Assembly (NCBI GenBank): GCA_017937655.1
Contig: JAGBDE010000001.1
Coordinates: forward strand, 1 to 64,000
Direction: 5' to 3'
DNA length: 64,000 nucleotides
From: Clostridia bacterium
Lineage (GTDB): Bacteria > Bacillota > Clostridia > Christensenellales > Aristaeellaceae
Shown: one piece after another, positions 1 through 64,000 of the stretch
Position numbering within the stretch: position 1 is the first letter of the stretch
Layout of the letters: each line of letters starts with the position of its first letter
Position numbers and translations under genes: made by a program
Notes under the pieces: model-generated
The model's database searches: none
What the model was told of the DNA's origin: nothing
What the model saw: only the letters and a program-made list of their open reading frames with translations

Positions 1-1853
1 AGGGAGAGCAGCCAGTCGCTGCCACGGCCCTGGTATTCCGTCATTTTCTTGCGCAGGCGGGAGGGCATGTAGTCCTTTTTGGCTGGCTGGGTCAGGGTAA
101 GAATAGCGTTCTCGCTTTCGGCGTCCGTGTCCGGTTCCACGCCCGCCAGCCGGAACATGCTGACCATGTAGGCCGCACGGTACGCGCTGAAATGCAGCTC
201 CCGGTCGTCGCCCTCGGTGGGGGTCAGGCTGTCAAAACGGGCTGCTTCCAGCATTTCCTGCATGATGGGGGAGAAGGCCATCATATCGCGGACGTCCAGG
301 AACTCGCCGGTTTTCAGGCGCACGTACTGCTGCCGCTGGGCGATGGCGGTGAGAATGGGGCTCAGGTCTTCCACGGGCTGACCGTCCTCCAGGAGGGCGA
401 ACACCAAACGTCCGCCACGCATGCGGAAGGAGGTCTTGGCGGCAAACCGGCGGGGCTTGACCCGTTCAAATGCCTTGGATGCGAAGATCTCACAATGCTT
501 GGCCAGTTCGGTTACGCCCTGGGTGCAGAAGTAGAGGATCTCCCGGGAACGGCGCAAGATAATGCTTCCGCTGTGCACCACAAAGCCAAAGGAGGAAAAC
601 TGTTCCAGCAGCGCGCTTTCGGCCCGGCCATCCCGGAGCAGCATGCGGCCTTCTTCCAGGTCTGCGGTTTGTGACGGATCGGGCTTGTCTTTTCCCAAAA
701 AGGGTTGGATGACGATGTCTCCATAATGGAACTCCACCCGGGCCACCACGTTGGTCTTTTCCAGATCCAAGTAGACCACCGGCTTCAGGGGATGGTTCAC
801 CAGGCGGGCGTTCAGCTCCGGCGAGGGCACCACCGTGCCCACGGCAGACAGGGCCGGCAGCAGGATGGAAAGGGTGTCCTCCGCGTCCTTGGCGGGATAG
901 CGGAAACTGCTGCCCTCGCTGAGCAGAAGCCGGCAGACCCTTGCCTGGGAGGAATGCAAACGCGTCACCGTTTTATCGGAAAGCACATACCGTCCGTCCG
1001 GGGTGATGAGCCGCAGCTTTTCCGTGCCCTCGGCAGAAACGATCAGTTCCGTGGGCGTCAGGGCCAGAGTGAAGCAAAGGGGCAGTTCCTTTTTCTTGAT
1101 GCCGTGATGGGGCTGCTTGTCATTCTGGAAAAGCAGCACAAAGGGATAGTTCTCCAGGGAACGCATCACGCTCTGCAAAAACGGGCCGGACAGGATCAGG
1201 AAACGGCCGTCGGCCTGGAGGGAGGCAAGGTCAGAGGCGGGGAGTTCCTGCTGGGGCTGCGGGGGATCGTCATGGGAGGCAGGGGGCTTCAGGGGGACAT
1301 AGCTGAGCAAAGCGGAAAGGAAGTGCTCGTCCTCCCGGGAAAACCGCATGATCTCGGGCTGATAGGTGGTCTTGGGGGACAGGGACAGATGGGCACCGGT
1401 GGTGAAGCAGTAAAGAAGCTCCGGAATGCTCCGTACCGCGTACAGCCGCTCCTGACCTGCGGAAAGGCCCAGGCCGATCCGTCCGTCGTCATACAGGCGC
1501 AGCTGGGCCATCAGCCGGATGCTTTCGCCACCGGGCATGGCCCGGGTCAGGGCGCTGAGCATCTGCTGGCCCAGCAGTTCCTGGCAGTCCTTCTGAAAGC
1601 GGGCAAGAGAGCCGTCGCCGGTGGCGGCCAGATAAGCGGCGGCCACGTGTTCGCAAATCTGCTGGGTTTTGCCGCAGGTGCATTCCGCCATGCCGCTGTG
1701 AAGAAAAACCACCGTCTCAACAGGAACGGTTCCCACGTCAAAGCAGAGGCCACGCTCTGTGCGAAGCCCCTGGGAAACGGATCCCCGGCGGTAGAGCTTT
1801 TCTCCCGCAAGGTATTCCGGGCTGTCCATGGAAATGGTTTGATAAGAGATCAT
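1..1853 (-). CDS. SWIM zinc-finger SNF2-family helicase (N-terminal part, runs off left edge)
   Basis: The reading frame opens at an ATG at 1853, after GGGAGG, and stays open to base 1. It therefore encodes about 617 residues and continues outside the window. A SWIM zinc finger, C-T-C-G-x5-C-E-H, lies at residues 58-69. This motif is typical of the N-terminus of bacterial SNF2 helicases. The last visible residues include LRKKMTEYQGRGSDWLLSL, which matches the LxxYQxxGxxWLxxL entry of the SNF2 ATPase domain. The ATPase motifs themselves would lie beyond the edge. Proteins of this family are ATP-driven DNA translocases thought to remodel protein-DNA complexes; the specific role here is unknown. 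Two long plus-strand ORFs opposite it (192-674 and 705-1883) have no recognisable content and are treated as shadows. Confidence 0.8.
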   Translation of the reverse strand, partial: MISYQTISMDSPEYLAGEKLYRRGSVSQGLRTERGLCFDVGTVPVETVVFLHSGMAECTCGKTQQICEHVAAAYLAATGDGSLARFQKDCQELLGQQMLSALTRAMPGGESIRLMAQLRLYDDGRIGLGLSAGQERLYAVRSIPELLYCFTTGAHLSLSPKTTYQPEIMRFSREDEHFLSALLSYVPLKPPASHDDPPQPQQELPASDLASLQADGRFLILSGPFLQSVMRSLENYPFVLLFQNDKQPHHGIKKKELPLCFTLALTPTELIVSAEGTEKLRLITPDGRYVLSDKTVTRLHSSQARVCRLLLSEGSSFRYPAKDAEDTLSILLPALSAVGTVVPSPELNARLVNHPLKPVVYLDLEKTNVVARVEFHYGDIVIQPFLGKDKPDPSQTADLEEGRMLLRDGRAESALLEQFSSFGFVVHSGSIILRRSREILYFCTQGVTELAKHCEIFASKAFERVKPRRFAAKTSFRMRGGRLVFALLEDGQPVEDLSPILTAIAQRQQYVRLKTGEFLDVRDMMAFSPIMQEMLEAARFDSLTPTEGDDRELHFSAYRAAYMVSMFRLAGVEPDTDAESENAILTLTQPAKKDYMPSRLRKKMTEYQGRGSDWLLS

Positions 1854-2273
1854 GCTGCGCCTCCCATCTTTAGGGTAACTTAATAATTTCTGGATTTTGC
1901 TGGCTTCTTCCTGCCGGAAACCCAAAGAAAAAATGAAAAAAAAGGAAGAATATCCGGGCCGTGATGGGGGATAGTAAGGAGTGAAGCCACAGTCAGGCAA
2001 ACGGTCCAGGGAGGATGCAAAGCGGTTTCTTTGTTTGAAAGGAACCAGGCGCATTGCGGGGCGCAGTGCGTTGATGATGTGAGATGTGTGAAGCAGGAAG
2101 CGGAAAACAGCGTCCATCCCCATAGCACAGGTGCTGCCGTGAAGCAATGCTTTCGATGGCTGAGGTTTCAAAAAAGAGGCTGAGAGATCGGCCTCTTTTC
2201 TTTGTGCAAAAATGAGGAAATACAAGGGCTGCAGGGTACAAATATTAAATTTGAAAAAAAGTAACAATTACTA
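1854..2273. other. Intergenic region without a convincing gene
   Basis: This gap of about 420 bases separates the leftward helicase gene from the rightward ABC operon. Short ORFs on the minus strand (1880-2128, 1993-2241) lack ribosome sites and recognisable content. The only structure noticed is the hairpin at 2172-2199. No tRNA or riboswitch could be recognised. Confidence 0.5.
2172..2205 (+). terminator. Hairpin with U-rich tail, terminator-like
   Basis: AAAAGAGGC (2172-2180) pairs with GCCTCTTTT (2191-2199) across a 10-base loop, and TTTTCTTT follows. It looks like an intrinsic terminator. No transcript upstream on the plus strand could be identified for it to end. Confidence 0.35.
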
Positions 2274-2302
2274 TTGATAACGCACGTTATTGGGATTATA
2301 AT
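2274..2302 (+). promoter_or_regulatory. Sigma-A-type promoter of the ABC exporter operon with a palindrome in the spacer
   Basis: TTGATA (2274-2279) and TATAAT (2297-2302) are separated by exactly 17 bases. The spacer and the end of the -35 box contain the palindrome ATAACG-CA-CGTTAT (2277-2290). A repressor bound there would block polymerase directly, so a locally acting regulator is plausible; none is encoded next to the operon. Confidence 0.75.
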
Positions 2303-2395
2303 GCATCTCGATATCTAAAAAACGACCCGTGCAAAAAAATGCCTGGCCGTCCGGAAACCCAAGTATTACAACAAATGATTTTGCAGGAGGACGTT

Positions 2396-4138
2396 ATGCA
2401 ACCTGTACCATGGCTATGGAGCTGCACATCAAAAAAATCCAAGATCCGAATCATTGTTGCCCTGCTGATTTCCACCATTACCAGCATCATGCTGCTGGTA
2501 AACCCTTTCCTGACCTCCCGCCTGATTGACGAAGTCATCATCGCCAAGAATCCGGAACCCCTGCTGGGCATTCTGGGCATCATGCTGGTGGTGAAGGTCT
2601 TCCGGGAGTGCACCCGCTACCTGATGATCATCCTGCTGGAAAAAGCCTCCCAGGAGAACCATCTGAACCTGAGAATCAAGCTGTTTGAGTGCCTGCAGTA
2701 TCAGGACACCCGCTTCTTTGACCGCAACCGCACCGGCGACCTGATGACCCGCCTTTCCGGCGACTTGGACTGGTGCCGTCATTTCGTGTCCTACATGGGC
2801 TACGCCATTGTGGACTGCGTGATGATGTTTGTGACCACGCTGATCTTTTTCTTCTTTACCAGCTGGAAGCTGACCCTGTGCCTGATTGTGGTCACGCCCC
2901 TGCTGCTCCTCATTACCAAGATCTACTCCGGCAAGGTGCGCCCCCTGTTCATGGCCATGCGCGAACGCCTGAGCGAAATGAACGCCGGCGCCCAGGAGAA
3001 CATCGCCGGCAACCGTGTGGTGAAGGCCTTCGCCCGGGAAGAATACGAGGAAGAACAGTTTGACAAGCGCAGCGGCGCGTTCCGTGACGCCCATCTGAAC
3101 ATCAACAAGATGTGGCTGTCCTTCTATCCCTTCATTGAAATCCTGGCCCATGCCATGTCCATTATTTCCGTGTTCATCGGCGGATATTTCATTATCAAGG
3201 GCGATATCACCCCCGGCCAGCTGACCATTTTCACCTCCCTGACCTGGGCGCTGGCCAACCCCATGCGTCAGCTGGGCAACCTGATCAACGACTTCCAGCG
3301 TTTCCAGACTTCCGCTAATAAGGTCATGGAGATCTACTTCCGCAAGCCTGCCATTATGGACCGTCCCGGCTGCAAGGATCACGAGGACATGGAAGGCCTG
3401 ATTGAGTTCCGCAACGTCAGCGCCAAGTTTGACCGCAACGAGGTTCTGACCGATATCAGCTTCACCGTGAGGCCCGGTCAGACCCTGGCCATTATGGGCC
3501 CCACCGGCTGCGGCAAGACCTCCATTATCAACCTGCTGACCCGCAGCTACGATCCCTCCAGCGGCGACATTTACGTGGACGACTGCAACATCAAGGACTG
3601 GAAGCTGCAGCAGCTGCGCCGCCATATGGGCATTGCCACCCAGGACGTGTTCCTGTTCTCCGATACGGTGGAAGGCAACATTGCCTTCGGTAATCAGGAC
3701 ATGACCTTTGACCAGGTGAAGCAGTATGCAAAGATTGCCGCGGCGGACGAATTCGTCACCGGCCTGAGCGAAGGCTATGACACCATCATCGGCGAGCGCG
3801 GTACCGGCCTTTCCGGCGGCCAGAAGCAGCGTATCGCCCTGGCCCGCGCTTTGGCCATGGAGCCCCGCATCCTGATCATGGACGATACCACCTCTGCCCT
3901 GGACAGCGAGACCGAGCACTACATCCAGGAAGAGCTGAAAAAGCTGCCCTTTACCTGTACCAAGATCATTATCGGCCAGCGCATCAGCGCCGTGAAGGAC
4001 GCCGACCAGATCCTGATTCTGGAAAACGGCAAGATCACTGAACGCGGAACCCATGCCCAGCTGCTGGAAAACCGCGGCTACTACTGGCAGACATACGCCC
4101 TGCAAAACGACCTGCCCATGGATGGAGGTGACGACTGA
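2396..4138 (+). CDS. ABC exporter half-transporter, degenerate-site subunit
   Basis: This is a membrane-fused ABC exporter half of about 580 residues. An N-terminal six-helix domain is followed by an ATPase domain with Walker A GPTGCGKTS (about residue 368) and signature LSGGQ. The Walker B region reads ILIMDD, so the catalytic Glu position is Asp (D497). The H-loop reads IIIGQR, with Gln (Q528) in place of His. Both changes mark the non-hydrolysing site of a heterodimeric exporter of the LmrCD/TM287-288 type. The frame opens upstream at 2339, but the ATG at 2396 has AGGAGG just before it and is preferred. The stop overlaps the ATG of the next gene in TGATG. The substrate is unknown; drugs, lipids or peptides are all possible. 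Confidence 0.85.
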   Translation: MQPVPWLWSCTSKKSKIRIIVALLISTITSIMLLVNPFLTSRLIDEVIIAKNPEPLLGILGIMLVVKVFRECTRYLMIILLEKASQENHLNLRIKLFECLQYQDTRFFDRNRTGDLMTRLSGDLDWCRHFVSYMGYAIVDCVMMFVTTLIFFFFTSWKLTLCLIVVTPLLLLITKIYSGKVRPLFMAMRERLSEMNAGAQENIAGNRVVKAFAREEYEEEQFDKRSGAFRDAHLNINKMWLSFYPFIEILAHAMSIISVFIGGYFIIKGDITPGQLTIFTSLTWALANPMRQLGNLINDFQRFQTSANKVMEIYFRKPAIMDRPGCKDHEDMEGLIEFRNVSAKFDRNEVLTDISFTVRPGQTLAIMGPTGCGKTSIINLLTRSYDPSSGDIYVDDCNIKDWKLQQLRRHMGIATQDVFLFSDTVEGNIAFGNQDMTFDQVKQYAKIAAADEFVTGLSEGYDTIIGERGTGLSGGQKQRIALARALAMEPRILIMDDTTSALDSETEHYIQEELKKLPFTCTKIIIGQRISAVKDADQILILENGKITERGTHAQLLENRGYYWQTYALQNDLPMDGGDD

Positions 4139-5934
4139 TGGCACGCAACAAATTTGACGTTGACGAGACTTTGGAATCCCCGTTTCAATTAAGCCATCTC
4201 AAACGCGCTTTCCACTACATCGGCCGTCACAAGTTCCAGATGATTGCCGCGCTGGTGCTGAGCATCCTGGCTTCTGTGGCCAGCCTGTACACCCCCAAGA
4301 TCACCTCCACCGTGCTGGACGAAGTGGTTCCCATGGGCGAAGCCGGCATCCCGCTGCTGCTTCGCTGGGCGCTGATCTTCCTGGTGATGGTCATTCTCAG
4401 CATCGTCTTTACCCAGATCCGCAGCCGCATCATGGCTTTTGTCAGCCAGCAGATCATCTTCGATATCCGCAAGGATCTGTTTGCCCACTTGCAGAAGCTG
4501 CCCTTCAGCTACTACGACAGCCGTCCTGCCGGCAAGATCCTGGTTCGCGTGATCAACTACGTGAACTCTGTGTCCGATATTCTGTCCAACGGCATTATCA
4601 ACCTCATTCTTGAGGTGATCAACGTCGTAGTCATCATTTTCTTCATGTTCAGCGTGAACGCCAAGCTGTCCTTGGTGGTGCTGGCCGGTCTGCCGGTGTT
4701 CATTGCCATCATCCTGTTCCTGAAACCCAGGCAGCGCAAGGCTTGGCAGCAGCAGAGCAACAAGAACTCCAACTACAACGCCTACCTGGCAGAAAGCATC
4801 GACGGCGTGCGGGTTTCCCAGCTGTTTGCCCGCCAGGAGGTGAACTGCTCCATCATGAAGCGGCTGGCGCTGGCCTGCCGCAAGGCGTGGATGCGTGCCA
4901 TCTACATCTCCAACTCCGTGTGGCTGTCTTCCCAGCTGCTGACCCAGATTGTGCTCAGCATGCTGTACATCACCGGCGTTCTGTGGATGGGCGGCGAGAT
5001 CGTCAGCTTTGGCGTGATTCTGGCCATGGGCGATTATGTGCACCGCTTCTGGCAGCCCATCACCAACCTGGCCAACATCTACAACTCCTTTGTGAACAAC
5101 ATCGCCTATCTGGAGCGCATCTTTGAGACCATGGACGAGCCCATCGATGTGGACGATGCGCCTGACGCCAAGGTTCTGCCCGCCATCGACGGCAAGGTGG
5201 ACTTCAACGACGTGCTCTTTGGCTACGAAGAAGGCCAGACCGTTCTGGAAGGCTTCAACCTGCACGTGAATTCCGGCGAGCGCATCGCTTTGGTTGGACC
5301 CACCGGCGCGGGTAAATCCACCGTCATCAACCTGCTGTGCCGGTTCTATAACCTCCGCGGCGGCGAGATTTTGCTCCATTGCGAGGACGGCTCCACCCAT
5401 GACCTGTCCAAGGTCACCCTCCACTCCCTGCGTACCCAGCTGGGCATCATGCTCCAGGATAGCTTCCTGTTTGCTGGCACCATCATGGACAACATCCGCT
5501 ACGGCCGCCTGGACGCCACGGATGACGAGGTCATCGCCGCATCCAAGGCTGTGTGCGCCCACGACTTCATTTCTCAGCTGCCCGACGGTTACCAGACCAA
5601 GGTCAACGAGCGCGGCGGCGGCCTGAGCCAGGGCCAGCGTCAGTTGATTGCCTTTGCCAGAACCATGCTCTCCGACCCCAAGATCCTGATCCTGGACGAG
5701 GCCACCTCTTCCATCGACACCCGCACCGAGCGCCTTTTGCAGCAGGGCATTGAGAACATCCTCAAGGGCCGCACCAGCTTCATCATTGCTCACCGGCTGT
5801 CCACTATCAAGAGCTGCGACCGCATCCTCTACATCAGCGACCGGGGCATTGCCGAAAGCGGCAGCCACGACGAGCTCATGGAAAAGAAGGGCCGCTATTA
5901 CGACCTGTATACTGCACAGATGCAGGCAATCTAA
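4138..5934 (+). CDS. ABC exporter half-transporter, catalytically canonical subunit
   Basis: This is the 598-residue partner of the preceding gene, translationally coupled to it through a one-base stop/start overlap. It has an N-terminal transmembrane domain, Walker A GPTGAGKST, a Walker B of ILILDE with the catalytic Glu present (E521), and an H-loop His (H552, IIAHR). Its signature is LSQGQ rather than LSGGQ. In a head-to-tail dimer this weakened signature would face the degenerate site of the partner. The LSGGQ of the partner would face the intact site here, so the two proteins complement each other as one functional and one degenerate ATP site. It probably works as an inner-membrane exporter; the cargo cannot be told from sequence. 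Confidence 0.88.
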   Translation: MARNKFDVDETLESPFQLSHLKRAFHYIGRHKFQMIAALVLSILASVASLYTPKITSTVLDEVVPMGEAGIPLLLRWALIFLVMVILSIVFTQIRSRIMAFVSQQIIFDIRKDLFAHLQKLPFSYYDSRPAGKILVRVINYVNSVSDILSNGIINLILEVINVVVIIFFMFSVNAKLSLVVLAGLPVFIAIILFLKPRQRKAWQQQSNKNSNYNAYLAESIDGVRVSQLFARQEVNCSIMKRLALACRKAWMRAIYISNSVWLSSQLLTQIVLSMLYITGVLWMGGEIVSFGVILAMGDYVHRFWQPITNLANIYNSFVNNIAYLERIFETMDEPIDVDDAPDAKVLPAIDGKVDFNDVLFGYEEGQTVLEGFNLHVNSGERIALVGPTGAGKSTVINLLCRFYNLRGGEILLHCEDGSTHDLSKVTLHSLRTQLGIMLQDSFLFAGTIMDNIRYGRLDATDDEVIAASKAVCAHDFISQLPDGYQTKVNERGGGLSQGQRQLIAFARTMLSDPKILILDEATSSIDTRTERLLQQGIENILKGRTSFIIAHRLSTIKSCDRILYISDRGIAESGSHDELMEKKGRYYDLYTAQMQAI

Positions 5935-5943
5935 CCCTTTCTG

Positions 5944-5971
5944 CCTCCGGCATACCGCCGGAGGTTTTTTT
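5944..5971 (+). terminator. Intrinsic terminator of the ABC operon
   Basis: CCTCCGGC (5944-5951) pairs perfectly with GCCGGAGG (5957-5964) over a 5-base loop and is followed by seven T. It ends the two-gene exporter operon. Confidence 0.92.
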
Positions 5972-6033
5972 GTCAGGTGGGGGAGCGGGGGAGGGGAAAA
6001 TGACGGAACCTTTGTTTTTTCATCGAAGATTGC

Positions 6034-6062
6034 TTGACTTTTGGCGTTATCCGTTGTAAAAT
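6034..6062 (+). promoter_or_regulatory. Promoter of the GH3/xylulokinase operon
   Basis: TTGACT (6034-6039) and TAAAAT (6057-6062) are 17 bases apart, 48 bases upstream of the GH3 start codon. No clear catabolite-response element or repressor palindrome was noticed next to it. Confidence 0.7.
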
Positions 6063-6109
6063 TTAAGCATCTTAAAAAACTATGTTTTATATATCTGGAG
6101 GGACTGCAT

Positions 6110-8209
6110 ATGGATCGCATCAAAGCCAGAGAAAACGCTGAAAAGCTGGTTGCCCAGATGACCGTGGAAGAAGCTGCAAGCCAGCTGAGCTACGGCTCTC
6201 CTGCTATTGAGCGTTTGGGAGTTCCCGCATACAATTGGTGGAATGAGGCCCTGCACGGCGTTGCCCGCGCCGGCACCGCTACCAGCTATCCCCAGGCCAT
6301 CGGTCTGGGCGCCACCTTTGACCCTGCCCTCATTGAGGAACTGGGCGACGTATCTGCCACCGAAGGCCGCGCCAAGTACAACTCCTGCTCCGCCCACGGC
6401 GACCGGGACATCTACAAGGGCCTGACCTTCTGGTCTCCCAACATCAACATTTTCCGTGACCCCCGCTGGGGCCGCGGCCATGAGACCTACGGCGAAGATC
6501 CCGTTCTGACTGCTCAGCTGGGCATGGCTTACGTGCGCGGCCTGCAGGGCGACGGCGAAGTGATGAAGTCCGCCGCCTGCGCCAAGCATTTCGCGGTGCA
6601 CTCCGGCCCCGAGGGCGAGCGTCACTACTTCAACGCGGAAGCCAATGCCAAGGACATGGCGGAAACCTACCTGCCTGCCTTTGAGGCGCTGGTCAAGGAC
6701 GCCAAGGTGGAGGCCGTCATGGGCGCTTACAACCGCACCAACGGCGAACCCTGCTGCGGCAGCAAGGCCCTGATGGTGGATCTGCTCCGCGGCGAGTGGG
6801 GCTTCGAAGGCCACTTCACTTCCGACTGCTGGGCCATCCGTGACTTCCACGAGCATCACAAGGTCACCGATACCCCCGAAGAATCCGCCGCGCTGGCCCT
6901 GAAGATGGGCTGCGACCTGAACTGCGGTAACACCTATGTGTACCTCATGAAGGCCTATGAGCAGGGCCTCATCGATGAGAAGGACATCCGCACCGCCGCC
7001 GTGAACCTGTTCACCACCCGCTATCTGCTTGGCATCATGGGCGAGGGCAGCGAGTTCGACAAGGTTCCCTTCACCGCCATCGAGTGCAAGGAACACATCG
7101 AAAAGGCCAACCAGGCCACCCGCGAGAGCTGCGTCCTGCTGAAGAACGACGGCATCCTGCCCCTGAACAAGGACAAGATCAACACCATCGCCGTCATCGG
7201 CCCCAACGCCAACAGCCGCCTGTCCCTGATCGGCAACTATCACGGCACTTCTTCCCGGTACATCACCGTGCTGGAAGGCGTGCAGGATGCCATGGGCGAC
7301 GATGTCCGCGTGCTGTATGCCCAGGGCAGCCACCTGTTCCGTGAGAAGGAAGAGCACCTGGCCGTGGCCGACGACCGTATTGCCGAAGCTGTCAGCGCTG
7401 CCGAAGCCTCTGACGTGGTTCTGATGGTTGTGGGTCTGGACGAGACCCTGGAAGGCGAAGAGGGCGACACCGGCAACGCCGCCGCTTCCGGCGACAAGAT
7501 CGACCTGCTGCTGCCCGCTCCTCAGCGCAGGCTGCTGGACGAAGTGCTGAAGGTTGGCAAGCCCACCGTCATCTGCCTGATGGCCGGCAGCTCCATCGAC
7601 CTGCAGGATGCAGCCGACAAGGCCAACGGCGTGCTGCTGTGCTGGTATCCCGGCGCACGGGGCGGCAAGGTGATTGCCGACATGCTCTTTGGCAAGGTTT
7701 CTCCCTCCGGCAAGCTGCCCGTGACCTTCTACCACAACAGCCAGCTGGACGAGATGCCCGCTTTCACCGATTACAACATGAAGGGCCGCACCTACCGCTA
7801 TCTGCAGAACGCGCCCCTGTATCCCTTCGGCTACGGCCTGACCTACGGCGACGTGGAAGTCAAGTCCGCCAAGGCTGAAAAGACCGGCGACGACGTTACC
7901 ATCGATGTGACCTTTGCCAACGGCGGCAAGGCCTGCACCGAGGAAGTTGTCCAGGTGTATGTGCAGAACGAAGGCAGCGACAACGCTCCCGCCAATCCCA
8001 GACTGTGCGCATTTGCCCGCGTCCAGTGCCCCGCTGGCCAGGAAGGTTCTGTCAGCCTCAAGGTTCCCGCCAAGTACATGCAGGTGGTCACCGATGAAGG
8101 CAAGTGGATCGAAGAAGGCAAGAAGGTCTTCTACGTTGGCTTTGGCCAGCCCGACGCCCGCACCCAGGAACTGACCGGCAAAAAGAGCCTGCGCATTGAA
8201 CTTGCATAA
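6110..8209 (+). CDS. Glycoside hydrolase family 3, probable cytoplasmic beta-xylosidase
   Basis: This protein of about 699 residues has the family 3 layout: TIM-barrel, alpha/beta sandwich, and a C-terminal fibronectin-like domain. The nucleophile motif TSDCWA places the catalytic Asp at D239. The N-terminal stretch YNWWNEALHGVARAG is characteristic of xylosidase-type members. The longer frame starts at 6041, but the ATG at 6110 follows GGAGGG and matches the family start. No signal peptide is present, so it would act in the cytoplasm on imported oligosaccharides. Xylulokinase lies 33 bases downstream, which favours xylo-oligosaccharides over cello-oligosaccharides as substrate. Beta-glucosidase activity cannot be excluded. 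Confidence 0.85.
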   Translation: MDRIKARENAEKLVAQMTVEEAASQLSYGSPAIERLGVPAYNWWNEALHGVARAGTATSYPQAIGLGATFDPALIEELGDVSATEGRAKYNSCSAHGDRDIYKGLTFWSPNINIFRDPRWGRGHETYGEDPVLTAQLGMAYVRGLQGDGEVMKSAACAKHFAVHSGPEGERHYFNAEANAKDMAETYLPAFEALVKDAKVEAVMGAYNRTNGEPCCGSKALMVDLLRGEWGFEGHFTSDCWAIRDFHEHHKVTDTPEESAALALKMGCDLNCGNTYVYLMKAYEQGLIDEKDIRTAAVNLFTTRYLLGIMGEGSEFDKVPFTAIECKEHIEKANQATRESCVLLKNDGILPLNKDKINTIAVIGPNANSRLSLIGNYHGTSSRYITVLEGVQDAMGDDVRVLYAQGSHLFREKEEHLAVADDRIAEAVSAAEASDVVLMVVGLDETLEGEEGDTGNAAASGDKIDLLLPAPQRRLLDEVLKVGKPTVICLMAGSSIDLQDAADKANGVLLCWYPGARGGKVIADMLFGKVSPSGKLPVTFYHNSQLDEMPAFTDYNMKGRTYRYLQNAPLYPFGYGLTYGDVEVKSAKAEKTGDDVTIDVTFANGGKACTEEVVQVYVQNEGSDNAPANPRLCAFARVQCPAGQEGSVSLKVPAKYMQVVTDEGKWIEEGKKVFYVGFGQPDARTQELTGKKSLRIELA

Positions 8210-8242
8210 TCAACGCCTGTAATATCAGGGAGGAGAAAGCAT

Positions 8243-9769
8243 ATGAACTACTTACTGGGTATTGACCTTGGTACTTCCGGAACCAAGACCGTCCTGTTCG
8301 ATGAAACCGGCCTGGGCATCGCCAGCGCCACCATCGAATACCCCCTCTACCAGCCCAAGAACGGCTGGGCCGAGCAGGATCCCGAAGACTGGTGGAACGC
8401 TGCTCGCGACACGACCCGCAAGGTCATCGCCGAAAGCGGCGTGAACCCCGCTGACATCAAGGGCGTTGGCATCAGCGGCCAGATGCACGGCCTGGTCCTG
8501 CTGGACGATGAAGGCAACGTGCTGCGCAAGTCCATCCTGTGGTGCGACGGCCGTACCCAGGCGGAATGCGACGAGATCACCGAGACCATCGGCAAGGATC
8601 GCCTGATCGAGATCACCGCTAACCCCGCTCTGACCGGCTTCACCGCCGGCAAGATCCTGTGGGTGCGCAAGAACGAGCCCGACGTATACGCCAAGGCTGC
8701 TCACATCCTGCTGCCCAAGGACTATGTGCGCTATAAGCTGACCGGCGAGTACGGCTGCGAAATGAGCGACGCCAGCGGCACCAACCTGCTGGACGTTCCC
8801 GCCCGCTGCTGGTCTTCCGAGATCCTGGAAAAGCTGAGCATCGACGAAAAGCTGATGCCTCCGCTGTTTGAGAGCTCTGACGCCGCCGGCAAGATCACTG
8901 CCGAGGCTGCCGCCGCTACCGGCCTGGCCGAGGGTACTGTGGTTGCCGCCGGTGCTGGCGACAACGCAGCCGCTGCTGTGGGTACCGGCGTTGTGGTGGA
9001 AGGCCGCGCCTTCACCACCATCGGCACCTCCGGCGTTGTGTTCGCTCATTCCGACTCCGTGCAGATTGACCCCGCTGGCCGCGTGCACACCTTCTGTGCC
9101 GCTGTACCCGGCGCTTACACCGTCATGAGCTGCACCCTGTCCGCCGGTCTGAGCCTGAAGTGGTTCCGCGACACCTTCTGCAAGGCCGAGATTCAGGCTG
9201 CTGCAGAAATGGGCGTGGATCCCTACATCCTGCTCAACCAGGAAGCCGAAAAGTCTCCCATCGGTTCCAACCGCCTCATCTTCATGCCCTACCTGATGGG
9301 CGAGCGCAGCCCCCTGCTGGATTCCAACGCCCGCGGCTGCTTCTTCGGCCTCAGCGCCATCCACGGCCGCCGCGATATGCTCCGCGCTGTGATGGAAGGC
9401 GTGATGATGTCTCAGCGTCAGAACCTGGACGTGCTCCGCGGCATGAACGTTGCTCCCCAGACCATGCTGGCCTGCGGCGGCGGCGGAACCAGCCCCTTCT
9501 GGCGTCAGATGATGGCCGACATGTTCGACATGCCCGTTGCCACCGTTGCCAACCGTGAAGGCCCCGCCCTGGGCGCCGCCATCCTGGCCGGTGTTGCCTG
9601 CGGCGTGTACAAGGACATCCCCACCGCCTGCGACGCTGTGATCAAGCAGAATCCTTCTCAGGAGCCCATCAAGGAAAACGGCGCTGCCTACGAGAAGTAC
9701 TACCAGCTTTACACCAAACTGTACCCCTCCATGAAGGATTGCTTCGCGGAGCTGGCACAGATGGAATAA
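8243..9769 (+). CDS. xylB: Xylulokinase
   Basis: This FGGY-family sugar kinase has 508 residues, the usual length for xylulokinase. The N-terminal phosphate-binding motif GIDLGTSGTK is present. The stretches GISGQMHGLV, SILWCDGRT and NPALTGFTAGKILW are diagnostic of the xylulokinase branch, and GAGDNAAAAVGTG forms the second ATPase signature with the catalytic Asp. It would phosphorylate D-xylulose to xylulose 5-phosphate for the pentose phosphate or phosphoketolase pathway. A GGGAGGAG ribosome site precedes the ATG. It lies between the xylosidase and an isomerase-fold protein in one apparent operon. Confidence 0.93.
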   Translation: MNYLLGIDLGTSGTKTVLFDETGLGIASATIEYPLYQPKNGWAEQDPEDWWNAARDTTRKVIAESGVNPADIKGVGISGQMHGLVLLDDEGNVLRKSILWCDGRTQAECDEITETIGKDRLIEITANPALTGFTAGKILWVRKNEPDVYAKAAHILLPKDYVRYKLTGEYGCEMSDASGTNLLDVPARCWSSEILEKLSIDEKLMPPLFESSDAAGKITAEAAAATGLAEGTVVAAGAGDNAAAAVGTGVVVEGRAFTTIGTSGVVFAHSDSVQIDPAGRVHTFCAAVPGAYTVMSCTLSAGLSLKWFRDTFCKAEIQAAAEMGVDPYILLNQEAEKSPIGSNRLIFMPYLMGERSPLLDSNARGCFFGLSAIHGRRDMLRAVMEGVMMSQRQNLDVLRGMNVAPQTMLACGGGGTSPFWRQMMADMFDMPVATVANREGPALGAAILAGVACGVYKDIPTACDAVIKQNPSQEPIKENGAAYEKYYQLYTKLYPSMKDCFAELAQME

Positions 9770-9803
9770 AAAAGTCAATCATTATAGTAAAGGAGAAATT
9801 GCT

Positions 9804-11282
9804 ATGTTTAACAACATCCCCGACGTCAAGCTGGGCATCATCGCCGTCAGCCGTGACTGCTTCCCCATCGCTCTGAGCGAAATGCGCCGCTCTGCCATCG
9901 TCAAGGCTTATGGCGACGGCCTGTACGAGTGCCCCGTCACCGTGGAAAATGAGCTGGATATGCTCAAGGCCGTGGAAGACGTGAAGGCCAAGGAGTGCAA
10001 CGCTCTGGTCGTGTTCCTGGGCAACTTCGGCCCCGAGACCCCCGAAACCCTGATCGCCAAGAACTTCGACGGCCCCTGCATGTTCGTGGCTGCCGCTGAA
10101 GGCGATGGCGACATGATCAACGGCCGTGGCGACGCTTACTGCGGCATGCTGAACTGCTCCTACAACCTGGGCATGCGCCACCTGAACGGCTACATCCCCG
10201 AGTATCCCGTTGGCACCGCTGAAGAAGTGGCCAAGATGATTTCTGACTTCATCCCCGTGGCTCGTGCCATCATCGGCGTGAAGAACCTGAAGATCATCAC
10301 CTTCGGCGCCCGTCCCCAGGACTTCTTCGCTTGCAACGCTCCCATCAAGGGCCTGTACGAGATCGGCGTTGAAATCGAAGAAAACAGCGAGCTGGACCTG
10401 CTGGTCAGCTACAAGGCTCATGCCGGCGATCCCCGCATTCCCGCCATCTGCGAAGATATGGCCAAGGAAATGGGCGAGGGCGCTTACTATCCCGACCTGA
10501 ACGAGCGTATGGCTCAGTTTGAACTGACCCTGCTGGATTGGGCCGAGCAGCACAAGGGCAGCCGCAAGTACGTGGCTTTCGCCAACAAGTGCTGGCCCGC
10601 TTTCCCCAGCCAGTTCGGTTTCGAGCCCTGCTATGTGAACAGCCGTCTGGCCAGCCGTGGCATCCCGGTTGCCTGCGAAGTTGACATCTACGGCGCTCTG
10701 AGCGAGTTCATCGGCGCTTGCGTGACCAAGGACGCCGTCACTCTGCTGGACATCAACAACTCCGTGCCTCAGTACATCTACGACGAAGACATCAAGGGCA
10801 AGTATGATTACAGCCTGACCGATACCTTCATGGGCTTCCACTGCGGCAACACCCCCGAGTGCAAGATGTGCGCCAACCGCGCTGTCAAGTACCAGCTGAT
10901 CCAGCATCGTGTGCTTGAGCCCGCCGGTTCTGAGCCCGACATCAGCCGCGGCACTCTGGAAGGCGACATCGCCGCCAGCCCCGTGACCTTCTACCGCCTG
11001 CAGTGCGACAGCGAGGGCGTGCTCCGTTCCTACATCGCTCAGGGCGAGGTTCTGGACGTTGCTACCCGCTCCTTCGGCGGCATCGGCATCTTCGCCATCC
11101 CCGAAATGGGCCGCTTCTACCGTCACGTGCTGGTGCAGAAGCGCTACCCCCATCACGGCGCTGTGGCCTTCGCTCACGTTGGCAAGTACCTGTTCGAGAT
11201 CTTCAAGTTCCTGGGCATCAAGGACATCGCTTACAACCAGCCCAAGTCCCTGCCCTATCCCACCGAGAACCCCTTCGCCTAA
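9804..11282 (+). CDS. L-fucose/L-arabinose isomerase-fold protein, candidate pentose isomerase
   Basis: This 492-residue cytoplasmic protein resembles the FucI/AraA isomerase superfamily. It has an N-terminal Rossmann-like part, a middle section CEVDIYGAL followed by LLDINN (candidate Glu and Asp metal ligands), and a C-terminal HHGAVAFAHVGKYLFE (candidate His ligand). A Cys-rich segment, HCGNTPECKMC, sits in between. It is the third gene of the xylosidase-xylulokinase operon, where a xylose isomerase would be expected. No XylA-type TIM-barrel isomerase occurs in the window. Interconversion of D-xylose and D-xylulose, or of another pentose or deoxysugar, is therefore an inference from context. 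Family membership is reasonably sure; the substrate is not. Confidence 0.7.
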   Translation: MFNNIPDVKLGIIAVSRDCFPIALSEMRRSAIVKAYGDGLYECPVTVENELDMLKAVEDVKAKECNALVVFLGNFGPETPETLIAKNFDGPCMFVAAAEGDGDMINGRGDAYCGMLNCSYNLGMRHLNGYIPEYPVGTAEEVAKMISDFIPVARAIIGVKNLKIITFGARPQDFFACNAPIKGLYEIGVEIEENSELDLLVSYKAHAGDPRIPAICEDMAKEMGEGAYYPDLNERMAQFELTLLDWAEQHKGSRKYVAFANKCWPAFPSQFGFEPCYVNSRLASRGIPVACEVDIYGALSEFIGACVTKDAVTLLDINNSVPQYIYDEDIKGKYDYSLTDTFMGFHCGNTPECKMCANRAVKYQLIQHRVLEPAGSEPDISRGTLEGDIAASPVTFYRLQCDSEGVLRSYIAQGEVLDVATRSFGGIGIFAIPEMGRFYRHVLVQKRYPHHGAVAFAHVGKYLFEIFKFLGIKDIAYNQPKSLPYPTENPFA

Positions 11283-11343
11283 TTTCCGCTTTTCGGGCCA
11301 TGGGGGAGTGAGACAACTCGTGCCCCCGGCCTAAAGGCCATTT

Positions 11344-11380
11344 CGCGGCAGATTCCAAATGGAGTCTGCCGCGTTTTTTT
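11344..11380 (+). terminator. Intrinsic terminator of the xylose operon
   Basis: CGCGGCAGA (11344 on) pairs with TCTGCCGCG (ending 11373), with a further imperfect stem and an AAAT loop inside, followed by seven T. Confidence 0.92.
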
Positions 11381-11403
11381 GTCGGAATGTTCTTGGAAAT
11401 TGG

Positions 11404-11432
11404 TTGACCTTCCCTTGGAAATACTGTATAAT
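11404..11432 (+). promoter_or_regulatory. Promoter of the HD-GYP/GH9 operon
   Basis: TTGACC (11404-11409) and TATAAT (11427-11432) have a 17-base spacer. Transcription would begin near 11440. This argues against the upstream in-frame ATG at 11457 and for the start at 11526. Confidence 0.78.
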
Positions 11433-11525
11433 TTTCCAAAGAAATAATGGTGTAATATGTTCTCATTCCAGCCTGCATGCCCTTGTCATGCGTGCTTCCT
11501 GTTTACGGAAAGGTTGAAGTGTATA

Positions 11526-14483
11526 ATGTTTAAAAAGGGTAAAATTGGTTTTTCCAGGGGAATGGCGTTCCTGCTTTGCCTGATGATGATGTTTTTCAGC
11601 CTGCCTGCCGGCGCCATGGAGATAGAAAATTTTAGCAACCGGATTTCTATGCTTTACAGCAGCGTAAACGGTCTGCCATCCAGCGAGGCCAACGCTATCT
11701 GCCAGACGGAAAACGGTTACATCTGGATTGGCAGCTATGCGGGCCTGATCCGTTATGATGCAAAGAAATTCACCAACGTCAGCGAGACGGAAGGCATTCC
11801 TGCGGGCATCCGCGCCCTGTACGAAGGTTCCGACGGAACGCTGTGGATCGGCACAAACGACGACGGCATGTACCGCTACAGCCAGGATCAGTTTGTCCAA
11901 TGTTTCCAGCCTGATGGCACCGCCACGCCATCCGTGCGCAGCATTGTGGAAACCGCTGACGGCACGCTCTATGTGGGCACCACCGCCGGCCTGTATTTCC
12001 TGGACGGCGAATATTTCTCCCCGGTGGATCATGAGCAGCTTCATGTTGCCATCGACTATCTGGCGGTGGACGCCAACGGAACTCTCTGGGGCAGCGGCAG
12101 CGCTGCATCCATTTTTGCCTACCGGGACGGACAGGTGCTTGGCATCTGGGAACCCGGCCAGCTCTACGGCGAAGGTTACAAAGCCCTTGGTGCATATGGA
12201 AACTATGTATATGTAGGCACTTTCGGAAGCAATGTGCTTCGTCTTGATGTATCCGAAAACAACTATACGGATGAGGCCCTCCGCATGCGGGTTCTGACCA
12301 CCGCGGAGCTGCATACCATCAACACCATTTCTCACACGGCCGATGGAACCGTCTGGGTAGGCGCGGACAACGGCGTGGGTTATCTGGATTCTGAAGGCGT
12401 CCTGTACACCGATGACGAACTGCTGGACTGCGTTGGATCCAGTCAGATCATTCAGGACTACGAGGGCAATCTTTGGATTGCTTCCTCCAAAAAAGGCGTA
12501 TATCAAATCAGCGAAGGCGGCTTCTACCACGATCAGCTTACTGCCGGGCTGAGCATCAACGCCACCTCCGTCACCCAAGACGCCATTTTCATCGCTACGG
12601 ATACGGGCCTGAGAATCCTGGACAACCAGTGGAAGGAAATCAACATCCCTGGGCTGGAAGTGCTGCGGGATATCCGCATCCGGGACGTGCTGACGGATTC
12701 CCAGGGACTTGTGTGGCTCTGCACCTACAGCGATCTGGGCCTGTTCTGCTATGACACAAAAACCGGCGCCGTGACCGTTTATACCGAGGCCGAGGGTCTG
12801 CTGAACAGCTGGACCCGCAAAGCCGTAGAGCTTTCCGACGGCAGGGTGGCCATTCTGACTTACCACGGCATCAACTTTATCAAGGACGGCGTGGTGCTGG
12901 AGGACGAATTCGGCGCAGACGAAGGCATCAAGGCGCTGCCGGTGCTGTGCCTGGTGGAAACGGCAAACCATACCCTCTATGCCGGTACCGACGGCGACGG
13001 CCTGTATTCCATTCGTGACGGCAAACTGCAAAAGGAGCAGGACGGCGTGCTTGACGGTCTGTCCGTCATTCTGACCATGGCTGCCGACCCGGAAAACGGC
13101 GGCGTGTGGTTTGGCTCCGGCAACGATCTGTTCTTTGTGGACGAAAACGGCGCGGCCAGAAAGCTGCCCAAGTTCACCACCGGCGTGGGCAGCGTGTTTG
13201 ACATTGTTTTTGCCGGAGAAAAGGTGATTTTGACCAAGAGCGAGGGCATCTACATCGTTGACCGCCAGCGCATGCTGGAAGACGAAACGGTCACCAGCGT
13301 TGGTTATGGCCTCAAGGATGGCCTGCGCGGCAACATGAACGCCAATTCCCGCTCCATTTTGCCCAACCAGACCCTGTACCTGGCTTCTTCTGACGGCATC
13401 AATCTGTATCCGCTGTCCGGGAACAATCAGCTGGGCGTTGCCCCGCGGGTGTTTATCAATGAGATTGTTGTGCAGCGGGAGATGGGGGAGGAGACGGTCT
13501 CCTATGTGCCCCTGGACGGCAAACAGACCATTATCATCCCCAGCGATACCCGCAGGCTGATGATCCGCTTTGCATGCCTTTCCTTTGCTGGCCGGGAATG
13601 CACCGTGGAGTACAGCCTTTCCGGGTTTGATATGGAGAAGACCGTGGTTTCCGCCAGCGACGAAAGCACCGCCACTTATACCAACCTGCCCGGCGGCGAA
13701 TACACCTTTGTTCTGCGTGCGGTCAACTCGGCCGGGCTTGTGTCCGAGGTGCCGGTACAGCTGAACATCCGCAAGGAGCTGACCCTCTGGGAACGGCCCT
13801 TGGTGAAGGTGGCAGCCGTTTTGCTGGCATTGCTGGCCGTTTTCCTGTTCTTCTGGTTCAAAACCCGGCAGATCCGCAAGGATCACGAGCGCTATCGCGC
13901 CATTACCCACCAGAGCCTTGAAACCATTGCTAACACCATTGACGCCAAGGACTCCTACACCAAGGGTCATTCCGTCCGAGTGGCCACCTATTCCCGGGAA
14001 CTGGCCCGCCGCCTGAATCTCAGCGAACGGGAGCAAGAGGAGATCTACTTCATTGCCCTGCTGCATGACATCGGCAAGATCGGCACGCCGGACGCCATCC
14101 TGAACAAGCCCGGAAAGCTGACCCAGGAGGAGTTTGACATCATCCGCAAGCATACCGTGGATGGCGAAGGCATCCTGTCCAAGTTCCCCATTTTGCCCCA
14201 CATCGGCGAGGGTGCGCGCTGGCACCACGAACGTATTGACGGCAACGGCTATCCGGACGGCCTCAAGGGGGATAACATCCCTTACCTGGCCAGGATCATC
14301 TGCGTGGCGGACGCCTTTGACGCCATGTCCACCAACCGGCCGTACCGTAACGCGCTGGATATGGAAAAGATCGTCCAGGAGCTGGAAGACTGCAAGAATA
14401 CCCAGTTCCAGCCGGAGATTGTGGACTGCATGGTAGACTACATTCGCGATGAAGAGAAAAAACTGAGTGCATCAGAGAGGTAA
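11526..14483 (+). CDS. Extracytoplasmic beta-propeller sensor with cytoplasmic HD-GYP phosphodiesterase domain
   Basis: The chosen start at 11526 gives about 985 residues beginning with a clear signal sequence (MFKKGKIGFSRGMAFLLCLM, then an A-x-A site). At least ten Reg_prop-type propeller repeats of the form D/NGxxWIGTxxGL follow. Next come a Y_Y_Y-type immunoglobulin-like domain, one membrane helix near residues 757-780, and a complete HD-GYP domain. That domain has LHDIGK near residue 845 and GNGYPDGLKG near residue 905. Family knowledge predicts hydrolysis of cyclic di-GMP in response to an external ligand. This layout is the hybrid-sensor architecture of gut bacteria, with a phosphodiesterase in place of the kinase. 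The GH9 gene starts 5 bases after its stop, which suggests a polysaccharide-related signal. Confidence 0.85.
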   Translation: MFKKGKIGFSRGMAFLLCLMMMFFSLPAGAMEIENFSNRISMLYSSVNGLPSSEANAICQTENGYIWIGSYAGLIRYDAKKFTNVSETEGIPAGIRALYEGSDGTLWIGTNDDGMYRYSQDQFVQCFQPDGTATPSVRSIVETADGTLYVGTTAGLYFLDGEYFSPVDHEQLHVAIDYLAVDANGTLWGSGSAASIFAYRDGQVLGIWEPGQLYGEGYKALGAYGNYVYVGTFGSNVLRLDVSENNYTDEALRMRVLTTAELHTINTISHTADGTVWVGADNGVGYLDSEGVLYTDDELLDCVGSSQIIQDYEGNLWIASSKKGVYQISEGGFYHDQLTAGLSINATSVTQDAIFIATDTGLRILDNQWKEINIPGLEVLRDIRIRDVLTDSQGLVWLCTYSDLGLFCYDTKTGAVTVYTEAEGLLNSWTRKAVELSDGRVAILTYHGINFIKDGVVLEDEFGADEGIKALPVLCLVETANHTLYAGTDGDGLYSIRDGKLQKEQDGVLDGLSVILTMAADPENGGVWFGSGNDLFFVDENGAARKLPKFTTGVGSVFDIVFAGEKVILTKSEGIYIVDRQRMLEDETVTSVGYGLKDGLRGNMNANSRSILPNQTLYLASSDGINLYPLSGNNQLGVAPRVFINEIVVQREMGEETVSYVPLDGKQTIIIPSDTRRLMIRFACLSFAGRECTVEYSLSGFDMEKTVVSASDESTATYTNLPGGEYTFVLRAVNSAGLVSEVPVQLNIRKELTLWERPLVKVAAVLLALLAVFLFFWFKTRQIRKDHERYRAITHQSLETIANTIDAKDSYTKGHSVRVATYSRELARRLNLSEREQEEIYFIALLHDIGKIGTPDAILNKPGKLTQEEFDIIRKHTVDGEGILSKFPILPHIGEGARWHHERIDGNGYPDGLKGDNIPYLARIICVADAFDAMSTNRPYRNALDMEKIVQELEDCKNTQFQPEIVDCMVDYIRDEEKKLSASER

Positions 14484-14488
14484 CATAT

Positions 14489-16114
14489 ATGAAAACCTGT
14501 CCCTACCGCATCTTCGTGAATCAAGCCGGCTACGGCACCGGGTATACCAAAATTGCCGCCATGCCCTTTGCTTGTGAATCCTTCCGCCTGGAAAAACTGG
14601 ACGGAACCCTTTGCATGGAAGGAAAAACCACTCATTTTGGTCTGGACAAATGCTCCAATGATGACCTCTGGCTGGCTGATTTTTCTGCCTGGACGGAATG
14701 CGGCGAATATAGGCTTGTTTCCGGCGAGGATACCTCCGCGCCCTTTGTGATTGAAGAAAAGCCCTACCAGCCCCTGATGAAGGACCTGATGCGGGCGTTT
14801 TACTACCTGCGCTGCGGCCAGGATCTGCTGCCGGAGCATGCGGGGCTGTATGTTCATAAGGCCTGCCACACCACTCCCGCCCTGGAATGGGTCAACCACG
14901 ATGTGTGCAAGGAAGTTTTTGGCGGCTGGCATGATGCGGGCGATTACGGCCGCTATGTGACCGCCGGCGCATGCGCTCTGGCCCACCTGCTGTATGCCTT
15001 CCGGATGTTCCCGGAAGTGTTTGCCGGCATGGAATGGAACATCCCCGAAAGCGGCAACGGCACCCCGGACATCCTCAACGAGTGCCGTGTTGAGCTGGAA
15101 TGGATGATGAAGATGCAGCGGGAGGACGGCGCAGTCTACCACAAGGAAACCACCGCCCAGCATGCTGCCTTTGTCATGCCGGAAGAGGACACCGCCCAGC
15201 TGTATCTGTTGCCGGTTTCCTCCATGGCTACCGCCGACCTGGTGGCCGTCTGCGCCCTGGCCAGCGGAATGTATCGCCCCTATGACGCCGCCTTTGCGGA
15301 CAAACTGCTGGAAACGGCGTTGCTGTCCTACAAGTGGCTGAAGGACAATCCCTCCTTCCTGGGTTTCCGTAATCCCGAGGGCTGCGGCACCGGCGGCTAT
15401 TACGAATCCAACGATTATTCCAACCGCTTCTGGGCTTGTGCGGAGCTGTACGCCCTCACCGGCGAGGAAAAGTACCATCGGGATATGGAAGATGCTCTGG
15501 ACGAGTTTTTCCCTCTGGCCCAGCTTGGGTACGGCGAGGTGGGCGGCTTTGGCCTGCTGGCCTATCTTTTGTGCCAACAGGAAAAGAGACACAAGCTGGT
15601 TTGCAAGTTTCAGGAAAGCTTCCTGGACGAGGCTGCTCGGCTGCAGCGCATGGCAGACGATTGCGGCTACGGCGCGGCCATGAAGGACACGGACTACATC
15701 TGGGGAAGCAATATGGTGCTGATGAAGCATGCCATGACCTTTGCCATTGCCGATGAATTGACCGGCAGCGACCGTTATCTGACTTCTGTCCGTCGGCAGC
15801 TGGATTACCTGATGGGCGTGAATGCGCTGGGCATCAGCTACGTTACCGGAAACGGCGCATTCTGCTACAACAACCCGCACCTTCGTCCTGCCTACGCGGA
15901 CGGCATCGAGGCCTCCATCCCAGGCATGGTCTCCGGCGGCCCCAATCGTCATCCTGCCGACGCGGATGCAGAGAAGCTCATCCCTCGCGGAACGCCGCCC
16001 ATGAAGTGCTTTGTGGACGTGTGGGGCAGCTATTCCACCAATGAAATCACCATTTACTGGAACTCTCCCACGGTGTTTGCTCTGGCCTATATCATGAGCA
16101 AAGACGGCAGATGA
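14489..16114 (+). CDS. Glycoside hydrolase family 9, apparently cytoplasmic
   Basis: This protein of 541 residues has an N-terminal immunoglobulin-like CelD_N domain (about residues 1-85) and a GH9 (alpha/alpha)6 barrel. GGWHDAGDYG carries the two catalytic-site Asp residues (D149, D152), and NEITIYWNSP near the C-terminus carries the proton-donor Glu (E519). The start MKTCPYRIFVNQAGY has no signal peptide. It therefore probably acts on imported cello-oligosaccharides or related beta-glucans, unlike the secreted endoglucanases of the family. An AGAGAGG ribosome site overlaps the end of the HD-GYP gene. Exo-type activities such as exo-glucosaminidase also occur in GH9, so the exact substrate is open. 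Confidence 0.87.
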   Translation: MKTCPYRIFVNQAGYGTGYTKIAAMPFACESFRLEKLDGTLCMEGKTTHFGLDKCSNDDLWLADFSAWTECGEYRLVSGEDTSAPFVIEEKPYQPLMKDLMRAFYYLRCGQDLLPEHAGLYVHKACHTTPALEWVNHDVCKEVFGGWHDAGDYGRYVTAGACALAHLLYAFRMFPEVFAGMEWNIPESGNGTPDILNECRVELEWMMKMQREDGAVYHKETTAQHAAFVMPEEDTAQLYLLPVSSMATADLVAVCALASGMYRPYDAAFADKLLETALLSYKWLKDNPSFLGFRNPEGCGTGGYYESNDYSNRFWACAELYALTGEEKYHRDMEDALDEFFPLAQLGYGEVGGFGLLAYLLCQQEKRHKLVCKFQESFLDEAARLQRMADDCGYGAAMKDTDYIWGSNMVLMKHAMTFAIADELTGSDRYLTSVRRQLDYLMGVNALGISYVTGNGAFCYNNPHLRPAYADGIEASIPGMVSGGPNRHPADADAEKLIPRGTPPMKCFVDVWGSYSTNEITIYWNSPTVFALAYIMSKDGR

Positions 16115-16120
16115 CCTTCC

Positions 16121-16154
16121 AAATGCCTTGTGACGCATGTCCAGGGCATTTTTT
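16121..16154 (+). terminator. Intrinsic terminator after the GH9 gene
   Basis: AAATGCC (16121-16127) pairs with GGCATTT (16144-16150) over a loop of about 16 bases that can pair further, and a run of T follows. Confidence 0.75.
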
Positions 16155-16186
16155 GTGAAAAAACCAGCGGAAAACCCGCCCAAAAC

Positions 16187-16215
16187 TGGACAAACCCGGC
16201 GGTGCGTTGTATCAT
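16187..16215 (+). promoter_or_regulatory. Candidate promoter of the secreted-protein gene
   Basis: TGGACA (16187-16192) and TATCAT (16210-16215) are spaced by 17 bases, 40 bases before the predicted start codon. The -10 box is only a moderate match. Confidence 0.45.
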
Positions 16216-16255
16216 GAAATGGGAACCCATTTTCCTGAAACGAGGTCGATATTTG

Positions 16256-17152
16256 ATGAAAAAAATGCTTGCTTTGATTGTTGCGCTGGTTCTGACGTTC
16301 TCTCTGTCCGTGGCCTGTGCCGACGATTTTTCCGGCTGGTGGGCTGATGATATGAACGGCTGGTATTTTTCCATGGACGGTTCCGTGCAGCTTTGGAACC
16401 TGGAAACCGTGGAGCTGATGGGGGAATACTTTGCCACGGTTGAAAAAACGGAAGACGGCTGGGTGCTGTATCCCTTTACGGGCGCCACCCGCTACACCCA
16501 GCGTTTTGCTGAAGATGAGGGCTGGATGAGCCTGATCGACGAAAACCAGGCGGAAAGCTCCTGGCTGAATTCCACCCCTGCCGACGTTGTCAATCAGGGC
16601 CTTGTTGTGCGTGAGGACATGCCGCTGGTGGGCGTTTGGACCCAGATGACCGATGATCTGACCGCTCCCTGCTTCCAGTTTTACGATGACGGCTTCTTTG
16701 ACTACGAAGATCTGCTGGGTGTGGAAGAAGTAGAGCAGCAGTTTGGCAAATATCAGCTGGAAAACGGTTTGCTTTCCCTGTATACTGAGGATACGGGCCT
16801 GACCTGGCAGATCGCCCCCGGCGAAAACGGCTGCCTTGCGTTCACCTCCGGCAAAGAAAAGACCACCCTGTCTGCCTTTGATACGGAAGGTTATTTCCCC
16901 ACTGCTGGCGACCTGATCGGCACCTGGGGCAACGAGGAGTCCACCATCACATTCCACGAGGACGGAACCCTGGACATGGCCGGCATTTCCGGCTACGGCG
17001 TGTGGAGCCTGAATGGTGCCCGGCTGATCATCTCCAGCGATGATCCCCTGTGGAGCTTTGCTTCCTATGTGACTTTCATGGACGGCGATACCGGTACCAT
17101 TGTGATTTCTCAGGCTGACGGATCCCTCAGCAGCGAGTATACAAGAAAATAA
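16256..17152 (+). CDS. Secreted protein of unknown function
   Basis: The start at 16256 gives about 298 residues beginning MKKMLALIVALVLTFSLSV, a signal peptide with a probable cut after A-C-A before DDFSGWW. The longer frame from 16130 would run through a terminator and promoter, so it is rejected. The mature part is acidic and rich in Trp, Gly and beta-forming residues. It has repeated patterns such as GxWxxM/N and FxDDG, seen in lipocalin-like or META-like beta-sandwich proteins, but no family was recognised. The residue before the single early Cys does not fit a lipobox well. It stands alone between the GH9 terminator and the sortase promoter. Confidence 0.7.
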   Translation: MKKMLALIVALVLTFSLSVACADDFSGWWADDMNGWYFSMDGSVQLWNLETVELMGEYFATVEKTEDGWVLYPFTGATRYTQRFAEDEGWMSLIDENQAESSWLNSTPADVVNQGLVVREDMPLVGVWTQMTDDLTAPCFQFYDDGFFDYEDLLGVEEVEQQFGKYQLENGLLSLYTEDTGLTWQIAPGENGCLAFTSGKEKTTLSAFDTEGYFPTAGDLIGTWGNEESTITFHEDGTLDMAGISGYGVWSLNGARLIISSDDPLWSFASYVTFMDGDTGTIVISQADGSLSSEYTRK

Positions 17153-17204
17153 TTTTTTTCTTTGGATTTTTTACTGGAAATGTGCGGAAAATTTCGTATA
17201 TCTA

Positions 17205-17233
17205 TTGACGAATTGGCTTTTCTTGGCTAAAAT
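17205..17233 (+). promoter_or_regulatory. Promoter of the sortase/surface-protein locus
   Basis: TTGACG (17205-17210) and TAAAAT (17228-17233) are 17 bases apart, 71 bases upstream of the class C sortase start. The surrounding 150 bases are markedly A+T-rich. Confidence 0.65.
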
Positions 17234-17304
17234 GGTATTGCAAAATTCTATACGTTTTTTGCATATTATGTTTTAGACGTAAGTCGGTTACATGGGGCGT
17301 GAGT

Positions 17305-18135
17305 ATGAAAAAACGCGGTGTAAGTATTGTACTGGTTCTCATTCTCCTTGTAGGTGCTGGGTTGATGCTGTATCCGGTGGTGTCAAACTATCTCAACCAG
17401 CGTAGCCAGAGCAAGGCGATTGAAAGCTATAATCAGACTGCGGCCACGGCAAATGTCGCCTTTTACGAAGAAACCCTGGCCGATGCTCAGGCCTTTAACC
17501 ACATGCTTTTTGAGCGCGGTGCCATTTCCCTTTTGCAGGGTGAGGATATGGAAAAATACATGTCCCTCATGAACCTGCGCGACGATGGCGTCATCGGCTA
17601 TGTGCACATTCCCAAGATTAAGGTGAATCTGACCATCGGCCATACCGTGGAGGAAGAAGTGCTTCGCAAAAAAGCCGGTCATATGCCCGGCAGTTCTTTC
17701 CCCATTGCGGGCGAGAACGTTCACGCTGTTCTATCGGCCCACAGAGGCCTGCCTTCCGCTTCCCTGTTCAGCAATCTGGATCAGCTGGAAGTGGGGGATA
17801 CCTTCCAGATTCACGTTCTTGACCGGATCTATGATTATCAGGTGCGGGAGATCAACGTGATTCTTCCCGAGGAAACGGAGTATCTCAACATCGTCCCTGG
17901 GAAAAATTATGTGACCCTGATGACCTGCACGCCCTACGGCGTCAACACCCACCGGATGCTGGTCAGGGGCGAGTTCGTTTCTGAGTCCCGCATCGGTGAT
18001 CAACAGCCCGAGACGGAAAATAGTCTGCTGTTCTTCCTTGAAGAACACAAGCATCTTCTGCTTCCCATTGCAGCTGGCGTGCTGCTGTTCCTGTTCCTCA
18101 TTCTGCTTCTGCCTAAGCGCAGCGGCAAAAAGTAA
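17305..18135 (+). CDS. srtC: Class C (pilus-type) sortase
   Basis: This transpeptidase has about 276 residues, with one membrane helix at each end, the class C arrangement. The catalytic triad is visible: His146 in SAHRGLPSA, Cys208 in [14 protein letters not shown], and Arg217. The motif TLxTCTPYGxNTHR is typical of pilin-polymerising sortases. The usual N-terminal lid motif (Asp-Pro-Trp/Phe) was not found; the corresponding stretch reads [18 protein letters not shown] at 17299 is in frame, but GGGG at 17294-17297 is better spaced for the ATG at 17305. It precedes the VPQTG protein that is its likely substrate. Confidence 0.88.
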
Positions 18136-18154
18136 AAAGATGGGTGATGAAGTG

Positions 18155-19459
18155 ATGAAGCGGTCGTTCGCGTTCCTCCTGGCAACTCTCGTATTGCTGA
18201 TGGCGCTGCCCGTAACCTCTATGGCCAGCGGCAAAAAAGACGGTAAGCTGACTGTGAATTTCAGCTTTACCGCAGACGGAAAGGATGTGCCGATCTCTGG
18301 CGCAACCTTCTCCCTGTATACCATTGCCGAAGGTACTCTGACTGGTCAGGGCATTATGTTCAAGACTGATTCGGAGTATACTTCTTATACTGGTCAAAAA
18401 CATTTCAACGAAATGAAAGAAAGCGAATTCCACGCTTTGACCGAAAAGGTTGAAAAACATGTCATGCTCAAGCATATTGAGCCTGATTATGTTGCCTCTA
18501 CGGGTGATAAGGGTCAGTTTGTTCTTGAGATTCCTTATGGAATTTATCTTGTGCGTCAAACTGCGTCCAATGGACAGGCCGCCAATTTCCATAGCGCACC
18601 GTCCTTCCTTGCGATCGTTCCCGCATTTGACCCCAAAACTGGTGAGTTGATTGATTCCGTTGCAGAACCCAAAGCAGAACCTACCCCTGCTCCTACTGCA
18701 ACGCCTACACCCACTCCCACTCCTACGGCAACACCTACCTCTTCACCTACTCCTACCCCTTATGTTCCCCGTGATGGTGGTACTCCCACTCCCACAGGTA
18801 CTGTATTTGAGTCCACGCCTACTCCGCAAGTGACTCCTACGTCTACGCCTATTGTTACGCCCACTCCTCAGCCGGAGGAAGAGAAGATCGATTTGTTAGT
18901 TCGTAAGGACTGGGCCGACTATAGCAACGCAGATCAGGTGCGACCGACGGAGATCCGCCTGTATCTGTATCGTAAGGCCACTACAGCTGCTACGTATCCC
19001 GATACTCCCTTTATAACCGTTGATCTTAGTGGTGTGACAGATCAGTGGTCCTTCACCTTCTTCGGCTTGGTGGAAAAAGATGTGAATGGCATTCGCTATG
19101 ACTACATCGTTCGTGAGGAAGAAGTACCCGGATATTCTCCCATCTATGAGGATACCAACGCCTATAAGCGTGTCATTACCAATGTTCACGCTACCAATAC
19201 TCCTGCACCCGGTTCCACTCCCACTCCCATGCCTGTTGAGACTGTTCCGCCTACCAATCCTCCTGGAATGCCCGTTGGTGTAATGGAAATTGACGGTGAA
19301 TGGTACTATATCGACGAGTATGGCGTTCCTCTGGGTCTTGTTCCCCAGACCGGTGACGAAACTCAGTTGATCCTCTATGCTGGATCTGCTTTGCTGTTCA
19401 TCGCCGCAGCAGTTTACCTGTTCATGATGCTGTATCGTCGCCGTAAGCAAGAGGCCTGA
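18155..19459 (+). CDS. VPQTG-anchored, Thr/Pro-rich surface protein (pilin-like)
   Basis: The start at 18155 gives 434 residues. A signal peptide ([20 protein letters not shown], then SMAS) is followed by a domain with the pattern [25 protein letters not shown]. That pattern resembles the transthyretin-like pilin (SpaA/Cna_B) fold. A long Thr-Pro linker with TPTPTP repeats comes next, then a second beta-rich domain (about residues 250-345) and a second short Thr-Pro linker. The C-terminus has LVPQTGD (motif residues 396-400), a membrane helix and RRRKQEA, a complete sortase sorting signal of the variant VPxTG type. It is probably polymerised or anchored by the flanking sortases. Third codon positions contain more T and A than in the neighbours. 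Confidence 0.82.
18655..18870 (+). repeat. Thr-Pro codon repeat in the surface protein
   Basis: This stretch is built from imperfect repeats of Thr-Pro codons (ACNCCN). It encodes an extended linker that may be O-glycosylated and may vary in length between strains. A similar Thr-Pro tract occurs in the downstream sortase fusion (about 19770-19885). Confidence 0.7.
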
Positions 19460-19477
19460 TAAGGAGCCGTTGATCGG

Positions 19478-21268
19478 ATGAAACAGTCCAAACCTAAGAA
19501 ACCCTGGAGCAGCACCGAGCTGCTGATGGCCGCCGCGCTGGTTTTATGCCTCGTGGCGGCCGGCTTTATGATTTTTGTTTTTTCCAGTAGCCTTAGTGAA
19601 TACGATGAGGCCGAGGAAGATTACGACGAGTTGGAATCTGCCTATCTTCATGAGGGCGATATGGAGGATGAGAAGCTACTCATCTCTGAAGATACGCTGG
19701 AAGAGCAGAGCGACGAGGCCGACGCTGAGCTCCTTGCTCTGATGGAAAACGAGGAGCTTACCGGCGCTACATCTACACCTATGCCCACGCCGCCTCCTAC
19801 GGAAGCTCCTGTTGTGGAATCGCTGGAGCCAGACGCCACGCCCACGCCTGAACCCACCGCCACGCCAACTCCTACACCGCCGTTGGTTGGTTCCTATGTG
19901 ATTGAAGACGTGAAGTACACGGTGGACTTCGAAAGCCTGCAGGAAATCAATGATGACGTCGTTGGCTGGATTTTGCAGGAAGGTACTGCCATCAACTATC
20001 CGATTGTGCAGGGCGAGGATAATGATTATTATCTGAATCATCTGTATACGGATGTGGAAAATAAATCTGGCGCCATTTTCCTGGACTGCGGCAATGCTCC
20101 GTATTTCTCGGACATGGTGAACTTCCTGTATGGCCACAATCGCAAGGATGGCAAGATGTTCGCCACCATCCCCAAATACCAGAACCAGATCTATTACGAT
20201 CAGCATCCTTCCATGCTGCTGATCACCCCCTATGAGGATTACCGGCTGGAGATTTTCGCCTGTATCCGCGGTTCCATTGAGGACAAGGACGGCTGGCATA
20301 CCAAATCTCTCCCCAGCAAGGCGGCCTTCGAGGAGTTCATCGCAGGCGTGGAAGAGCTTTCCATGATCTACACGCCCATCCATCCGGAGTGGGGGGACAG
20401 GATCATTGCCCTTTGCACCTGCACCAATCAGGTGCGCGAGGAACGGTATGTGGTCTTTGCGCGGCTCAGCACCATCATGTATTCCACCACGGAAAGCTAC
20501 AGCCTGGATATGCTGGAATTCATGAATCAGCCCACGGACACCCGCATGATCAACGTTCCCGGCGTGGGTGAGATTGAATATTTCACCCAGAATGATCCCA
20601 TCTGGGAAAACATGCGCTACGATGGCAAGGACGGCGAAGGCCGGAAATTCGGCACTTCTGGCAGCGCGCCTGCGGTCATGGCCATGGTTCTGGCCCGCTA
20701 TGCAAATGAAGAAAACTTCTGGTGGCTGGATTATTATTCCGGCCAGGAGGAAGGGCTGACCTTCTGTACCTGCTCCGTGAACCAGTATTTCTGCAGGAAA
20801 AAGCACAGCCAGTTCACCTTCCAGACCAATGCGGAATATCGCCGGCTTTTGCCTGTGGCGCTGGCCAACATCGCGACCGGCAACAACATGTGGCAGGAGG
20901 ATTACCGCACCGGCAGCGACGGCACCAAGCCCACCTTCTTCAAGCGCGTCAGCGATATGTTCGGCCTGTACTTCGGCATGACGGACATCAAGTACGAGGC
21001 CATGCAGATGCTGGAGCGTGGGGGAATGGTCATCACTGTATGCGGCGACAAAAACAGCCGCTTCTACGGCGGAAAGCATTACGTGGCCTTGGTCGCCAAG
21101 GATGATACCTACCTGTATATCCTGGATCCGCTGACCACCAACCAGTACGAAAAGAAGCCTCGGGAGGGCGTGGAGCAGATCGAACCTGGCCTGCTGCGCG
21201 TTCCTCTGGAAGACTGGGAAGATCTGGGCTTCTCTACCTACTACATGATCAAGGATTGGCCTTACTGA
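19478..21268 (+). CDS. Membrane-anchored class B-like sortase fused to a C39-like domain
   Basis: This 596-residue protein has one N-terminal membrane helix, an acidic stretch, a Thr-Pro linker (about residues 98-135) and a sortase domain (about 150-335). Sortase residues are visible: His220 in LYGHNRKDG, Cys315 in IALCTCTNQ, and Arg323 in REERYVV. The layout DYYLNHLYTDVENKSGAIFLD is typical of class B. A C-terminal domain (about 365-596) looks like a C39-type papain-fold peptidase, with QNDPIWENMRY, then GTSGSAPAVMAMV, GGKHYVALVA with His534, and YILDP with Asp550. The position where active members have GCGPT reads G-S-A-P, so the catalytic Cys is Ser396. The second domain may be a pseudoenzyme or a binding module. 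The gene follows the VPQTG gene by 18 bases. Confidence 0.83.
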   Translation: MKQSKPKKPWSSTELLMAAALVLCLVAAGFMIFVFSSSLSEYDEAEEDYDELESAYLHEGDMEDEKLLISEDTLEEQSDEADAELLALMENEELTGATSTPMPTPPPTEAPVVESLEPDATPTPEPTATPTPTPPLVGSYVIEDVKYTVDFESLQEINDDVVGWILQEGTAINYPIVQGEDNDYYLNHLYTDVENKSGAIFLDCGNAPYFSDMVNFLYGHNRKDGKMFATIPKYQNQIYYDQHPSMLLITPYEDYRLEIFACIRGSIEDKDGWHTKSLPSKAAFEEFIAGVEELSMIYTPIHPEWGDRIIALCTCTNQVREERYVVFARLSTIMYSTTESYSLDMLEFMNQPTDTRMINVPGVGEIEYFTQNDPIWENMRYDGKDGEGRKFGTSGSAPAVMAMVLARYANEENFWWLDYYSGQEEGLTFCTCSVNQYFCRKKHSQFTFQTNAEYRRLLPVALANIATGNNMWQEDYRTGSDGTKPTFFKRVSDMFGLYFGMTDIKYEAMQMLERGGMVITVCGDKNSRFYGGKHYVALVAKDDTYLYILDPLTTNQYEKKPREGVEQIEPGLLRVPLEDWEDLGFSTYYMIKDWPY

Positions 21269-21279
21269 CAAACCCATCC

Positions 21280-21306
21280 GGTCCTGCCTTCGGGCAGGGC
21301 CTTTTT
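21280..21306 (+). terminator. Intrinsic terminator of the sortase locus
   Basis: CCTGCC (21283-21288) and GGCAGG (21293-21298) form a stem over a stable TTCG tetraloop, with flanking pairs and five T after it. Confidence 0.9.
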
Positions 21307-21332
21307 GTTAGAAAACAGATTGTTTTTTATCA

Positions 21333-21361
21333 TTGCTTCCGTCAGAAAAGTTTGATATAAT
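21333..21361 (+). promoter_or_regulatory. Promoter of the VOC/aldo-keto reductase genes
   Basis: TTGCTT (21333-21338) and TATAAT (21356-21361) are 17 bases apart, 42 bases before the VOC start codon. Confidence 0.7.
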
Positions 21362-21403
21362 GCCATCAATCAGAAAAAAACATCCGCTAAGGAGGATATA
21401 TCT

Positions 21404-21870
21404 ATGAAACTGCCTGTTCTTGCTACCTACACACCTTCCCAGGTAGCCATTATCTGTCACGACATCGAGGCCACCAAAACTGCCTACGCCAACTTCCTGG
21501 GCAAGGAGATTCCTCCCACGGTCAGCGCGGGCGACTACGCCGTCACCAAGACCGAATACTATGGCGAGCCCAATCCGGACGCCGCCTCTCTGCTGGCGTT
21601 TATTGAGCTTGGAAACATCACCCTGGAGCTGATCCAGCCCAACGAGGCAAAGTCCACCTGGCGGGATTTCCTGGAAAAGAACGGAGAAGGCCTGCACCAC
21701 CTGGCCTTCAACGTGGAGGACATCCACAAAGCCATGGATGATATGAAGGCTCAGGCTTTGAGCTGACCCAGTTTGGCTACTACGGCGACGCCAGCGGCGC
21801 CTATGCCTACTTTGATGCCACCAAGCAGCTGAAGTGCTTCATCGAGCTGCTGTGCAGCTTTCCCAAATAA
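21404..21870 (+). pseudogene. VOC-family (glyoxalase/epimerase-like) gene interrupted by a -1 frameshift
   Basis: The first frame (21404-21766) encodes 120 residues of a vicinal-oxygen-chelate protein, with VAIICHDIEATKTAYANFLG, FIELGNITLELIQP and GLHHLAFNVEDIHKAM. It then ends at a premature TGA after MKAQALS. Reading on in the next frame gives GFELTQFGYYGDASGAYAYF and, further along, DATKQLKCFIELLCSFPK up to a TAA at 21868-21870. This is exactly the missing C-terminal half. One G appears lost near 21751-21754, where GCTCAGGC should read GCTCAGGGC. Restored, the product would be about 155 residues, similar to methylmalonyl-CoA epimerase/lactoylglutathione lyase relatives. This is either a real inactivating mutation or a base-call error. 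Confidence 0.85.
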
Positions 21871-21894
21871 GCGTAACAGAAAGGAAGAATCACC

Positions 21895-23028
21895 ATGCAA
21901 TATACGGAATTTGGCAAAACCGGCATTATGATGTCCCGTCTGGGCTTTGGCGCCATGCGTCTGCCCAGCAAGGACGTGGACGGCAAGAAGGTTTTTGACG
22001 AGGAAGAAAGCATCCGCATGATGCACCGGGCCTACGAGCTGGGCGTGAACTACTTTGACACCGCCCCCGGCTACTGCGATACCATTTCTGAGGTCATCGT
22101 GGGCAAGGCTGTGAAACCCTTCCGGGACAAGATTTACCTGTCCACCAAGTATCCCACGGAAGATGCCTCCGGCGACGATTTCGAAAAGAAGCTGACCCAT
22201 TCCCTGATGCAGCTGGACACGGACTACATCGATTTCTACCATTTCTGGGGCATTTCTCTGGACAAGTACGAAAATAAGGTGGATATCCCTGACGGCCCGC
22301 TGGCCCGCGCCATCAAGCTGAAGGAACAGGGCGTGATCAAGCACATCTCTTTCTCCTTCCACGATAAGCCCGAGAACATGATCGAGATCATTAAGCGGGG
22401 AAACGGCATTTTCTCCTCTGTGCTGTGCCAGTATAACCTGCTGGATCGGGCCAATGAAGACGCCATTGCCTTTGCTCATGAGCAGGGCCTAGGCGTGACC
22501 ATCATGGGCCCTGTGGGCGGCGGCCGCCTGGGAGCTCCCTCCAAGGCCATCCAGGACCTGATGCCCGGTAAGGTGCAGTCCACCGCTGAAACCGCCCTGC
22601 GTTTCGTGATGAACAACCCCAACGTGAACATCGCCCTGTCCGGTATGAGCAGCATGGAAATGGTGGAGGAAAACGCCCGTGTTGCCAGCAACATGGAACC
22701 CCTGTCCGCCGAAGAAAACACCCGTCTTCAGGCCATGATGGAGGAAAATAAGCGTCTGGCCGACCTGTACTGCACCGGCTGCAACTACTGCATGCCCTGC
22801 CCCAAGGGCCTGAACATCCCCGAACTGTTCAAGCTGATGAACTATCACCGTGTCTACCAGCTGACCGACTATGCCAAGGCCAACTATGCCTCCATCGGCA
22901 CCAATCCCTGGCAGAAATACGAAAACGCCGCCGCCTGCGTGGGATGCGGCCTGTGCGAGCAAAAATGTCCGCAGCATCTGAAAATCCGGGAGCAGCTGAA
23001 GCTGACCCACGAGACCCTGAAAGCCTGA
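21895..23028 (+). CDS. Aldo/keto reductase with C-terminal [4Fe-4S] clusters
   Basis: This 377-residue protein has a TIM-barrel aldo/keto reductase domain starting GKTGIMMSRLGFGAMRLP. Catalytic-region motifs are FDTAPGY (Asp/Tyr), LSTKYP (Lys) and YIDFYHFWGI (His region). A C-terminal ferredoxin-like extension carries CTGCNYCMPCPKGLNIP and CVGCGLCEQKCPQHLKI, enough Cys for two iron-sulphur clusters. This form is common in strict anaerobes; its substrates are mostly unknown. It starts 24 bases after the frameshifted VOC gene, with AAAGGAAG as ribosome site, so the two are probably cotranscribed. Cytoplasmic; an NAD(P)H- or ferredoxin-linked role is inferred. Confidence 0.9.
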   Translation: MQYTEFGKTGIMMSRLGFGAMRLPSKDVDGKKVFDEEESIRMMHRAYELGVNYFDTAPGYCDTISEVIVGKAVKPFRDKIYLSTKYPTEDASGDDFEKKLTHSLMQLDTDYIDFYHFWGISLDKYENKVDIPDGPLARAIKLKEQGVIKHISFSFHDKPENMIEIIKRGNGIFSSVLCQYNLLDRANEDAIAFAHEQGLGVTIMGPVGGGRLGAPSKAIQDLMPGKVQSTAETALRFVMNNPNVNIALSGMSSMEMVEENARVASNMEPLSAEENTRLQAMMEENKRLADLYCTGCNYCMPCPKGLNIPELFKLMNYHRVYQLTDYAKANYASIGTNPWQKYENAAACVGCGLCEQKCPQHLKIREQLKLTHETLKA

Positions 23029-23042
23029 ATCCCATGAACCTG

Positions 23043-23074
23043 ACCGCCCGGAAAAGCCACCGGGCGGTTTTTTT
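23043..23074 (+). terminator. Intrinsic terminator after the aldo/keto reductase
   Basis: ACCGCCCGG (23043-23051) pairs perfectly with CCGGGCGGT (23060-23068) over an 8-base loop and is followed by seven T. Confidence 0.93.
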
Positions 23075-23118
23075 GGTTACATGCACACGATTGCATCATA
23101 AAACAAATGTGATTTTTT

Positions 23119-23133
23119 TGTCCAAATTGGACA
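23119..23133. promoter_or_regulatory. Perfect 15-base palindrome upstream of the diguanylate cyclase promoter
   Basis: TGTCCAA-A-TTGGACA is a perfect inverted repeat with a single central base. It ends 19 bases before the -35 box of the next promoter, a position suited to a transcriptional regulator. The regulator is unknown. Confidence 0.5.
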
Positions 23134-23152
23134 TGGAATGGTCAAAAAAGCA

Positions 23153-23181
23153 TAGACATTACGAAGAATTCGTGTTATAAT
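23153..23181 (+). promoter_or_regulatory. Promoter of the GGDEF gene
   Basis: TAGACA (23153-23158) and TATAAT (23176-23181) are separated by 17 bases, 43 bases before the start codon. Confidence 0.7.
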
Positions 23182-23224
23182 TTGTTCAACTGAAATTGCA
23201 TATCCTGATGAAAGGAGGAAAAAC

Positions 23225-25147
23225 ATGATTTCTGCTGCCAGAAAAAAGATTGCCGTGTTCATTAATCAGTCCGACGGGAATTTTGAACACCTTGTTCATC
23301 ATTTTGTTCAGCGCCGCGCAAGGGAACTGAACTATGATGTGTATTATTTCTGCACCGTTGGCACCCGCCACAGCATGAATACATACGACCTTCTGGAACG
23401 TGGCATGTTTTCCTTCGCTCCTGTAGAACAATTTGACGGAATTATTGCTACCCCCACCAGCTATGAAATGTCCAACACCCAGCAGATGCTGATGGACATG
23501 CTTGAAACCAGGGCCAAATGCCCTGTTGTTTTGGTGCGCGCAAGCGATATTCCCGGCTATTGCTGTGTAGCTACCGACGAAAAGCACGCGATCCGTCCGC
23601 TGATCCGCCATCTGATTGATCACCACAAGCTGACGAAAATCGCTTTTATGGCGGGTTATCAGGGCCATGCTGACAGCGAAATCCGCCTGGCCTGTTACCT
23701 GGACGAAATGAAAAAGCACAACCTGCCCCTGACGGATCGCTCCGTTTTTTATGGCGATATGTGGAAGGGCAAGGGCGAAGAGGCTTTCCATTACTTCTTT
23801 GATGATTGGGACAACCGGCCCGAGGCCGTTGTTTGCGCCAGCGACTACATGGCAGGCGCTTTGCTGGATGCCCTTCGTGACCGGAACATCAAGGTGCCGG
23901 AAGACGTGATCGTTACCGGTTTTGACAACGTTTCCATTAGCGAGTTTTTCCAGCCGCCTCTTTCCACCGTTACCCAGGACTATGAAGTCATGATTACCAC
24001 CGCGGTGGACCTTCTGGATCAGCGCATCCGCGAAAAGGCCATGGGCATTGAGGCCGCTCCCATGAACGTGCCCATTCCCGGCCTTCTGGTGCTGCGTGAC
24101 AGCTGCGGCTGCGTCAGCCCTCAAAAGCAGCGGGAACGGGAAGTGATCATTTCCCAGCATAAGCGGATCGAAATGTTTGGCCAGCGCGAAATCAGCCAGA
24201 CTTATTTCTCCACGCTGCTGAACTCCTGTAATACCCTGGAGGACATGCACGAAGTGATCTGGAGAAAACTGCCGGATGTTCCTCATATCCGCAGCTTCTT
24301 CATGTGCCTGTTCCGCAACGATGACGGCAGCGATTCCATGGCAGAAACCCTGACAGACAACGTGCAGCTTGCCATCGCCATCAAAAATATGAAGGATTGC
24401 GGCATGCCCAAGACCGTGTTTGATAAGTCCTTCATTCTTCCCTATGAGTTTACCCAGGACGACGAGCCCCAGGCATACTTTATCATGCTTCTGCATAAGC
24501 AAAACAGCACTTTCGGCTACAGCGTACTTCAGTATGATCCCGACTACGAGCCCACGTCCTTCTACCACCATTGGAACGTTATTATTTCCAACGCACTTTC
24601 CAACTACTCCAACCAGCAGAAGCTGCGTGCTCTGTACGAGGAGCGCCGCCTGTCTTCCATCACGGATATGCTGACCAAGCTGAACAACCGCCGCGGTCTG
24701 GAAGAAAAGCTGCTGCCTATCTGGCCGGAGCTGGTGGAGAAAAACAGCATGATCAGCTTTGTTTCCTATGACTTGAACGGCCTGAAGTACATCAACGATA
24801 ACTTCGGCCACCTGGACGGAGACTTTGCCCTGGCTGCTGTCAGCGAAGCCATCCGTCAGGTCACGCCTCCTAATTGCATTTCTGCCCGTATGGGCGGCGA
24901 CGAGTTCCTCACCGCGCTTCCCGGCTACAACGAGGAACAGGCCAACGCCTTCCTGGAGAAGTACAATGCCGCCCTGATGAACATCAACATGACCAGTGGT
25001 AAGCCCTATTCCGTTTCCGCATCCCTGGGCATGTTCGTGGTGCAGCTGGATCAGGACATCACCCTTTCCGACTGCCTCCGCCAGAGCGACGCCAAAATGT
25101 ACCAAGCCAAGAGCAAGCTCAAGCGCCGCCGGGAAGACCGGGTCTGA
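23225..25147 (+). CDS. Soluble sugar-receptor-like diguanylate cyclase (GGDEF)
   Basis: This 640-residue protein begins with a LacI/GalR-type periplasmic-binding-protein fold (about residues 5-300; KIAVFINQSDGNFEHLVHHF, VVCASDYMAGALLDALRD, EDVIVTGFDNVSISEFF). It has no DNA-binding helix-turn-helix, no signal peptide and no membrane helix. A linker domain and a coiled region follow, then a GGDEF domain (about residues 475-635) with intact MGGDEF. It also contains DLNGLKYINDNFGHLDGD, the metal- and GTP-binding segment. No RxxD inhibitory site precedes GGDEF, so product inhibition of the classical kind is not expected. It probably makes cyclic di-GMP in response to a cytoplasmic small molecule, perhaps a sugar. 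A GGAGG site precedes the ATG. Confidence 0.88.
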   Translation: MISAARKKIAVFINQSDGNFEHLVHHFVQRRARELNYDVYYFCTVGTRHSMNTYDLLERGMFSFAPVEQFDGIIATPTSYEMSNTQQMLMDMLETRAKCPVVLVRASDIPGYCCVATDEKHAIRPLIRHLIDHHKLTKIAFMAGYQGHADSEIRLACYLDEMKKHNLPLTDRSVFYGDMWKGKGEEAFHYFFDDWDNRPEAVVCASDYMAGALLDALRDRNIKVPEDVIVTGFDNVSISEFFQPPLSTVTQDYEVMITTAVDLLDQRIREKAMGIEAAPMNVPIPGLLVLRDSCGCVSPQKQREREVIISQHKRIEMFGQREISQTYFSTLLNSCNTLEDMHEVIWRKLPDVPHIRSFFMCLFRNDDGSDSMAETLTDNVQLAIAIKNMKDCGMPKTVFDKSFILPYEFTQDDEPQAYFIMLLHKQNSTFGYSVLQYDPDYEPTSFYHHWNVIISNALSNYSNQQKLRALYEERRLSSITDMLTKLNNRRGLEEKLLPIWPELVEKNSMISFVSYDLNGLKYINDNFGHLDGDFALAAVSEAIRQVTPPNCISARMGGDEFLTALPGYNEEQANAFLEKYNAALMNINMTSGKPYSVSASLGMFVVQLDQDITLSDCLRQSDAKMYQAKSKLKRRREDRV

Positions 25148-25160
25148 TGAAGCATCAAAC

Positions 25161-25194
25161 AACCCCCATGCAGAGTCACATCTGCATGGGGGTT
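25161..25194. terminator. Bidirectional terminator between the GGDEF and LysR genes
   Basis: AACCCCCATGCAGA (25161-25174) pairs with TCTGCATGGGGGTT (25181-25194) over a 6-base loop. A T-rich tail lies on the plus side and an A-rich flank gives a weaker tail on the minus side, serving the two converging genes. Confidence 0.85.
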
Positions 25195-25198
25195 TTGT

Positions 25199-26095
25199 TT
25201 ACATTCTGGGCAATTTTTCAATGAAATGCCTAAGGGCTGGATTGTCATCGTTTTTCCGCCAGGCCACCAGGATTTCCTCGTGCTCATCCTCGCCAGACAG
25301 AGGAATGAACACCACGTTTTCCGTGCCTACGTCCCAGGGGTGGGTGTATTCCGGCACGATGGATATGCCCTCTTCCGCGGCCACCATCATCAGGATGCTT
25401 TCCATATCGTTTGAGCGAAGCAGGATGTTGGGCTGATAACCCGCCTGCTGGTATAGCTTGATGTAGAATGCATCGCCGAAGGAATCGCCGGTACCGGAGG
25501 GGGACATGAACAGAATGTTTTCCTGCTTGAGATCCTTTCGGGTCAATTCCCTCCGCCGGGCGAGGGGATGATTGGCATACAGCGCCACTCGAAGGGGAAC
25601 ATGCTCCACCACCTGCAGCTGAAGCGCCTCCTCCTGGCGCATGTTGGTGCTGTCCCAGGTGAAGATGATGTCATACTCGCCGTTTTGAAGGCCGGTGGCA
25701 AGCATATCCGTGTCGCAGCGATAGCAGGAGATCAGCACGTTGGGGTATTCCTGATGGAAACTGCGCAAATACTTGGGCAGGTCGCTGTGCTCGTAGCCCT
25801 TGGTGTAGCCCAGGCGAAGCTCGCCCTCCAGGCCGGTGGAGGCTTCTCGGGTACGGACAAACGCCATGTCGATTTTCCAGAGGATCTCCCGGGCTTCCTT
25901 CAGAAAAACCTTTCCTGCGGGCGTCAGCGATACAGGGCGACTGTTCCGGTCAAGCAGCTTCACGCCCATTTTCTCCTCCAGGGCGTGGATCTGCTGGGTA
26001 ATGGCCGTCTGGGAAATATAGTGGTTGACTGCCGCTTTGGTAAAGCTTCCATGCTCCGCAACCGATACAAAATACCGCAGCTGGTTCAGATTCAT
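25199..26095 (-). CDS. LysR-family transcriptional regulator, divergent from the T-box transporter
   Basis: This 298-residue protein has an N-terminal winged helix (MNLNQLRYFVSVAEHGSFTK, followed by AAVNHYISQTAITQQIHALE) and a LysR substrate-binding domain (about residues 90-295). It is transcribed away from the T-box-controlled ABC transporter, the usual place of a LysR regulator relative to its target. A T-N11-A site with TAAG/CTTA arms overlaps its own -10 box, which suggests autoregulation. The co-inducer is unknown. Family assignment is certain; regulation of the transporter is an inference. Confidence 0.9.
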   Translation of the reverse strand: MNLNQLRYFVSVAEHGSFTKAAVNHYISQTAITQQIHALEEKMGVKLLDRNSRPVSLTPAGKVFLKEAREILWKIDMAFVRTREASTGLEGELRLGYTKGYEHSDLPKYLRSFHQEYPNVLISCYRCDTDMLATGLQNGEYDIIFTWDSTNMRQEEALQLQVVEHVPLRVALYANHPLARRRELTRKDLKQENILFMSPSGTGDSFGDAFYIKLYQQAGYQPNILLRSNDMESILMMVAAEEGISIVPEYTHPWDVGTENVVFIPLSGEDEHEEILVAWRKNDDNPALRHFIEKLPRM

Positions 26096-26115
26096 TCTTG
26101 TTCACCAACCCACTT

Positions 26116-26132
26116 AATAAGTTATTCTTATT
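26116..26132. promoter_or_regulatory. Candidate LysR-type operator (T-N11-A inverted repeat)
   Basis: AATAAG (26116-26121) and CTTATT (26127-26132) are inverted around TTATT, giving a T-N11-A core (26118-26130) like LysR boxes. It overlaps the -10 region of the LysR promoter, which fits autorepression. Confidence 0.5.
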
Positions 26133-26158
26133 ATAGTATGTTTAGAATGGATTTGCAA
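26130..26158 (-). promoter_or_regulatory. Promoter of the LysR gene, sharing its -35 box with the opposite promoter
   Basis: On the minus strand, TTGCAA (26158-26153) and TATAAT (26135-26130) are 17 bases apart. TTGCAA is its own reverse complement and also serves as the -35 box of the rightward promoter. Confidence 0.65.
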
Positions 26159-26181
26159 TCCCATATTTTTGGGTGTACAAT
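26153..26181 (+). promoter_or_regulatory. Promoter of the T-box leader and ABC transporter operon
   Basis: TTGCAA (26153-26158) and TACAAT (26176-26181) are 17 bases apart. Transcription would begin near 26188, just ahead of the T-box leader. Confidence 0.65.
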
Positions 26182-26224
26182 AAGCACGTCTTCAAGAAGA
26201 CATCAACCTCACCAAATGGAAATG

Positions 26225-26490
26225 CGTTTGAGCAGAAAGAGTAACTGGGAGAAAAGCTTCAGAGAAATGCCGGTTGGTGCAAGGCATCAGTAATATCTCA
26301 GCGAAGTTCATTCTGTAAGCGGTGTGCTGAACCAGTAGTAGGCACAACGGGTGCGACCGTTACATCGCTAAGACTTTCTCCCGCCGCATGGTTGGGCCGA
26401 AGCCTGATAAGGCATATTTCGTAAGAAATGTGCAAAACAGAGTGGTAACACGTTCAAGCGTCCCTGTATTGCAAAAATACAGGGTTTTTT
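26225..26490 (+). ncRNA. T-box riboswitch leader, specifier probably UUC (Phe)
   Basis: The leader has the main T-box landmarks. They are a Stem I base GCAGAA/TTCTGT (26232-26237 and 26310-26315), an AGTA-type loop motif (26240 region), an AGAGA box and a GGTTGGTGCAAGGC distal loop. The T-box sequence AGAGTGGTAACACG lies at 26439-26452, followed by a perfect terminator (26462-26490). In the specifier loop GCGAAGTTCA the codon position before an A reads TTC (26307-26309). The bulge TGGT would pair with a tRNA end whose discriminator base is A. That fits tRNA-Phe and argues against tRNA-Trp, which has G. Uncharged tRNA binding would favour antitermination and transporter expression. The codon register was read by eye. 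Confidence 0.85.
26462..26490 (+). terminator. Regulated terminator of the T-box leader
   Basis: CCCTGTATT (26462-26470) pairs perfectly with AATACAGGG (26476-26484) over GCAAA, followed by six T. The competing antiterminator would use the T-box sequence at 26439-26452. Confidence 0.92.
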
Positions 26491-26551
26491 CATTGCTTTT
26501 CTCATCCGACACGGATGGCGAAATAGATTTGATTTATTGGAGGAAACGAAC

Positions 26552-27466
26552 ATGAAAAAGACGATCTCTATGCTGCTGACCCTCGTAATGCTGCTTGCCC
26601 TTTGCTGCAGCGCCTATGCCGATAACTACACCGTTGGCGTTTGCCAGCTGATGGTTCACGATTCTCTGGACCAGGCCACCCAAGGCTTCTGCGACGCCAT
26701 GAACAAGACCATGCAGGAAGCGGGCCACACCGTGGACATCGACGTGCAGGTTGCAGGCGACGCCTCCCTTTGCACCACCGTTGTCAATGCCTTCAGCGCA
26801 AAGCGGGTGGACCTGATCATGGCCAACGCCACGCCTTCTCTGCTGGCTGCCGCCAACATGACCGATAAGATCCCCGTGCTGGGCACCTCCGTCACGGACT
26901 ATGCCGACACCTTCGCCGGCGACATCCCCGCCAACGTGACCGGTACTTCCGACGCCGTGCCCTTCGCCGAGCAGGCCCAGATGATGATCGACAGCCTTGG
27001 CCTGGTGGCAGGCGACCAGGTTGGCGTGCTCTATTGCACCAACGAGTCCAACTCCCTGATCCAGTACGAGGCCGTGAAGGCTCTGTTCGAGGAAAAGGGC
27101 ATTGTGGTCAAGGCCTACACCTTCTCCGAGACCACCGAGCTGCAGGCTGTGACCACCTCCATGGCCGGCGAATGCAAGGCTGTGTACATTCCTTCCGATA
27201 ACACCGTCGCTGCAAATGACACCATTGTTGGTACCATCTGCACCGAAAACAACATTCCCGTATACACCAGCTACGGCGGATCCATCTGCTATGCCAGCCT
27301 GGCCATCGATTACTACCAGCTGGGCTACGAAACCGGCCTGATGGCTGCGGATATCCTGCTCAACGGCAAGGCTCCTGCCGATCTGGAAATCAAGACCCTG
27401 ACTCCCACCGTCACCTACAACGAGGAACTGTGCGGCCAGCTGGGAATTGAGGTTCCCGCCAACTGA
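26552..27466 (+). CDS. ABC transporter substrate-binding protein, TrpX-like family
   Basis: This protein of about 304 residues starts MKKTISMLLTLVMLLALCCS with a probable cut after A-Y-A. The mature part (NYTVGVCQLMVHDSLDQATQ) has the two-lobed fold of the ABC_sub_bind (PF04392) family. That family includes TrpX of streptococci. An in-frame TTG at 26537 is rejected because TTGGAGG is correctly spaced for the ATG at 26552. The T-box leader upstream implies an amino-acid substrate, most likely Phe or another aromatic. Cell-surface location; it lacks a good lipobox. First gene of a three-gene transporter operon. Confidence 0.87.
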   Translation: MKKTISMLLTLVMLLALCCSAYADNYTVGVCQLMVHDSLDQATQGFCDAMNKTMQEAGHTVDIDVQVAGDASLCTTVVNAFSAKRVDLIMANATPSLLAAANMTDKIPVLGTSVTDYADTFAGDIPANVTGTSDAVPFAEQAQMMIDSLGLVAGDQVGVLYCTNESNSLIQYEAVKALFEEKGIVVKAYTFSETTELQAVTTSMAGECKAVYIPSDNTVAANDTIVGTICTENNIPVYTSYGGSICYASLAIDYYQLGYETGLMAADILLNGKAPADLEIKTLTPTVTYNEELCGQLGIEVPAN

Positions 27467-27503
27467 TCCAAAGAACAAAGTAAACGTAAGAAGAGGTTAG
27501 AAT

Positions 27504-28427
27504 ATGGCATTCCTGTACGCATTGCCCGGCGCCGTGGCAGAGGGATTGATCTGGGGCCTGATGGGTATTGGTGTTTACATTTCCTATAAAATTCTGGACA
27601 TCGCAGACCTGACGGTTGATGGTTCCATTTGCACAGGCGCCTGCGTCTGCGCCGTGCTGTTGGGCAAAGGCGTGCCGGTTTGGATCAGCGTTCTGGCAGC
27701 GCTGCTGGCAGGCGCATTGGCCGGTGTAGTGACTGGTTTGCTGCACACCGCGCTGGGCATTCCGTCCATACTGGCCGGCATCCTGACCCAGCTCATGCTC
27801 TATTCCGTCAACCTGTGTATCCTGGGCGGAAAGTCTCTGGTGGCCATCAACCCCAGGGCCAACAATCTGTGGGTTCACATGAGCGACAACCCTGCCTCCA
27901 TCCTGGCCATGGTCATCATGGTTGCGGTGGTCATCATCGGCCTGTGGCAGTTCTTCTACACAGAAATCGGCCTGACGTTGAAATCCACCGGCGATAATCC
28001 TGACATGAGCCGGGCACAGGGCGTGAACGTGAAGCTGAACAAAGTGGTTGGTCTGGCCATCGCCAATGGCATCGTAGCCCTGGCCGGGGCGATGCTGGCC
28101 CAGTACAAGGGTTCTGCCAACATCAACGACGGCCGAGGCGCCATCGTCATCGGCCTGGCTGCCATATTCATCGGCCTGTCCGTCTCTATGAAGATCAAAC
28201 CCAATTTTGTGGTCAGCCTCATCGGCGTACTGGGCGGCGGGATCATTTACTACATTGTGTACAATTTCGTGATCCTGATGGGCCTGAAAACAGATTACCT
28301 GAAAATGCTCTCAGCCATCATCGTGGCCATTTTCCTCTCTGTTCCTTACCTAAAGAGCGAGTATTTCACCAAGCAAAAATCCTTGCAACCTGACGGAACG
28401 GAAAACGGAGGTGGCAGCCATGCTTAA
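27504..28427 (+). CDS. ABC transporter permease (TrpY-like)
   Basis: This 307-residue integral membrane protein has about eight to nine hydrophobic helices and belongs to the branched-chain/BPD_transp_2 permease type that pairs with PF04392 receptors. The conserved internal loop STGDNPDMSRAQGVNVKLNK is the expected contact with the ATPase. Starts 37 bases after the receptor gene, and its end overlaps the ATPase gene by 8 bases. It probably forms a homodimeric amino-acid import channel. Confidence 0.9.
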   Translation: MAFLYALPGAVAEGLIWGLMGIGVYISYKILDIADLTVDGSICTGACVCAVLLGKGVPVWISVLAALLAGALAGVVTGLLHTALGIPSILAGILTQLMLYSVNLCILGGKSLVAINPRANNLWVHMSDNPASILAMVIMVAVVIIGLWQFFYTEIGLTLKSTGDNPDMSRAQGVNVKLNKVVGLAIANGIVALAGAMLAQYKGSANINDGRGAIVIGLAAIFIGLSVSMKIKPNFVVSLIGVLGGGIIYYIVYNFVILMGLKTDYLKMLSAIIVAIFLSVPYLKSEYFTKQKSLQPDGTENGGGSHA

Positions 28428-29214
28428 GATCACCAACCTGCAAAAAACCTTCAACCCGGGAACTGTGAATGCCAAAACCGCGCTGAACGGCCTGAACCTG
28501 GAACTGCAAGACGGGGACTTTGTCACCGTGATTGGCGGCAACGGAGCAGGCAAATCCACCCTGCTCAATGCCATCGCGGGCGTGTGGAAGCCGGACTACG
28601 GAACCATCGCCATCGACGGCGTGGACGTGACCCATATGCCCGAGCACAAACGGGCCAAATTCCTGGGCAGAGTATTTCAGGATCCCATGAAGGGAACCTC
28701 GCCCGATATGGAAATTGCGGAAAATTTGGCCATTGCCTCCAAGCGGGGCGTGAAGCGCAGGTTTGTCCGGGGCGTGAAAAAGGCCGACCGGGAGACCTTC
28801 AAGGAAATGCTTGCGTCGCTGGATCTGGGCCTGGAAAACCGACTGTCAACGAAGGTTGGTCTGCTTTCCGGCGGACAGCGTCAGGCAGTCACCCTGCTGA
28901 TGGCCACCATGAACCGCCCGAAACTCCTGCTTTTGGACGAGCACACCGCCGCGCTGGATCCCAAAACTGCGGCAAAGGTGCTGGAACTGACGGATCAAAT
29001 CGTTCAGAAAAACAAGCTGACCACTTTGATGATCACCCACAACATGCGGGACGCCATCGCCCACGGAAACCGGCTGATCATGATGCATGAAGGCAACATC
29101 ATCATTGACGTTTCCGGCGAGGAAAAGAAAAACCTTACCGTGGAGCAGCTGCTGGGCCTGTTCACCCAGGCCAGCGGCGGCGGAGTTGTGAACGACCGCA
29201 TGGTTCTGAGCTGA
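28420..29214 (+). CDS. ABC transporter ATP-binding protein (TrpZ-like)
   Basis: This ATPase of about 264 residues has Walker A GGNGAGKST, signature LSGGQRQA, Walker B LLLLDEHTAALD with the catalytic Glu, and H-loop MITHNM. GGAGG at 28407-28411 is 8 bases before the ATG at 28420, so the in-frame GTG at 28411 is not preferred. The start overlaps the permease end, implying translational coupling. It energises import of the presumed aromatic amino acid. The E-H-T-A-A-L-D variant after Walker B is typical of this transporter subfamily. Confidence 0.92.
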   Translation: MLKITNLQKTFNPGTVNAKTALNGLNLELQDGDFVTVIGGNGAGKSTLLNAIAGVWKPDYGTIAIDGVDVTHMPEHKRAKFLGRVFQDPMKGTSPDMEIAENLAIASKRGVKRRFVRGVKKADRETFKEMLASLDLGLENRLSTKVGLLSGGQRQAVTLLMATMNRPKLLLLDEHTAALDPKTAAKVLELTDQIVQKNKLTTLMITHNMRDAIAHGNRLIMMHEGNIIIDVSGEEKKNLTVEQLLGLFTQASGGGVVNDRMVLS

Positions 29215-29223
29215 TTCACGCAA

Positions 29224-29255
29224 AAAGAAGCACATCCGCTTGGATGTGCTTCTTT
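29224..29255. terminator. Bidirectional terminator between converging genes
   Basis: AAAGAAGCACATCC (29224-29237) pairs perfectly with GGATGTGCTTCTTT (29242-29255) over GCTT. It serves the transporter operon and, on the minus strand, the hydrolase gene ending at 29258. Confidence 0.9.
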
Positions 29256-29257
29256 GC

Positions 29258-30064
29258 TTACTCGTTCAGGAATGCCATGACCCTGGGATAGAAATCCCTG
29301 GCTTCTTCGTAGGCACCGTGGCCCAGGTCAGGGTAAAGGAACAGCTTGCTGCCGGAAATGTTTTCCGCCAATTCCCTGGAAGCTTCCCCGCCGACAATCT
29401 GGTCCTTATTGCCGCCCACCACCAGCGTGGGGCAGGTGATTCTGTCAAGCTGGGAGAAGGCATCGTGGGTAATACAGGCGTTGGCCTGCACCAGAAAACG
29501 GTCGAAGCTCTTTGGTTTGCCCACCCGGGTCATGATGGGGTAAGCCAGGCGGTATTTTTTCAGGTAGGTTTCCGTGTAGGATTTTTCTGCCACGTCGATG
29601 AAAAGGCTGGCGTAGTCGTCGTTTTTGGCATACTCCATCCATTTGGGGATGACGGTCTGCACAACGTCGTTCTGCCGGGCCAAAGTGACGGCAAGCACCA
29701 GCTTGCGCACTTTCTGCGGAAAATGGATGGCCAGCTGCTGGGCGATCATCCCGCCCATGGACACGCCCAGGACATCAGCCTGGGAAATACCCAGCAGATC
29801 CATGGCTGTGGCCAGGTCATTGGCCATATCCAGGGTGGAACAGCCTTCGGGCAGATGATTCTTGCGGCTGAAGGTATAGACCGTATGGGTTTTGGTATAT
29901 TTAGCAAACATGCAGGCGAAGGGTAAAGCCTTGCCTTTGACGGTGATCAGGCCGTCGCCCAGACCGGGGAGCATGATCAGGATCTTTTCACCGCTGCCAA
30001 AGCGGACGTAGTCCATGGTGGTATCGCCCATGGAAAGGGTGCCGTTCTTGGCGTTGAAAAGCAT
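29258..30064 (-). CDS. Alpha/beta-hydrolase-fold protein
   Basis: This cytoplasmic protein has about 268 residues when started at the ATG at 30064. GCGAGG precedes that ATG; the longer frame from 30094 lacks such a site. The oxyanion region is LIMLPGLGDGL, the nucleophile elbow is GVSMGGMIAQQ, and the Asp and His motifs are LVVGGNKDQIVGG and DLGHGAYEE. Fits esterase or C-C hydrolase members of the MenH/BphD-like group; the substrate is unknown. It lies about 60 bases downstream of the CofE-like gene on the same strand, so read-through is possible despite the hairpin between them. Confidence 0.85.
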   Translation of the reverse strand: MLFNAKNGTLSMGDTTMDYVRFGSGEKILIMLPGLGDGLITVKGKALPFACMFAKYTKTHTVYTFSRKNHLPEGCSTLDMANDLATAMDLLGISQADVLGVSMGGMIAQQLAIHFPQKVRKLVLAVTLARQNDVVQTVIPKWMEYAKNDDYASLFIDVAEKSYTETYLKKYRLAYPIMTRVGKPKSFDRFLVQANACITHDAFSQLDRITCPTLVVGGNKDQIVGGEASRELAENISGSKLFLYPDLGHGAYEEARDFYPRVMAFLNE

Positions 30065-30091
30065 AGTGTACCTCGCTTTGAACATATGAAA

Positions 30092-30117
30092 CATGCCCGG
30101 GCAAGCGTCCGGGCATG
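30092..30117 (-). terminator. Hairpin between the CofE-like and hydrolase genes
   Basis: CATGCCCGG (30092-30100) pairs perfectly with CCGGGCATG (30109-30117). On the minus strand it is followed only by a short TTTCAT, so termination may be partial. Confidence 0.5.
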
Positions 30118-30124
30118 AAATGCA

Positions 30125-31315
30125 TCAGTTGGTGTAGTTGTCGAAGTAGCCCTGGATGTAGATAACAGGGGTGCCCTTGTCGCCGCTGCCGCTGGTCAGG
30201 TCACACAGGGAGCCGATCAGGTCGGTCAGCTGACGGGGCGTGGTGCCCTCGGAGGCCATGTTGCCCACCAGGTTGCTGTCCTTCTGGCGGATCTGCTGGG
30301 AAATAGCTTCCTTCAGCTCGTCGCCGGACAGGTTGGCAAAGTCGTTATCCGCCAGGTACTTGAGTTTGAGCTCGTTGGGGGTGCCGGCCAGGCCGTCGGT
30401 GTAGCCGGGGGAAACCACCGGGTCGGCCAGTTCCCAGATCTTGCCCACGGGATCCTTGAAAGCGCCGTCGCCGTAGACCAGCACTTCCACCTTCTTGCCG
30501 GTCTTGGCCAGCATCTTCTGCTGCACATCCTCGGCAAAGGCTTTGCTGTCACGGGGGAAGAGCTTCACGGTGTCCTCGGTGGCCTTGTTGGAGCCCAGCA
30601 GGCCGCAGAAATCGTTGTAGCCGCTGCCGTTCACAGGGGCGTTCAGGATTTCGTCCATGCAGAGCACGGTCTTGGCGCCGGCCTTGTTCAGGCGGCGCTG
30701 GGTGCGCTTGCGGGTGTGAATATCGCAGCACAGAACGCTGTCAGTATAGTCCAGGATGGCGTTGGCGCGGTTGGCAAAAATGATTTCGCACTCGCAGCCG
30801 CAGCTTTCCACCAGCTTCTTGTAATAGTCCACGTAATCCACGCCGGTGAAGGGGTGCAGGGTGTAGCCAAACAGCTCGCGATACTTGGCTTCGTCCAGCA
30901 CGTCGGTGTAGGGATCCACGCCCTTCTCATCCAGCAGATCCTCGTCAAAGAGGTGGTTGCCCACTTCGTCAGAGGGGTAGCTGAGCATCAGGGTGATTTT
31001 CTTCATTGCCATGGCCATGCCGCGCAGGCAGATGGCAAAACGGTTGCGGCTGAGGATGGGGAAGATGACGCCGATGTGGTCGCAGCCAAACTTGGCGGCA
31101 ACGTCGTCAGCAATATCCTTCACGGAAGCGTAATTTCCCTGGGCGCGGGCCACGACGGATTCGGTGATGCCGATCACGTCCTTTGTGCCGATTTCGATCT
31201 TTTCGCTCTGAAGCATGTTGCAAACGCTTTCGGTTACGATGGCTGCCAGATCTTCGCCTTCACGGATGATGGGGGTACGCACACCGCGTGCTACAGTACC
31301 TACGGTTCTTTCCAT
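30125..31315 (-). CDS. Coenzyme F420-0:L-glutamate ligase (CofE)-family protein
   Basis: This protein of about 396 residues starts MERTVGTVARGVRTPIIREG and contains the CofE-type core (IGTKDVIGITESVVARAQGN, then DIADDVAAKFG and HIGVIFPILSRNRFAICLRG). CofE adds glutamate to coenzyme F420. No other F420 gene occurs in the window, and most Clostridia do not make F420, so the true acceptor here is probably different. The ATG at 31315 follows AAAGGACG; the longer frame to 31399 would begin upstream of the predicted promoter. Divergent from a LysR regulator with overlapping promoters. The family is reasonably sure, the reaction is not. Confidence 0.8.
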   Translation of the reverse strand: MERTVGTVARGVRTPIIREGEDLAAIVTESVCNMLQSEKIEIGTKDVIGITESVVARAQGNYASVKDIADDVAAKFGCDHIGVIFPILSRNRFAICLRGMAMAMKKITLMLSYPSDEVGNHLFDEDLLDEKGVDPYTDVLDEAKYRELFGYTLHPFTGVDYVDYYKKLVESCGCECEIIFANRANAILDYTDSVLCCDIHTRKRTQRRLNKAGAKTVLCMDEILNAPVNGSGYNDFCGLLGSNKATEDTVKLFPRDSKAFAEDVQQKMLAKTGKKVEVLVYGDGAFKDPVGKIWELADPVVSPGYTDGLAGTPNELKLKYLADNDFANLSGDELKEAISQQIRQKDSNLVGNMASEGTTPRQLTDLIGSLCDLTSGSGDKGTPVIYIQGYFDNYTN

Positions 31316-31361
31316 AACCAGTCGTCCTTTCGATTGCCTGGCATATTGGCAGGCATAGTCT

Positions 31362-31390
31362 TTGACTTGACAAACACATTGTACTATACT
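31362..31390 (+). promoter_or_regulatory. Rightward promoter of the second LysR gene
   Basis: TTGACT (31362-31367) and TATACT (31385-31390) are 17 bases apart. A second set, TTGACA (31367-31372) with TATGCT (31390-31395), also has 17. Both overlap the leftward promoter of the CofE-like gene. Confidence 0.65.
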
Positions 31391-31406
31391 ATGCTTCATA
31401 AGTAAA
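31378..31406 (-). promoter_or_regulatory. Leftward promoter of the CofE-like gene
   Basis: On the minus strand, TTTACT (31406-31401) and TACAAT (31383-31378) are 17 bases apart. It physically overlaps the rightward LysR promoter, so the two are probably mutually exclusive. Confidence 0.6.
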
Positions 31407-31456
31407 GATTAGATTATTGCTGTTTTGATTAGTATTTCTAATAACGGAGGATGGAT

Positions 31457-32329
31457 ATGAAGGGGAAATTCTCGCTGGATTCCTACCGGGTATTTTCGGA
31501 AGTGTACGAATGCTGCTCCTTTACCGAGGCGGCAGCCCGGCTGTACGTGACCCAGAGCGCTGTCAGCCAGAGCATCCGCCAGCTGGAAGCCATGCTGGAA
31601 GTGCAGCTGTTTGTGCGTTCCGGCCGTGCGGTGAAACCCACGGTGGAGGCCAAGGAGCTGTACGCCATGATCGCCCCGGCGCTGGAAACCATCGGCGAGG
31701 CCGAGGACAAGCTGGAGATGTTCAAGCAGTTCCGGGAAGGTTCTCTTCGGATCGGCGCGGCGGATACGGTGGCCCGCCGGTTTCTGCTGCCGTATCTGCA
31801 AAAATGGCACGACCAGTACCCCGGCGTGCGCATTGAGATGATCAACCGCACCAGCACCGAGGCCTTCCGGCTGCTGGCTGCCGGAAAAATCGATATGGCC
31901 TTTGTGAACTCTCCCATTTCCGAGGAAAAGCTGTCCCGGAAGTGCTGCCTCAAGCTGCACGACGTGTTCGTGGCAGGGGAGAAATACAAGCATCTCAAAG
32001 GCAAAAAGCTGACTCGGGAGGAAATCGGCGCGCTGCCGCTGATCATGCTGGAAAAACTGAGCAACACCCGCCGTTGGGTGGACGAGCAGTTCCGCAACTC
32101 CGGCGTGGAACTCAACCCGGAAATTGAACTGGGCGCCCACGACCTGATGGTGGATTTTGCCCGGATCGGCCTGGGTGTATCCTGCGTCACCCGGGAGTTT
32201 TCCAACCTTTCCGGGGAATTATTCGAGCTGGAGCTGGCCGAGCCCCTGCCGCCTCGGGAGCTGGACCTGTGCTGGCTGGAAACCGGCAATCTGTCCGCCG
32301 CACGGCAGAAATTCATGGAAATGTTCTGA
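31457..32329 (+). CDS. LysR-family transcriptional regulator, divergent from the CofE-like gene
   Basis: This protein of about 290 residues has an N-terminal winged helix (LDSYRVFSEVYECCSFTEAA, then ARLYVTQSAVSQSIRQLE) and a LysR effector domain. GGAGG (31446-31450) abuts the ATG at 31451 and is correctly spaced for the ATG at 31457, which is therefore chosen. Divergent orientation and overlapping promoters make the CofE-like ligase the probable target. The effector is unknown. Confidence 0.9.
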   Translation: MKGKFSLDSYRVFSEVYECCSFTEAAARLYVTQSAVSQSIRQLEAMLEVQLFVRSGRAVKPTVEAKELYAMIAPALETIGEAEDKLEMFKQFREGSLRIGAADTVARRFLLPYLQKWHDQYPGVRIEMINRTSTEAFRLLAAGKIDMAFVNSPISEEKLSRKCCLKLHDVFVAGEKYKHLKGKKLTREEIGALPLIMLEKLSNTRRWVDEQFRNSGVELNPEIELGAHDLMVDFARIGLGVSCVTREFSNLSGELFELELAEPLPPRELDLCWLETGNLSAARQKFMEMF

Positions 32330-32366
32330 TGCGTTGTTTTCTTTTTGCTTAAAAACTGGGCAGAAC

Positions 32367-32395
32367 ATGCCAAATAAGTGCCTTCGTAGTATAAT
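32367..32395 (+). promoter_or_regulatory. Candidate promoter of proA
   Basis: TATAAT (32390-32395) is perfect; the -35 box ATGCCA (32367-32372) at 17 bases is a partial match. It sits 33 bases before the GTG start. Confidence 0.45.
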
Positions 32396-32427
32396 GGATG
32401 CATTCAATTTTGATGGGAGTGTTGCAT

Positions 32428-33729
32428 GTGAGCAATATCCAATTGATGGCAAAAACTGCGCGGGAGGCTGCCCTTTCCCTTTGCGCCGCCGATATCGATA
32501 CAAGAAACAAGGCCCTTTTGGCCATTGCGGACGCCATTTCCGCCAATGTGCCGGAGCTGATGGAAGTCAACAAGGTGGACGTGGAAAAAGCCACCGCCGA
32601 GAACCTGGCCGGGCCGCTGCTCAGCCGCCTGAAATTGACGGAAGCGAAGTGCCAGCGCATGGTGGACGGCCTGAAAGCTCTGGCCGCGCTGCCGGATCCC
32701 CTGGGCAAGGTATCCTACGCCATGGAACTGTCCCAGGGCCTAGAACTGTACCGGGTGGGATGCCCCATCGGCGTGGTGGGCGTGATTTTCGAAAGCCGGC
32801 CTGACGCTCTGGTGCAGATCTCTTCCCTGTGCCTGAAAAGCGGCAACGCCGTTCTGCTCAAGGGAGGACGGGAAGCCCTGCAGACCAACGCATTTTTGAC
32901 CAAGCTGATCTGCGCTGCCACGGAAGAGGTCGGTCTGCCCAAGGGCTGGTGCAGCCTGCTTCAGACCCGGGAGGACGTGGCGGAAATGCTCAAGCAGGGC
33001 GACTCCATCGACCTGATCATTCCCCGGGGCAGCAACGCCTTTGTGCGCTACATTATGCAGAACAGCGAGATCCCCGTGCTGGGCCACGCGGAAGGCCTGT
33101 GCCATGTGTATGTGGATGCAGAGTGCGACGTCGCCCAGGCGGTGAAGGTGGCTGTGGACAGCAAAACCCAGAACCTGTCCGTGTGCAATGCGGCGGAAAC
33201 CATGCTGGTGCACAAGGACGTGGCGGAAACCTTCCTGCCGCTGGTGGCGGAGCAGCTGACTGCCAAGGGTATGGCCCTTCGCGGCGACGAGCGAACCTGC
33301 CAGATCATTTCCTGCGACCCCGCCACCGAGGAAGACTGGCAGACCGAGTACCTGGACGCCATCCTGTCCATCAAGGTGGTGGACAGCCTGGACGAAGCCA
33401 TCCAGCACATCAACCATTACGGCTCCCATCATACGGACTCCATCCTCAGCACCAACATGGACAATGTGGAGCGTTTCATGACTTTGGTGGATAGCGCCGA
33501 CGTGTTCCACAACTGCTCCACCCGCTTCGCTGACGGCTTCCTGTTTGGACTTGGCGCGGAAGTGGGCATCGCAACAGGAAAAATCCATGCCCGGGGACCC
33601 ATGGGCATGGAAGGACTTTGCACTTATAAATATCGCCTGTACGGCAAGGGCCAGACCCTGACGGAGCTGAACGGGGGCGACATCAGCCTCAGCCACAAGC
33701 TGCTGCCCAACCAGCTGCCGGAACATTAA
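32428..33729 (+). CDS. proA: Glutamate-5-semialdehyde dehydrogenase (gamma-glutamyl phosphate reductase)
   Basis: This cytoplasmic enzyme of about 433 residues catalyses the second step of proline synthesis from glutamate, NADPH-dependent reduction of gamma-glutamyl phosphate. Motifs include GVVGVIFESRPDALVQISSL, LLKGGREAL, LIIPRGSNAFV and the catalytic Cys region SVCNAAETMLVH. The length matches the family. The GTG at 32428 is preferred because GGGAG lies 8 bases upstream; in-frame ATGs at 32398 and 32413 lack a site. proB is not in the window, and proC lies about 21 kb away at 54926. Its stop codon overlaps the stop of convergent bioY. Confidence 0.94.
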   Translation: MSNIQLMAKTAREAALSLCAADIDTRNKALLAIADAISANVPELMEVNKVDVEKATAENLAGPLLSRLKLTEAKCQRMVDGLKALAALPDPLGKVSYAMELSQGLELYRVGCPIGVVGVIFESRPDALVQISSLCLKSGNAVLLKGGREALQTNAFLTKLICAATEEVGLPKGWCSLLQTREDVAEMLKQGDSIDLIIPRGSNAFVRYIMQNSEIPVLGHAEGLCHVYVDAECDVAQAVKVAVDSKTQNLSVCNAAETMLVHKDVAETFLPLVAEQLTAKGMALRGDERTCQIISCDPATEEDWQTEYLDAILSIKVVDSLDEAIQHINHYGSHHTDSILSTNMDNVERFMTLVDSADVFHNCSTRFADGFLFGLGAEVGIATGKIHARGPMGMEGLCTYKYRLYGKGQTLTELNGGDISLSHKLLPNQLPEH

Positions 33730-34280
33730 AGCCGGATGGCCTTACGGAGCCTGGGGGCGATCATGGCTGCCAGAGCCGCTTTCACAATATCCAGAGGCAG
33801 GAACCAGGCGCAGTAGGTGGCCAGTAGTTCCGTGACGCCGATGGGCGCACGAAGCCAGATGCCGTTCAGCAGGGCGATGTACCCCAGCGCAACCACATAC
33901 ATAATGAAAGTACCCGCAAGGGCTGCGAGAAGATCGCAGCTCTTTTTTTGTGCAAGCAACTGGCGGACAAAGGAAGAAACCAATACAGCACAGGGAAATC
34001 CCAGGAGGAAACCAAAGCTGGGGGTCGCAATAACCGCCAGCCCGCTGACGGAGGAAAACACGGGAATGCCCATCAGCCCAAGAAAAATGTACCCAAGCAC
34101 AGCGTACAGGCCGTAGGGCGTGGGCAGCACCAACCCGGAAAGCAGGACAAAAATCAGCTGGGTGGTGAACAGAACATCGGTGCCGGGCAAAGGAAAACGG
34201 AGCAGCAGCGTGGAGGTAACCAGCAGCGCGCACATCAGCGCGGACAGGCAAAAATTCCGGATGGATGTGCTTTGCTGCAT
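33726..34280 (-). CDS. bioY: Biotin transporter S component BioY
   Basis: This membrane protein of about 184 residues has six hydrophobic segments. It has the BioY signature stretch TPYGLYAVLGYIFLGLMGIP, followed by the VFSSVSGLAVIATPSFGFLLG-type loop. BioY is the substrate-binding subunit of an energy-coupling-factor vitamin transporter. No EcfA or EcfT genes are adjacent, so it would share a general module or act alone. The ATG at 34280 follows AAAGGAGGG; the longer frame to 34496 has no support. A strong minus-strand promoter lies at 34343-34315. No BirA operator was recognised. Confidence 0.93.
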   Translation of the reverse strand: MQQSTSIRNFCLSALMCALLVTSTLLLRFPLPGTDVLFTTQLIFVLLSGLVLPTPYGLYAVLGYIFLGLMGIPVFSSVSGLAVIATPSFGFLLGFPCAVLVSSFVRQLLAQKKSCDLLAALAGTFIMYVVALGYIALLNGIWLRAPIGVTELLATYCAWFLPLDIVKAALAAMIAPRLRKAIRL

Positions 34281-34314
34281 TTCGTGTCGCCCTCCTTTGT
34301 GTTGATGCCCATTG

Positions 34315-34343
34315 AACATAAGGCAGATGCAAAGTTTTGTCAA
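34315..34343 (-). promoter_or_regulatory. Promoter of bioY
   Basis: On the minus strand, consensus TTGACA (34343-34338) and TATGTT (34320-34315) are 17 bases apart, 34 bases before the bioY start codon. Confidence 0.7.
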
Positions 34344-34398
34344 GCGGTCTGTTTGGCCTGGGGTTGGCATAGTCTCAAAAGAAAAAGGGGGATTGGCT

Positions 34399-34710
34399 AT
34401 GAGCAGTTCCATGCTGGTACAGGAAAATGGGGGACAGACGCCGGTGAAAACGGCCCACTCTTTGCACATCGACCGCAGAAGGCACACCACCGTCACAGGC
34501 GTCAGCGACGTTTGCAGCTATCACGAAACGGAAATCGTGCTGAAACTGGAAGCGGGGCTGATGGTGCTTGCCGGACAAAACCTGCATATCGGCCGGCTTT
34601 TATTGGAGGAAGGAAAGCTGGAAGTGGATGGGCACATCGACAGCGTGGTGTATGAATCGCCCAGAAAACCCGCCGGGTTCACGTTGCCCTTCCTGCGCAG
34701 AAAGAAATGA
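34399..34710 (+). CDS. yabP: Sporulation protein YabP
   Basis: This protein of about 103 residues matches the YabP/YqfC family, with SLHIDRRRHTTVTGVSDVCS, EIVLKLEAGLMVLAGQNLHI and LLLEEGKLEVDGHIDSVVYE. In Bacillus YabP is made in the mother cell and needed for spore coat or cortex formation. The ATG at 34399 has GGGGG 7 bases upstream; the frame extends to 34312 without support. It overlaps yabQ by four bases. A sigma-E promoter is expected from family knowledge but was not clearly seen. Confidence 0.9.
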   Translation: MSSSMLVQENGGQTPVKTAHSLHIDRRRHTTVTGVSDVCSYHETEIVLKLEAGLMVLAGQNLHIGRLLLEEGKLEVDGHIDSVVYESPRKPAGFTLPFLRRKK

Positions 34711-35033
34711 AGCTGTTCTTTGAAACTGCCATGCAGGCCCGGGTGTTCCTGGCCGCGCTGCCCATCGGCCTGATGCTGGGACTATGCCTGGACATGGGCA
34801 AGCTGTTCGGCAAAGCCCGCCCTGCGGCGGATATCCTTGCCATGCTGCTGGGCGCGGCCGGGCTGATTGTCCTGAGCATGCTGAGCCTGGAAAACGGGCT
34901 GCAGCTGTATCATCTGCTGGCTGTAGCGATGGGAATGCTCCTTTACCTGTGCGGAGTGGGGAGGCTTTTCAGGTACGTCGCCCGGAAAATGAACCGAAGA
35001 AAAAACAAACCGCGGCAGGAAACATCCCCATGA
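34707..35033 (+). CDS. yabQ: Spore cortex protein YabQ
   Basis: This small membrane protein of 108 residues has about three hydrophobic helices and a basic C-terminal tail. Its sequence (ETAMQARVFLAALPIGLMLG) and its position directly after yabP identify it as YabQ. In Bacillus it is required for spore cortex assembly and is located in the outer forespore membrane. It starts within the yabP stop (ATGA overlap). Confidence 0.82.
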   Translation: MKLFFETAMQARVFLAALPIGLMLGLCLDMGKLFGKARPAADILAMLLGAAGLIVLSMLSLENGLQLYHLLAVAMGMLLYLCGVGRLFRYVARKMNRRKNKPRQETSP

Positions 35034-35076
35034 ACGTCGAACCAAATAAGAACAGAACATGGGGGAGTGGTCAACA

Positions 35077-35391
35077 ATGCGCAAAATGGTCAACATCTGG
35101 AAACTGATTGCCACGTTAGCCATCATTTTGATTGTGTACTTTGTTTTGAGCGGCTCCCTAGCCAAGGATCGGAAGGCTGTGGAAGAGCAGAAAATGGTTG
35201 CCGAGCAGAACCTGCAAAACGAAATGGCCCGCAACGACGAGCTCACCCAGGAGCTGGAGTACAGCACCTCTGATGCGTACATTGAAAACGTTGCCAGAAC
35301 GCAATTTGACTATATGTTCCCCAATGAAATCCAGATCATTTTCGACAATCCGGAAGCCCTTTACGGCGAAGGAAATGTGCCCTCTCGATAA
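35077..35391 (+). CDS. divIC: Septum formation initiator DivIC/FtsB-family protein
   Basis: This protein of about 104 residues has a short N-terminal part, one membrane helix (WKLIATLAIILIVYFVLSGS) and an extracytoplasmic coiled coil (VEEQKMVAEQNLQNEMARND). The C-terminal AYIENVARTQFDYMFPNEIQ motif is characteristic of the family. It acts with FtsL and DivIB at the division septum. GGGGGAG is well placed for the ATG at 35077, not for the in-frame ATG at 35059. Synteny yabP-yabQ-divIC is conserved among spore formers. Confidence 0.9.
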   Translation: MRKMVNIWKLIATLAIILIVYFVLSGSLAKDRKAVEEQKMVAEQNLQNEMARNDELTQELEYSTSDAYIENVARTQFDYMFPNEIQIIFDNPEALYGEGNVPSR

Positions 35392-35410
35392 CGGGAGGGT
35401 CTTTCTGTCT
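35380..35410 (+). terminator. Weak terminator-like hairpin after divIC
   Basis: CCCTCTCG (35380-35387) and CGGGAGGG (35392-35399) form a stem with one mismatch around ATAA, overlapping the divIC stop, followed by TCTTTCTGTCTCTTTT. Termination is probably partial. Confidence 0.45.
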
Positions 35411-35475
35411 CTTTTGAAACGAATGTTTTTCGGGCGGAGTGCCCGGTGAAAATGACTACGGAAGAGGTGTTTCAC

Positions 35476-36378
35476 TTGAGAACGGCGGCAATCGGGATCG
35501 GTTCCAATTCTCTGCGCATGCTGGTGGCGGATATTGCGCTTGGCGAGCTGCACCGGCTGAAGCGCTACAGGGAAGGCCTGCGCACCTTTGCGGCTTTGGA
35601 CAATGAGGGAAATATCAGCCAGGAGATGATTGCCCTGACCAGCGAAAAGGTGCGGCAGTTTCATGAGCAAGCCGTTGCCAGCGGCGCGGAAAAGGTGCAT
35701 CTGTTTGCCACCAGCGCCATCCGGGACGCGGCCAATCAGCAGGAACTGATCCACGCCCTGGAAAACGCCAGCGGCCTTCAGATGGAAATCTGCTCCGGCA
35801 AGCTGGAGGCAGAGCTTTCCTATATTGGCGCGGCGGATATGGGCATGTGCGGCATGATCGATATCGGCGGAGGTTCCACGGAGCTGGCCATCGGCCGGGA
35901 CCTTTCCATGAGCCGCTGTGACAGTTTGCAGCTGGGGGCGGTGCGCCTGCACCGGATGTACGCCATCAACTGTGCCGCGGACGTGTGGCCTGTTGTGGAG
36001 CACGCCAAAGAGATCCTGCGTCCTGTGGTGGATACCTTTACTGCGGACGCCATCGAAAACTGGGTGGGCGTGGGCGGCACCTTCACCACCAGCGCCACCG
36101 TGGCCCAGAGCATCCCCCACGATGACCGCAGCAACGTGCACGGTTACGTGCTCACCCGGGCGGAGGTAGAGCGACTGGCCCTGGAGCTGGCGGATATGCC
36201 CCTGGACAAGCGGCTCCAGCTGCCTTCCATCCAGCCCCAACGGGCGGATATTGTGGTACACGGCATCGCTATCCTGATGGCCTGCATGGATATGCTGCAT
36301 ATTCCCCAAATCCGGGTCAGCGTTTTTGGCAACCTGGAGGGCTATCTGAAGCTGAAATACCTGCGCCAGCAGGGTTGA
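35476..36378 (+). CDS. Ppx/GppA-family exopolyphosphatase/guanosine pentaphosphatase
   Basis: This protein of about 300 residues has two actin-like domains: RTAAIGIGSNSLRMLVADI at the start (phosphate 1 loop), FATSAIRDAAN, and GMIDIGGGSTELAIG (phosphate 2 loop). These are hallmarks of Ppx/GppA enzymes, which hydrolyse polyphosphate or pppGpp. The TTG at 35476 follows GAGGTG by 6 bases and lets the protein begin right at the conserved strand. Alternative in-frame starts are 35446 and 35452. At about 300 residues it is the short form, without the C-terminal HD domain. Confidence 0.87.
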   Translation: MRTAAIGIGSNSLRMLVADIALGELHRLKRYREGLRTFAALDNEGNISQEMIALTSEKVRQFHEQAVASGAEKVHLFATSAIRDAANQQELIHALENASGLQMEICSGKLEAELSYIGAADMGMCGMIDIGGGSTELAIGRDLSMSRCDSLQLGAVRLHRMYAINCAADVWPVVEHAKEILRPVVDTFTADAIENWVGVGGTFTTSATVAQSIPHDDRSNVHGYVLTRAEVERLALELADMPLDKRLQLPSIQPQRADIVVHGIAILMACMDMLHIPQIRVSVFGNLEGYLKLKYLRQQG

Positions 36379-36551
36379 AATGCACTTTCTGGCGAAATAA
36401 TGTTCATTTTTTCAATTTTTCTCTTTTCTTTTTCGTGCATATCTGTTAGAATAGTATTCGGTGTATTGTAGATACGTTTATTCACCCGATTCATTTCTGC
36501 TGTAGTTTCATGGCAGATGCTGATATCAAACTTACTTAAGGGGGATCTATA
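36379..36551 (+). other. A+T-rich leader before the EF-G paralogue
   Basis: This region is markedly richer in A and T than its surroundings. It contains TAGAAT (36447-36452), but no good -35 box at 16-18 bases. No riboswitch fold was recognised. A promoter must lie here, because the downstream gene shows strong codon bias, but it could not be placed confidently. Confidence 0.4.
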
Positions 36552-38636
<2,085 letters not shown>

Positions 38637-38655
38637 TCCTCCAAAAATGGTTATC

Positions 38656-38691
38656 AGGCGCACTGCATGGTTTAGGCTGTGCAGTGCGCCT
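38656..38691 (+). terminator. Long hairpin after the EF-G paralogue
   Basis: AGGCGCACTGCA (38656-38667) pairs perfectly with TGCAGTGCGCCT (38680-38691) over 12 bases of loop. No T run follows (TCCTGCG), so it may be an mRNA 3'-end stabiliser or a weak terminator rather than a classical one. Confidence 0.5.
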
Positions 38692-38724
38692 TCCTGCGTA
38701 TCCCCCTGAAAGGAGCAATGAATC

Positions 38725-39648
38725 ATGATCACAACTGTTTGCATGAATCCTTCCTTTGACAAAACCGCTGCGCTGGACGCCCTGAAGCCCGGTGAGGTGA
38801 ACCGCTTGAAAGACGTCCGGGTGGACGTGGGCGGCAAGGGCCTGAACGTGGCCGTGGTGCTGTCCCGGCTGAACGTGGGCGTGCGATGCGTCAGCTGCCT
38901 GGGCGAGAGCAATGCCAGCGACTTTGAGCGCCTTGTCAAAAAGGAAAACCTGGTGTTTGATTCTTTCACCCTTCCCGGCGAGGTGCGCACCAATTTGAAA
39001 ATCCTGGACGAGAGCACCCATGCCATTACCGAGCTCAACGAGCCCGGCCCCTCCATGAACGAGGAACAGCTGCAAAGCTTTATCGACCTGCTGAAGGAAA
39101 AGACTGCCGACAGTTCCTACGTGGTGCTGGGCGGCCGTCTGCCCGTCGGCTGCAACGAAGACACCTATCGCCGCTGCATGCAGGCCATGGAGGGCAAGCG
39201 CTGCGTGCTGGACTCCGCCGGTGATTCCCTGCTGCATGGCATCAAGGAAAAGCCTTACCTGATCAAGCCCAATCTGCCGGAGATTGAAGCCATCGTTCGC
39301 AAGGAACTGAAGACTTTGCGGGGCATCCGCGAGGCGGCGCTGTTCCTGATGGAATACGGCGCACAGAACGTGATCGTTTCCATGGGCAAGCTGGGCGCAG
39401 TGCTCATCACCCACAACAAAACCCTGTTTGCTCCCGCCCTTTCCGTGGAAGCGAGGTCTACCGTCGGTGCGGGCGACGCCATGATCGGCGGCGTGATGAT
39501 GGGCCTGGAAAACCATCTCCCCCTGGAAGAAGCCTTCCGCTACGGCGTTGCCGCAGGTGCGGCCAGCGTCATGACCGACGGCACCCAGCTGATCCGCAAG
39601 AACGATTTTGACGCGCTGGTGCCCAAGGTCACTGTCCAGGAAGTATGA
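38725..39648 (+). CDS. fruK: 1-Phosphofructokinase-type PfkB kinase
   Basis: This 307-residue protein has the FruK/LacC features ITTVCMNPSFDKTAALD, VDVGGKGLNVAVVLSRLNV, LIKPNLPEIE, and the catalytic anion-hole motif STVGAGDAMIGGV with Asp. It would phosphorylate fructose 1-phosphate, or tagatose 6-phosphate in the LacC case, to the bisphosphate. No fructose PTS genes are adjacent, so the substrate is less certain than the fold. GAAAGGAG precedes the ATG. It overlaps the next gene by four bases. Confidence 0.85.
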   Translation: MITTVCMNPSFDKTAALDALKPGEVNRLKDVRVDVGGKGLNVAVVLSRLNVGVRCVSCLGESNASDFERLVKKENLVFDSFTLPGEVRTNLKILDESTHAITELNEPGPSMNEEQLQSFIDLLKEKTADSSYVVLGGRLPVGCNEDTYRRCMQAMEGKRCVLDSAGDSLLHGIKEKPYLIKPNLPEIEAIVRKELKTLRGIREAALFLMEYGAQNVIVSMGKLGAVLITHNKTLFAPALSVEARSTVGAGDAMIGGVMMGLENHLPLEEAFRYGVAAGAASVMTDGTQLIRKNDFDALVPKVTVQEV

Positions 39649-40136
39649 AACGTCCCATCGAAAAACTGTTTGTCCGCTGCGGGCGGCGGCGGGAATGGAT
39701 GTACTTTAACGAGTCCATCGCGCTGCTGCCCCGGGAATACTACGGCCAGCTTTCTCAACTGGACGACGCCTGCAGCCTGATTTTTGACATCGTGGATGTG
39801 GAAACGGAGCGGGTGGCAGGAGAAATCGCCCTGAGGATGGGGGAGGGGCCTGCCATGTTCTACCTGGGACATGTGGGCTATCATGTGGATCCTCCGTTTC
39901 AGGGGCGGCATTATGCCCTGCAGGCCTGCCAGTTGGTCATGCCCGTGTTCCGTCAGTTTGACATGCGTACTTTTGTAATCACAACAGATGTGGACAATCA
40001 TCCCAGCATCCGCACCTGTGAGCATCTGGGATGCGTGCTGGAATCCACGGTGGACGTTCCCCTGTGGTGCAGCGCAGAGTTCATGATCTCCCGCCGGAAA
40101 AGGCGGTACATATGCCGGGTTCCGGATGGAGAATAA
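39645..40136 (+). CDS. GNAT-family acetyltransferase
   Basis: This 163-residue protein has an acetyl-CoA-binding core with GYHVDPPFQGRHYALQACQL and TTDVDNHPSIRTCEHLGCVL, typical of RimJ/RimL-like GNAT enzymes. It starts within the fruK stop (ATGA). The substrate is unknown; protein N-termini or small amines are possible. Confidence 0.8.
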   Translation: MKRPIEKLFVRCGRRREWMYFNESIALLPREYYGQLSQLDDACSLIFDIVDVETERVAGEIALRMGEGPAMFYLGHVGYHVDPPFQGRHYALQACQLVMPVFRQFDMRTFVITTDVDNHPSIRTCEHLGCVLESTVDVPLWCSAEFMISRRKRRYICRVPDGE

Positions 40137-40162
40137 GCCTTATTTCATCACGCTTTGCAAAG

Positions 40163-40190
40163 GAAAAGAGCGATTAAGCCTTTTCTTTTT
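40163..40190 (+). terminator. Intrinsic terminator after the acetyltransferase
   Basis: GAAAAG (40163-40168) pairs with CTTTTC (40180-40185), with an inner GC/GC pair beyond a bulged A and a GATTAA loop. Five T follow. Confidence 0.6.
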
Positions 40191-40242
40191 GCATAATATG
40201 GGGTAAAATAGCAGGGGATTTCAGGAAAGGCGGTGTTGTTTT

Positions 40243-41034
40243 TTGGAAACCACCATCCATGGCTGCTTGCTGAGCTACCAATGGCAGCCGGTAAAAGACA
40301 AACCGGTGATTCTGTTTCTGCATGGCTGGGGCTGTGACGGCTCCATTTACTCCTTTATTCAGAACGCTTTCGCAGAAAAGGCGTCTGTTTTGACTGTGGA
40401 TTTTCCCGGTCACGGAAAGAGCGGCGAACCGCCTCTCCCCTGGGGTGTGGGCGATTATGCAGGCCAAATTCTGGCACTGCTGGACCAGCTTTCCATTGAC
40501 CGCGTCAATATTGTGGCCCATTCCTTCGGCGGACGTGTGGCCATTCATCTGTCGGCCCATCACCCTGAGCGGGTGGATAAGATGGTCATCACCGGCGGCG
40601 CGGGCATCCGCAAGCCCCTCAGCGAGGCCCAGAAAAAGCGCCAGAAGCAGTTCAAACGCATGAACGGTTTCCTGAACAGCCTGAAGAAGATCGGCTTTCT
40701 GAAAAAGCCGGTGGAAAAATGGCAGACCGCTCTGCGCAACCGCTACGGCTCGCCGGACTACATCAAGCTGAGCGAGGTCATGCGCGCCACCTTCTCCAAG
40801 GTCATCAACGAGGATCTTCTGCCTTTGCTGCCTGAGATCCAGGCTTCCACGTTGCTCATCTGGGGCAGCGCCGACACGGAGACCCCTCTTTGGATGGGCC
40901 AGCAGATGGAAAAGGACATCCCGGACGCGGGCCTTGTGGTGTTCGAAGGCCGGAGCCACTTTGCTTTTGTGGAGGAGTGGCAGCGTTTTGTGCTGATTAT
41001 CAAACCGTTTTTGTTGGGAGGAACTGAGGCTTGA
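40243..41034 (+). CDS. Alpha/beta-hydrolase-fold protein
   Basis: This protein of 263 residues starts at a TTG after AAAGGCGGTG. It has the oxyanion-loop motif VILFLHGWGCDGS, nucleophile elbow AHSFGGRVAIHL, Asp in LLIWGSADTETP and His in GRSHFAFVEE. The middle is a basic lid (EAQKKRQKQFKRMNGFLNSL). Substrate unknown. It overlaps the start of the MurF-like gene by four bases (TTGA), so it is the first gene of the cell-wall operon with ddl. A role connected with peptidoglycan or lipid precursors is possible but only inferred. Confidence 0.83.
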   Translation: METTIHGCLLSYQWQPVKDKPVILFLHGWGCDGSIYSFIQNAFAEKASVLTVDFPGHGKSGEPPLPWGVGDYAGQILALLDQLSIDRVNIVAHSFGGRVAIHLSAHHPERVDKMVITGGAGIRKPLSEAQKKRQKQFKRMNGFLNSLKKIGFLKKPVEKWQTALRNRYGSPDYIKLSEVMRATFSKVINEDLLPLLPEIQASTLLIWGSADTETPLWMGQQMEKDIPDAGLVVFEGRSHFAFVEEWQRFVLIIKPFLLGGTEA

Positions 41035-42740
41035 GTCCTACGCGTGTGAACGCAGGCGGCGCGCCCGCTTTGCTTGAACTGGTTGAATTAATGACCCCCA
41101 GCTATCTGGATATTCTTGAGACTGCGGTGTATATTCTTGTTCCCGTGCTTTGCTGCCTGTTTGGGGCAAAGGGCATTCTGCACTATTTCCAGCTGGAAAG
41201 CTACCAGTTTCCAGGCTATTTCCGTACCCTTGGCCGGAACAAAAAGCATGCTCTTCTTCCTGGAATTGTAGCATTTGTTTTTGTTGTCATCATTCGCTTA
41301 GGCGGATATTATGCAAACAATTTCCTTTACGGAGTCGGTTTGTACAACGGTGTGACCCGTGTAGTTGTGTGCGTTTTGATGCTGATTCTTGCCGCTTTGG
41401 CAGGACTGCTGATTGCCAAAATTTTCACAGAAAAGAAAGCCAAAAAACCCTTCGTGCTCACCGGACGTGTTAAGCGTCTTTATGTGGTGTTTTTCATTGT
41501 GATGACGCTGGTGAGCGTGGCAGAATACTTCATGCTGAGAAGAAACATCCTTACAGGTTTCCGCATCAGCCTCTGGCCCCTGATCCTGCCCTTGGTGGTG
41601 GCTCTGGCTGGTCTGCTGGCCTGGCCCATTGAGAAGCTGATCAGCGAATGCTACTTCCGCGACGCCCGCCGCAAGCTGCTTGCCAGCAAAGATCTGATCC
41701 GCATTGGCATCACCGGCAGCTATGGCAAGACCTCCGTCAAGCACGTGCTGGGTACCATCCTCAGCGAAAAATACACCACCCTTATTACCCCCGCCAGCTT
41801 TAACACTCCCATGGGCGTGAGCCGGGCCATCCGCGAGCGGCTGACCCCCAGCTATCAGGTGTTTGTGGGCGAGATGGGCGCCCGTCATGTGGGCGATATC
41901 AAGGAAATGTGCCGACTTGTGAAACCCACCATCGGCATTATCACCTCCGTTGGCCCCCAGCATCTGGAAACCTTCAAGACCATTGAGCGGGTGGCCAAGA
42001 CCAAGTACGAGCTGATTCAGGGTCTGCCCGAGGACGGCTCCAGTTACTTCTACGACGACGGCAGCTTCTGCCGCAAAATGTACGACGGGACCACCAAGCC
42101 CAAGACCCTTTGCGGCGCGGATGATTCTGCCGACGTATGGTTCTCCGATGTGACTGTGTCTCCCGCTGGAAGCAGTTTTATGCTTCACATCCGGGACAAG
42201 GGCAGCATCCAATGCCAGACCAAGCTGCTGGGCGAGCACAACATCCACAACATCGTTCTGGCGGCGGCTGTGGCCAATGACCTGGGCCTGAGCCTCAGGC
42301 AGATCGCCCGTGGCGTGGAGAAGCTGCAGCCTGTGAAAAATCGCCTGGAGCTGATGAGCAACCCCGGCGGATTCACTATCATCAACGATGCTTTCAATTC
42401 CAACCCCGTCGGCGCCAAGGCCGCGCTGGAAGTGCTGAAGCAGTTCCCTGAGCGGCGCATCATCATCACCCCTGGCATGGTGGAACTGGGCGAAAAGGAA
42501 GCCGAGTACAATCGGGAGTTTGGCCGGCAGATTGCCGGAGCCGCGGATATTGCCATTATTGTTGGCAAAAACCGGGTCACTCCTATTCTGGAAGGCCTGA
42601 AAGAAGCCGGCTTTGACGAAAACAACATGCACCGGGTGGACAGCCTGGATCATTCCACCACTTTGCTGCATAGCCTTGTCAAGCCCACCGATACCGTCCT
42701 TTACGAAAACGATCTGCCGGATCATTATCAGGAAGCGTAA
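41031..42740 (+). CDS. murF: MurF-like Mur ligase with N-terminal membrane domain
   Basis: This 569-residue protein begins with about five membrane helices (residues 25-210; VYILVPVLCCLFGAKGILHY is the first). The Mur ligase ATPase domain follows, with P-loop GITGSYGKTSVKHVLG, then ASFNTPMGVSRAIRERL, GEHNIHNIVLAAAVA and IINDAFNSNPVGAKAAL. The motifs are those of MurF, which adds D-Ala-D-Ala to UDP-MurNAc-tripeptide. The usual soluble N-terminal UDP-binding domain appears to be replaced by the membrane domain. Adjacent ddl makes D-Ala-D-Ala, which supports the MurF assignment. The TTG at 41031 follows GGGAGG. Whether it acts on UDP- or lipid-linked precursors is open. Confidence 0.82.
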   Translation: MSPTRVNAGGAPALLELVELMTPSYLDILETAVYILVPVLCCLFGAKGILHYFQLESYQFPGYFRTLGRNKKHALLPGIVAFVFVVIIRLGGYYANNFLYGVGLYNGVTRVVVCVLMLILAALAGLLIAKIFTEKKAKKPFVLTGRVKRLYVVFFIVMTLVSVAEYFMLRRNILTGFRISLWPLILPLVVALAGLLAWPIEKLISECYFRDARRKLLASKDLIRIGITGSYGKTSVKHVLGTILSEKYTTLITPASFNTPMGVSRAIRERLTPSYQVFVGEMGARHVGDIKEMCRLVKPTIGIITSVGPQHLETFKTIERVAKTKYELIQGLPEDGSSYFYDDGSFCRKMYDGTTKPKTLCGADDSADVWFSDVTVSPAGSSFMLHIRDKGSIQCQTKLLGEHNIHNIVLAAAVANDLGLSLRQIARGVEKLQPVKNRLELMSNPGGFTIINDAFNSNPVGAKAALEVLKQFPERRIIITPGMVELGEKEAEYNREFGRQIAGAADIAIIVGKNRVTPILEGLKEAGFDENNMHRVDSLDHSTTLLHSLVKPTDTVLYENDLPDHYQEA

Positions 42741-42761
42741 GAGAGTCTGGAGGAAAAAACC

Positions 42762-43967
42762 ATGAGCAAGATTCAGTTGGGTGTTATGTTTGGAAGCCGC
42801 AGCTGCGAGCACGAAGTATCCATTATCAGCGCCGTGCAGCTGATGCGGGCCGCCCGCACCGCCGATTATGACGTGATTCCGATTTACATCAGCAAGAAGG
42901 GGGAATGGTTCACCGGCGCGCCGCTGATGGACATTTCCACCTACACGCCTTTTGACGAAAACCGCAAAGGCATCCAGCGGGTGCAGTTGGACCTGACCGC
43001 CGGTTCCCGGGCCCTGACCGCCATTCAGCAGGGCAAGGGCCTCTTTGGCAAGACCGAGCAGGTGGTTGTGGCCCGTCTGGACTGCGTGATTCCCGTGTTC
43101 CACGGCATGCACGGCGAGGACGGCTCCGTCCAGGGCCTGCTGGAGCTGTGCAATATTCCTTATGCCTCTTCCGGCATCGGCGCATCTGCCGTGGGCATGG
43201 ATAAGGTGTACATGAAGCTGTTCTTCCGTGGCTGCGGTTTCCCCGTGCTGCCCGGCGAGTTCTTCCTGCGCCATCAGTGGGACAAGGATCCTGAGGCTGT
43301 CATGGACGCCATCGAGGCCAAGCTGGAGTACCCTGTGTTTGTGAAACCCGCCATGCTGGGCTCTTCCATCGGCGTGAGCCGCGCCAACGACCGGGCCAGC
43401 CTGAAGGAAGCCCTGGAGCTGGGCTTTGAGTTCGACCGCAAAGTGCTGGTGGAAAAGGGCCTGGTGGATCCCCTGGAGCTGAACTGCTCCGTGCTGGGCT
43501 ACAACGGCGAAGCCGAGGCCAGCGAGATCGAAATGCCCATTTCCGGCGGCGATCTGCTCACCTTCATGGACAAATACGGCAGCAACTCCACCAAGGGCAT
43601 GGCATCCCTCAAGCGCGTTCTGCCTGCTCCCATCGAACCCGAACTCAGGGAGAAGATCCGCAGCCTGTCCGTGGACATCTTCAACGCTATGGACTGCAAG
43701 GGCGTCGTCCGCATTGACTACATGTTTGATTCCGCTTCTCAGGGAATCTACATTACCGAGATCAACACCATTCCCGGTTCCCTGGCCTTCTACCTGTGGG
43801 AGCCCTGCGGCATTCCTTATGCCGACCTGATCGACCGGATGGTGAAGCACGCCATGGAAGCTCAACAGGACAAGGAAGACAGCAACTACGCCTACACCTC
43901 TGATATCCTCAATAGCATTTCCATGGGAGGAAAGGCTGGCACGAAACACGGAGGACTCAAGTCCTGA
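42762..43967 (+). CDS. ddl: D-alanine--D-alanine ligase
   Basis: This 401-residue ATP-grasp enzyme has VMFGSRSCEHEVSIISAVQL at the N-terminus, PVFHGMHGEDGSVQGLLEL, VKPAMLGSSIGVSRAND and the metal-binding INTIPGSLAFYLWEP. It makes the dipeptide used by the MurF-like ligase upstream. The omega-loop region reads FMDKYGSNSTKG and contains a Tyr, as in D-Ala-D-Ala ligases; the His seen in D-lactate-type ligases was not noticed. The C-terminal tail (residues 370-401) is longer than usual. CTGGAGG precedes the ATG. Confidence 0.92.
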   Translation: MSKIQLGVMFGSRSCEHEVSIISAVQLMRAARTADYDVIPIYISKKGEWFTGAPLMDISTYTPFDENRKGIQRVQLDLTAGSRALTAIQQGKGLFGKTEQVVVARLDCVIPVFHGMHGEDGSVQGLLELCNIPYASSGIGASAVGMDKVYMKLFFRGCGFPVLPGEFFLRHQWDKDPEAVMDAIEAKLEYPVFVKPAMLGSSIGVSRANDRASLKEALELGFEFDRKVLVEKGLVDPLELNCSVLGYNGEAEASEIEMPISGGDLLTFMDKYGSNSTKGMASLKRVLPAPIEPELREKIRSLSVDIFNAMDCKGVVRIDYMFDSASQGIYITEINTIPGSLAFYLWEPCGIPYADLIDRMVKHAMEAQQDKEDSNYAYTSDILNSISMGGKAGTKHGGLKS

Positions 43968-43988
43968 AAAAAACAAAAGGAGAAAGGT

Positions 43989-45866
43989 ATGAATCTGTCG
44001 CAGATCAAAACGCCGGATGATATCCGCGATCTCAGCTTCGAAGAGTGCGAAAATCTGGCCGATGACATCCGCACAAAAATCATACAGACTGTTTCCCAGA
44101 ATGGAGGACATCTGTCCTCCAATTTGGGCATTGTGGAGATCACGCTGGCCCTCCACCGTGTGTTTCACATGCCTGAAGATAAGATCATCTTTGATGTGGG
44201 TCACCAGACCTACGCTCATAAGCTGCTCACCGGCCGTTTCGACCAGTTTTCCACCCTGCGCACCTACGGCGGCCTTTCCGGCTTCCCCCGCAAGGACGAA
44301 AGTCAGTACGATATTTTCGAGGCCGGTCACGCCAGCACTGCTATTTCTGCTGCGGTGGGCTTTGCCCGGGCCCGTGACGCCCGGGGCGAGGATCATCACG
44401 TGGTGGCGGTGGTGGGGGATGGAGCCCTCACCGGCGGCATGTGCTACGAGGCCCTCAACGATTGCGGCAACAACGGAACGCGTCTTATTGTTCTGCTGAA
44501 CGACAACGAAATGTCTATTGCAAAGAATGTTGGCGCGCTGAGCCAGCATCTGAGCAGCCTACGGGCCAGCAAAAAATGGAATAAGGCCCGCCACAATATC
44601 AAAACCAGGCTGGCCAATACGCCTGTTATCGGCAAGCCGCTGAACAAGTTCATTCACGCCACCTCCACCATGGCCAAGAGCCTGCTGGTCAGCGAAGGTT
44701 TTTTCCCGGCGCTGGGCTTCCGCTACCTTGGCCCCATCGACGGCAACGATCAGCAGGCCATTGAGCTAATTCTGAAAAAGGCCAAGAACCTGAAGGAGCC
44801 GGTGGTCATCCACTGCGTGACCAAAAAGGGCTACGGTTACAACAAGGCGGAACAGCTGCCCGAGGAATTCCATGGTACGTCGCCCTTTTACCTGGATGGC
44901 AAGCATCACGCTTCCGTGCAGGTAAAGTCCAACGGCGAAGTGGCCGCCGAGGAACTGATCCATCTGGCCGAAACGGACAAGTCCGTGCAGGTGGTAACCG
45001 CCGCCATGCCCCTGGGAACCGGCACCCACGCCTTTGGCAAGCTGTACCCCGGCCAGTTTTTTGACGTGGGCATTGCGGAAGAGCATGCGGTGACCATGTG
45101 CGCTGGCATGGCTGCGGGCGGCCTGAAGCCCTTCTTCTTTGTGTATTCCACCTTCCTGCAGCGGGGCTATGACCAGGTGCTGCATGACGTGTGCATTCAG
45201 AAGCTGCCGGTCACCTTTATGCTGGACCGCGCCGGAATCTCCAACGAGGACGGCCAGAGCCATCAGGGCCTGTACGACTTCGCGTACCTCAGGCACATTC
45301 CCGGCATGACCATTTTGTCCCCTGCTGACGAAAACGAGCTCCGGCTGACGATCCGTGCGGCGTATGAGTGCGGATCGCCCTGCGCCATCCGATATCCCAA
45401 GAATGTGCTTGCTTTGCCGGAAGGATATGCCATCGACCAGTTCCACATCGGCAAATGGCAGGAGCTGCGCAGCGGCAGGGATGCTGTCATCCTCGCCACC
45501 GGCAGCATGACCTCCGCCGCCCTGCGGGTGGCTGATATGCTGAAAGAAGCGGGCGTGGAGATGGGCGTGGTGAATGCGTCCACCATAAAGCCTCTGGATG
45601 CTAACATGCTGGCCGATGTTCTGGGCCGCAAGGTTCCCGTCTTTACCATGGAGGAACACATGAAGGCCGGCGGTTTTGGCAGCGCGGTACTGGAATTTGC
45701 CTCCGCCGAAAAGGGCGAGCATGACATCACCCTGCTTGGCGTGGAGGACGTGTTTGTCCAGCATGGCGATCACGCCCATCTTTTGAAGGACGTTGCCCTA
45801 GACGACGAAAGCATCTGCTTGAGGATTCTGAACCACCTGGGAAAGGACGACAAACACAATGGCTGA
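43989..45866 (+). CDS. dxs: 1-Deoxy-D-xylulose-5-phosphate synthase
   Basis: This 625-residue thiamine-diphosphate enzyme is of usual length. Motifs include NGGHLSSNLGIVEITLALH, FDVGHQTYAHKLLTGR, the ThDP motif GDGALTGGMCYEALN, FDVGIAEEHAVT and LDRAGISNEDG in the transketolase domain. It condenses pyruvate and glyceraldehyde 3-phosphate for the MEP isoprenoid pathway. Its end overlaps tlyA by eight bases, the standard clostridial arrangement. Confidence 0.97.
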   Translation: MNLSQIKTPDDIRDLSFEECENLADDIRTKIIQTVSQNGGHLSSNLGIVEITLALHRVFHMPEDKIIFDVGHQTYAHKLLTGRFDQFSTLRTYGGLSGFPRKDESQYDIFEAGHASTAISAAVGFARARDARGEDHHVVAVVGDGALTGGMCYEALNDCGNNGTRLIVLLNDNEMSIAKNVGALSQHLSSLRASKKWNKARHNIKTRLANTPVIGKPLNKFIHATSTMAKSLLVSEGFFPALGFRYLGPIDGNDQQAIELILKKAKNLKEPVVIHCVTKKGYGYNKAEQLPEEFHGTSPFYLDGKHHASVQVKSNGEVAAEELIHLAETDKSVQVVTAAMPLGTGTHAFGKLYPGQFFDVGIAEEHAVTMCAGMAAGGLKPFFFVYSTFLQRGYDQVLHDVCIQKLPVTFMLDRAGISNEDGQSHQGLYDFAYLRHIPGMTILSPADENELRLTIRAAYECGSPCAIRYPKNVLALPEGYAIDQFHIGKWQELRSGRDAVILATGSMTSAALRVADMLKEAGVEMGVVNASTIKPLDANMLADVLGRKVPVFTMEEHMKAGGFGSAVLEFASAEKGEHDITLLGVEDVFVQHGDHAHLLKDVALDDESICLRILNHLGKDDKHNG

Positions 45867-46671
45867 AAAAGTCAGAGCAGATCTTGCTATGGTACAGCGC
45901 GGGCTTGCCCAGAGCCGGGAAGCCGCCCAGGCGCTGATCATGGCGGGACAGGTATACAGCAAGGAAGTCAAGATCATCAAGGCTTCTGAAAAGATTGGGC
46001 CGGAGGATGATCTGCATGTGAAAGGCGCGCAGAATCCCTTTGTGGGGCGCGGCGCGCTGAAGCTGGACAAGGCCCTCAGAGTCTTTCAGGCCGACGTGAC
46101 CGATGTTGTGGCCATGGACATCGGCGCGGCCACCGGCGGCTTCACGGATGTGCTTTTGCAAAATGGCGCCAAGCAAGTGTATGCCATCGACGTGGGATAC
46201 GGCCAGCTCAGCTGGAAGATCCGCAACGACGAGCGTGTGGTGGTGCTGGAACGCACCAATGCCCGGTACCTGACCCGGGAGCAGATCCCCCTGGTGCCGT
46301 CTGTGACGGTGATGGACGTGTCCTTCATTTCCGTGAAGCTGATCCTTCCCAAGGCCGCAGAACTGATGGAAAACAAGGGCCGGTTCTATATCCTGATCAA
46401 GCCCCAGTTTGAAGCGGGCCGTGAAAACGTGGGCAAGAAGGGCGTTGTGCGGGATCCTGCGGTACACCGTCAGGTGGTTCAGTCTGTCCGGGACTTTGTG
46501 ACCACCATGGGCTACCAGATGACCCAGTTGGATTTCTCGCCCATCACCGGGCCGGAGGGCAACATTGAGTACATCGCGGAACTGTTGCCGGAAAACGAAA
46601 AAAATGCATCCGTCACCGACGAAACCATCCGTCAGGTGGTGGAAAACGCTCACCAAACCTTGGCAAAATAA
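45859..46671 (+). CDS. tlyA: TlyA-family rRNA (cytidine-2'-O)-methyltransferase
   Basis: This 270-residue protein has an N-terminal S4 RNA-binding domain (VRADLAMVQRGLAQSREAAQ, residues 4-60) and an RrmJ-like methyltransferase domain. The SAM site is VVAMDIGAATGGFTDVLL, and VMDVSFISVKLILP carries catalytic-core residues. TlyA methylates 16S and/or 23S rRNA; hemolysin is an outdated name. Translationally coupled to dxs. Confidence 0.93.
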   Translation: MAEKVRADLAMVQRGLAQSREAAQALIMAGQVYSKEVKIIKASEKIGPEDDLHVKGAQNPFVGRGALKLDKALRVFQADVTDVVAMDIGAATGGFTDVLLQNGAKQVYAIDVGYGQLSWKIRNDERVVVLERTNARYLTREQIPLVPSVTVMDVSFISVKLILPKAAELMENKGRFYILIKPQFEAGRENVGKKGVVRDPAVHRQVVQSVRDFVTTMGYQMTQLDFSPITGPEGNIEYIAELLPENEKNASVTDETIRQVVENAHQTLAK

Positions 46672-46678
46672 TTCATGC

Positions 46679-46715
46679 ATGCATAAGCATTCACTATTGA
46701 ATGCTTATGCATTTT
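46679..46715 (+). terminator. Perfect 15-bp hairpin after tlyA, overlapping the nadK promoter
   Basis: ATGCATAAGCATTCA (46679-46693) pairs with TGAATGCTTATGCAT (46698-46712) over CTAT, then TTT. The 3' arm contains the -35 box of the nadK promoter. Confidence 0.75.
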
Positions 46716-46725
46716 CTGTTATAAT
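46697..46725 (+). promoter_or_regulatory. Promoter of nadK embedded in the preceding terminator
   Basis: TTGAAT (46697-46702) and TATAAT (46720-46725) are 17 bases apart, 24 bases before the start codon. Confidence 0.65.
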
Positions 46726-46749
46726 ATGCAACGAAAGGCAGGCGAGAAA

Positions 46750-47595
46750 ATGCAATCTATTTACCTTGTGATCCATCATCGAAAGCAGAATCTTGAGGAC
46801 GTTGCACGCCTGCTGGTAAAAGCCCTTTGGGATGCGGGTATTAGTGTATATGCAGAACCCTGGCTCCACAAAAGGCTGGAGAATTGTCCTGACATCCGTC
46901 TTGTGCAGGGAGAGGCGTCTCTTTGTGACGCGGTGCTTTCCGTGGGCGGAGACGGAACCTTCCTCCGGGCCAACGCCACCGCCGTGCAGTATGGACTGCC
47001 CATTTTGGGCGTGAACCTTGGCACGGTTGGCTTTCTGGCGGAGGTGGAATGGGATCAGCTGCAAACCGCCTGCCAGCAATTGGCCAGCGGTGACTATACC
47101 ATCCGGGAACGCATGATGCTCAAGGCCGAGCTGGACGGCAGAAGCTGGCTGGCCCTCAACGATGTGGTTCTGAGCCGCGGGGGTTATTCCCGGCTCATCG
47201 GCGTAAAGGCTGAGGTGGATGGGGAAGAGGTGGGGCGGTACATTGCCGACGGCCTGATCATCTCCACGCCCACCGGCTCTACCGGCTATTCCCTGTCCGC
47301 GGGCGGGCCCATCGTCCACCCGGCGGTGGAGTGCATTCTGCTGACCCCCATCTGCGCTCATTCCCTCCAGCACAGGCCGGTTGTGGCAGCGCCGCAGCAC
47401 CGTATTGAGCTTTCCCTGGACGATACCCACGCCCAAAGCGTTCAATGCGCCATCGACGGCCAGGGCTTATTTGTCCTGACGGCCGATAAAAAGCTGGTGG
47501 TCACCCGGGCCGATCAGCCTGCCCGTTTTATCGAAACCAGGCAGCGCAGCTTCTTTACCACCATCCGATGCAAACTGGCCGAGTGGACCAGATAA
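46750..47595 (+). CDS. nadK: NAD kinase
   Basis: This protein of about 281 residues has the family motifs SVGGDGTFLRA (GGDGT at residues 66-70), LGVNLGTVGFLAEVEW and DGLIISTPTGSTGYSLSAGG. It phosphorylates NAD to NADP. The frame opens at 46726 directly after the -10 box, so the ATG at 46750, after AGGCGAG, is used. argR begins 21 bases downstream. Confidence 0.95.
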   Translation: MQSIYLVIHHRKQNLEDVARLLVKALWDAGISVYAEPWLHKRLENCPDIRLVQGEASLCDAVLSVGGDGTFLRANATAVQYGLPILGVNLGTVGFLAEVEWDQLQTACQQLASGDYTIRERMMLKAELDGRSWLALNDVVLSRGGYSRLIGVKAEVDGEEVGRYIADGLIISTPTGSTGYSLSAGGPIVHPAVECILLTPICAHSLQHRPVVAAPQHRIELSLDDTHAQSVQCAIDGQGLFVLTADKKLVVTRADQPARFIETRQRSFFTTIRCKLAEWTR

Positions 47596-47616
47596 TTGAT
47601 ACAAGGAGAAACAAGA

Positions 47617-48072
47617 ATGAAGGCATCCAGACAGATCACCATTCTCGAAATCATCAACAGCCGTGAAGTGGAAACCCAGGAAGAACTGGCAGAAGAGCTG
47701 AAAAATCACGGCTTTCAGGTCACCCAGGCCACCATCTCCCGGGACATTAAGGAACTGCGCCTGGTGAAGGTGCTGGGTAAAAACGGCACCTACCATTACG
47801 CAGCCGCCGGCCGGAACGACAGCGGCCTCAGCGAACGCCTGGCCCGCATGTTCAGCGAGACGGTCATCAGCATCGTCAGCGCGTATAACCAGATTGTGAT
47901 CCGCACCCTGTCCGGCAGCGCCAACATCGCCGCTGAGGCCATCGACAGCCTGCAGTGGCCCGAAGTGCTTGGCACCATCGCCGGCGATAACACCATCCTG
48001 ATGATTGTTCGCACCGTGGAGGAGGTCATGCCCCTGATGGAGCGCCTCAACGCCATGATGCACAGGTCTTGA
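47617..48072 (+). CDS. argR: Arginine repressor ArgR
   Basis: This protein of 151 residues has an N-terminal winged helix (QVTQATISRDIKELRLVKV is the recognition part) and a C-terminal hexamerisation/arginine domain (GTIAGDNTILMIVRTVEEVM; G-D-N-T-I matches the Arg-binding loop). It represses arginine synthesis and activates catabolism when arginine is bound. AAGGAG precedes the ATG at 47617; the longer frame from 47596 is not supported. Location between nadK and recN is conserved in Firmicutes. Confidence 0.95.
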   Translation: MKASRQITILEIINSREVETQEELAEELKNHGFQVTQATISRDIKELRLVKVLGKNGTYHYAAAGRNDSGLSERLARMFSETVISIVSAYNQIVIRTLSGSANIAAEAIDSLQWPEVLGTIAGDNTILMIVRTVEEVMPLMERLNAMMHRS

Positions 48073-48091
48073 CGAAAGGAAGGTACAGGTT

Positions 48092-49819
48092 ATGCTACTG
48101 TCGATGACGGTGCGCAACATTGCGCTCATCGAAAGCCTGACCATAGAATTTCATAAAGGAATGACGGTTCTCAGCGGCGAGACCGGCGCAGGTAAGTCCA
48201 TCATTGTGGACAGCATCAACCTGGTGCTGGGCGAGCGGGCCGACCGGGGGCTGATCCGCTCCGGATGCGAGAAAGCCTCTGTGGAAGCGCTGATCGATAT
48301 TTCCGATTGCCCCAAGGCCAAGGCTGTTCTGGAAAGCCAGCAGCTGTCCGACGACGGCGGCGTAATTTCCATTCAGCGCGAGATTACCACCACGGACCGA
48401 AACGTGTGCCGTGTCTGCGGGGTCATTGTGCCGCTGACGTTCCTCAGGACGCTGTCTGCGCTGCTGGTGGACGTTCACGGGCAGCATCAGCACCAGAGCC
48501 TGCTGGACAGCAAAATGCACATGGGCTTTCTGGATTCTTTTGGCGACGCCACGTTCCTGGACAAAAAGGAAGAAGTGGCCACTGCTTACTGTGTCTGGAA
48601 GGAAAGCAGCGCCAAGTTCTCCGCCCTGCGCAAGGAAAACGCCCAGCGGGAGGAGCGGCAGGAGTACCTGTCCACCCGCGTCAAGGAACTGGACGCCGTG
48701 CAGCTGACCATGGGCGAGGCTGACAAGATCGCAGCAGAGAGGGACTATTTCCAGAGCGCGGAGAAGATCGACAACGCCATGCGCACCGCTTACGGCGAGG
48801 TCTATGGCGGAGGACGGGAACAAAGCGCGGCCATCAAGCTCAAGGAAGCGGCCAGCGCCATGCAGTCCATCGGCCACCTGGACGAGAAATTCCAGGCCCT
48901 GGGCGCAAGGCTGATGACCGCCCATTATGAGATTGAGGAAATCGGCATTGAGCTGCGGGATCTGCTGGAACAGCAGAATTTTGATCCGGAGCGTTTGGAA
49001 CAGATGTCCGAGCGGCTGGATACCATCCGCCGGCTGGAACGCCGCTACGGCATGACGGCCGACGAACTGGTCAGCCATCATGAGGAGATCAAGGACGAAC
49101 TCAGCCGCCTGGGCAACATGGAAGAGCGGCTGCAGCGGGCCGAGATGGACTACAAGCGCAAGCTGGCGGAATACCGAGCCGCGGCTGCAGAACTGACCGA
49201 GATGCGCAAGAACCTGGCCACCTGGTTCGAGGGGGTCATGGAAAAGGAACTCAGCGACCTGGGCATGCAGAACACCCGTTTTGCCTGCGTGTTTGAGGCG
49301 CTTGAACCCGGCCAGAAGAAGGTTCCTACCGCCGAGGGTGACGACCATATTGCCTTCTATATCGCCCCCAACCCGGGCGAGCCGCTCAAGCCCCTGGACA
49401 AGACCGCTTCCGGTGGCGAACTGAGCCGCCTGATGCTGGCCCTGAAAGCCGCAGGCGCCGCCCACGAAGGCATCCCGGTGATGATCTTTGACGAGATTGA
49501 CACCGGCATCAGCGGGCACATTGCCCAGGTGGTGGCGGAGAAGATGGCGTCCATCGCCGGATTCCATCAGGTGCTGTGCGTTACCCATCTGGCCCAGATT
49601 GCCGCCATGGCGGACTACCAGTACCTGGTGGCCAAAAAGGTGGTAGGGGAGAGGACCTTCACCAACGTCACCCAGCTGGACAAACAAGGCCGCATCGACG
49701 AGGTGGCAAGGCTCATCGGCGTTAGCAGCGACCAGCAGGAAAGCGGTATCGCCCATGCAAGGGCCATCCTCAACGCGGGCGTCATGTGGAAAAACCAAAA
49801 CAGGGTGCAAAATCCTTAA
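48092..49819 (+). CDS. recN: DNA repair protein RecN
   Basis: This SMC-like ATPase has 575 residues. The Walker A motif is GETGAGKSIIVDSI, DVHGQHQHQSLL follows, then a long coiled-coil middle (about residues 160-390). The signature is TASGGELSRLMLALK, Walker B is VMIFDEIDTGISG, and VTHLAQIAAMAD is present. It acts early in double-strand-break repair with RecA. The family is commonly SOS-controlled, but no LexA box was found in the 20 bases before it, and it is probably transcribed from the nadK promoter. Confidence 0.96.
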   Translation: MLLSMTVRNIALIESLTIEFHKGMTVLSGETGAGKSIIVDSINLVLGERADRGLIRSGCEKASVEALIDISDCPKAKAVLESQQLSDDGGVISIQREITTTDRNVCRVCGVIVPLTFLRTLSALLVDVHGQHQHQSLLDSKMHMGFLDSFGDATFLDKKEEVATAYCVWKESSAKFSALRKENAQREERQEYLSTRVKELDAVQLTMGEADKIAAERDYFQSAEKIDNAMRTAYGEVYGGGREQSAAIKLKEAASAMQSIGHLDEKFQALGARLMTAHYEIEEIGIELRDLLEQQNFDPERLEQMSERLDTIRRLERRYGMTADELVSHHEEIKDELSRLGNMEERLQRAEMDYKRKLAEYRAAAAELTEMRKNLATWFEGVMEKELSDLGMQNTRFACVFEALEPGQKKVPTAEGDDHIAFYIAPNPGEPLKPLDKTASGGELSRLMLALKAAGAAHEGIPVMIFDEIDTGISGHIAQVVAEKMASIAGFHQVLCVTHLAQIAAMADYQYLVAKKVVGERTFTNVTQLDKQGRIDEVARLIGVSSDQQESGIAHARAILNAGVMWKNQNRVQNP

Positions 49820-49840
49820 TTGTTAAAGAAGAAATTACCC

Positions 49841-49869
49841 TTTCCACCGCATAAGGTTTATGCTATACT
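49841..49869 (+). promoter_or_regulatory. Candidate promoter of the rnf operon
   Basis: TTTCCA (49841-49846) and TATACT (49864-49869) are 17 bases apart, 46 bases before rnfC. Confidence 0.55.
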
Positions 49870-49914
49870 CTCAATGGATGCATATGTGAATTCATACAGG
49901 AAGGACGATATATC

Positions 49915-51261
49915 ATGAGCATCATTCACCGTTTTCCCGGTGGAATTCATCCCCACGAGGGAAAGGGCGGCAAGGCCGCAACTGCCGGTCTTCCCATTGT
50001 GGAAGCCCCGCTGCCTTCCCGCGTAACCATTCCGCTGCAGCAGCACATCGGCGCTCCCTGCAAGCCTCTGGTTCAGAAGGGCGACTATGTGAAGGTTGGC
50101 CAGATGATCGGCGAGCCTGTGGGCTTTGTGAGCGCGGCTGTTCACGCCTCCGTTTCCGGCACTGTGGTGGATGTTATGCCCTGCATCGTGGCCAATGGAA
50201 CCCAGGTCAACGCTGTGGTCATCGATAACGACCATACCGACACCTGGGAAGACCTGACCCCTGTGCAGAACCCCGAAGCCATCACCGCCCAGGAACTGTC
50301 TGAGCTTTGCCGCAAACTGGGCATTGTGGGTATGGGCGGCGCAACCTTTCCCACTTCTGTGAAGCTGGCTGTGCCCGCTGACAAGAAGGTGGACACCCTG
50401 CTCATCAATGGTGCAGAATGCGAGCCTTACCTTTCTGCCGACCATCGGCTGATGGCGGAGAAGGCTGAGGGCATAGTGTGCGGCGTCCGCCTGGTGAAGA
50501 AGGCCCTGAATATTCCTACGGTCAAGATCGGCGTGGAGCTGAACAAGCCTGACGCCATCGACGCCCTGAAAGCCTGCATCAAGGCAGATGATGGCATCGA
50601 AGTGATCGGCCTGAAGGTCAATTACCCCCAGGGCGGCGAAAAGCAGCTGACTTACGCCCTCACCGGCCGGAAGGTCCGCACCGGCGGCCTGCCCCTGGAT
50701 ATTGGCGTAATCGTGATGAACGTGGGCACCTGCTATGCCATCTATCGCGCCGTGTACGAGGGACGGCCCGTTATCGACCGGGTGGTGACCGTGGGCGGCA
50801 CCGTTGCCAAGCCCGCCAACTATCTGGCCCGCATCGGCTCTCCTGTGGAATGGCTGCTGGATACCTCCGAGGGCATGCTGCCTGAGACCCGCATGCTGAT
50901 CTACGGCGGCCCCATGATGGGCATGGCCATCAGCCGTCATGACATTCCCGTCACCAAGGGATGCAGCGGCGTGCTGGCCCTCGACAAGCTGGCTGCCCTG
51001 GCGGAGGAAGGCGCTTGCATCCGCTGCGGACGCTGCGTGGAAGCCTGCCCGATGCTGCTGTCTCCCACCATGCTGGACAAGTACATGCGCAAGGGCATGT
51101 ACGAGGAAGCTGAACAGGCTGGCGCGCTGAACTGCATGGAATGCGGCGCCTGCACCTGGAGCTGCCCTGCCCGCCGCAACCTGACCCAGAGCTGCCGCGT
51201 ACTCAAGAAAGTGATTACGCAGCGCAAGAAAGAAGAAGCCGCACTGAAAGGAGGTAAGTAA
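49915..51261 (+). CDS. rnfC: Rnf complex subunit RnfC
   Basis: This protein of 448 residues is peripheral and cytoplasmic, the NADH-binding subunit. It has HRFPGGIHPHEGKG at the start, NADH/FMN-site loops GIVGMGGATFPTSVKL and INGAECEPYLSADHRLM, and two [4Fe-4S] motifs, CIRCGRCVEACP and CMECGACTWSCP. It passes electrons between ferredoxin, via RnfB, and NAD. First gene of rnfCDEAB; rnfD starts 2 bases after its stop. Confidence 0.96.
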   Translation: MSIIHRFPGGIHPHEGKGGKAATAGLPIVEAPLPSRVTIPLQQHIGAPCKPLVQKGDYVKVGQMIGEPVGFVSAAVHASVSGTVVDVMPCIVANGTQVNAVVIDNDHTDTWEDLTPVQNPEAITAQELSELCRKLGIVGMGGATFPTSVKLAVPADKKVDTLLINGAECEPYLSADHRLMAEKAEGIVCGVRLVKKALNIPTVKIGVELNKPDAIDALKACIKADDGIEVIGLKVNYPQGGEKQLTYALTGRKVRTGGLPLDIGVIVMNVGTCYAIYRAVYEGRPVIDRVVTVGGTVAKPANYLARIGSPVEWLLDTSEGMLPETRMLIYGGPMMGMAISRHDIPVTKGCSGVLALDKLAALAEEGACIRCGRCVEACPMLLSPTMLDKYMRKGMYEEAEQAGALNCMECGACTWSCPARRNLTQSCRVLKKVITQRKKEEAALKGGK

Positions 51262-51263
51262 GC

Positions 51264-52550
51264 ATGAGCCGCAAACTGGTCGTTTCGTCTTCTCCCTTTT
51301 TGCGTAATACCTCGGTCACCACCAGGGGCATTATGCTGGACGTGATCATTGCCATGCTGCCCACCGCTTTTGCAGCTGTGTGGTATTTCGGCAAAGGCGC
51401 GCTGACATTGATGCTTACTGCCGTCATCTGCTGCGTGGCCGCTGAATGGCTTTATCAGAAGCTGACCCATCAGAAGTCCACCATTTCCGATCTGAGCGCC
51501 GTGGTCACCGGCATGCTGCTTGCCTTCAACATGCCCGCCGACGCTCCCTGGTGGATGGCTGCTGTGGGTTCCGTGATCGCCATCGTGCTGGTGAAGCAGA
51601 TTTTCGGCGGTCTGGGACACAACTTTGTGAACCCTGCCCTGGCTGCCCGTACCATCCTGATGATGAGCTGGACGGTTCTCATGACCGCCCAGGTTCTGCC
51701 CGCTGCCGGTGAGTTCTTCGGACTGACCGCCGCAGCCATGGATGCCACTTCCGCTGCCACTCAGGCTGTTGCGACCGCCGCTCCCGCCATCGACGCTGTG
51801 GCCTCTGCTACCGTGCAGGCTGTGTCCAGCGCCTCCGGTGCCGTGGACGCTGTGGCTGCTGCCACTCAGGCTGTTGCGACCGCCGCTCCCGCCATCGACG
51901 CTGTGGCCTCTGCTACTGTGCAGGCTGTGTCCAGCGCCTCCGGTGCAGTCGACGCTGTGGCTTCTGCTACTGTGCAGGCTGTGTCCAGCGCTTCCACCTC
52001 TGTGGACGCTGTGGCTTCCGCTACTGTGGACGCCGTGTCCGTCGCTACGCCTCTTGCTCCCAACGCCTCCGGCTACACCCTCTGGCAGCTGTTCAGCGGC
52101 AATATCCCCGGTATGCTGGGGGAAACCTGCAAGCTGACTTTGCTCCTTGGCGGTATCTACCTGATCATCCGCCGGGTGATTGACTGGCGCATTCCCGTTT
52201 CCTTTATCGGTACTGCCTTCCTGCTGTTCCTGGCTAAGTACGGCGTGGTTTACAGCGTGGAAAGCGGCGCCAACAACGCCCTCTACCAGCTGCTCAGCGG
52301 CGGCCTCATTCTGGGCGCGTTCTTCATGGCCACTGACTACGTTACCTCTCCCATTACCAAATGGGGCCGTGTGATCATGGGCGTTGGCTGCGCGCTGATT
52401 CTGTTCCTGATCCGTAACGCCGGAACGTACCCGGAAGGCTGCTCTTTCGCCATTCTGTTCATGAACGTGCTGACCCCCATGATCGACAAATTCACCACCC
52501 GGAAGCCCTTCGGAACCGTGAAGCCTGCGAAGGGAGGTGCTCAGGCATGA
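51264..52550 (+). CDS. rnfD: Rnf complex subunit RnfD with a tandem-repeat insertion
   Basis: This membrane subunit has 428 residues, about 100 more than usual. The framework is normal: TTRGIMLDVIIAMLPTAFAA, LGHNFVNPALAARTILMMSW, NIPGMLGETCKLTLLLGGIY and SGGLILGAFFMATDYVTSP. In other RnfD proteins a D-G/A-x-S-G-A-T-P-L segment carries covalent FMN on Thr. Here that place is DAVSVATPL (Thr262). Before it lies an Ala/Val/Ser-rich insertion (about residues 159-255) made of 17- and 18-residue units containing D-A-V-A-S-A-T. The first unit, DATSAAT (160-166), fits the published flavin-transferase target pattern; the middle ones have Ala at the Ser/Thr position. Overlaps rnfE by four bases, with no rnfG between. 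Confidence 0.92.
   Translation: MSRKLVVSSSPFLRNTSVTTRGIMLDVIIAMLPTAFAAVWYFGKGALTLMLTAVICCVAAEWLYQKLTHQKSTISDLSAVVTGMLLAFNMPADAPWWMAAVGSVIAIVLVKQIFGGLGHNFVNPALAARTILMMSWTVLMTAQVLPAAGEFFGLTAAAMDATSAATQAVATAAPAIDAVASATVQAVSSASGAVDAVAAATQAVATAAPAIDAVASATVQAVSSASGAVDAVASATVQAVSSASTSVDAVASATVDAVSVATPLAPNASGYTLWQLFSGNIPGMLGETCKLTLLLGGIYLIIRRVIDWRIPVSFIGTAFLLFLAKYGVVYSVESGANNALYQLLSGGLILGAFFMATDYVTSPITKWGRVIMGVGCALILFLIRNAGTYPEGCSFAILFMNVLTPMIDKFTTRKPFGTVKPAKGGAQA
51741..52055 (+). repeat. In-frame tandem repeats in rnfD encoding DAVxxAT units
   Basis: A 105-bp unit starting GCCACTCAGG at 51756 recurs almost identically at 51861. It is followed by two further 54-bp partial copies (about 51944 and 51998). 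All copies keep frame and encode alternating 17- and 18-residue modules with the heptad D-A-V/T-x-x-A-T. The near identity of the first two copies points to recent duplication. Confidence 0.85.
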
Positions 52551-53188
52551 GCAAGAAGTCCCTCGGAAAGATTTTTATGAACGGCATCATTGACGAGAAC
52601 CCCACCTTCCGTCTGCTGCTGGGCATGTGTCCCACGCTGGCCATCTCCACCGCCGCCACCAACGGTCTGGGCATGGGTCTGGCTGCCACCTTCGTTCTGG
52701 TTTTCTCCAACCTGGTGATTTCCCTTTTGCGCAAGGTGATCCCCGAAAAGGTTCGCATTCCCAGCTTCGTGGTGGTCATCGCGTCCTTCGTGACTATGAT
52801 CGACCTGCTGCTCAAGGCATTCATCCCGTCCCTGTCTGAATCCCTGGGTATGTACATCCCGCTGATCGTGGTGAACTGCATTATCTTCGCCCGCGCGGAA
52901 TCCTTTGCCTTCAAGAATGGCCCCATCGAATCCATCTTCGACGGTCTGGGCATGGGCCTGGGCTTCACCATCGCGCTGACCATCCTGTCCGCCATCCGTG
53001 AATGCATCGGCGCAGGAACCATCTTCGGCATGCAGGTCATGCCCGCAAACTATCAGCCCATGGCCTTCGCGGTCATGCCCTCCGGCGGATTCATCTTCCT
53101 GGGCGTGCTGCTGCTGATTGTCAACGGCCTGATGTCTTACGTTGAAAAGCGCAAGAAAGAAAAGGAAGAGGAGGAGATGATGTTATGA
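52547..53188 (+). CDS. rnfE: Rnf complex subunit RnfE
   Basis: This integral membrane protein has 213 residues and six helices. [20 protein letters not shown] is the family hallmark; the LGMCP-type Cys is a ligand candidate for the membrane [2Fe-2S] cluster shared with RnfA. Also seen are [18 protein letters not shown] and a charged C-terminal tail. It overlaps both rnfD and rnfA by four bases. Confidence 0.95.
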
Positions 53189-53763
53189 TCGATATCATGA
53201 AAATCGTCATTGGCGGCGTTCTGGTCAACAACTTCATCATGTCCAAGTTCCTGGGCATCTGCCCCTTCCTGGGGGTGTCCAAGAAGAGCGGAACCGCTTT
53301 CGGCATGGGCATGGCTGTTACCTTCGTTATGACCATCGCTTCCTTCTTCACCTGGCTGATTGAGCACTACATCCTCATTCCGCTCGGCCTGAATGCGTTC
53401 ATGCAAACCATCGCGTTCATTCTGGTCATTGCCTCTCTGGTACAGATCGTTGAACTGGTGCTGAAAAAGCTGAGCCGCTCCCTGTACCAGGCGCTGGGCG
53501 TGTACCTGCCTCTGATCACCACCAACTGTGCCGTGCTGGGCGTCGCCCTGCTGAATTCCACTGAGGGCTATACTCTGGTGCAGTCCGTTGTTAATGGCTT
53601 TGGTTCTGCCATCGGCTTTACGCTGGCTATCGTCCTGTTTGCCTTCATCCGCGAGCGTCTTGCCACCAGCAATATGCCCAAATGGATGGAAGGTTTCCCC
53701 GGCGCACTGATCGCCGCTGGCCTGATGTCTCTGGCTTTCCAGGGCTTCTCCGGCCTGATTTAA
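53185..53763 (+). CDS. rnfA: Rnf complex subunit RnfA
   Basis: This integral membrane protein has 192 residues and six helices and is homologous to RnfE with inverted topology. Characteristic stretches are [20 protein letters not shown], with the cluster-ligand Cys region, and [15 protein letters not shown]. Start overlaps the rnfE stop (ATGA). Confidence 0.96.
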
Positions 53764-53782
53764 CAGAAAGGAGCAAGCACAG

Positions 53783-54835
53783 ATGCAAACAATTCTTTAT
53801 GCCACGCTCATTCTGGGCGGTCTCGGCCTTCTGTTCGGCCTGCTTCTGACCCTTGCCAACAAGGTGTTCCATGTTCCCAGCAACCCCAAGCGTGACGCCA
53901 TTCGTAACTGCCTGCCCGGCGCCAACTGCGGCGGCTGCGGCTTTGCCGGCTGCGACGCCCTGGCCGACGCCATCGTGGAGGAGAAAGCTCCCCTCAGCGC
54001 ATGCCCTGTGGGCGGCGCAGATGTTGCCAACCAGATCGCTGAAATCATGGGCGTGGAAGCCTTGCCTGACCAGGTGCGCAATGTTGCCACCGTGGTTTGC
54101 CAGGGTACTTTGGACCGCTGCAAGAACAAGTTTGTGTACCACGGCATTCAGGACTGCGTGGCCGCCTCTCTGGTTAACGACGGCAACCGCAGCTGCAAGT
54201 ATGCCTGCCTGGGCCTTGGCACCTGCGTGAAGGCCTGCAAATTCGGCGCTATCACCATTGACGAGCACAGCAAGATCGCCAAAGTGGATCCTGACAAGTG
54301 CCAAAGCTGTGGCGCTTGCGTGAAGGCCTGTCCCAAGGGCGTGCTGAGCCTGCAGCCCGAGACTGTTCCTGTCCGCCTGCTGTGCCGTGCCGCCGAAGAA
54401 GGCTTCCTGGTCAGCGATAACTGCAAGATCGGCTGCATTGGCTGCGAGCTGTGCGCTAGCGCCTGCAAGTTCGGCGCCATCACCATCGTCAACCACCTGC
54501 CTGTCATCGACATGAACAAGTGCGTGGGCTGCATGATGTGCGCTGAAACCTGCCCCAACGGTTCTCTCTGGGGCGATTTTGACAACCGGAAGATCGCTGA
54601 GATCGACCGTGATCTGTGCATTGGCTGCACCATCTGCAAGAAGACCTGCAAGTTTGAAGCCATTTCCGGTGAACTCAAGCAGATCCACGAGGTCAACGAG
54701 GCCTGCACCGGCTGCGGCGAATGCGCCAAGAAGTGCCCCAAGAAGGCCATTACGCTTTCCGTGCGCAAGCATGTCCGCGATGCAAACGCCAAGGTTGGTA
54801 CCACCATTGTGGATGCTGCGGTTCCCAAGAACTAA
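53783..54835 (+). CDS. rnfB: Rnf complex subunit RnfB, multi-cluster form
   Basis: This protein of 350 residues has an N-terminal membrane helix (residues 3-25) and a four-Cys domain NCLPGANCGGCGFAGC (C43, C49, C52, C57) plus C74. A long ferredoxin-like array follows: CKYACLGLGTCVKAC, CQSCGACVKACP, CKIGCIGCELCASAC, CVGCMMCAETCP, CIGCTICKKTC and CTGCGECAKKCP. That suggests up to seven clusters, as in the long acetogen-type RnfB. It accepts electrons from reduced ferredoxin. Last gene of the operon, 19 bases after rnfA. Confidence 0.95.
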   Translation: MQTILYATLILGGLGLLFGLLLTLANKVFHVPSNPKRDAIRNCLPGANCGGCGFAGCDALADAIVEEKAPLSACPVGGADVANQIAEIMGVEALPDQVRNVATVVCQGTLDRCKNKFVYHGIQDCVAASLVNDGNRSCKYACLGLGTCVKACKFGAITIDEHSKIAKVDPDKCQSCGACVKACPKGVLSLQPETVPVRLLCRAAEEGFLVSDNCKIGCIGCELCASACKFGAITIVNHLPVIDMNKCVGCMMCAETCPNGSLWGDFDNRKIAEIDRDLCIGCTICKKTCKFEAISGELKQIHEVNEACTGCGECAKKCPKKAITLSVRKHVRDANAKVGTTIVDAAVPKN

Positions 54836-54849
54836 CGCCTGACCGGCTG

Positions 54850-54894
54850 AAGGATGGTCACGGGGCCAAAAGCCGCGGATCATCCTTCTTTTTT
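54850..54894 (+). terminator. Intrinsic terminator of the rnf operon
   Basis: AAGGATG (54850-54856) pairs with CATCCTT (54881-54887), with an inner imperfect G+C-rich stem, followed by CTTTTTT. Confidence 0.85.
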
Positions 54895-54925
54895 ATGAAT
54901 TTGAAAAGATGGGGGAGAGGCCTCT

Positions 54926-55759
54926 ATGAAATTGGGTATTATCGGCGCGGGCAATATGGGCGGAACCATATTGAAGACCGCCATCAACAGCAGCTATGTC
55001 AATGCCTACGAAACCAATGTGTACGATATCAGCCAGGAGCAGATCCAGAAGCTGACCGACATGTATCCCATCCGGGTGATGGAAAGCGCGGCGCGGCTGG
55101 TGATCGAAAGCGAATGCATTTTGCTGGCGGTGAAGCCGCAATTCATGAAGGGCGTTCTGGACGAGATCCAGCGCCATGCCAAGAACAAGCGGTTTATTTC
55201 CATTGCGGCGGGCTGGACCCAGGCCATGCTGGCGGAAGGGCTTAACGCCAAGGATTCCAACCCGCAGATCCTTCGTGTCATGCCCAACACCCCTGCGCTG
55301 GTTGGCGCGGGCTACACCGCTTTCTGCGAGGAAACTACCTTCAACAGCCTTTCTCTGAACTGGGCCAAGGGATTATTCTCTTGCCTGGGCACGGTGCAGA
55401 CGGTGCCTGAAAAGCTGTTTGATGCGGTGGTTGCCGTGTCCGGCAGCAGCCCTGCCTATGTGTATATGTTCATCGAGGCCATGGCCGACAGCGCCGTGAA
55501 GCTGGGCATGCCCCGGAAGATGGCCCTGCAGGCCGCAGCCCAGGCCGTGTTCGGCTCTGCCAAGATGGTGCTGGAGTCCACCGACCATGTGGCCAAGCTG
55601 AAGGACGACGTGTGCTCTCCCGGCGGAACCACCATCGAGGCGGTGCAAGTGCTGGAGGAGAACGGCTTCCGCGGCACCGTGATGAAGGCTATGGAAGCCT
55701 GCGCCAAGAAAAACCACGCCATGGGCCTAAAGTATGAACGGAGACAGACTGAAAAATGA
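54926..55759 (+). CDS. proC: Pyrroline-5-carboxylate reductase
   Basis: This 277-residue protein has an N-terminal Rossmann motif (LGIIGAGNMGGTILKT), LLAVKPQFMKGVLDEI, RVMPNTPALVGAGYTAF, and the C-terminal signature with DDVCSPGGTTIEAVQVLEE. It performs the last step of proline synthesis; proA is at 32428 and proB is not in the window. GGGGGAGAGG precedes the ATG. Overlaps rnhA by four bases. Confidence 0.95.
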   Translation: MKLGIIGAGNMGGTILKTAINSSYVNAYETNVYDISQEQIQKLTDMYPIRVMESAARLVIESECILLAVKPQFMKGVLDEIQRHAKNKRFISIAAGWTQAMLAEGLNAKDSNPQILRVMPNTPALVGAGYTAFCEETTFNSLSLNWAKGLFSCLGTVQTVPEKLFDAVVAVSGSSPAYVYMFIEAMADSAVKLGMPRKMALQAAAQAVFGSAKMVLESTDHVAKLKDDVCSPGGTTIEAVQVLEENGFRGTVMKAMEACAKKNHAMGLKYERRQTEK

Positions 55760-56235
55760 GCGAAATCAAACGTCATGTGGAAATCTATACCGACGGCGCC
55801 TGTTCCGGTAATCCCGGCCCCGGGGGATGGGGGTGCATCCTCAGCTTCAAGGGAAAAACCAAGGAAATGTCCGGCTTTATGGCGGATACCACCAACAATC
55901 GTATGGAGATTTTCGCCATCATCAGCGGTCTGGGAGCCCTGAAGGAGCCCTGCGTGGTGGACGTATATTCGGATTCCGCGTATACTGTCAACGCGTTCCG
56001 GGAAGGCTGGTTGGAGAAGTGGCAAAAGAACGGCTGGATCAACAGCAAGAAGGAGCCGGTGGAAAACACCGACCTGTGGAAGCTGCTTTTGACCATCATC
56101 CGGAAGAAGGGACATGAGGTGACCTTCCATAAGGTGAAGGGTCACGCCGATAATCCCTGGAATAATCGCTGCGATGAGCTGGCAACCGGCGCCATTGCGG
56201 AATACCGGAGGATCAACAGCACGGAAAGTGAGTAA
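55756..56235 (+). CDS. rnhA: Ribonuclease HI
   Basis: This 159-residue protein has all four carboxylates: D13 in YTDGACSGNPGPGGWG, E51 in TTNNRMEI, D73 in YSDSAY and D140 in NNRCDELA, with KVKGHA supplying the His. It removes RNA from RNA-DNA hybrids. The start lies within the proC stop (ATGA), so the two are coupled. Confidence 0.96.
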   Translation: MSEIKRHVEIYTDGACSGNPGPGGWGCILSFKGKTKEMSGFMADTTNNRMEIFAIISGLGALKEPCVVDVYSDSAYTVNAFREGWLEKWQKNGWINSKKEPVENTDLWKLLLTIIRKKGHEVTFHKVKGHADNPWNNRCDELATGAIAEYRRINSTESE

Positions 56236-56239
56236 TGGC

Positions 56240-56268
56240 TTGACTTTCCGGCGAGATAGGGGTATACT
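56240..56268 (+). promoter_or_regulatory. Promoter of the tyrosine recombinase gene
   Basis: TTGACT (56240-56245) and TATACT (56263-56268) are 17 bases apart, starting right after the rnhA stop. Confidence 0.75.
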
Positions 56269-56275
56269 GGAGTAA

Positions 56276-56309
56276 ATCTTTTCGCTAAAGAATACTTTTA
56301 CGAAAAGAT
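56276..56309. repeat. Inverted repeat at the recombinase transcription start
   Basis: ATCTTTTCGCTAAAG (56276-56290) and CTTTTACGAAAAGAT (56295-56309) are inverted with two mismatches around AATA. The inner 28 bases (56279-56306) can be read as 11+6+11, the layout of dif-like recombination sites. An operator or 5'-end hairpin is equally possible. Confidence 0.5.
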
Positions 56310-56340
56310 ACAACCAAAAACAAGGATGGGGGGGCTGAGT

Positions 56341-57435
56341 ATGGCCACGGAGAGCTATCAGGAGCATTTGGCGGGCATTCGCACTGAACGCACCCGGGAC
56401 ATGCTGCGAAATCTTCCTGCGTCCTGTTCGGACTTCATCACCAGCATCACCATGACCACCAGTCCCCTGACCCGCATGGCCTACACGATCGATTTAGGGA
56501 CGTTTTGCGACTTTGCGGTCCGGGAAATCCCCTACTTCGCCGACAAAAACCCCTCAGAATGGACCGATGAAGATATCGACCATTTTTGCGCCAAGGATCT
56601 CCACACCTATTCGGACTACCTGACCCTCTACTTCAAGCGTTCCGATGACGACGACCCGGACGCTTCCGCCAAGATGCTCCGCAATCACGAATGCGGCGTC
56701 ATGCGCAAGCTGTCCTCCCTGCGGTCGTATTTTGATTTCCTGTTTAAGGCGGAACGGATCAAAAGCAACATTGCCGCGCTGGTTTCCCTGCCAAAACTGC
56801 ACGAAAAGCCCATTTTATATCTGATCGGCGAGGAAGTTGACCGTCTGCTTTCCGTGGCCGCAGAAGGCACCGCGCTAACGGATCGTCAGCAGAAATTTCA
56901 CAAACTGACCAAGACCCGGGACGTGGCCATTCTGATGCTGTTCCTGGGCACCGGCATCCGTGTCAGCGAGTGCGTCAGCATTGATATGGACGATTTGGAC
57001 TTCCACCTGAACGCGGTTCTGGTCACCCGCAAAGGCGGCAATCAGGTCATTCTGTATTATCCCCAGGAAGTGGCCGACGCGCTGAAGGCCTATCTGGAAA
57101 TCCGGAAAACCATTGAGACCGATGCAGAAAACAGCAAGGCCCTGTTTTTGTCCCTGCAAAAAAAGCGGATCTCGCAGCGGGCCGTGCAGCTGATGGTGAA
57201 AAAGTATTGCTCCATCGCTGTGCCGCTGAAAAAGCGCATGAGTCCCCATAAGCTGCGCAGCACCTATGCCACCCGGCTCTATCAGGAAACGGAGGACATC
57301 TACCTGGTGGCGGATGCCTTGGGCCATTCCGACGTCAACACCACCCGGAAGCACTACGCCGCCATGAGCGATCGCCGCCGCCGGGAGGCTGCCATGAACG
57401 TGCATTTGCCCGAAATGACAGAAAATTCAGAATAA
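56341..57435 (+). CDS. Tyrosine recombinase (XerC/XerD-like)
   Basis: This protein of about 364 residues has an N-terminal SAM-like core-binding domain (about residues 30-150) and a catalytic domain. The residues are complete: R207 (GTGIRVSE), K231 (TRKGGN), H303 and R306 (SPHKLRST), H329 (LGHSDVN) and Y339 (TTRKHY). The ATG at 56341 has a G run 6-13 bases upstream, so the in-frame ATG at 56326 is less likely. Gene position next to lexA and the lack of other phage genes suggest a housekeeping or solitary recombinase. An acidic insertion (RSDDDDPDAS) is present in the N-terminal domain. Confidence 0.88.
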   Translation: MATESYQEHLAGIRTERTRDMLRNLPASCSDFITSITMTTSPLTRMAYTIDLGTFCDFAVREIPYFADKNPSEWTDEDIDHFCAKDLHTYSDYLTLYFKRSDDDDPDASAKMLRNHECGVMRKLSSLRSYFDFLFKAERIKSNIAALVSLPKLHEKPILYLIGEEVDRLLSVAAEGTALTDRQQKFHKLTKTRDVAILMLFLGTGIRVSECVSIDMDDLDFHLNAVLVTRKGGNQVILYYPQEVADALKAYLEIRKTIETDAENSKALFLSLQKKRISQRAVQLMVKKYCSIAVPLKKRMSPHKLRSTYATRLYQETEDIYLVADALGHSDVNTTRKHYAAMSDRRRREAAMNVHLPEMTENSE

Positions 57436-57462
57436 TCTGAATAAAAGTGGAAAAAAACATGA

Positions 57463-57474
57463 AAACATGCGTTC
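57463..57474. promoter_or_regulatory. LexA-box-like site 1
   Basis: AAACATGCGTTC resembles the Gram-positive LexA box core GAAC-N4-GTTC with one half-site change. It lies just upstream of the lexA -35 box, 24 bases from site 2. Confidence 0.55.
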
Positions 57475-57481
57475 CCCACTC

Positions 57482-57510
57482 TTGCCAAACATGTGTTCTT
57501 GTGTTATGCT
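57482..57510 (+). promoter_or_regulatory. lexA promoter
   Basis: TTGCCA (57482-57487) and TATGCT (57505-57510) are 17 bases apart. LexA site 2 occupies the spacer, so LexA would repress its own gene. Confidence 0.65.
57487..57498. promoter_or_regulatory. LexA-box-like site 2
   Basis: AAACATGTGTTC closely resembles GAACATATGTTC, the Bacillus-type SOS box. It sits between the -35 and -10 boxes of lexA. Confidence 0.65.
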
Positions 57511-57541
57511 GAAGGCAGACTGGAAAAGGATGTGATGTCGC

Positions 57542-58150
57542 TTGAGTACTACCCGCGGTGATACCCAATCGAGAATTTTAGCATACATCGAGGCTGCAAC
57601 CCTGCAAAATGGCTATCCGCCCTCTGTCAGGGAAATTTGTGATGCCACCGGCCTGAAAAGCACCTCCACGGTGCATGGGCATCTGATCCGCCTGGAAAAG
57701 AAGGGCCTTCTCAACCGCAATTCCATGAAACCCCGGGCCATTTCTATCCCGGCCGATCACAAGGCTTATCGGTCCGATATGGTCAGCGTGCCTGTGGTGG
57801 GTACGGTTGCGGCCGGCACGCCCATTCTGGCAACGGAAAACATCGAGGAATACGTTTCCCTGCCCCAGACCATGCTGGGCGAGGGTGAGCATTATATTCT
57901 CGGCGTTCGTGGAGAAAGTATGATTGAGGCCGGCATCATGGACGGCGATTTCATCGTGGTCAAGAGCCAGCCCCGGGCCTACAATGGCGATATCGTTGTG
58001 GCCATGATCGAGGACGAAGCCACCGTGAAGCGCTTCTTCCGCGAGAACGGACACATCCGCCTGCAGCCGGAAAACTCCACCATGGATCCCATCATTGTGG
58101 ACGATGTGACCATTCTGGGTAAGGTGGTTTCCCTGTACCGGGTGTTCTAA
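57542..58150 (+). CDS. lexA: LexA SOS repressor
   Basis: This 202-residue protein has an N-terminal winged helix (GYPPSVREICDATGLKSTST, recognition region) and a C-terminal S24 peptidase domain. The self-cleavage site is A91-G92 in VVGTVAAGTP. The nucleophile is S126 in GVRGESMIEAG and the base is K163 in ATVKRF. The start is a TTG after AAAGGA. Together with the two upstream boxes it forms a normal autoregulated SOS repressor. psuK follows after 24 bases and may be cotranscribed. Confidence 0.96.
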   Translation: MSTTRGDTQSRILAYIEAATLQNGYPPSVREICDATGLKSTSTVHGHLIRLEKKGLLNRNSMKPRAISIPADHKAYRSDMVSVPVVGTVAAGTPILATENIEEYVSLPQTMLGEGEHYILGVRGESMIEAGIMDGDFIVVKSQPRAYNGDIVVAMIEDEATVKRFFRENGHIRLQPENSTMDPIIVDDVTILGKVVSLYRVF

Positions 58151-58174
58151 CAATTCACAACTGGAGATGGCATT

Positions 58175-59110
58175 ATGCAAGCACGCATTGCTGTGGTTGG
58201 AGGCTGCAACGTTGATATTTCCGCAACTTCCGCCATTTCTCTGATCTTCCAGGATTCCAATCCTGGCAACGTGAAAATCGCCCTGGGCGGCGTGGGCCGT
58301 AACATCGGCGAGAATCTTTTGAGGCTTGGCCATCAGGTGCAGCTTCTTGCGCCCTTGGGTCGAGATCGTTTCTATCAGCAAATTCTGGATCAATCGGACG
58401 AAATCGGCATGGATCTTTCCCAGTGCCTGGTTCTGGACGACCGATCCACTTCCACCTACATCTGCATCAATCATCCCAATGGCGATATCGCCCTGGCAGT
58501 TTCTGCCATGGACATTCTGGACGAGCTGACTCCCACCTGGCTGGAAACCAAGCTGGATCTGCTCAATCAGGCCGACTATGTGGTGGTGGATTCCAACCTG
58601 ACGGAGGACGCGCTGCGCTTTCTGGCGGAAAACTGCACCTCTCCCCTATGCGCCGACGCGGTTTCCAGCAAGAAAGCTGAGAAGCTGCGCTGCATTTTGC
58701 CGTCCCTGCATTTCCTCAAGGTCAACCAGATCGAAGCGGAAGTGCTGACCGGCATGCCCCTCGGCGACCAGTATTCCGTTCGCAAGGCCTCTACCCTGCT
58801 TCATTCCATGGGCGTGAAGAATGTGGCCATCACGCTGGGCAACAACGGAGCCTTCTTCTCCACCCAGTCCGCCAAGTTTGCCCTTCCCCCATATTTCTTC
58901 AACACGGTCAATTCCACCGGCTGCGGCGATGCCTTCTTCGCGGGTGCGCTGCACGGCCTCATCAACGAGAAAACCGCCCTGGAAACCCTTCGTTATGGGC
59001 TGGGCATGGCCTCCATCTGCGCCGGCTCCGAGTTGGCCGTCTCTCCGGAGGTTTCTGTCCAGCAGCTGGAAAACACCCTCAACATGCGCCGAGGAGATTT
59101 GATGATATGA
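58175..59110 (+). CDS. psuK: Pseudouridine kinase
   Basis: This PfkB-family kinase has 311 residues. It has IAVVGGCNVDISATS at the start, ALGGVGRNIGENLLRLGH, FLKVNQIEAEVLTG and the catalytic STGCGDAFFAGAL. The N-terminal variant GGxNxDI and the downstream psuG identify it as pseudouridine kinase rather than ribokinase. It forms pseudouridine 5'-phosphate from pseudouridine. Overlaps psuG by four bases. Confidence 0.93.
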   Translation: MQARIAVVGGCNVDISATSAISLIFQDSNPGNVKIALGGVGRNIGENLLRLGHQVQLLAPLGRDRFYQQILDQSDEIGMDLSQCLVLDDRSTSTYICINHPNGDIALAVSAMDILDELTPTWLETKLDLLNQADYVVVDSNLTEDALRFLAENCTSPLCADAVSSKKAEKLRCILPSLHFLKVNQIEAEVLTGMPLGDQYSVRKASTLLHSMGVKNVAITLGNNGAFFSTQSAKFALPPYFFNTVNSTGCGDAFFAGALHGLINEKTALETLRYGLGMASICAGSELAVSPEVSVQQLENTLNMRRGDLMI

Positions 59111-60033
59111 ACCTGAAAAACTACCTCTGGGTTTCCGAGGAAGTCCAGGAAGCCCTGAAGAACAACCAGCCTGTGGTGGCTCTGGAATCCACCATTATTT
59201 CCCACGGCATGCCCTATCCCCAGAACGTGGAAACCGCGCTGAGCGTGGAAAAAATGGTGCGGGACAACGGTGCCGTGCCTGCCACTATTGCCATCCTGCA
59301 TGGCAAGATTTGCGTAGGCATTTCCCCGGAGCAAATTGAATACCTGGGCAAAAAGGGCCTGCAAGTGACCAAAGCCAGCCGCCGCGACCTGCCCGTGCTT
59401 CTTTCCCGGGGCGAGGACGGCGCTACCACTGTGGCCACCACCATGATCGGCGCAAGCCTGGCGGGTGTGAAGGTATTCGCAACCGGCGGCATCGGCGGCG
59501 TGCATCGAGGCGCAGAAACAACTATGGACATCTCCGCCGACCTGGAAGAACTGGCCCAAACCAACGTCAACGTGGTCTGCGCCGGCGCCAAGTCCATCCT
59601 TGACCTGGGCCTGACCCTGGAATACCTGGAAACCAAGGGCGTGACGGTCATCGGCTATCAAACCGAGGAACTGCCCGCTTTCTACTGCCGCAAGAGCGGT
59701 TTTCATGTTGATTACCGCATGGACACTCCTGCGGAAATCGCTGGCGCTATTGCCGTAAAAGATGCCTGCGATCTCAAGGGCGGTCTGCTCATCACCAACC
59801 CCATCCCCCAGGAATACGCTATGCCCGAAGAGGCCATGACCGCCTGTATTGACCAGGCCATCGAGGAAGCCAATCAGCAGGGCATCAAGGGGAAGAACAT
59901 CACGCCCTTCCTTCTGGATCGCATCAAAACCCTGACCGATGGCAAGTCCCTGGCTGCCAACATCAAGTTGGTTCTCAACAACGCCAAGCTTGGTGCGCAG
60001 ATTGCCACGGAGCTTTGTAAATTGAAAGATTAA
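59107..60033 (+). CDS. psuG: Pseudouridine-5'-phosphate glycosidase
   Basis: This 308-residue protein has strong family motifs: PVVALESTIISHGMPYPQN, GKICVGISPEQIEYL, DGATTVATTMIGA, FATGGIGGVHRGAETTMDIS and GYQTEELPAFYCRKSG. It splits pseudouridine 5'-phosphate into uracil and ribose 5-phosphate, completing salvage of the modified nucleoside from RNA turnover. Translationally coupled to psuK. Confidence 0.97.
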   Translation: MNLKNYLWVSEEVQEALKNNQPVVALESTIISHGMPYPQNVETALSVEKMVRDNGAVPATIAILHGKICVGISPEQIEYLGKKGLQVTKASRRDLPVLLSRGEDGATTVATTMIGASLAGVKVFATGGIGGVHRGAETTMDISADLEELAQTNVNVVCAGAKSILDLGLTLEYLETKGVTVIGYQTEELPAFYCRKSGFHVDYRMDTPAEIAGAIAVKDACDLKGGLLITNPIPQEYAMPEEAMTACIDQAIEEANQQGIKGKNITPFLLDRIKTLTDGKSLAANIKLVLNNAKLGAQIATELCKLKD

Positions 60034-60056
60034 GATTTGTGGCTCTGCCCTTCCAC

Positions 60057-60097
60057 AAAAACCCCACCGCGTTACTGTGTAACACGGTGGGGTTTTT
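60057..60097. terminator. Bidirectional terminator after psuG
   Basis: AAAAACCCCACCGCGTTA (60057-60074) pairs with TAACACGGTGGGGTTTTT (60080-60097) with one mismatch. The T run on one side and A run on the other serve psuG and the convergent gene ending at 60123. Confidence 0.92.
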
Positions 60098-60122
60098 GTT
60101 TCGCTGTTCAATCAAAGAACGA

Positions 60123-60500
60123 TTATTCCTCGTCCTCAGACTCAATCATATCCGGATCGGGTTCCTCGAACGCCTCAAGATCATCGATGTCAACAGGGCC
60201 GTTGATGCTGAAAAACGCATTCGTCAGATCGCAGGCTTCCTCGTACCGCTCATAGGGCACATAGAAATACTGCCGTTCAAAGCTGGCGCCCAGGTAGGTA
60301 GCCAAAGCCGCGCCCAAGGAAGAACGCCTTCTGAAAGGAATCTGATGCTCCCGCAGCAAATCGGCCAGCATTTCCCCAAACATGGTATCGAGAATGGTCA
60401 CCAGGCACTCATCGTCAGGCTTTGGCTCCCGAAGATGGCGTCTGCCGCAGTCCGGGCATACATCGTATTCCGTAACGACGTGGCATTTCTCGCAATACAT
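60123..60500 (-). CDS. Small zinc-ribbon protein with a DUF2007-like domain
   Basis: This protein of 125 residues starts with a zinc ribbon (MYCEKCHVVTEYDVCPDCGR, Cys at 3, 6, 15 and 18). A compact domain follows (LVTILDTMFGEMLADLLREH, IPFRRRSSLGAALATYLGAS) that resembles the putative signal-transducing DUF2007 fold. The tail is strongly acidic. Function unknown; cytoplasmic. The ATG follows GGGGAAG. It stands between the psuG terminator and the hydrogenase terminator, so it is probably monocistronic. Confidence 0.8.
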   Translation of the reverse strand: MYCEKCHVVTEYDVCPDCGRRHLREPKPDDECLVTILDTMFGEMLADLLREHQIPFRRRSSLGAALATYLGASFERQYFYVPYERYEEACDLTNAFFSINGPVDIDDLEAFEEPDPDMIESEDEE

Positions 60501-60530
60501 GGACTTCCCCTCCCCTATCTCATTCCTCTG

Positions 60531-60562
60531 AAAAACAAGGCCCCCGGAAAACCGGAGGCCTT
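60531..60562 (-). terminator. Intrinsic terminator of the hydrogenase operon
   Basis: AAGGCCCCCGG (60537-60547) pairs with CCGGAGGCCTT (60552-60562), with one mismatch, around AAAA. Read on the minus strand, five T follow at 60535-60531. Confidence 0.85.
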
Positions 60563-60572
60563 GCGATAACCA

Positions 60573-62318
60573 TTACAGGTAGAGATCTCTCTGCTCGTAA
60601 GTGGTGTGGAGCAGCTCGTGAGCCTTGTGACTGTTGGGCTTGCCCAGGAATTCATCGTAGATCTGCTTGATCTCGGGGTTCTCGTGGCTCTTGCGGAGGG
60701 TCTTGGCCTCGTCCTCAGAGTAGAGAGCCTGAGCGCGCTTGGTGCGGATGTCTTCCCAGTTGCGGATCTGGGCGGACACAATGGGCTGACCGCCGCCATT
60801 GACGCAGCCGCCGGGGCAACCCATGATCTCGATGAAGGTGTAGTTCTTCTCGCCGTTCTTGATCATGTCAAGCAGCTCGGCAGCCTTGCCGGTGCTGCTG
60901 GCCACAGCAACGTTCACATCCAGGTCGCCAACCTTCACGGAAGCTTCCTTGATGCCTTCCATGCCGCGGACGGCAGTGAAGTTCACGTTCTCCAGGGTCT
61001 CGCCGGTGATGACTTCGTAAGCGGTACGCAGGGCAGCTTCCATAACGCCGCCGGTGGTGCCGAAGATAACGGCAGCGCCGGTGCTGGCGCCCATCAGGCT
61101 GTCAAAGTCTTCATCTTCCAGAGCGGTGAAGTTGATGCCGGCTTCCTTGATCATCTTGGCAAGCTCACGGGTGGTGATGACGTGATCCACATCGAACAGG
61201 CCGTTGTTGCTCAGCTCAGGACGCTTGGCCTCGAACTTCTTGGCGGTGCAGGGCATGACGGAAACCACAACGATGTCCTTGGGGTCGATGCCGGCCTTCT
61301 GGGCATAGTAGGTCTTGATCATGGCGCCGGCCATCTCGTGAGGAGACTTGCAGGAGCTCAGGTTGGGCAGGAATTCGGGATAGTAGTGCTCGCAGAACTT
61401 GATCCAGCCGGGAGAGCAGCTGGTGATCATGGGCAGCACGCCGCCGTTGGTCACGCGGTCGATCAGCTCGTTGGCTTCTTCCATGATGGTCAGGTCAGCA
61501 GCAAAGTCGGTGTCGAACACCTTGTCGAAGCCCAGACGGCGCAGAGCAGCGGCCATCTTGCCAGTCACGCTGGTACCGATGGGCATGCCAAACTCTTCGC
61601 CCAGAGCAGCGCGGACAGCGGGAGCGGGCTGCACCACAACGTGCTTGGTGGTGTCGTTGATGGCGGCCCAAACTTCCTTGGTGTTGTCCTTCTCGGTCAG
61701 AGCGCCAACGGGGCAGGCAGTGATGCACTGGCCGCAGTTGATGCAAGCCATCTGAGCCAGCTTCTTCTCGAAGGGGCTTTCGATAGCGGTCTTGAAGCCA
61801 CGCATAACGGGGCCGATAACGCCGATCTTCTGCACATTGGCGCAGGCGCCCACGCAGCGGCGGCACAGCACGCACTTGTTGTTGTCGCGCACAATGCTCA
61901 CAGAAGTATCGTCGATAGCATAGGTGCTCTGAGCACCGGCGAAACGATCGCCGTCTTCCACGCCCAGTTCCTTGCACAGAGCCTGCAGTTCGCAGTTCTG
62001 GCTGCGCACGCAGCTGAGGCACTTCTTGTCGTGGTTGGACAGGATCAGTTCCAGGTTCATCTTGCGGGCTTCACGCACGGCGGGGGTGTTGGTCTTCACA
62101 ACCATGCCGGGGGTGCAGGGCAGCACGCAGGCGGCCTGCAGGGCACGTCCGCCGCAGTCCACAACGCACAGACGGCAGTTGCCGGTCTGGTTGATGTCCT
62201 TGAGGAAGCAGAGAGTGGGAATATTGACATTGGCTTTACGAGCCGCTTCAAGCACCGTCGAGCCAGCAGGAACTTCTACCTGCACGCCGTCGATGGTGAC
62301 AGTAATCATCTGTTCCAT
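60573..62318 (-). CDS. hndD: [FeFe] hydrogenase catalytic subunit (HndD/HydA type)
   Basis: This 581-residue protein has an N-terminal [2Fe-2S] domain (CFLKDINQTGNCRLCVVDC, about residues 37-55), a His/Cys cluster region (NHDKKCLSCVRSQNCELQ), two [4Fe-4S] motifs (CVLCRRCVGAC and CINCGQCITACP) and the H-cluster domain. H-cluster signatures are TSCSPGWIKFCE, MPCTAKKFEAKRPE and EIMGCPGGCVNGGGQP. The module order is that of NAD(P)-linked, usually electron-bifurcating hydrogenases (HndABCD/HydABC). It makes or uses H2 in the cytoplasm. AAGGAGG precedes the ATG. The diaphorase-type subunit lies 24 bases upstream on the same strand. Confidence 0.95.
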   Translation of the reverse strand: MEQMITVTIDGVQVEVPAGSTVLEAARKANVNIPTLCFLKDINQTGNCRLCVVDCGGRALQAACVLPCTPGMVVKTNTPAVREARKMNLELILSNHDKKCLSCVRSQNCELQALCKELGVEDGDRFAGAQSTYAIDDTSVSIVRDNNKCVLCRRCVGACANVQKIGVIGPVMRGFKTAIESPFEKKLAQMACINCGQCITACPVGALTEKDNTKEVWAAINDTTKHVVVQPAPAVRAALGEEFGMPIGTSVTGKMAAALRRLGFDKVFDTDFAADLTIMEEANELIDRVTNGGVLPMITSCSPGWIKFCEHYYPEFLPNLSSCKSPHEMAGAMIKTYYAQKAGIDPKDIVVVSVMPCTAKKFEAKRPELSNNGLFDVDHVITTRELAKMIKEAGINFTALEDEDFDSLMGASTGAAVIFGTTGGVMEAALRTAYEVITGETLENVNFTAVRGMEGIKEASVKVGDLDVNVAVASSTGKAAELLDMIKNGEKNYTFIEIMGCPGGCVNGGGQPIVSAQIRNWEDIRTKRAQALYSEDEAKTLRKSHENPEIKQIYDEFLGKPNSHKAHELLHTTYEQRDLYL

Positions 62319-62342
62319 GATGGATCCTCCTTATAGCAGAAC

Positions 62343-64000
62343 TTAGTGCTTCTCGATAGCGCCAAAACGGCACTTCTCCATGCAGGCGCCGCACTTGAGG
62401 CACTTGGCAGTGTCAATCACGTGCTGTTCCTTCACGGTACCGGTGATAGCGCCGGCGGGGCAAACCTTGGAGCACAGAGTGCAGCCACGGCACTTGTCGG
62501 TGATGACATAGTTGAGCAGCTTCTGGCAGTGATGTGCGGGGCAGCGCTTCTCGTAAATATGAGCTTCATACTCATGACGGAAGTACTTCAGGGTGCTCAG
62601 CACGGGGTTGGGAGCGGTCTGGCCGAGGCCGCACAGAGCGGTCTTCTTGATGTTCTCGCCCAGGGTTTCCAGCTTCTCGATGTCGCCGGGTTCGCCCTTA
62701 CCTTCCACGATGCGTTCCAGGATCTCCAGCATGCGCTTGGTGCCGATACGGCAGGGAGTGCACTTGCCGCAGCTCTCGTCCACGGTGAAGTCCAGGAAGA
62801 AGCGAGCGATGTCAACCATGCAGTTGTCTTCGTCCATGACGATCATACCGCCGGAACCCATCATGGAGCCGATAGCGGTCAGAGAGTCATAGTCGATGGC
62901 GATATCCAGGTTCTCAGCGGGGATGCAGCCGCCGGAAGGACCGCCGGTCTGAACAGCCTTGAAGGCCTTGCCGTTGGGGATGCCGCCGCCGATCTTGTAG
63001 ATAACATCACGGAGGGGAGTACCCATGGGAACTTCCACCAGACCGGTGTTGTTGATCTTGCCGCCCAGAGCGAAAACCTTGGTGCCGCTGTTGCCGGGAG
63101 TACCAATGCTGGTAAACCAGTCAGCGCCGTTGAGGATGATCTGGGGAATGTTGGCGTAGGTTTCAACGTTGTTGATGTTGGAGGGCTTGTCGAACAGGCC
63201 GCGCACAGCGGGGAACGGAGGCTTGGGAGTGGGCTCGCCACGGCCGCCTTCGATGGAGTGCATCAGAGCGGTTTCTTCGCCGCACACGAAAGCGCCGGCG
63301 CCCAGACGGATGTACATATCGAAGTTGAAGCCGGTGCCGAAGATGTCCTTGCCCAGCAGGCCGTATTCGCGAGCCTGGTCAATGGCCAGCTGCAGACGCT
63401 TCACGGCGATGGGATACTCAGCACGGACGTACACATAACCTTCGGAAGCGCCGATGGCATAGCCGCCGATGGCCATAGCTTCGATGACGGAGTGGGGGTC
63501 GCCTTCCAGGATGGAACGATCCATGAAAGCGCCGGGGTCGCCCTCGTCAGCGTTGCAGATGATGTACTTCTGGTCGGCCTTGGAAGCTGCAGCAAACTGC
63601 CACTTCTTGCCGGTGGGGAAACCGCCGCCGCCACGGCCGCGCAGACCGGACTTGATCATTTCCTGGATGACGTCCTCGGGGGACATCTCGGTCAGGACCT
63701 TGCCCAGGGCCTTGTAGCCGTCGAAAGCGATGTATTCATCAATGTTCTCAGGGTCGATACGGCCGCAGTTACGCAGAGCCAGACGCATCTGAGGACGGTA
63801 GAAGTCGATGTCTTCCAGAGTGGTGTGGGTTTCTTCTTCTTCAGCCTTCTCCTTGTAAACCAGGTGGTTCACAATACGGCCCTTCAGCAGGTGCTCGGTG
63901 ACGATTTCGTCAACGTCTTCCACCTTGATACGGCTGTAGAAGGTGCCTTCGGGATAAACGATGACCACGGGGCCGGCTTCGCACAGACCGAAGCAACCGG
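62343..64000 (-). CDS. hndC: NuoF-like hydrogenase flavoprotein subunit (HndC/HydB type), start beyond right edge
   Basis: At least 552 residues are visible and the frame is open at base 64000. The ATG at 63968 is internal, because the preceding residues GCFGLCEAGP belong to the thioredoxin-like [2Fe-2S] domain. The NuoF core has GLRGRGGGGFPTGKKW, CNADEGDPGAFMDR (NADH/FMN binding), GAGAFVCGEETALMHSIEG, and SCGKCTPCRIGTKRM for the [4Fe-4S] cluster. A C-terminal ferredoxin-like extension has CRGCTLCSKVCP and CLKCGACMEKCRFGAI. It oxidises or reduces NAD(P) and exchanges electrons with HndD. The small NuoE-like subunit is expected just outside the window. Confidence 0.95.
   Translation of the reverse strand, partial: GCFGLCEAGPVVIVYPEGTFYSRIKVEDVDEIVTEHLLKGRIVNHLVYKEKAEEEETHTTLEDIDFYRPQMRLALRNCGRIDPENIDEYIAFDGYKALGKVLTEMSPEDVIQEMIKSGLRGRGGGGFPTGKKWQFAAASKADQKYIICNADEGDPGAFMDRSILEGDPHSVIEAMAIGGYAIGASEGYVYVRAEYPIAVKRLQLAIDQAREYGLLGKDIFGTGFNFDMYIRLGAGAFVCGEETALMHSIEGGRGEPTPKPPFPAVRGLFDKPSNINNVETYANIPQIILNGADWFTSIGTPGNSGTKVFALGGKINNTGLVEVPMGTPLRDVIYKIGGGIPNGKAFKAVQTGGPSGGCIPAENLDIAIDYDSLTAIGSMMGSGGMIVMDEDNCMVDIARFFLDFTVDESCGKCTPCRIGTKRMLEILERIVEGKGEPGDIEKLETLGENIKKTALCGLGQTAPNPVLSTLKYFRHEYEAHIYEKRCPAHHCQKLLNYVITDKCRGCTLCSKVCPAGAITGTVKEQHVIDTAKCLKCGACMEKCRFGAIEKH

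Follow-up and report, generated by a model that had tools for sequence, protein, structure and literature searches.

The window, by which we mean the whole 64-kb stretch of DNA that was analysed, contains an rnf operon on the forward strand (49915-54835), for which profile matches give the gene order C-D-E-A-B. The genome carrying the window is denoted G000 and the genomes compared with it are given other G-numbers. The first gene, rnfC (49915..51261; TIGR01945, 520 bits), is followed by rnfD (51264..52550), rnfE (52547..53188; TIGR01948, 248 bits), rnfA (53185..53763; TIGR01943, 264 bits) and rnfB (53783..54835; TIGR01944, 138 bits), the last coding for a polyferredoxin with five Fer4 stretches. 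rnfE adjoins rnfD with no rnfG between the two. No Rfam match was obtained for positions 49000-55500. Elsewhere in the window, an open reading frame at 17996-19459 codes for a surface-protein-like product that contains Pro/Thr tandem repeats and whose C-terminal end, VPQTG-membrane-RRRK, we take to resemble a sortase signal.

The product of rnfD has 428 residues and lies in an operon with the C, E, A and B subunits. Profiles identify it as RnfD from end to end: it matches TIGR01946 in two stretches with 312 bits against a curated cut-off of 207, and also PF03116. What sets it apart from the known RnfD/NqrB subunits is a repeat insert placed before the FMN threonine. The insert, at 51741..52028, spans residues 160-255 (96 residues, where the preliminary description had estimated about 100) in an alignment with ten relatives, nine of them repeat-free, and it is absent from the sister genome G004 and nine other members of the genus. 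Exactly seven D-x-x-x-x-A-T heptads are counted, as had been described, six of them extra and one native. The extra heptads, all on the forward strand, are DATSAAT at 51741..51761 (ending in T166), DAVASAT at 51792..51812 (T183), DAVAAAT at 51846..51866 (T201), and DAVASAT again at 51897..51917 (T218), 51951..51971 (T236) and 52005..52025 (T254).

The native heptad, DAVSVAT followed by PL (residues 256-262, 52029..52049), ends in T262, which lies in a D-x4-A-T-P-L context as the FMN-attachment threonine does. The counterparts of T262 in alignment are T153 in 7zc6_D and T156 in 9eri_D; 9eri is presumably the Acetobacterium woodii entry, with which the residue numbering agrees. The aligned sites in both chains read D-x-V-T-T-A-T, without a glycine. 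In the Clostridium tetanomorphum complex (PDB 7ZC6) RnfD Thr153 is reported to bind FMN covalently (PMC9588780), as is T156 in the A. woodii complex (PMC11889175). The alignment to these solved RnfDs bears out the earlier proposal of Thr262 as the native site and of the extracytoplasmic FMN site as the position of the block. In 11 sequences of the genus the native A-T-P-L does not vary, and in 38 sequences of the family the same is true of its A, T and L.

The block is built of tandem duplications, with periods of 105 bp (2.1 copies, 95% match) and 54 bp (4.8 copies, 75%) that agree with the 105-bp and 54-bp units described previously and with repeat spacings of 105 and 54. A third period of 24 bp (2 copies) is found at the native-site end, where heptad 6 and the native heptad form the tandem pair, so that the FMN site itself looks to have been copied to start the array. 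Within residues 155-255 all six Asp or Glu residues start a [DE]x4A[TS] heptad, and six heptads were reached in none of 5000 residue shuffles of this stretch (mean 0.61), although the shuffles ignore duplication ancestry and the six heptads are thus not six independent hits. Later divergence among the copies is for that reason the stronger evidence. An 18-residue helical period that would place the threonines on one face was also considered, but the spacings are 17, 18, 17, 18, 18 and 8 and the phases drift.

An assembly artefact, which had been raised as a possible source of the repeat, is unlikely since arrays of a similar kind recur in five further members of the genus, synonymous changes separate the copies, and two contigs of G006 end inside the array; the assemblies are drafts in which exact copy numbers may be wrong.

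Repeat-bearing RnfD within and beyond the genus

RnfD is present in 16 of the 17 genomes of the genus, and six of the 16 carry the insert. The five besides G000 have larger arrays, as a search for repeat-bearing RnfD elsewhere revealed, the insert ranging from 96 residues in G000 to about 330 in these relatives. Counted from the homologous Met, the insert-bearing proteins are 428 (G000), 480 (G010), 556 (G005), 607 (G009) and 664 (G007) residues long. The ten repeat-free RnfDs, those of G004 and G013 included, have 325-342 residues. G005, G006, G007, G009 and G010 form one lineage on the tree, referred to here as the second lineage. In G005, G007 and G009 most units have 24-25 residues, for example TTEATSAATGAAETEAAPVAAVEA, and the threonines of this lineage are spaced 24-25 residues apart, unlike those of G000.

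In a midpoint-rooted tree of RnfC, E, A and B together with RecN (G000 with a partial RecN, G003 without RnfB, G008 excluded) the nearest neighbour of G000 is G004, and G013 lies next to this pair. As both neighbours are repeat-free, the repeats were either gained twice, or gained once and lost twice. Five of the six arrays end in the pattern '[DE]xxAS[AS]T ... [DE]AxSVATPL', and this common ending leans towards a single gain.

Outside the genus, a family sample of 250 genomes (the 17 of the genus among them; 221 with RnfD) yielded no repeat-bearing RnfD among the matches listed, and neither did a class sample of 291 genomes (218 with RnfD). Genomes with weak or split matches, chosen by eye, were re-searched (24 in the family sample, nine in the class sample), and the others were judged from their genome rows or listed places alone. 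Searches with the repeat sequences themselves against eight and six genomes gave nothing else convincing, with best other E values of 0.45 and 0.098, respectively.

Fit to the flavinylation motif and constraint on the repeats

ApbE attaches flavin at the consensus D-x-x-[S/T]-G-A-[S/T], for which seven residues are reported to suffice, also in loops though to a lower degree (PMC12052999). None of the seven heptads of RnfD has the glycine, and the strict motif is therefore absent from the protein. Replacement of this glycine by alanine is reported to bring flavinylation down to about half (PMC12052999). Position 4 is neither Ser nor Thr in five of the six extra heptads of G000. The middle heptads had been thought doubtful for having Ala there in place of Ser, an objection that fails because Ala is native at position 4 in nine of the ten repeat-free RnfDs of the genus: DAVASAT is itself the native site of G001, G012, G013 and G015, and DAVAAAT that of G011. 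Among the 30 best-scoring RnfDs of other genera Ala is found at this position in six.

The first position of the motif varies between the lineages. In G000 it is Asp in the repeats, the native RnfD site and RnfG alike. In the second lineage it is Glu in the repeat heptad types listed, in the native RnfD site of all five genomes and in the ETLSGAT motif of the single-domain RnfG (four of the four found), as well as in six of eight motifs from two-domain FMN_bind proteins (G005, G007, G009 and G010). All four motifs taken from G000, G004 and G013 begin with Asp. Such co-variation is what would be expected if one enzyme were to read all of the sites. The argument is weakened by the FMN_bind domains of repeat-free relatives outside the second lineage, where EAISGAT occurs four times in G001 and once in G015. 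With DGIAGAT present in G002 and G011, FMN_bind domains of repeat-free relatives show both of the residues that depart from the textbook motif, Ala in the fourth place and Glu in the first. The motif Asp has been called strictly conserved, yet one study saw minor effects on replacing it with Ala (PMC12052999); elsewhere it is deemed essential (PMC10722498).

Divergence among the copies was examined in the second lineage and covers the full-length units of G005 (six), G007 (nine) and G009 (nine); the G006 and G010 arrays and units of less than full length do not enter the figures. For these units pN/pS is 0.069 in G005, 0.054 in G007 and 0.19 in G009. For the ten-codon core TTEATxAATG the corresponding values are 0, 0 and 0.043, and for the spacer 0.18, 0.09 and 0.28. 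Non-synonymous changes account for 2 of 15, 2 of 15 and 8 of 23 polymorphic columns, fewer than the approximately 10, 10 and 16 expected. In neutral simulations under two transition biases the core gave P ≤ 0.009 in each of the three genomes and the spacers gave P ≤ 0.021, which points to purifying selection there too; for the bare heptad of G009 the result was non-significant (P 0.07-0.08). In G000, three synonymous changes are all that separates the two 105-bp copies. Altered cores are found in some shorter units (TTESTSAATG in G007, TTEATTAATG in G005).

As the spacers are also constrained, the whole arm appears to be under selection in G005, G007 and G009, the core most of all. We read the arrays as a selected, flexible arm of RnfD that offers extra ApbE-type sites, would probably be flavinylated, wholly or in part, and belongs to an otherwise complete Rnf complex, a reading for which, from the sequences, we find the case evenly balanced.

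A serious rival, which on the whole we doubt, is an arm that is selected yet free of flavin: an Ala/Thr/Ser(/Glu/Pro)-rich flexible spacer that shields or positions the outer side of Rnf, possibly O-glycosylated or wall-spanning, with the heptads a by-product of how the array was seeded. Since the heptads were born by duplication of the site, their presence alone is no proof of use, and with the spacers under purifying selection too, what is selected may be the entire arm. The composition is also that of many flexible linkers (Ala 0.32-0.40, and rich in Thr, Val, Ser or Glu) and the length is highly variable among the relatives. A flavin-free spacer or shield would, however, leave unexplained why the core is better conserved than the spacer in three arrays and why position 1 is Asp or Glu in step with the native sites of RnfD and RnfG.

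Neutral expansion by replication slippage, tolerated in an exposed loop and too recent for the motifs to have decayed, would account for the frame-keeping units of 105, 54 and 24 bp, for the variation in copy number and for the restriction to one genus in the samples searched. It is already disfavoured, and we consider it improbable, given the many synonymous and few amino-acid differences between copies in G005, G007 and G009 and the presence of arrays in six genomes at two places on the tree.

RnfG-like proteins, FMN_bind domains and ApbE

The preliminary description had taken RnfG to be missing. By sequence it appears to be absent from the operon alone: an rnfG-like gene lies on contig C12 of G000 (L001:1249-1773). 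This gene directly precedes apbE and is itself preceded by two small genes, of which the closer one has a weak match to TIGR04518. The product of 174 residues, the sole FMN_bind protein of G000, matches TIGR01947 over positions 2-184 of 187 (E 3.7e-21) with 76 bits, below the cut-off of 102, and has an FMN_bind score above the cut-off. Its start is hydrophobic and by eye anchor-like. The motif in this protein is DGISGVT, with Val in place of the Ala of the ApbE motif. An Ala to Val change reportedly leaves about half of the flavinylation (PMC12052999).

The same arrangement of rnfG-like gene and apbE is found in G004, and single-domain RnfG-like relatives of 176-179 residues are encoded elsewhere in the genomes of G006, G007, G009 and G010. 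In G005, which is 81% complete, the form examined is a two-domain FMN_bind protein, and the genome has a third FMN_bind match. So far as sequence can tell, then, RnfG is present. The proposed tracking of the repeats with loss of rnfG also breaks down, as operonic rnfG is absent from all 16 genomes with RnfD, the ten repeat-free ones as well as the six with repeats. All six insert-bearers belong to one lineage of eight genomes, each of which has 1-5 FMN_bind matches; the remaining nine genomes, among them G008, which is without RnfD, have 9-25. That the arm substitutes for a lost RnfG, as first suggested, would fit the operon without rnfG and the smaller number of extracytosolic flavin domains that goes with the arm, but is highly improbable given the RnfG-like proteins of G000, four genomes of the second lineage and repeat-free G004, and given that repeat-free genomes lack the operonic gene as well; with RnfG-like genes present the arm fills no empty RnfG place.

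Four repeat-free genomes (G001, G002, G011 and G012) encode a giant multi-domain FMN_bind protein of 624-1050 residues near apbE, the largest with 1050 residues and eight FMN_bind stretches. In G014 and G015 such giants are cut off by contig ends, and neither giant nor arm was seen in G004 and G013. The giant of G001 (L146:3190-6342, reverse strand) has four EAISGAT motifs, and similar loci are L144, L145 and L147.

A transfer of the extra flavins from the giants to the RnfD arm would fit the FMN_bind counts, but these are one difference between two groups, and G004 and G013 show neither feature. We also put forward tentatively a bolder version of the flavin-bearing arm: RnfD would carry on a disordered arm between about six and more than 20 FMNs, each bound covalently to a bare seven-residue motif, a natural 'flavin polymer' that stores or exports electrons in a lineage without giants. 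G004, with an equally small FMN_bind set yet no arm, counts against a flavin-bearing arm in general.

Each of the six insert-bearing genomes has two ApbE genes, and the ApbE paralogue of G000 has relatives of 67-71% identity in the five others. Among the repeat-free genomes with RnfD, eight have a single ApbE that is 39-51% identical to this paralogue, G012 has two (39% and 26%), and none was found in G015. The association of paralogue with insert gives a Fisher P of 1.2e-4 with kinship ignored. As a candidate for a dedicated second flavin transferase the paralogue is weakened by relatives of 72-74% identity in G182 and G191, members of another genus; the RnfDs of these two genomes are without the insert, so the paralogue is not specific to the arm.

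The second ApbE gene of G000 lies on contig C29 beside the gene for a secreted-looking two-domain protein (L003:1441-2457 and L003:2526-3584, both on the reverse strand). This ApbE is patchy in the family, and within the genus its close relatives were found in the six insert-bearing genomes only. The neighbouring protein, which could be aligned from five of the six, has no confident Pfam match and shows DLAAGCT and DLAATVT motifs near its domain ends.

A possible role for the arm and its relation to known systems

A flavin-bearing arm would have arisen when RnfD duplicated its own FMN-attachment heptad in tandem, within an extracytoplasmic loop just before the native threonine, with selection then retaining the copies. 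The resulting arm, probably flexible and outside the membrane, would present many ApbE-target-like motifs, and ApbE would most likely load FMN on at least some of the repeat threonines to give a tethered pool of extra flavin beside the native FMN. In known Rnf complexes the FMN head of RnfG is described as swinging from the RnfA/E iron-sulphur cluster to the RnfD FMN and back (PMC12174285, PMC9588780). The arm leaves RnfD right before the FMN threonine on the outer face, and its flavins might exchange electrons with the RnfD FMN or with the moving FMN head of RnfG, which would still be used in a complex that is otherwise complete. They could then store electrons locally or branch them off to acceptors beyond the membrane. 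The flexibility, the flavinylation of the repeats and their part in electron transfer are inferred. The motifs, their place at the FMN site and their conservation in relatives favour the extra-flavin part of the arm first proposed, and the part in which it spans the place of RnfG finds no support.

Multi-flavinylated proteins, RnfG among them, are known as extracytosolic, Rnf-linked proteins with several ApbE-type sites (PMC8238504, PMC11334425, PMC10339131). The giants beside apbE in this genus are of that kind (PMC8238504), and the RnfD array has the same multiplicity. Those proteins repeat a folded FMN_bind domain, however, whereas RnfD repeats a bare seven-residue motif; the definition by more than one FMN_bind domain (PF04205; PMC8238504) does not cover it, PF03116 being its only domain. 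A natural precedent for bare motifs comes from FMN_red proteins, whose unstructured C-terminal extension bears one or two motifs and is reported to be flavinylated (PMC11334425). Like the RnfD array these are natural, bare motifs on an unstructured stretch, in their case with flavinylation demonstrated, but they end a soluble flavoprotein, while RnfD has at least six in tandem within a loop of a membrane subunit. The Flavin-tag (DxxxGA[T/S]; PMC12052999, PMC10722498) likewise places a bare seven-residue ApbE-type motif in a tail or loop; it is engineered, and the RnfD array is natural, tandem and without the motif glycine. In the accessible parts of the open-access literature on multi-flavinylated proteins and RnfG we found no RnfD with repeated flavin sites.

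The multi-flavin carriers described in these sources are mostly strings of folded domains, with bare unstructured motifs occurring one or two at once. If the arm is indeed flavinylated, an array of covalent flavins on linear motifs would be a new way of adding redox cofactors to a respiratory pump, and electron export by Rnf to acceptors beyond the membrane would become directly testable. The arrays would also provide natural data on the sequence needs of ApbE, with Ala as fourth residue, Glu as first and the glycine missing.

The NQR/RNF-like two-subunit systems (PMC8238504, PMC11334425) have an RnfD-type membrane domain in common with RnfD and differ in being described as without the RnfD flavin site (PMC11334425), and without the repeat insert. 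Other genera of the family contain RnfD-domain open reading frames of 523-664 residues (L106, L108-L115 and L119-L129). Where the matches to these proteins are split, the profile skips positions of about 140-158, the region of the flavin site, and they are probably NQR/RNF-like fusions.
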